Shown here: piece by piece, positions 1 to 21,321 of the stretch
How positions within the stretch are numbered: the stretch's first letter is position 1
Layout: the number at the start of each line of letters is the position of its first letter
Virus record (IMG/VR): IMGVR_UViG_3300030389_001567
Location: 3,444-24,764 of that record
DNA: 21,321 bases
Source of the DNA: a virus
Strand: one strand, 5' to 3'
The notes under the pieces: generated by a model
Database searches by the model: none
Told to the model about the DNA's origin: nothing
What the model saw: the letters and a program-made list of their open reading frames with translations, nothing else
Position numbers and translations under genes: made by a program

Positions 1-228
1 ACCAGTAGAACCTGAAAAACCACCTTGTACAAGACCAGCAGTTAAAGTACCACAAGCACCGGGTTGGTTTCTAACTACTGATAAAGTGTCGTCTGCTGCA
101 GTAACAACACTACCATTATATTCTTCTGCTGTATTAAGTTGTGAACTGCTTGTATTTTGACCACCAATAACCATAGATGCAATCCTTGATGTACCAAGTC
201 CAGCACATCTAGTTCTTGCAGTAGATAA
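1..228 (-). repeat. Kelch-like repeat region at the visible 3' end of the fibre gene
   Basis: Codons 519-594 encode a divergent kelch-like unit: a TAR start, CAGLGTSRIASMVIGG, then AEEYNGS, followed by a second partial unit with ACGTLTAGLVQGGFSG. The alternation of hydrophobic-GG and EEYNGS-type motifs matches kelch propeller repeats seen in marine phage fibres. More units probably lie beyond base 1. Confidence 0.6.
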
Positions 229-1782
229 AGTTGCATTTGAAGCACTAAATATACCAGCACTAGCAGCTCTTTGACCTACTCCTGCATCAAATGCCATTAT
301 TTCTGACATGCCATCACTATCTTGGTTACGACCAACAAAAAATAAATTTTTACCTACGAAACCATCATCAGATATATGATGATGACCACTTGGTGATGTT
401 ACTTGTGTTTTTGGTTTATTTTCAAATACTTGAAAAGAAGTCCCTGTAAAATTATAACCAGTAGTCGGTGAGTATACAAAACCTGCTACATGTGACTCTG
501 CACTACTATGACTTGTACCATCATTACCAAAGACAGCACCTCTACCTCTACCAGAACTAAATGCAAGTCCTAATGTATTGTATGAACTTGTACCCCAACC
601 ACTACTTGCACCTTGTGTAAATATGTTTCCGTATTGTGCTATGATTCCGTTAGACCTAACTGGTGAACCATTTGCCTGTGTCCATGTTATTGTGTCGTCT
701 GCTGCAACTGTGCAATTAAATAAATGAAAGTCATCATAAGTGTCATCCCATATAAATACATGATGACAATTATTAGTGCTATCGTATACTGCTCTCTTTG
801 AGTTATCTAACCTAAATCTGCTTTCAGAAGAACCATTTTCACCACCATTGTTATGCGACATAATATTTGCAGAACCTGTATCTAATAAATAATTAGTTCC
901 TAGTGTTAATGTTGCACCACTACCTGTTACTGTTCTTGCTTGAATTTGGTATGTGCCAGAAACATCTTGTGAAAATAATACAACTTTATTTCTTTGTTCG
1001 TTCCAACTCCATAAAAAATCACCATAATGACTTCCACTTGCTGCTGCCAAAACACTTAAAGCACCGATAGTTAGGTTGTTGTTACTGCTTACATCTGTAA
1101 TAGTTACTGCACAACCTACAATGTCAAATCTATTACCAGCAACAGAACTACCACTTGAAGGGCCACCTTTATTGAAACCTACTAACATTCTGCCAGCAGA
1201 TGCACCATCTGAATGGTCGTAAATACACATGTTACCTTCTGGTTGGTTACCATTGTAATTGCTACTACCATCTGTTGCATGTGGGTCATAAATAGTAGCA
1301 GTAGCAACATTTTCAATCTTAGGTGAACCAGAACCACTTGTAGCAACACCTGCTGCAAATGCTTTTAAAGTATTATAATTATTGCTTGTACCATTTATTT
1401 CATATACACCCATAAATCTGTTTTCGTCATTGTTATAACAAATACCATGTGAATTACCACCACCTGTGCTATCTAGCACTACAGTATCTCCGTATGTTAA
1501 TGTTGTGCCAGATGCCGTAGCACAAGTAACAGAGGGGTATTGACTATTATTACCATCACCATAGCAAAACGCCATTACACTATTTGTAGTATCGTAAGCA
1601 ACAGCAGGTGCGTATGCTCTACCAGAGTCAAAATCTTCGTTTGTTAATGATGTATGTGCTGGGTCTGATTGTTGTGCAGGAAATGAACCTGACAATAATG
1701 TATCTGCATTACCAACTTCAACATTATCTACTTTACTTATGTTGCCGACTTCAACGCCATTTACTTTGCTTATATCAGGCAT
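1..1782 (-). CDS. Partial tail fibre/receptor-binding-like protein with beta-propeller and kelch-type repeats (3' end outside window)
   Basis: I translated this frame by hand: it is open for 594 codons from the ATG at 1782-1780 to base 1, with no stop, so the gene runs off the window. The ATG overlaps the stop of the preceding fibre gene (TAATG), suggesting translational coupling; no strong ribosome binding site precedes it. Residues 4-25 are two 11-residue repeats (ISKVNGVEVGN, ISKVDNVEVGN). Residues about 30-510 are rich in Gly, Ser, Thr and Asn and hold degenerate repeats such as APAVAYDTTNSVMAFCYGDG and GICYNNDENRFMGVYE, like beta-propeller blades in marine phage fibres. From about residue 519 the sequence turns kelch-like (LSTARTRCAGLGTSRIAS, then VIGGQ, AEEYNGS and LVQGGFSG). 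A HHH triplet lies near residue 465. The role, a distal fibre or adhesin recognising the host surface, is inferred from repeats and position after another fibre gene. Confidence 0.8.
   Translation of the reverse strand, partial: MPDISKVNGVEVGNISKVDNVEVGNADTLLSGSFPAQQSDPAHTSLTNEDFDSGRAYAPAVAYDTTNSVMAFCYGDGNNSQYPSVTCATASGTTLTYGDTVVLDSTGGGNSHGICYNNDENRFMGVYEINGTSNNYNTLKAFAAGVATSGSGSPKIENVATATIYDPHATDGSSNYNGNQPEGNMCIYDHSDGASAGRMLVGFNKGGPSSGSSVAGNRFDIVGCAVTITDVSSNNNLTIGALSVLAAASGSHYGDFLWSWNEQRNKVVLFSQDVSGTYQIQARTVTGSGATLTLGTNYLLDTGSANIMSHNNGGENGSSESRFRLDNSKRAVYDSTNNCHHVFIWDDTYDDFHLFNCTVAADDTITWTQANGSPVRSNGIIAQYGNIFTQGASSGWGTSSYNTLGLAFSSGRGRGAVFGNDGTSHSSAESHVAGFVYSPTTGYNFTGTSFQVFENKPKTQVTSPSGHHHISDDGFVGKNLFFVGRNQDSDGMSEIMAFDAGVGQRAASAGIFSASNATLSTARTRCAGLGTSRIASMVIGGQNTSSSQLNTAEEYNGSVVTAADDTLSVVRNQPGACGTLTAGLVQGGFSGSTG
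1708..1773 (-). repeat. Two 11-codon tandem repeats at the N-terminus of the partial fibre
   Basis: Codons 4-14 and 15-25 encode ISKVNGVEVGN and ISKVDNVEVGN. The units differ at two residues. Similar ISKVNG-type repeats occur at the start of many marine phage fibre proteins (family knowledge); a role in attachment to the virion or in trimerisation is inference. Confidence 0.75.
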
Positions 1783-3866
1783 TATGCTAGTAGAACCTCT
1801 GTAGTGTTAAAGTTAAAATATATTTTATCGCCATGAGTTGCTACACCAATTTTCTGTACTGTATCACCAGCACCTGATGGTGCAGTAGCTGTAACATCAC
1901 CAGTTGTAGATACAAAAACATCTGCACCTATTGAGCTAGAAAAATCAGGAAACGCTGAAGCATCGTGCATTACACCTTGTACCATAACATCAACAGTAGC
2001 ATCTGCTGCACCACCAGTAGTAATGATTCCTATTGCTGGCATTGAAGTTACTGCACTTCTGTCTGCTTTTTTTACTTTTCCATCTGTGTGTAAAAATACA
2101 ACATCGCCTACTGCAAGTGTTTCTGATGCAGTCATACTAAATATTATTCCTGTTGCTTCATCATCATCAGGGTCGCTATCTCCAAAATCTACTTTACCTG
2201 CTTCACCCATGTTTATTACAGAATCATCTGCAACTGTAATTGTTCCCGTACCAACTGCACCTGTAGTGTCAAATGTAGATGAGCCAATGTCTATGTTTCC
2301 AAAACCAGAACTAATAGCTCCAGAGTTTAATGTTCCTGTAGTAACAAGATTAGACATAGCAGTTATTTCACTACCAAAATATGTAGCAAATGTTTCAACG
2401 CTAGTTTGTTTCATAGTGCCACCATCGTTAGTTACAATTCCATCTCCATCTGCTACTGCTGTAGTACCAACAGATGTATTGCCATCCATAATATTAAGTT
2501 CTGTTGCAGTAGCATCTATTGCTGCTAACTTAGTAAAGTCAGCTTGTACCAATCCTGATACACCATCAAGTAAATTAAGTTCCGTAGCAGTTGATGTAAG
2601 AGCCACATCTTCGTTTATCTTTGGTGATGTAAGCGTTTTGTTAGTTAGTGTCTGCGTTGTGTCATCACCAACTAAATTGGTAGCAGCAGCAGGTAATACT
2701 ACTGTTACATTTCCAGAGTAAGCAGAGTGTGGTGATGCTTGTAATTGCGTGTAGTGTGCGTTTGATGATTCACAGTAAAATCTTACATATGATTCTGCAC
2801 CACTATTTTTTATTGATATTGCACCTGACTCTATGTCTACACCATTTGTACCATCAATCCTTACTACACCTGTACCATGTGGTGTAAGTGCTATGTTTCT
2901 GTTACTAGCACCTGTTACTATTCCATGTGTAAGAACATCTAAATCGCCACCAAGCTCTGGTGAAGTGTCCTCTACAACATTTGATATTGCACCTGATGTT
3001 GCTAAACCAGATACAAGTGTTGACCTTGTAATTTTCTTTAATCCACCACCTGATGTGTCTACTGCAAGTAGTACATCGTCTCCTGCAACTGAAGATATTT
3101 CTGATAAATCACCAACTGCTGTAGGATTGAAGTTTGTACCATCTGCTATTAGCAAATGACCTGCTGTGTTAGTTCCCATGAATAAATCATCACCAGTTAT
3201 AGTTAGGTCACCTGCAACTGCTACATCAGCACCAGTAAATGTAAGAGCTGTAGTAGTTCCTGATTTAATAATTAAGTTACCACTATTGTTAGTAGCACTT
3301 CCGTATGTTGTGCCTGCATCTTTAAATAGCACATCTGCTCCATCAGCATCCAAAACAATGTCAGCTCCAGAGTCTATTGTAAAGTCACCTGATGATGCTA
3401 AGTTACCACCAAGTGTAATGTTGCCTGTAGTTGTAATGCTATCAATGTAAGCATCTTTGTAATATAAAGACGATGTACCTAAATCTACATCGCTGTCAGT
3501 AACTGGAGATAATGCACCATCAATAAGTTTTATTTGATCTTGAGCTCCTGCTCTAAAAATAATATTGTTGTCAGTTGCAAAGTCAATGTCATTGTCTGCA
3601 TCTCTACCTACAACCAAAGCTGCGTTAAGAACAGAAGTAACTCCTGTAAGTGCTGCAACATATTCTGGAGCTGATGCACCAGAGTTTACTGCAAGAACTT
3701 TACCTGCTGTGCCTATGGCTAATTTTGATAGAACTGTACTAGAACTAGCAAAGAGAATATCTCCTGCGGCCTGACTATCAAATATATGTCCTGTTCCGTC
3801 AGTATGCTCGTACTCGGTCTGAGTCATCTGACTTCCTACCGATTTATGTTGAAACTCATTACTCAT
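1782..3866 (-). CDS. Tail fibre-like structural protein with TATELN repeats
   Basis: This 694-residue protein is rich in Gly, Ala, Ser, Thr and Asp with few aromatics, typical of fibrous beta-structured virion proteins. Residues about 145-205 carry beta-strand modules (GNITLGGNLASSGDFTIDSG, then DIVLDADGADVLFKD and SGNLIIKSG) of a type common in marine phage fibres. Two TATELN repeats lie at residues 426-436 (TATELNLLDGV) and 453-463 (TATELNIMDGN). The last 115 residues (AVGDVVFLHTDGKVKKADRS, later KIGVATHGDKIYFNF) look like a compact beta-barrel similar in style to DUF2190-type phage proteins; that assignment is tentative. The ATG overlaps the upstream stop (ATGA) and follows a strong GGAGGT site 9 bases upstream. 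The gene sits between the nozzle-like gene and the propeller fibre, so a fibre or fibre-connector role is likely; no enzymatic motif is visible. Confidence 0.75.
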   Translation of the reverse strand: MSNEFQHKSVGSQMTQTEYEHTDGTGHIFDSQAAGDILFASSSTVLSKLAIGTAGKVLAVNSGASAPEYVAALTGVTSVLNAALVVGRDADNDIDFATDNNIIFRAGAQDQIKLIDGALSPVTDSDVDLGTSSLYYKDAYIDSITTTGNITLGGNLASSGDFTIDSGADIVLDADGADVLFKDAGTTYGSATNNSGNLIIKSGTTTALTFTGADVAVAGDLTITGDDLFMGTNTAGHLLIADGTNFNPTAVGDLSEISSVAGDDVLLAVDTSGGGLKKITRSTLVSGLATSGAISNVVEDTSPELGGDLDVLTHGIVTGASNRNIALTPHGTGVVRIDGTNGVDIESGAISIKNSGAESYVRFYCESSNAHYTQLQASPHSAYSGNVTVVLPAAATNLVGDDTTQTLTNKTLTSPKINEDVALTSTATELNLLDGVSGLVQADFTKLAAIDATATELNIMDGNTSVGTTAVADGDGIVTNDGGTMKQTSVETFATYFGSEITAMSNLVTTGTLNSGAISSGFGNIDIGSSTFDTTGAVGTGTITVADDSVINMGEAGKVDFGDSDPDDDEATGIIFSMTASETLAVGDVVFLHTDGKVKKADRSAVTSMPAIGIITTGGAADATVDVMVQGVMHDASAFPDFSSSIGADVFVSTTGDVTATAPSGAGDTVQKIGVATHGDKIYFNFNTTEVLLA
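2478..2591 (-). repeat. TATELN(L/I)(L/M)DG repeat pair in the fibre gene
   Basis: Two copies of an 11-residue motif begin 27 residues apart at residues 426 and 453. Such TATELNLLDG units recur in fibres of marine phages (family knowledge). Short periodic motifs of this kind fit a trimeric beta-helical shaft, which is inference. Confidence 0.75.
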
Positions 3867-6358
3867 GTTGTTTTGACCTCCGTCATTTCTAATGTTATCA
3901 ATCTTGTTTGATCTGGTGCAACCCCTCTTGTTGCATACACCCTGGAGGATGTCATAGCATCCTGATACTTAAGATTTACAAAATGTGATGATCCGTCTGG
4001 ATCTTGTAGTTTTATAAAAGGCTCTTTTCTTAAAGTTTCTAATGTAGAAACATCTGTTGATAATACAGAACTAGACCTTACTCTTCTTAGTTGCATTGAC
4101 CTTTTATCTGATAATTTAATAACTGCTGTCCATCTTCTGTAATCGATTGGATTCCATGCAGCGTGAAATACAAGTGAGTTTATTCTTGGTGATACCGCAA
4201 TATCATCTGTTGTAAATACAAGTTTAAATCTAATTCTGTCAAAGTTAATCAATGCAGATGCAAAGTCACCTACAAGAGTTTGGCCTGTAGATGTAACTGT
4301 TCCGTCTCCAAATGTATTCCAACCTATATTGTCATTGTCCGTGTCATCGTCTACTTTATAAAATACTTGTACATTTTTACTTGATGACAAGTTTGAGCCT
4401 GTAAGTGTTAGCTTTATCGCTGATTTATTTATGTCAGGATAGTTAAAGTTTACATAAGGTGTATAAAACTCCCCAGTAAGCCTGTGTTCAATTACAGAGT
4501 TAAGTGCAGGGTTTTCGTTTCTTATAGGCATCCTTATTCTAAAAGCTCTAGGCTCTCTATTGTTATTGCTATCAGATGAGTCATCGTTAATAAGATTACC
4601 AAGCACAAATAGGCTTGTTCTTTCCGAACCTTTGAATTTACCCATAGCGTTAATATCTGATACATCAAAACTTGCAATAGTATGAGGTACATCTTCTGAA
4701 CGACTACCAGGTTCTTCTTGTTGTGTTCTTACAGAAAGAAGTTTGACTGTTCTTGATAAGTTGGCCCCTGAGAAAGAATAAGGGAAAGTGTACGGGAAAC
4801 CTGAACTCTCAGATGCTAAATCATCTGCTAGTGCGACAAAGAGGTTATTTCTATCTTGCGTTAGAGCTGTTACTCTTCCACCGAATCCTCTAAACGCAGG
4901 GGCCTTAAATATATACGATAGATCTGTAAATACATAAGATCCATCAAAGTTTCCAACATCAATTCTAAAAAATGCTTGGTCACCACCACCTGCAAATATT
5001 GCACCTGATCTACCTTGTGCAGATTTAAAGTTTGAATCGTCTGGAAAAAGGTTTGCTTCTGGTTGTAAATCAAGAAACTTGTTTGCACTTCTTGAATACT
5101 GAAAGAGTCCATCTTCTCTTCCTACATACAACCTGTCATTAGCTGAAAATAAATTTGTAATGTCTCTATCTGAGTCACCACATTTGATTTCACTACCAAA
5201 ATTAGCAGTGTCTGATGGATCTGTTGATACGGATATTTGGTTTGCTCTGCTCTTAAATAAAGCTAAATCACCACTGGCATTACGAGCTCTTGCAAAAAAC
5301 TCAGCAAGTCTTCCGTTCCCACTGTTTGTAGAGGGATTTGACCATGTAGTGCCATCGGTGCTTCTTAAATAGTTTGCACTTGTACCTCTACCTGCATATA
5401 AAGCACCATCAAAACTAATTAAGTCTGTAATTACGAAAGATGAGTCTACATATACTGCGTTCCATATTTCGTTACCATCATCCCATTTATAGATTGCTCT
5501 ACCACAAGCTGCGTAAATATTACTACTAAACTCTTGTGGTTCTGTCCATGTTGTGCCACCTTCTGGAAAAAATGCTAAATCATCGATAGCAAAAACATCT
5601 CCACTTGTAGACAAAGTTATTCTTACTTTTAGACTTGATGCACTTCCGTTAACAGTTATGTTGGTTTGAGATGCAGCAAAAGCTGATGTGCTTGTTATTT
5701 CATCACCTGATGCAGTAGCAGCAGAGTCTACAATCTGTATCTTTGCATTACCTGAACCAGATATTCTTCGTAAATATACATGAGCAAAAACTTTTTTACT
5801 TTGAAATAATGTTGGACTGTTTATAGTTTGCTCTATGTAACCACCATTTGCAGTCGCTGTTATCTGACCACCTCGGCTACCATTTTTTACATAAGTTGTT
5901 TGAGATGTAAGTGTAGCATTGTTAGTTGTATAATCTGTTAAATCAAAAGAACTATCACTTGCAACCTGTTCAAATCTCCCGTTTCTTATCAATATGTCAG
6001 TTTCATCTTGCAGGTATCCAAGTACAAGTTCACCTCTAAACATACCAAGAACACCATCTGAGTATCCGTACCTTGCTCTTGCTCTGTTTGCTTCTGTTGC
6101 AGTTCCGAACCTAGATATTGTTGATGCACCAAATCCTCTATGCCAAGAGTCTTGATCAAGAACTAATCCTATGTCAGGAGATTGCTGCTGGTAGTTTGCT
6201 GAGTCGCTTACCTGTCTTGGAGGTGCAGGTGACACATGATCTATTCTCCATCCTCCAGGCACATTCGGTGCATCTCTATATAGTTTGAGTCCTACTTTAT
6301 TGGTAGAACCATCTGTTTTGCTTAATACAATATCTGAACTATACGGAGCTGTTGACAT
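3863..6358 (-). CDS. Tail nozzle-like protein with propeller-like core and inserted jelly-roll domain
   Basis: This 831-residue protein directly follows the adaptor-like gene (TAATG overlap; GGAGGT site just upstream). Residues 1-120 include proline-rich and arginine-rich stretches. Residues about 124-267 look like a carbohydrate-binding jelly roll of CBM_4_9 style: they open with RNGRFEQ, contain NGSRGGQITATANGGYIEQT, then FAHVYLRR, and close with FAIDDLAFFPEGG. Residues about 270-540 contain repeated propeller-like elements such as IYAACGRAIYKWDDG, ALYAGRGTSANYLRSTDGTTW, RLYVGREDGLFQYS and AIFAGGGDQAFFRID. The remainder is beta-rich. In T7-like phages the nozzle protein gp12 also has a propeller and lies just after the adaptor gp11, so order and fold style support a nozzle role. 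I see no detailed sequence identity to gp12. A tail-tip or receptor-binding role is an alternative. Confidence 0.65.
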   Translation of the reverse strand: MSTAPYSSDIVLSKTDGSTNKVGLKLYRDAPNVPGGWRIDHVSPAPPRQVSDSANYQQQSPDIGLVLDQDSWHRGFGASTISRFGTATEANRARARYGYSDGVLGMFRGELVLGYLQDETDILIRNGRFEQVASDSSFDLTDYTTNNATLTSQTTYVKNGSRGGQITATANGGYIEQTINSPTLFQSKKVFAHVYLRRISGSGNAKIQIVDSAATASGDEITSTSAFAASQTNITVNGSASSLKVRITLSTSGDVFAIDDLAFFPEGGTTWTEPQEFSSNIYAACGRAIYKWDDGNEIWNAVYVDSSFVITDLISFDGALYAGRGTSANYLRSTDGTTWSNPSTNSGNGRLAEFFARARNASGDLALFKSRANQISVSTDPSDTANFGSEIKCGDSDRDITNLFSANDRLYVGREDGLFQYSRSANKFLDLQPEANLFPDDSNFKSAQGRSGAIFAGGGDQAFFRIDVGNFDGSYVFTDLSYIFKAPAFRGFGGRVTALTQDRNNLFVALADDLASESSGFPYTFPYSFSGANLSRTVKLLSVRTQQEEPGSRSEDVPHTIASFDVSDINAMGKFKGSERTSLFVLGNLINDDSSDSNNNREPRAFRIRMPIRNENPALNSVIEHRLTGEFYTPYVNFNYPDINKSAIKLTLTGSNLSSSKNVQVFYKVDDDTDNDNIGWNTFGDGTVTSTGQTLVGDFASALINFDRIRFKLVFTTDDIAVSPRINSLVFHAAWNPIDYRRWTAVIKLSDKRSMQLRRVRSSSVLSTDVSTLETLRKEPFIKLQDPDGSSHFVNLKYQDAMTSSRVYATRGVAPDQTRLITLEMTEVKTT

Positions 6359-7695
6359 TAGTAACCTCCGTTAAGACTGCTTACAACACCTTTCTTTAAA
6401 GCTAAAGGTGCCATACCACCATGTCCTTGATTTACAAGGTTCTGAAAGTGTGTCTGTCTTCTCTGTGCAGCATTCAAATCTGCTATGTCTAGTTGATCTA
6501 TGTCTTGTTGAAACCACAATGCTGCTGCTTGATTAATTAACAATCTTGCTTGTTGTTGGTCTATTTCCATTGTGTCTGAGCCAGAGGACACGGAAGAAAG
6601 CAAACCCATTCCTCTGACGTGCAGACTTCTATCACTATTAGAGATAGAACTTTTAATAACTATGGTGTCGCCTTCTTCTCTCCAGTCAAGCAAAGGAGCT
6701 CCAAGTAAACTAGGTACTTCACTTTGTCCTGCTGTTGCTACCATTTCGTCTGCATAGAAAACGAAAGCATCAGAGTCACTTGTCACATGAAGGCCAACTT
6801 TTATACTTGTGTTTAAGTCTTTTGCATCTAGTGTGTGAGTAAGTCTTTCCCATCCACCTCCAGAGTGGGTAGTTCCTGTTGATATGGAATCTGAATCAAT
6901 CTGTATTGCAGCAGATATTCTGCTTGCAGTTTTAGAATATACCCATATACCTACATTTATTTCTTCACCTTTGTAGTTAGTTCCACTTGGTACTGTAAGT
7001 AAAGCTGTGTTAACCGCACTTGCCTGTACTTGAAACTGTGCTGAATTAGAGCCCGCAAACACCATGTAGTTATCTGGTGATGTAGTTTCTTGTTCTTGAG
7101 TAATACTTGTAAAGTTTGAGTTTACCCAGTCAGCAGGTGTAGTTGAGTCTGTCCATGTTTCAAAGTCACAGTTTAGTGTGTTTACAATATTGTTTCCGTA
7201 GCTTTGAGCATCTATTCTTGACTCTTCATATATCTGTCTTACATATCCTGGTGCAATAGATGAAGGCCTTGCATACTTGTTCTGTGTGTCTGCCAGGCAT
7301 AAAGTTCTGTCGTTTACTTCTTTGTATAGTCTTGGAAATACATTAAACCTTGCATCATTTAGAGAATCTCTTAGTTGATCAGGGTCATATCTGTAAATCT
7401 CAAATGTAGCCTGTGTGCTGCTATCTGATGTCAAAGCAGTACCTGATACAGTAATTGTGCCAGAACTCGCTGTATAGTCCGTTACACGCCTTACAGTGTC
7501 ATCATTGTTAGCACTTGTAATCTTTATAAATGTGTCATTGAGTGCATCATCATTGTTAAAACCAGAATCAGTAAGTTCCGTAGATACTACTGATGTGTTT
7601 GCTGCAATAGCAGTTGTAGTAGTAAAAGAACCAATGAAGGCTCCAATAGCTCTACCAAACTGTGGTAATAAATTATCAAGTGTTGTTGTTGCCAC
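6358..7695 (-). CDS. Head-tail adaptor-like protein with inserted jelly-roll domain, GTG start
   Basis: This 445-residue protein starts at GTG (7695-7693) within a TAGTG overlap with the preceding stop. No ATG lies near, and a GGAG lies about 11 bases upstream. The N-terminal part (to about 174) has a helical segment DQLRDSLNDARFNVFPRLYK, and the C-terminal 80 residues are helical (ARLLINQAAALWFQQDIDQL, AAQRRQTHFQNLVNQG), consistent with a ring-forming adaptor that docks on the portal. Residues about 175-320 form a separate beta domain of CBM_4_9 style: DFETWTDSTTPADW, YMVFAGSNSAQFQVQASAV, INVGIWVYSK, GGWERLTHTLDA and FVFYADEMVA. The order, after head genes and before the nozzle-like gene, matches the adaptor position in short-tailed phages. 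Function is inferred from context and architecture; the jelly-roll resemblance is the clearest sequence signal. Confidence 0.6.
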   Translation of the reverse strand: MATTTLDNLLPQFGRAIGAFIGSFTTTTAIAANTSVVSTELTDSGFNNDDALNDTFIKITSANNDDTVRRVTDYTASSGTITVSGTALTSDSSTQATFEIYRYDPDQLRDSLNDARFNVFPRLYKEVNDRTLCLADTQNKYARPSSIAPGYVRQIYEESRIDAQSYGNNIVNTLNCDFETWTDSTTPADWVNSNFTSITQEQETTSPDNYMVFAGSNSAQFQVQASAVNTALLTVPSGTNYKGEEINVGIWVYSKTASRISAAIQIDSDSISTGTTHSGGGWERLTHTLDAKDLNTSIKVGLHVTSDSDAFVFYADEMVATAGQSEVPSLLGAPLLDWREEGDTIVIKSSISNSDRSLHVRGMGLLSSVSSGSDTMEIDQQQARLLINQAAALWFQQDIDQLDIADLNAAQRRQTHFQNLVNQGHGGMAPLALKKGVVSSLNGGY

Positions 7696-8153
7696 TATAC
7701 AGGTATCTCCGATGTGCGACCATCACGATCCACTCTTATCTTGAGAGGTCTAGTAAGGCCACTTTGTTCTGTTTTCATAAATAGATAATCGGTTGCAATA
7801 TGCTGACCAGTGTTATCTAGAATCTTAAACTGCTGCATTACAGGCATTCTACTTGCCATTTTATTTACAGCCATCTTAAGTTTATGTTCTTCTACAGAAG
7901 ATCCGTTATCTTCTTCTCTCTGTTTCCGAACTTCTTCATAAACCCTTTCTCCTGCTTTGGTGTCTCCAGAATGTTTGTTTGCCAAGTCACCTGCAATCTG
8001 TGCGTGTGACTCAACATCTCCATATCCAATCTTACCTTCAGGGATTACCATCTTCATTTTCTTACCATCTTTTTCAACAGTATGTTCTGAGACGGCAATC
8101 TCAGGTTTATCTCTAAAAATATTATTGTTGTTAGACTTAGTATACTTTCCCAT
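7695..8153 (-). CDS. Unknown 152-residue protein in head-tail junction cluster
   Basis: I do not recognise this protein. It is charged and Lys-rich, opening with MGKYTKSNNNNIFRDKP, with a probable amphipathic helical middle (residues about 60-100, including AGERVYEEVRKQREED) and a C-terminal part ending LKIRVDRDGRTSEIPV. There is no signal peptide or membrane segment. Its ATG overlaps the stop of the previous gene (TAATG) without a good ribosome binding site, so translation is probably coupled. Its stop overlaps the GTG start of the adaptor-like gene. A position between small head genes and the adaptor fits a head-completion or assembly factor, which is inference only. Confidence 0.6.
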   Translation of the reverse strand: MGKYTKSNNNNIFRDKPEIAVSEHTVEKDGKKMKMVIPEGKIGYGDVESHAQIAGDLANKHSGDTKAGERVYEEVRKQREEDNGSSVEEHKLKMAVNKMASRMPVMQQFKILDNTGQHIATDYLFMKTEQSGLTRPLKIRVDRDGRTSEIPV

Positions 8154-8455
8154 TATTTACTAATTCTAATTCCGTGAAGACCACTGCTGTCTACACCATA
8201 AGCTACATTGACAACTGCACTTGTGCTTGTGTCTCTGATCAACTGTATTTGGTCTAAAGTGTCTTCTCCGTAAATTTCTAAAAATTCTCCGTTTGATACG
8301 AGAACTCCATTTGTTCCTGTTGGTGCTGTACCATCGTGCCTTACTCTGATTGCTGCTGTCTCAATACTCATAACTGCATAGTTCGTACCATCTGGAACAG
8401 TCAAAGATACTGCTGTACCTGCAACTGTTTTATTGACTTCGCTTCCTAATGCCAT
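8153..8455 (-). CDS. Small beta-rich head protein, possible capsid decoration protein
   Basis: This 100-residue protein alternates short hydrophobic strands with Gly/Asp turns: AVSLTVPDGTNYAVMSIETA, IRVRHDGTAPTGTNGVLVS, then FLEIYGEDTLDQIQLIRD and VVNVAYGV. The pattern of R-x-RHDG, then PT-x-TNG, then a leucine-rich segment and a final strand resembles small phage head-associated proteins, but I cannot name a family with confidence. A clear GAGGAG site lies 5 bases before the ATG. It is the first gene after an 81-base gap containing a stem-loop. Decoration of the capsid surface is inferred from size, beta content and location near the capsid gene. Confidence 0.55.
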   Translation of the reverse strand: MALGSEVNKTVAGTAVSLTVPDGTNYAVMSIETAAIRVRHDGTAPTGTNGVLVSNGEFLEIYGEDTLDQIQLIRDTSTSAVVNVAYGVDSSGLHGIRISK

Positions 8456-8471
8456 ATTTTCTCCTCATGCA

Positions 8472-8520
8472 GTGAGGGTCAAGGGAATTAAATTTCCGTA
8501 ACTTTAACTCAGACCCTCAC
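8472..8520 (-). promoter_or_regulatory. Two-part stem-loop in the gap before the 100-residue head gene
   Basis: A perfect 9-base inverted repeat (GTGAGGGTC at 8472-8480, GACCCTCAC at 8512-8520) encloses 31 bases. Inside it a second 5-base repeat (ttaaa 8488-8492, tttaa 8503-8507) could stack as an upper stem with a 10-base loop. On the transcribed minus strand the structure ends 16 bases before the ATG of the next gene, next to its GAGGAG site. There is no U-run after it, so it is not a standard factor-independent terminator. It could act as an mRNA stabiliser, processing site or translation control element. Confidence 0.5.
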
Positions 8521-8536
8521 CACAACTATTCATTTA

Positions 8537-8926
8537 TTATGCGTCAGATCCAGCTATGCCGATCCATCCGTTAGTCGCACCAGTCCAGTAGCAGACTGCT
8601 GTTTCATTTTGGGTTGGAGTCATAATTGTACCTGTAGTAGATGAACCATTCCATCCTCTCACAGTGATTACTTCTGCTGCATCAGCAGTGTTGCTGATTA
8701 CAAAGAACCCACCTTGAGTGTCTGCGTATCTTGTAGTTCCTGCTGTTCCAGTTCCTTCAGAGTTAATATCTGTAGTTGCTGTTCTCAAGTCAGGAAGATC
8801 ACAGTTTCTTGCAGAACCTCCTGGGTCTAAGAATTGAAATTTAGCGTCTGTAACGGCTAAGCTCTTAGCTCCAGATAGAGTCTCTGCGTTGGATGATTCA
8901 TACTTGTTACCCATAGTGTTACTCAT
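8537..8926 (-). CDS. Small beta-rich virion protein, possible head decoration or fibre base
   Basis: This 129-residue protein has a polar N-terminus (MSNTMGNKYESSNAETLSG) and a beta-rich remainder with GGFFVISNTADAAEVITVRG and a C-terminal TGATNGWIGIAGSDA. The run of short strands and a terminal GW-x-GI-x-G resembles small capsid-surface or fibre-attachment proteins of phages in style. The first ATG is preferred over the one at codon 5 because an AGGAGA site lies 9 bases upstream of it. The gene overlaps the preceding stop by 8 bases and ends with tandem stops (TAATAA). Function is inference from size, composition and location. Confidence 0.5.
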   Translation of the reverse strand: MSNTMGNKYESSNAETLSGAKSLAVTDAKFQFLDPGGSARNCDLPDLRTATTDINSEGTGTAGTTRYADTQGGFFVISNTADAAEVITVRGWNGSSTTGTIMTPTQNETAVCYWTGATNGWIGIAGSDA

Positions 8927-9317
8927 CTTTTAGGTCTCCTATTTTATTTTCAAGTTTTTTATCAAGTGTTGGTTTCTCCGTTTCCATCTTGGGGAGCTGC
9001 TCTTTCTTCTGCGATCTCTGAGGTGCTTCAACCTTTTTAGGGAGCTCCATCAGTCCGCCTTTCTCAAGATACCCAACGATGCTCTCTGGAAACATCCTGA
9101 CTTTGGTTTTGTCCATCCTAACAAGATTACCTTTAAGGTCTCTTGTAGGCAGGTATATGTAAGCCATGGTAGGATCGTTCTCTGTCCACTCAGGAGTTGG
9201 CAACTCGTCTAACTTCTGCTCTTTCAGATAATTCTTAAGAGTTTCGTTCCACTTGTTGTCAAATTTGATTTCTTTAACAATCGTATTCCATCTGTCTAAT
9301 TGAACTGTAGTAGTCAT
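8919..9317 (-). CDS. Unknown 132-residue protein downstream of the capsid gene
   Basis: I do not recognise this protein. The first 90 residues look compact and mixed alpha/beta (WNTIVKEIKFDNKWNETLKN, WTENDPTMAYIYLPTRDL, and MFPESIVGYLEKGG). The last 40 residues are Lys/Glu-rich and probably disordered or a charged helix. No cysteines, signal peptide or membrane segment are seen. Its ATG overlaps the upstream stop (ATGA), with AGGAG about 12 bases upstream. The segment ending in GYLEKGG with flanking charged linker resembles small proteins encoded next to major capsid genes in other phages, but this is a weak impression. A virion or assembly role is inferred from the operon position. Confidence 0.5.
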   Translation of the reverse strand: MTTTVQLDRWNTIVKEIKFDNKWNETLKNYLKEQKLDELPTPEWTENDPTMAYIYLPTRDLKGNLVRMDKTKVRMFPESIVGYLEKGGLMELPKKVEAPQRSQKKEQLPKMETEKPTLDKKLENKIGDLKDE

Positions 9318-9634
9318 TTCTTTCTACCTCTCCTACCTCTTCTGCGTTTCCCAGCTTTAACTTGACCCAAAGGAGCAACCCTTTCAGTCAAACTGGAAGA
9401 CGGAGAACCAATTATTTCTTTTTCTGTTTTGACAAATGCTGGTATCCATTTGCCAGTGAAAACTAAATTTTCACCACTGAGCTTTGATTGTCTTTTCATC
9501 TTAGATAAGTAGTGACCAACCCTGTCGGTTTTCACCTTGAAGGGATCTCCACTTATAGAATCAAAGATAGTTGTGTATAGATGATCGTCATTATTCTCAA
9601 TCTTCTTTACATAATAATCTTGCTCAGTAGTCAT
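9314..9634 (-). CDS. Unknown 106-residue protein with strongly basic C-terminal tail
   Basis: This gene follows the major capsid gene by 8 bases, with AGGAGA as its ribosome binding site. Residues 1-70 appear to form a small mixed fold (YYVKKIENNDDHLYTTIFDS, then FKVKTDRVGHYLSKMKRQS). The last 14 residues, from about 93, are almost all Lys, Arg and Gly (KAGKRRRGRRGRKK). Such a tail could bind nucleic acid or the acidic inner capsid surface; this is inference. No known family is recognised. The order MCP, this gene, then two further small genes suggests a capsid-associated protein produced with the coat protein. Confidence 0.55.
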   Translation of the reverse strand: MTTEQDYYVKKIENNDDHLYTTIFDSISGDPFKVKTDRVGHYLSKMKRQSKLSGENLVFTGKWIPAFVKTEKEIIGSPSSSLTERVAPLGQVKAGKRRRGRRGRKK

Positions 9635-9642
9635 TCAGTCTC

Positions 9643-10539
9643 CTATAGTGCGTCTGCCGCACCTAGCATTTCAACACCCCAAGGGTCAGCTACTTCAGCT
9701 TCTCCCCATTCACCAACCATTACCATTTCTGTACCTCTTAATGAAGCATCTCTTTCTTCTTCAGCTTCCATTTCGTGAGCCATAGCCAAAGCTAAAGCCT
9801 GTGGAACGAAGATAGCACCCTTAGCGTCTCCAGAGCCGTCTCTTCCAATTACACCTGATTGGTATACTGGAACACCGAAAGCTCTTTCGTTACCTCGGAA
9901 GTAGTTCTGAATAACTTCTGCTGTAATTCCTTCTGGAATTGGTTGAGCAGCCATACCTGAACCACCTGCTTGGATAGATGATACTTCTTGTACAAATCTT
10001 CTGATGTGTTCTGGGTGCATTACTGCATTTGGTGTACCAGGAGCCATACCAAAAGATGAGTTGTTGTCAGTTTTTAAGAAAGATACTGCACCTGCAATAT
10101 CTCTGTAAGTTAAGTTACTTCCTGCACTTCCGATAGAGTTTGAAAAACCATCGAATAGAGTGATAAGGTCGTCTTCAAGTAATCTACCTAAAGCTCCACC
10201 TTGTACATCTCCAACATGAGAAAGTATGTCTTCGTTATTTTGTCTAGTTAGTCTGTCAGATACGAATGTAAGTATTCCGTGTTCAGAAGAAGTTATGCTA
10301 GTCACTGTTACAGATAATTGTTGAGGAGTTGTTATGTCCACACCTTCTGATAAAGCTGCTGCATCGTTTCTACCCCAGATAGGGATGTTAACTTGTTTAG
10401 AACCTTGAGGAATATCATACCTAGATACCAACTGGTTTGTAGGACCAGCAGGTTCAATGTTAGCAATCGCTGCTGCGATCACAATGCTAGATTGATCTGA
10501 TAGACTAGAACTTGACGATAAAGTCAATCCTGTTGCCAT
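9643..10539 (-). CDS. Major capsid protein (HK97-fold type)
   Basis: This 298-residue protein follows the scaffold-like gene by 13 bases with an AAGGA site. The N-terminal arm is Ser/Thr-rich (MATGLTLSSSSSLSDQSSIV), followed by VSRYDIPQGSKQVNIPIWG, then ALSEGVDITTPQQLSVTVTS and FVSDRLTRQN. The latter resembles the E-loop to spine-helix region of HK97-like coat proteins. The segment RDIAGAVSFLKTDNNSSFGM followed by NAVMHPEHIRRF, with later FGVPVYQSGVIG and AIFVPQALALAM, fits the A-domain pattern where an alanine-rich strand and VP-x-Y-S motifs occur. Length is typical for a short coat protein. It forms the icosahedral shell. No N-terminal delta domain or protease gene is seen, consistent with a separate scaffold. 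The family call rests on pattern and position. Confidence 0.85.
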   Translation of the reverse strand: MATGLTLSSSSSLSDQSSIVIAAAIANIEPAGPTNQLVSRYDIPQGSKQVNIPIWGRNDAAALSEGVDITTPQQLSVTVTSITSSEHGILTFVSDRLTRQNNEDILSHVGDVQGGALGRLLEDDLITLFDGFSNSIGSAGSNLTYRDIAGAVSFLKTDNNSSFGMAPGTPNAVMHPEHIRRFVQEVSSIQAGGSGMAAQPIPEGITAEVIQNYFRGNERAFGVPVYQSGVIGRDGSGDAKGAIFVPQALALAMAHEMEAEEERDASLRGTEMVMVGEWGEAEVADPWGVEMLGAADAL

Positions 10540-10552
10540 TATTTATCCTTCT

Positions 10553-11359
10553 TTATAGGTTTGCGTAACCTTTATTTTTTATTTCATTTTTTGCTGCACG
10601 ATACTGTGTAGCATCTATTTGGCCTGAAGCCATCATTTGAGATAAATCGGATAAAGTTGAAACTCTGCTACTACCAGCTTTCGGAGCTGCACTCGTACTC
10701 GGTGGTGGCTGAGTCTGAGGAGCAGGCTCTTGTTGTGTTGCTTGATTAGCAGGTTGTTGTGGTTTCGCCATTTCGTCTATATTTTTTTGAGCAAGTCTTA
10801 TCAACTGTGCCGTAGACATATTTTGATTCCACCCTTTCCAAACCTTTTCATCAGTCTCTGCTATGTTTAAACCAGAGTCTTGAATCATCTGTCTGGTTGT
10901 TTCTGCAAGAACTTCTTGTTGTGGAGACATCTTAGCTTCTTGCACTTGTGGTGCAGGTTCTACCTGTTTCTCTTCTAACTTAGCCTTGTAGTATTCAACC
11001 TGTTGTTCTGGATCAAGCTGTTCAACCTGAGCTTTCTCAACATTCTCAGTAAATTTAATAACAGGCTCCAATCTTTTATCGATCATCTCCTGTATCTCTT
11101 TTTGTTGACCTGCTGTGTAATTCGCAAATCTACCTTGAAAAGAATTAAGTGCTTCTTTGCTGGCTTCGGCTGCTGCCTTTGCTGTCATTTCCGCTATCTT
11201 TTCAGGTGTTAGAGATTCTTCTGCTTTGACTTCCTGTTCTTGCCCTTGAGCTTCTACTGGTGTCGTTGCAGCATTATTTACTTGTTCAGCTATCTGCTGT
11301 TCTTCTGCCGTAACAGTTTCTTCTTGTTCTGAAGCCGTAACTTCTTTTTCGTCTGCCAT
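10553..11359 (-). CDS. Capsid scaffold-like protein
   Basis: This 268-residue protein is extremely rich in Glu, Gln, Ala and Lys and lacks cysteine. The N-terminal 50 residues are acidic (MADEKEVTASEQEETVTAEE). Residues about 55-145 are predicted helical or coiled-coil (KIAEMTAKAAAEASKEAL, then QQKEIQEMIDKRLEPVIKF). A Pro/Gln linker (residues about 200-225) leads to a C-terminal helical hook (SDLSQMMASGQIDATQYRAA), a layout typical of phage scaffolds, whose C-terminus binds the coat protein. It lies directly before the major capsid gene, the usual location. A clear AGAAGGAG site lies about 10 bases upstream of the ATG, after a 63-base gap containing hairpins. It directs procapsid assembly and is then removed. 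No protease motif is visible. Confidence 0.8.
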   Translation of the reverse strand: MADEKEVTASEQEETVTAEEQQIAEQVNNAATTPVEAQGQEQEVKAEESLTPEKIAEMTAKAAAEASKEALNSFQGRFANYTAGQQKEIQEMIDKRLEPVIKFTENVEKAQVEQLDPEQQVEYYKAKLEEKQVEPAPQVQEAKMSPQQEVLAETTRQMIQDSGLNIAETDEKVWKGWNQNMSTAQLIRLAQKNIDEMAKPQQPANQATQQEPAPQTQPPPSTSAAPKAGSSRVSTLSDLSQMMASGQIDATQYRAAKNEIKNKGYANL

Positions 11360-11381
11360 GAGCCGTAACTCCTTCTACTAT

Positions 11382-11403
11382 CGGACTTTTTGTCCGTAGG
11401 ACA
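11382..11403 (-). promoter_or_regulatory. Overlapping alternative hairpins in the leader of the scaffold gene
   Basis: Two perfect 5-base-pair hairpins share the same central bases: cggac (11382-11386) with gtccg (11392-11396), loop ttttt; and tgtcc (11391-11395) with ggaca (11399-11403), loop gta. They cannot form together. The structures lie between the stop of the 1392-residue gene and the ribosome binding site of the scaffold gene, on the transcribed strand. The upper part of this 63-base gap is AT-rich (11403-11420, tttatataaaaataac). A regulatory role is inference. Confidence 0.4.
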
Positions 11404-11420
11404 TTTTATATAAAAATAAC
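11401..11420 (-). promoter_or_regulatory. Weak candidate promoter -10 region before the scaffold gene
   Basis: On the minus strand this segment reads GTTATTTTTATATAAAATGT and contains a TATAAA-like -10 box. No convincing -35 box lies 16-18 bases upstream (best match about three of six). It is one of only two gaps in the operon, ahead of the most highly needed capsid genes, so a promoter here would make sense, but the sequence evidence alone is weak. Confidence 0.2.
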
Positions 11421-11422
11421 AC

Positions 11423-14400
11423 CTAAACTAAAGTTTCGTCAACTCCAAATTTTCTAATTCCGTTTTCATAAACATCTGGAGCTATGTGCCCTGTAGTTTC
11501 CCATATAGTTTCACGGCCTTTGTTGTCACGACTCTGAAGTGTGTCTGTGTAACCCCATCTGTACAAGAATCCATCAAGTCCAGGTCTTTGCTTTCTTAAT
11601 TCTTTTTTTACATTAGATATTCTTTTTTGGAGTTTTTTAACAAGGCTTGCGTTTTCATTTTCTTTCAGAAAGGTTACTCTTTGCGATTCAGTAAGTGCTT
11701 GGTAATCATTCAGCACAGCTTCTGCAAAAGCTGGATCATCTTCTCTTTCAATAACTGCTTGTTCACTAGCTTGCCAATAAAACTCAAACTGGTTTCTTGC
11801 ATTGTAAAACTCTGCTTCATAAGGCAAAAGTGATTTACCTGACCTCAAAAAAGTTTGTGCATAATCATACATCTCTGTTCCATACAAATTGATAAACTCT
11901 GCTTCAGCGATTTCTTTTGCTCTGTAATCGTAACCCTCGGGCTTATCAAAGGCTTCATTGTTTAAAACAGTCTCAATATAAATTTCTGCTATTTGGTCTT
12001 CTATCTGTTGATTGTCATCAAATTTTTCACCTATTTCTGTAAAATATTCTTGTACTTTAGCAAGATCACCACCTGGTTCTAGTCTTGCATAAAAGTCTTT
12101 ATACCTTGTTCTTCTCTCTGCATTTAGTTTTTTCCATTTGTCGCTGTCTCTCAGGTCTCTAATACTTATCAAACCATTTTGTACAGCAGCAGAAACTTCA
12201 GCAAAGTCTTTTTGGTACTCGTTTCTTATTCTTTCTCTTTCATCGTAGTAAATTTCTTGTTGGGCATAAAGGTCATCACTATTTTTATCTGATATTTCTC
12301 TTGCAAGTTTTGTATATTCAACTATGTTTTCATCTTGGTTTATTGTGTCTTTTTCAACTTTGTTTAGTTGTTCGTAAAGTCTTCCGTATTTATCAAAAGC
12401 AAGAGTATCTCTTCTGCTTCTTCTTCTATCCCAGACACTCTGAGGTCTTGCGTTAAGTCCTGCAAACTCACCAAGAGTTCCTGCAATACCAGTTCTGTAA
12501 GGATCACCTAGGGTAAGATTCTCTAACCAAAACGGCATGAACTGTGTGCCAAGATGTTTAGATACATCACCTGCATCTTCAAACTCTTGACCAAGAAAAT
12601 TTGTGCCTGTCCACATATCTCTGATAACACCTGTTACTGGTGATCCCCTTCCTTGCAAATAATCAACTGCATTACCAAGTACACCTTTTTCGTAAATACT
12701 TTCATCTGTGATTGCACTGTCACCAATCTTTACAGCAGCTTTTGTAAAACTTCTCCAGAAAGAACCAAACCCAATCCTGTCGTCACCTATTTTAACTGTT
12801 AAGAAACTTCCGCTTCTTGGATCAAGATCAGCTTCCTGACCTAATGCTTCTGCCATAGCAATATATGTTCCTAAACCAAATGCAGCAGTACCAATAAGTG
12901 CCTGTCTTGCAGCCTGTCCTTGTACGCCACCTCTTGCAGCATCTGCTAATAGAGAAAAACTTGCTCTTGTATATCGTGGTGAGAAAAATAAAAAAGCTCT
13001 TTCTATTGCCTGCTGACTGGGCCTTATACCTGCTTCTGTTGGGTTTAGTGCACCTGTAGACTTATTTAAAAAATTTGTAAGACCTCTTAATCCGCCATCT
13101 GCCTTGTTGGCAGTTTGGTACATAGCTTCAAAACCTTTTAGTCTAAGGACATCTGATGCGTGAGTATATGAGTCTTCAAACCTTCTAAGTGTTTGATTGG
13201 TTAGTGCCTTTCTTCCTTCTGCAAGTATTCTGCCTTTGTCTCCTGTAAATATTGAATTATCAAGACCTGCATAAATATCAGTTGCTTTTCTACCTAATGC
13301 ACCACCATTATCTACATAGGCCTGAAGTAAACTTTTTGTAACTGCTTCACCATTCTCAATAACAGTTATTTGCTTTTGGGCTGCTTCTTTCATAAATGTT
13401 TCCATAGATTCTTTTTGAAACAGTACCTTAAAACCTTGTTTAGTAGATGTACCCCATGCTTTGTAAAGATTACCAGCTTCTTTAACTCCACCAGTAAGTA
13501 ATTTTGATGTAGCAAGTCCTAGTATTGGTAAACCTTGTAGTAATGAAAAACCAAAGTCAAACCCAGTTCTTCCAACTCTCATGATGTCACCTAAGTTACC
13601 AAGTGCACCACCAATAGATTTAAATTTCTGTGCAGGTTCTGTAACCTCAAGAGCTGCTATTCTTCCTAAGAAATCTTGATCGGCAACATCGAAGAAATAG
13701 TTTTTTCCGAAATCTAACTGTTCCATTTTTTCTATTTGTTTAATAATTTTTGGAATAGAATCATCATCAAGGTTGTCAATAAATTTTGTCATCCCTGCAA
13801 GTCTAAGTGTTTCTTGCAGTTTAGCTTTTTTATTCGTAGGTTTTTTTAATTCTTGCCTTAATTGTTTTAAAACTCTTGCTCTTTGAGTTGTCTTCATAGC
13901 AAAACCTGTTACTTTTTTTTCAAAAACTTTAGTTGCTAATTCTTTTTCTACTATTGAATCATCGATAAGTTTAAAAGCAGCTCTTGTATACGCTTCAATA
14001 ACTCCGTCAACACTGTTACCAACTTTAATTTCGCCATTATCTACAAGATCTCTTACCTGAGTATCAAACTCTGCATCGTCAAATATTTTCCTTCTCTTGC
14101 CTACATTCTTAGGAATTGCAGATCCTGATTGTTTTATGATTGCATCTTGTCTTGCTTCATCCATCCCCTGGAATACAAGTTGTCTTGGAAAGTAAGATCT
14201 TCTCCTAACTGTTCCATCTTCGGTTAGAAATTTTTGTGACAGTTTTGCAAACTCTACACCTGCATCAGTCATTTCTTCTGCAATCTCGTCAATGTGTTTA
14301 TAAACATTTCTCATGTATAAAAGCTGTGAATCAGATAGTCCTTCATAAGCAGTAAACTTTCTTAAATCCGTTGGTGCTAAATCAAGCCAACCAAGATTAT

Positions 14401-15601
14401 CTGCATCTTTTCTACCTCGTTCTTTAAAATATGTAACAGCAAAATCATCAAGACTTTCACCTTCTTTTACAACAGGAAAGGCTCTTTCAAACACATTACC
14501 AATAAATGTTTTACCTTCAGTGTTTTTAAATGGTGAGTTAACAGCAGTCTGTTTATTTTTCGTAAACTGTTCTGTAATACCTGCAAGGTTTATCTTAGTG
14601 CCTGTTGCATCCTCTGCAAAACCTGACTTCTTTAAAGTTACTTCCATCATTCCTGCATCATCAACTTGAAATAATTTTTCAACACCAGTTTTCCTTGATA
14701 AGAAAGATTTAGACCCAATGGTGCTTTTTACAGCTACAGGCATCAATGCACCCATAGCAGCAGCAACTCTGCTCTCAGCGTTACCTCTAAGTATGTTAAT
14801 CTTACCTGCTAATCTTTGAATCGGATCAGAAACATCAAGAGTGAAGTTTGTACCTCTTACAGCAGAGGTAAACTTTTCTGCAAACCCACCTACAAAAGGC
14901 ACTTTCTTAAGACTTGTTGCTACTTTACCTAGGCCTTGTGAACTAAGAGTTTCTTCTACATTCTTGTCAATACTGTTTATTGTTTCTCGTTTTGTAGATA
15001 TTCTTTTCTTTGCTACTTTAGTCGCTGCCGTATCTGCAACAGCTTTACCACCTTTAAAAACTTTACTTACTGTTCCTATACCTAGATATGTAAGAGGGTC
15101 AAACATTACCTCTGATGTAAACGCTGCACCTCTTCTAAACTCTTTATTTGCTTTTGCTTCGTTGTAAGCCTGTCTTGTACTAGATAAAAAACTGTTACCT
15201 TGTTTTTGCAACTCTCTTCTTCTTTGAGATATGGTTTCATAAACAGGCTTTTCTGTTCCTATGCCACCTTTTTGTCTTTGTGTTTCAGGGCTGGACTCAA
15301 TTAGTTTTCTAAGGAATGGGTTACGAGTTAGTGCTTGAACTGCAAATGCACTTCCAACATCACTAGTAAAACTAATCGCTGATAAAGTCTTTCCAAGCAA
15401 ACCTTGTGGCTTTTCAGGCTCAACAACAAGTGGTGTTACATTTCTCTTCTGCTCTAAGCTCTGTACACCAGCTTGACCTAGAGGTGTAGTTGGCTCTTTA
15501 AACTGCGGAGTCTCAGCAATCTCTTGTGCTCTTTTTGCTGTCTCTCTAGTTTCTCTAGCTCTTAGCAGTTGTTGAAATCTTGGATCAAAAGGACTTACCA
15601 T
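11423..15601 (-). CDS. Very large helical virion protein, candidate internal/ejected protein
   Basis: This 1392-residue protein is the largest in the window and is mainly helical and charged. It has no recognised catalytic motif. The N-terminus is Arg/Glu/Gln-rich. Residues about 680-702 (FDFGFSLLQGLPILGLATS) and 899-919 (QALIGTAAFGLGTYIAMAEA) are hydrophobic and Gly-rich and could cross or embed in a membrane. Around 871 lies an FFSPRYTRASFSLLADA segment that resembles LPD38-type large polyvalent phage proteins, a tentative impression. From about 1059 to 1320 the sequence is a long highly charged helical region (including EEYFTEIGEKFDD-like segments and QKRISNVKKELRK). The ATG follows an AGGAGA site that overlaps the previous stop. 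Large helical proteins with buried hydrophobic segments in structural operons are often stored in the head and ejected with DNA. A peptidoglycan-acting or MuF-like domain is not evident. Confidence 0.65.
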   Translation of the reverse strand: MVSPFDPRFQQLLRARETRETAKRAQEIAETPQFKEPTTPLGQAGVQSLEQKRNVTPLVVEPEKPQGLLGKTLSAISFTSDVGSAFAVQALTRNPFLRKLIESSPETQRQKGGIGTEKPVYETISQRRRELQKQGNSFLSSTRQAYNEAKANKEFRRGAAFTSEVMFDPLTYLGIGTVSKVFKGGKAVADTAATKVAKKRISTKRETINSIDKNVEETLSSQGLGKVATSLKKVPFVGGFAEKFTSAVRGTNFTLDVSDPIQRLAGKINILRGNAESRVAAAMGALMPVAVKSTIGSKSFLSRKTGVEKLFQVDDAGMMEVTLKKSGFAEDATGTKINLAGITEQFTKNKQTAVNSPFKNTEGKTFIGNVFERAFPVVKEGESLDDFAVTYFKERGRKDADNLGWLDLAPTDLRKFTAYEGLSDSQLLYMRNVYKHIDEIAEEMTDAGVEFAKLSQKFLTEDGTVRRRSYFPRQLVFQGMDEARQDAIIKQSGSAIPKNVGKRRKIFDDAEFDTQVRDLVDNGEIKVGNSVDGVIEAYTRAAFKLIDDSIVEKELATKVFEKKVTGFAMKTTQRARVLKQLRQELKKPTNKKAKLQETLRLAGMTKFIDNLDDDSIPKIIKQIEKMEQLDFGKNYFFDVADQDFLGRIAALEVTEPAQKFKSIGGALGNLGDIMRVGRTGFDFGFSLLQGLPILGLATSKLLTGGVKEAGNLYKAWGTSTKQGFKVLFQKESMETFMKEAAQKQITVIENGEAVTKSLLQAYVDNGGALGRKATDIYAGLDNSIFTGDKGRILAEGRKALTNQTLRRFEDSYTHASDVLRLKGFEAMYQTANKADGGLRGLTNFLNKSTGALNPTEAGIRPSQQAIERAFLFFSPRYTRASFSLLADAARGGVQGQAARQALIGTAAFGLGTYIAMAEALGQEADLDPRSGSFLTVKIGDDRIGFGSFWRSFTKAAVKIGDSAITDESIYEKGVLGNAVDYLQGRGSPVTGVIRDMWTGTNFLGQEFEDAGDVSKHLGTQFMPFWLENLTLGDPYRTGIAGTLGEFAGLNARPQSVWDRRRSRRDTLAFDKYGRLYEQLNKVEKDTINQDENIVEYTKLAREISDKNSDDLYAQQEIYYDERERIRNEYQKDFAEVSAAVQNGLISIRDLRDSDKWKKLNAERRTRYKDFYARLEPGGDLAKVQEYFTEIGEKFDDNQQIEDQIAEIYIETVLNNEAFDKPEGYDYRAKEIAEAEFINLYGTEMYDYAQTFLRSGKSLLPYEAEFYNARNQFEFYWQASEQAVIEREDDPAFAEAVLNDYQALTESQRVTFLKENENASLVKKLQKRISNVKKELRKQRPGLDGFLYRWGYTDTLQSRDNKGRETIWETTGHIAPDVYENGIRKFGVDETLV

Positions 15602-15608
15602 TTCTCTC

Positions 15609-17975
15609 CTAGTAGAATAATGTTCTTGGTGCTAAGAAACCACTAAGATCAGGCCCTGTATCTCCAGGTGTATTTTCTGCTGCTATTTCTGTTAATCCTA
15701 ATGGTGTTATACCTTGAGCAGCAGCTTCACCTTGTGCTCTTGCAAGTTCAATGTCAGTAAGTCTATTAAGTCTGTCCTCGGTAATACCAGAAAAATCTCT
15801 TACATTAAAAGGGTTTGCTTCCTGTCTTCTAAGATCACCTTCTATTGTTCTTCCACCAACAGGCTGAAAGTTTGGATCAAATACTGTTCCACTTGGATTT
15901 GTAATATTAAATGGTGTTGCACTTGCTTGCTGTGGTGTCATAGCACCAGTTTGCATAGCAGTCTGCGGTAGTGGCACAGATCCTGGCAACTGACCCCTAA
16001 GAAGAGGAGAGCCACCTGAAGCTACTATTGCAGCTAACTGTGCAGGGTTTGAGTATAAATCTGCAATATTCCTAAATGTTTGTGGTGCTTGATTTATTCT
16101 TGCAAGCTCTAACTCTGCTTCTCTTTGTCTTTCAAGCACTTCAAGTTCTTGTTGTCTTGCTCTTCTTGCTTCTTCTTCTTGTCTTTGCAGTAGTTGTTGT
16201 GGTGTAAATCCTTGCACAAATCTTTGACCACCACCTTCAAGGGGTTGACCACTTGCATCCAAAGGTGTGTAAAAACCACCTAATAATCCACCAGATTGCC
16301 TTAGTGCTTCTTGAGTAAGTTCTTGTTGACCAAGAGGTGTTAATACTTCTCTAAACTGTCCTGTTGGTTGTCCTTCTGCATCAAAGACTCTTTCTTGCAC
16401 CAATCTTCCACCTGAAGCCTGTATTGATCTAGTTTCTCTTTCTAAATCTTCTAATTGCTCAAGTGATAACGAACCAGTTGGTCCTCCAAATAAACCACCA
16501 GATGCACTTACTTGTGCCTGTAATATATCATCTGCTGAACCCTGTAAATCAGTCAATGCTCTTACTCTTTCAGCGTACTGTGCAAGTAAAAGTTCAACAG
16601 CAGGGTTTGGTACAACTCTTGTTGAAGTTGCAGGTATCATATTTCCATCTTCATCTGGAATTGATGTTGTTTCAGTAACTCTTATAAATAAATTGTTTGG
16701 ATCTAATATTTCAGGAGGAAAACCAGGAAAATCATCTGGAGTTATGTTTCGTCTGTTACCATCTGCATCTACTGGTAAATTAATACCTAGAGCTGGTGAT
16801 GTTGCTAAAAAGTTTGATAAAGCATCAGTTACATCAAAATCAAGAAACTCTCCAGGCACATCTTCGATTCTTGCAATATTGCCAGTCTGGTTTGCTGTTG
16901 CACCAGGACCTGTTCCTGTTATTGGTGCTGCTCCTGTTCCTGGTCCTTCAGGTGCACTTACTGATGGATCAAAATCACCCACTGTTGGTGTTGGTGCAGT
17001 TTCAGTACCTGTTGGTGTTTCTTGTTGCCCAGTCGCTAATGGACCTGATGGTGCACTAGGTAGGGGTTGTCCTGTTGTAAGGTCTATATTTAATGCTGAT
17101 GGATCTGCATCCGAAGTACCTCTTGTTGAGTATTGTATGAAACCATCACCTGTTTCTATTGGCCTAAACTCAATATTGTTTAAAGATAATGTATTAGTAA
17201 ACCAGCTTGGTATATTTGCAAGATCTCTATTTGAGTTTCTTGCGTATGCTTCTCGTATATCATTTACAGCAAAACCTGTTTTTGTACCTGTAACCAAAAG
17301 ATCATTTGGAGAAAGATTGTAAATTTCTGGCATTATGTCTCTCTCAAAAATACTTGGATCAACTGGTGTTTCGTTTAATTCAGCCCTGCTTGTAAGCCCA
17401 ACTGCATCTGCATTTACAAGCATAACAATATTCTCAGTTATTGGATTACCAGTTCTTCTTTCGTAAGTATACTCATAAAGTCTGTAAGTAGTTCCATTTG
17501 GAGATTCTTTAGTTTCCTTTAATATTCTTCGTGAGTTATTTATGTTGTCTATTCTGTTTAGTTCAGTTGCAATAGTTGGTCTTGAAACACTTAAATATTC
17601 TTTAGCCCTTCTTTTCTCTTCTTCTCTTGCACTCAATTGATTTGAGCTTGGTGCACTTGGTGCAAGACCTATTGGGTTCAAGTCACCTACTCCAGATTGT
17701 GGAACAAATGCTTGCCCTTGACCTATAACTTCGGCACTTCTTGTTTGTCTTTGAGTTCCAAAATCTTGTCCTCCAACTGAAATTATGTCACCAACAACTG
17801 GTTGTGTAAGTGGGCTGCCAGGCTGTATTGGTGCATTTATAATATTATTTACCCTTTGAACTGACTGTCCTGATTCTTGTGCAAGTTCATTTGCTATCCT
17901 ACCAGCTTGTGCTGGTGAATCTGCTTCTATTGGAAACTGTCTTCCATTTGTGTATGTAACTAAAAATCTTGCCAT
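15609..17975 (-). CDS. Large multi-segment virion protein with disordered Pro/Gly/Thr linker
   Basis: This 788-residue protein has an N-terminal small domain (residues 1-46, FLVTYTNGRQFPIEADSPAQ, then AGRIANELAQE) of a beta-beta-alpha style that often starts phage structural proteins. Residues about 120-285 are a mixed globular region (RLYEYTYERRTGNP, LNNIEFRPIETGDGFIQYST). A long low-complexity Pro/Gly/Thr stretch follows (about 300-370, including TPTGTETAPTPTVGDFDPS). Residues about 600-645 are a likely coiled coil (EEEARRARQQELEVLERQRE). The C-terminus carries NPFNVRDFSGITEDRLNRLT and ends TLFY. No catalytic motif or membrane segment is recognised. It lies 2 bases after a small gene (AGGAT site) and just before the 1392-residue gene, so the two may work together as internal or ejected proteins. 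Function is inference. Confidence 0.6.
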   Translation of the reverse strand: MARFLVTYTNGRQFPIEADSPAQAGRIANELAQESGQSVQRVNNIINAPIQPGSPLTQPVVGDIISVGGQDFGTQRQTRSAEVIGQGQAFVPQSGVGDLNPIGLAPSAPSSNQLSAREEEKRRAKEYLSVSRPTIATELNRIDNINNSRRILKETKESPNGTTYRLYEYTYERRTGNPITENIVMLVNADAVGLTSRAELNETPVDPSIFERDIMPEIYNLSPNDLLVTGTKTGFAVNDIREAYARNSNRDLANIPSWFTNTLSLNNIEFRPIETGDGFIQYSTRGTSDADPSALNIDLTTGQPLPSAPSGPLATGQQETPTGTETAPTPTVGDFDPSVSAPEGPGTGAAPITGTGPGATANQTGNIARIEDVPGEFLDFDVTDALSNFLATSPALGINLPVDADGNRRNITPDDFPGFPPEILDPNNLFIRVTETTSIPDEDGNMIPATSTRVVPNPAVELLLAQYAERVRALTDLQGSADDILQAQVSASGGLFGGPTGSLSLEQLEDLERETRSIQASGGRLVQERVFDAEGQPTGQFREVLTPLGQQELTQEALRQSGGLLGGFYTPLDASGQPLEGGGQRFVQGFTPQQLLQRQEEEARRARQQELEVLERQREAELELARINQAPQTFRNIADLYSNPAQLAAIVASGGSPLLRGQLPGSVPLPQTAMQTGAMTPQQASATPFNITNPSGTVFDPNFQPVGGRTIEGDLRRQEANPFNVRDFSGITEDRLNRLTDIELARAQGEAAAQGITPLGLTEIAAENTPGDTGPDLSGFLAPRTLFY

Positions 17976-17977
17976 GT

Positions 17978-18160
17978 TTATATCCTAAATGGGTTGTTGT
18001 TCATATTCAAGGGGTTTTGCTTTCTTTTAGTTTTTTCTTTTGGCATTTCAGGTTTCACAACATCCTTGAATGAAATATTTGCTTGCTCTAAAAATTTGCC
18101 TACCATTGTGTCAAACTCTCCAAAAGCTATATCTATCTGTGTGTTCTTCTTCTTTGCCAT
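17978..18160 (-). CDS. Small unknown 60-residue protein after the portal
   Basis: I do not recognise this protein. It starts MAKKKNTQIDIAFGEFDTMV, has a likely amphipathic helix (residues about 15-40), and ends in a Lys/Asn-rich tail (KTKRKQNPLNMNNNPFRI). Its ATG overlaps the portal stop (TAATG), and an AGGAG site lies 5 bases upstream, so it is probably real despite its size. Its stop lies 2 bases before the next ATG. Such a small charged protein encoded between portal and internal proteins may be a head-assembly factor, but nothing in the sequence proves it. Confidence 0.6.
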   Translation of the reverse strand: MAKKKNTQIDIAFGEFDTMVGKFLEQANISFKDVVKPEMPKEKTKRKQNPLNMNNNPFRI

Positions 18161-20088
18161 TATACTCCTAATCCTGGTGGTAGATCTCTACCTTGTACTC
18201 TTCTGTTACCAGTACGAGGTGATGCTATCTGCCTACCCACTAAATCTTGTTCTCTTAAACTACCTGGAACTACAGGCCTTATATTCGTCTCTACTCTTGC
18301 CCTTTCTGTCGCAGGAGATCTTTGAGGTTGGTTAGTTGCACTAAAGTTACCAGGGTTTGGTAATTGTGTTTGTCCTTGAGTGTTAAGTATATTCTGTGCA
18401 ATCTGTTCTGCTTCTTGTCCAGTTGCTGCACCACTAGCTTCAACTAATTGTTGCAGTATTGGTACTCTTCTAGCCGCTTCACCTTGCAATACTTGCTGTA
18501 CTTGCTGACTCTTCAAGAATCCTTCTGCAAGTAACTTAGATCTTACTTCAAGTGCATTTGACACACCTGCTTTTCTAAGTGCAGTATCTTGATCAATGAA
18601 TCCTGTTCTCCAAAGACTATTGTAAAGATTAAGTTTTCTTTCCTGTTCTTCTGGAGATGTAGGAGTAAGTTGCACCATGTTTACATAGTGACCTCTAATA
18701 TCGTTTGGTCTTATGATTGCATCCATAGGGCCTGTTTCTGTTTTACCAAACACAGTTACCTTATCTTGAATCACATTCTCAATAATGTGTAAAATGATTG
18801 CGTTTCTATCTTGTAACCCTCTCTGTGCTGCTTCTACATACGCACCAAAGTTAAGTGCAGCAATACCTGCAAGAACAGCCGTATGATAACCACTTGCAGC
18901 ACCTTTTGGTCTTTGACCTCTTGATACGGCAGGTGCAGTATTATCCTCAATAGCTTGTTGCATCATCTGTTGTGCAACCACAATAGAACTTGGTGGATCT
19001 GGTGTGATTGCTCTTTCAATGTTTACATTTTGAGGTAAGAAGTTCTTAGCACCAGGTGTCTCTTCATACTGTTCCATTACCTGTTCTGTGATACCAGGAG
19101 GACCTCTGAAATCTCTAGTAGGCCAAGCACTGTTTCCAACAATATCAAGGTACTGCGATGCAAGTCTTGATTCTGCTCTAAGCATATCAAAGTTACCATG
19201 CAGTATACCTCTGTAGAGTTTTTCGGGATCATACCCGTCACTCATAAGACCTGTGTGTGGCCAGTACATTGTAAAAGGCAAAGTCTTGTAGCCGTGTCGC
19301 TTCGGCTCTAATGCGAATTTGCCCTCAGCCATGTAACATACTTGACTGTGAGTCCAGGTTTCCACAAATTCCACTGTTCCTTCTACAGGTCCATCCCATG
19401 ACGGAAAGTGGGCTTTTACCCATGAAGCATCAATTTCGTAAAAGTGCATCACCCATCGTGGGTTCTGTATATTGTTAATATCCCAAACCATCATCTTTGG
19501 ATTTACACAAGTTGAGGTTATAGGCCAGTTTATATTTCTTCTGTTAAGTACATCTTGTAGTTGCTCTTGATAATCACCAATGTCACCATCTTCTGGTGGT
19601 TCAGGGAACTCTTCCCATCTGTTGGCAGCAAACTCTGTTTTTTCAAAGGCAACTCCATATAGTGCCATGTGTTTTGCTGTTTCTCTTCTTGTTGGTGAGA
19701 ACTGCTCAAGCATATGATTCGCACCCCTGAGAAACTTCTCAAGCAGTTCTGCCCTCGCTTGACCTTTCGGGCCAGGCGGAGGTACTGATATATCTAAAAA
19801 TTGTGGAGTGACATGAGCAACAAGTGTGTTGATTGTTGAACTTGCAGTTCCAAGTCTTATCTGTGAACCTGTCTCTGGAACTGAAAAATCAAAGTTTGAT
19901 AAATAAAAATCTTCGGCTTCTTCGCAGTTGTCGTAGAATGTGTCAAATTTTCTTCTTCCGCTTTCAAGTGTGCTCTCTACCCACTCAATAGTAAGTAAAG
20001 GCTCTTCTAACGGATTCGCACCTTCTCGTGCTATCTCTTCTTCAGGATTGACACTGCTGTTTGCACCCGAACCATAACTCATTGTCAT
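18160..20088 (-). CDS. Portal protein
   Basis: This 642-residue protein has the length and location expected of a phage portal: its ATG overlaps the terminase stop (ATGA), and a weak AAGGA lies about 11 bases before. Residues about 80-140 contain SQIRLGTASSTINTLVAHVT and FSPTRRETAKHMALYG. Mid-protein segments include NPKMMVWDINNIQNPRWVMH, MYWPHTGLMSDGYDPEKLYR and HGNFDMLRAESRLASQYLD, and later QQMMQQAIEDNTAPAVSRGQ with ALNFGAYVEAAQRGLQDRNA. These are the wing and crown helices typical of portals that form the dodecameric DNA entry ring. The C-terminal 100 residues are Gln/Pro/Arg-rich and probably flexible (ARRVPILQQLVEASGAATGQ). A second Met lies at codon 3. The family call rests on pattern, size and neighbours. 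Confidence 0.8.
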   Translation of the reverse strand: MTMSYGSGANSSVNPEEEIAREGANPLEEPLLTIEWVESTLESGRRKFDTFYDNCEEAEDFYLSNFDFSVPETGSQIRLGTASSTINTLVAHVTPQFLDISVPPPGPKGQARAELLEKFLRGANHMLEQFSPTRRETAKHMALYGVAFEKTEFAANRWEEFPEPPEDGDIGDYQEQLQDVLNRRNINWPITSTCVNPKMMVWDINNIQNPRWVMHFYEIDASWVKAHFPSWDGPVEGTVEFVETWTHSQVCYMAEGKFALEPKRHGYKTLPFTMYWPHTGLMSDGYDPEKLYRGILHGNFDMLRAESRLASQYLDIVGNSAWPTRDFRGPPGITEQVMEQYEETPGAKNFLPQNVNIERAITPDPPSSIVVAQQMMQQAIEDNTAPAVSRGQRPKGAASGYHTAVLAGIAALNFGAYVEAAQRGLQDRNAIILHIIENVIQDKVTVFGKTETGPMDAIIRPNDIRGHYVNMVQLTPTSPEEQERKLNLYNSLWRTGFIDQDTALRKAGVSNALEVRSKLLAEGFLKSQQVQQVLQGEAARRVPILQQLVEASGAATGQEAEQIAQNILNTQGQTQLPNPGNFSATNQPQRSPATERARVETNIRPVVPGSLREQDLVGRQIASPRTGNRRVQGRDLPPGLGV

Positions 20089-21321
20089 AAGGCTTTAGTT
20101 CCTTCTTCTTCCATCGCAAGGAGTTTTCTCTCTTCTCTCCACCTCAAGATCCTTGAACCCTTGCTTCTGTAGTTGCTATTTAGAGGTTTTATACCTCGTT
20201 TTGATCTAGGAGCTGTAAGTAGTTCCATGACTTCTTGTGCAGGATCACAAGCCATTAAGGCTAAACATTCTGCATCAACCCAGTCATCCCTACCTCCAGA
20301 CACCGAATAGAACTGGTGACCTCGATTTGCCGTTTCCCTATGAGCAATATCTTCTAACTGACTTATTAGTTTACCCCAACTCTGTGGAAATGCAACAGTC
20401 TCTTTTTCAAGTGACAATGCGTAATCTAAGAACAACTGATACTTTTTGCTTGGTGTAAAGTTAAAACCTATGACAGGAATAGAATGTTCAAGGAGTTCAC
20501 GATACAGCACATCTTCTCCCAACTTACCACCTAGACCTGTTGAGTCCATGTAAACCTCTTCTATGTTCCATCTAATAGCTTCATTCTTGATTGTTTCTAC
20601 CTGCAACGACCAATCAGTCTTTGCAAGTTCTACAGCAAATACAGATGTTCTTGTTACTCTATCTTTGATAATCATAACTGTTGGATCGTTGGCTCTACCT
20701 AAGTCAAGACCTGCAACATAACTTACACCATCAAGTGGCTGCATAAGTTCGTAAGCATCTTTGCTGTATGCCTTTGTGATGTTTCTGAAAAAGTTACCCG
20801 CACCTTCTGGTTGCTTTGCCATGTAGAATCTTTCCCATATACCCTCAGTAAGTGATGCTTTCTCTTCTTCAATCTCAAGTCTGTCTTCTTCTGTCAGGTA
20901 GGGGTTGTCAAAGGTTGATGCGTGAAAAGCCTGCCTTCTCGTAGAAGGGTTTTCTTTTGCCATCTTAAAGTTCCTTGCAAACCAATGCTGAGAACTCTCT
21001 GGAGGAACACCCTCAACAATAGCCCTACCCAGTCTTCCAGGTGAGTTAAGTGTAGGCCTTACTTTGTTCCACGCAGCTTCTTTGATGTCTTGGGATTCAG
21101 CCATGTGTAGAAAATCAAGACCTACAGTCTGTAATCCTTCAGGGTTGTCAGCAGACTTGAGTTCCCAAAATACAGATTGTCTCCATCTGTTGGGTAACCA
21201 GTTGCCTTTTTCGTCTTTTAAATCTAACCACACATGAAGGTCATCTTGTTTAAATCCACCACCTCTACCACCAGCTTGTGCTTTGGTTCTTGTTTTACGA
21301 ACTATGTGTTTCGGAATAAAT
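20085..21321 (-). CDS. terL: Terminase large subunit, C-terminal part (5' end outside window)
   Basis: The frame is open to the right edge of the window, so the first part with the Walker A ATPase motif is missing. A GTG at 21233 is internal, because the frame continues upstream through FIPKHIVRKTRTKAQAGG. Numbered from base 21320, there are 411 visible residues. Near residue 60 a Walker B-like segment reads LDFLHMAESQDIKE, and VEGVPPESSQHWF follows, fitting the ATPase coupling region. The RNase H-like nuclease has three acidic motifs: GLDLGRANDP (Asp 206), YMDSTGLGG (Asp 259) and GGRDDWVDAECLAL (Asp 345, 346 and 349). The protein cuts concatemeric DNA and drives it through the portal, which is encoded next with an overlapping start. 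The C-terminal 40 residues are basic (RSKRGIKPLNSNYRSKGS), a common feature. Confidence 0.9.
   Translation of the reverse strand, partial: FIPKHIVRKTRTKAQAGGRGGGFKQDDLHVWLDLKDEKGNWLPNRWRQSVFWELKSADNPEGLQTVGLDFLHMAESQDIKEAAWNKVRPTLNSPGRLGRAIVEGVPPESSQHWFARNFKMAKENPSTRRQAFHASTFDNPYLTEEDRLEIEEEKASLTEGIWERFYMAKQPEGAGNFFRNITKAYSKDAYELMQPLDGVSYVAGLDLGRANDPTVMIIKDRVTRTSVFAVELAKTDWSLQVETIKNEAIRWNIEEVYMDSTGLGGKLGEDVLYRELLEHSIPVIGFNFTPSKKYQLFLDYALSLEKETVAFPQSWGKLISQLEDIAHRETANRGHQFYSVSGGRDDWVDAECLALMACDPAQEVMELLTAPRSKRGIKPLNSNYRSKGSRILRWREERKLLAMEEEGTKAL

Follow-up and report, generated by a model that had tools for sequence, protein, structure and literature searches.

In phage P22, gp16 and gp20 form a conduit through the periplasm and the inner membrane and are a target of SieA exclusion; they rank with the most variable virion genes, surpassed in this only by the receptor domain of the tailspike, and Sf6 gp16 or gp20 singly fails in P22, whereas both together work (PMC10883804). 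Ejection proteins diverge fast (PMC8954989), and the 'metaviromic islands' of marine phages include internal virion proteins (PMC3909814). Polyvalent proteins carry several fused domains, some of them enzymatic, and are encoded among the virion genes of portal-terminase phages. Genuine Pfam LPD38 proteins (PF18857), such as Burkholderia phage BcepIL02 gp70 and the product of gene 25 of Escherichia phage PTXU04, are giants whose genes close the structural module or lie beside the portal or TerL gene. The BcepIL02 gp70 homologue of podovirus JC1, gp69, which carries LPD38, was detected in purified virions by mass spectrometry (PMC9144972).

In P22, phiKMV, P-SSP7, HTVC019P, and BcepC6B, the gene in the scaffold position comes directly after the portal gene or one small gene later, and the genes for large internal proteins come after the tail genes. 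In T7, the scaffold gene likewise follows the portal gene, and the internal-protein genes are also located after the tail genes, consistent with the statement of an initial annotation about T7-like phages. The slot beside the portal is occupied in other tailed phages by minor head proteins of the MuF type.

Here we report the analysis of a 21,321-nt stretch of viral DNA (the window) in which two giant genes, p788 and p1392, lie between the portal and the scaffold gene. The two genes constitute a recombination cassette that is swapped as a unit between close relatives, which is new here. We consider it probable that their products are a matched virion-internal pair of the polyvalent type, which would be packaged into the head and ejected with the DNA.

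Gene order of the virion module

The window comes from a virus record of 24,764 bp, which probably derives from an uncultured marine virus of bacteria; two scans of bacterial and archaeal genomes found no relative that would point to a host. The module described here is encoded on the minus strand, as are all genes and protein segments of the window given below. ORF reading gives the order TerL, a gene in the portal position, a 60-aa ORF, p788, p1392, a scaffold-like gene, and the gene of the major capsid protein (MCP). Beyond them come small genes, a larger pair of 445 and 831 aa, and those for fibre-like proteins. Packing is tight: TerL overlaps the portal gene, the portal gene overlaps the 60-aa ORF, 2 nt precede p788, and 7 nt separate p788 from p1392. 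TerL was identified by weak PHROG and Pfam support, and the MCP (9643..10539) by a profile match of its family to T7 gp10-like MCPs (prob 95.7). The portal (18160..20088), for which Pfam, PHROGs, and tblastn against 50,697 phage records returned nothing, and the scaffold-like gene (10553..11359), also without a profile match, are assigned from synteny and size. The 60-aa ORF (17978..18160) matches no family and is kept in position in most relatives. No profile signal connects the tail proteins p445 and p831 with T7 gp11/gp12 or P22 gp4/gp10, and no long-tail, tail tube, or chaperone genes were recognised in this phage; since tape-measure-like genes are absent, we infer a podovirus morphology.

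The p788 gene (15609..17975), recognised by its ORF, co-divergence with p1392, and a structure model, and the p1392 gene (11423..15601) are placed between the portal and the scaffold/capsid genes exactly as the initial annotation had it, and together they take up 6.55 kb, or 31% of the window, in line with its estimate of about 6.5 kb and nearly a third. Pfam and PHROG scans of both families likewise bore out the absence of enzymatic motifs from either protein. Both genes are intact in relatives and under purifying selection, with dN/dS of about 0.12 for p1392 and about 0.18 for the C-terminal half of p788.

Scans of IMG/VR with p1392 and TerL queries yielded about 80 loci, many of them from the same contigs. 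The order of TerL, portal, middle gene, big gene, scaffold, and MCP is kept in all loci with enough flanking sequence, even where the portal is 22-23% or the MCP 25-34% identical; the big protein reaches 1958 aa, and the middle protein ranges from 460 to 1029 aa. The placement of the pair between portal and scaffold is thus a fixed hallmark of the lineage, a distinct yet stable trait and no rearrangement of a single genome. The genomic position that had been called unusual does differ from that in T7-, P22-, and BcepC6B-type phages, but it is constant across the lineage, and the slot is that of MuF-type proteins elsewhere.

Two relatives showed features of their own. By ORF inspection, a 37,354-bp relative (L109/L110) has no recognisable RNA or DNA polymerase gene; its early genes are on the opposite strand, and a 533-aa ORF looks by eye like a GHKL-type ATPase. 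Another contig, L074 (64,587 bp), carries related cassette and capsid genes and is almost double the length of the other genomes. At about 3405-3440 of L006, immediately to the left of where the window begins, a short run of ambiguous bases breaks the frame of a fibre-like gene, probably at an assembly gap.

The location of the two genes between portal and scaffold, in a lineage with no other recognised assembly helper, would also suit assembly factors that nucleate the procapsid or recruit the scaffold at the portal and are never injected. We regard this as unlikely, as tight contacts with a conserved capsid predict the reverse of the hypervariability and of the exchange uncoupled from portal, scaffold, and MCP that are described below, and the remote relation of p1392 to LPD38 proteins, one of which was found in virions, also speaks against it. 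Incorporation of an ejected virion-internal pair at the portal vertex would be compatible with the same gene position.

Remote similarity of p1392 to LPD38 proteins

Searches with p1392 returned nothing in Pfam, PHROGs, or tblastn against the same 50,697 phage records. PDB sequence searches with both proteins gave chance hits only, and a PDB fold search with the p1392 model gave none at E <= 0.001; VIA-align rows for p1392 were helical coils at Z < 7, and hence no fold is claimed. For profile comparison, we used C-terminal fragments of eight phage proteins as the LPD38 set; the seven that were scanned carry Pfam LPD38 (E 1e-26 to 1e-50), and the eighth is closely homologous to one of these. 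The p1392 family scored 54.9 against this set in hhalign (P 3e-5), and 60.5 when PTXU04 was added, compared with at most 31.8 for the controls, which included reversed profiles, T7 gp15/gp16, P22 gp16/gp20, BcepC6B proteins, and the TerL, portal, MCP, scaffold, and tail families of the lineage itself. The confident alignment covers p1392 residues ~658-877 (12971..13630) and corresponds to the helical part of the LPD38-protein C-terminal module that precedes the Pfam domain; the LPD38 stretch on its own scored 25.5, against 26.0 for the best control. The Pfam LPD38 model matched no member of the p1392 family above its cut-off, and restriction of the alignment to the core lowered the score to 32 rather than raising it, so formal family membership is not claimed.

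An AlphaFold model of p1392 residues 193-1392 is almost wholly helical, with moderate confidence (mean pLDDT 65) and low global TM-scores. A Foldseek search of viral models (BFVD) matched 11 proteins at E values from 2.7e-11 to 7e-4, and the functionally named matches at E<=1e-3 were all 'Large polyvalent protein associated domain' proteins; an explicit LPD38 protein followed at 5e-3, PTXU04 at 1e-2, and tape measures from 0.06 upward. The profile and structure routes share an input alignment and use different information. From both, we conclude that p1392 is remotely related to the C-terminal module of LPD38 proteins and not a formal member of the family, which supports, for p1392, the term polyvalent that had been offered for the pair.

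Like p1392, LPD38 proteins are giants encoded near structural genes, and their C-terminal module is related to p1392 at the profile and structure level. The latter differs in going unrecognised by Pfam LPD38, in having no enzymatic domains, in bearing a helical tail of about 300 aa after the module, and in its gene location between portal and scaffold. The charged helical character that had been noted for this long C-terminal tail was supported. As in polyvalent proteins, the pair is encoded among the virion genes of a portal-terminase phage, but the fused domains of that class have no convincing counterpart in the p1392 and p788 families by Pfam and PHROG. A giant LPD38 protein of about 5,400 aa is encoded directly upstream of the portal in Bacteroides phage BS-TP4 (L102), and is thus also portal-adjacent.

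Two hydrophobic Gly-rich segments had been pointed out in p1392, and they do exist, at residues 684-702 (13496..13552) and 902-920 (12842..12898). Their hydropathy (1.22 and 1.41) is within the range of shuffled p1392 sequences, for which the maximum averages 1.58 and in 73% of cases equals or exceeds the observed one; neither segment is therefore of transmembrane grade. Both are distinguished by conservation, the first being part of a GFDFGxxLLQGLP block and the second a helix after an FFSPRYTRAS motif. No transmembrane-grade segment and no peptidoglycan hydrolase was found in the pair.

Among the profile families that had been named as candidate relatives of the pair, the LPD38 module was matched by hhalign, but not by the Pfam LPD38 model, and neither MuF (by Pfam) nor T7 gp15/gp16 was matched. 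With MuF-type proteins (Mu gp30, SPP1 gp7), the pair shares a slot that adjoins the portal and precedes the capsid assembly genes; Pfam detects no MuF domain in it. Profiles of T7 gp15/gp16, P22 gp16/gp20, and BcepC6B gp15-17 scored at noise level. The pair resembles T7 gp15/gp16 in the sizes of two large neighbours (747 and 1318 aa in T7 versus 788 and 1392 aa), in its proposed role, and in the T7 gp10-like MCP of this phage, and could therefore represent true T7-type internal core proteins that have moved upstream. This origin is very unlikely, given gp15/gp16 profile scores of 12.9-21.2, which are noise, the different gene position, the lack of a transglycosylase (lysozyme) domain and of an identified gp14-like protein, and, by ORF inspection, the lack of a recognisable RNAP gene in the 37-kb relative. 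A displaced tape measure or other long-tail protein is slightly less credible still: p1392 is long and helical, of tape-measure-like length, and the 37-kb relative has no other gene of such size, but the p1392 gene lies upstream of scaffold and MCP, tail tube and chaperone genes were not recognised, and tape measures rank below the LPD proteins in Foldseek.

Exchange of the p788-p1392 cassette

Phages whose portals are 98-100% identical can carry versions of the pair that are 41-65% identical, with dS of 0.03-0.15 in the flanking genes versus 1.2-1.4 in the big gene and with junctions at or near gene ends. The DNA of the window and of L063 is 95.3% identical from TerL to a point 70 nt inside p788 (17906), then diverges, and identity of 97.4% resumes 2 nt past the p1392 stop codon (11421) and continues into the fibre gene. 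At the protein level, the two are 100% identical in TerL, 98% in the portal, 61% in p788, 42% in p1392, 89% in the scaffold, and 100% in the MCP. Between the window and L063/L070, dS is 0.14-0.146 for TerL and portal (portal 0.146) and 1.41 for p1392; since dS is raised as well, faster amino-acid evolution is excluded as the sole cause. L070, from another metagenome, has the L063 form, with 97% identity over 18.7 kb and both junctions present. A metagenome chimera is ruled out as the source of the pattern, because L063 and L070 share the cassette and both junctions.

In a second, independent case, the portals of L003 and L065 are 100% and their MCPs 99% identical, yet their pairs differ; portal dS is 0.034 and p1392 dS is 1.17 (p1392 measured on L014, from the same contig). 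Identity breaks off 2 nt after the p788 start and is regained within the C-terminus of p1392. The p1392 proteins of L003 and the window share 86% identity, although the portals of these two are just 93% identical. In L001, the N-terminal half of p788 alone has been replaced (41% identity), with 95% identity in the C-terminal half and 97% in p1392.

Once portal distance is removed, p788 and p1392 distances remain correlated across 22 loci (partial Mantel r 0.69, permutation p 0.001), a test on related sequences that we read as support for interaction and not as proof; in the same loci, portal-corrected p1392 distances show no link to those of the scaffold (r 0.07) or the MCP (r -0.07). Near-identical viruses with very different versions of the pair indicate that it is swapped as one piece, in the manner of a host-specific cartridge, and its description as a pair is thus borne out by co-divergence and joint exchange. 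Rapid adaptive divergence in place, for which the known pace of ejection-protein evolution could be invoked, is extremely improbable as the reason for the low identity of the pair, given p1392 dS about 10-fold and 34-fold above portal dS in the two cases, the sharp junctions, and the combination in L003 of a window-type p1392 with an L065-type portal and MCP.

Two other exchanged regions were observed in the window. The fibre-like p694 (1785-3866) is a second variable locus, in which the first ~140 residues are conserved and the rest is replaced in close relatives. From 7698 to 10539, the products from MCP to p152 (MCP, p129, p100, and p152) share 89-95% identity with their counterparts in L087/L088/L091, phages in which the portal is just 75-80% identical to that of the window, which marks a separate exchange block of capsid genes.

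Modules of p788 and a proposed role in DNA delivery

No convincing match to p788 was found in Pfam or PHROGs, and its AlphaFold model, with disordered ends, has moderate confidence (mean pLDDT 60). The N-terminal half (residues 1-365; 16881..17975), exchanged separately as seen in relatives, comprises a predicted beta-beta-alpha-beta mini-domain at residues 1-48 (17832..17975) and, in the model, a second, beta-rich domain at residues 149-290 (17106..17531). A Gly/Pro/Ser/Thr-rich linker (residues 298-366, 59% G/P/S/T; 16878..17084), disordered by sequence and model, joins it to a C-terminal half (residues 366-788; 15609..16880) that is conserved among relatives, with modelled hairpins and helices at 368-570 and a long helix at 592-642. 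The initial annotation had described a disordered linker and a coiled coil in this protein; the linker was recovered, and for the coiled coil it is the long helix that is supported.

The modelled mini-domain superposes on T7 Gp2 at Z 6.7 (1.4 A, 48 of 51 residues), a value below 8 that may reflect a common arrangement in so small a fold, compared with 4.7 for the next unrelated fold and 4.5 for the RNA polymerase-interacting protein YkzG; it also superposes on small phage proteins, one of them annotated as a host RNA polymerase inhibitor. Sequence similarity to Gp2 is not significant (6 of 400 random phage ORFs score equal or higher), and homology was rejected on this basis, the fold being kept as a structural lead only. 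T7 Gp2, an RNA polymerase inhibitor that binds the beta' jaw of the enzyme, is a free early protein, whereas p788 residues 1-48 form a domain of a large late protein. That the N-terminal half is an interchangeable injected payload, whose Gp2-like start would bind the RNA polymerase of the host when the DNA arrives, is a speculative and rather doubtful idea built on the model. If true, a phage with no recognisable RNA polymerase gene would deliver a regulator of host transcription inside its virion; the C-terminal half of p788 and p1392 would be a carrier accepting different payloads, with the Gp2-like start present in this phage and some relatives.

Packaging and ejection of the pair are proposed because the P22 pair evolves alike, the JC1 LPD38 protein occurs in virions, and metaviromic islands hold internal proteins. 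With P22 gp20/gp16, p788 and p1392 share the organisation of two adjacent, large, variable genes exchanged as a functional pair, and show the trait of such E proteins, namely hypervariable, co-exchanged partners inside a conserved virion gene cluster; they differ in having no sequence similarity, another gene position, larger size, and no identified gp7 counterpart. The suggestion of an ejectosome-like or polyvalent pair therefore stands as to the pair itself and the LPD38-like p1392, and an ejectosome is plausible by analogy with the P22 E proteins, but homology to T7 gp15/gp16 or P22 gp16/gp20 was not borne out.

Under the proposed mechanism, both proteins would be incorporated at the portal vertex while the procapsid head assembles, as the location of their genes between portal and scaffold suggests, and on infection would exit by way of the portal, either together with the DNA or in advance of it. 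The mostly helical p1392, with its LPD38-type C-terminal module, may serve as a large conduit or envelope-crossing protein, onto which the C-terminal half of p788 would dock; the N-terminal half of p788, on its flexible linker, may be a variable module that serves as payload or interacts with the host. The exchange could be driven by exclusion systems or by factors of the host envelope.

Variation of DNA-delivery proteins, with effects on escape from superinfection exclusion, is already known in P22-like phages. The same signature, with a dS contrast and sharp junctions, is seen here in an uncultured group that has no detectable relatives of its portal or p1392 among the 50,697 phage records, and it suggests that post-adsorption steps, besides tail fibres, undergo diversifying exchange in nature. 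It would also tie LPD38-type polyvalent proteins to the class of ejection proteins, and the naturally swapped pairs may be a resource for mapping the parts that touch each other and the host.
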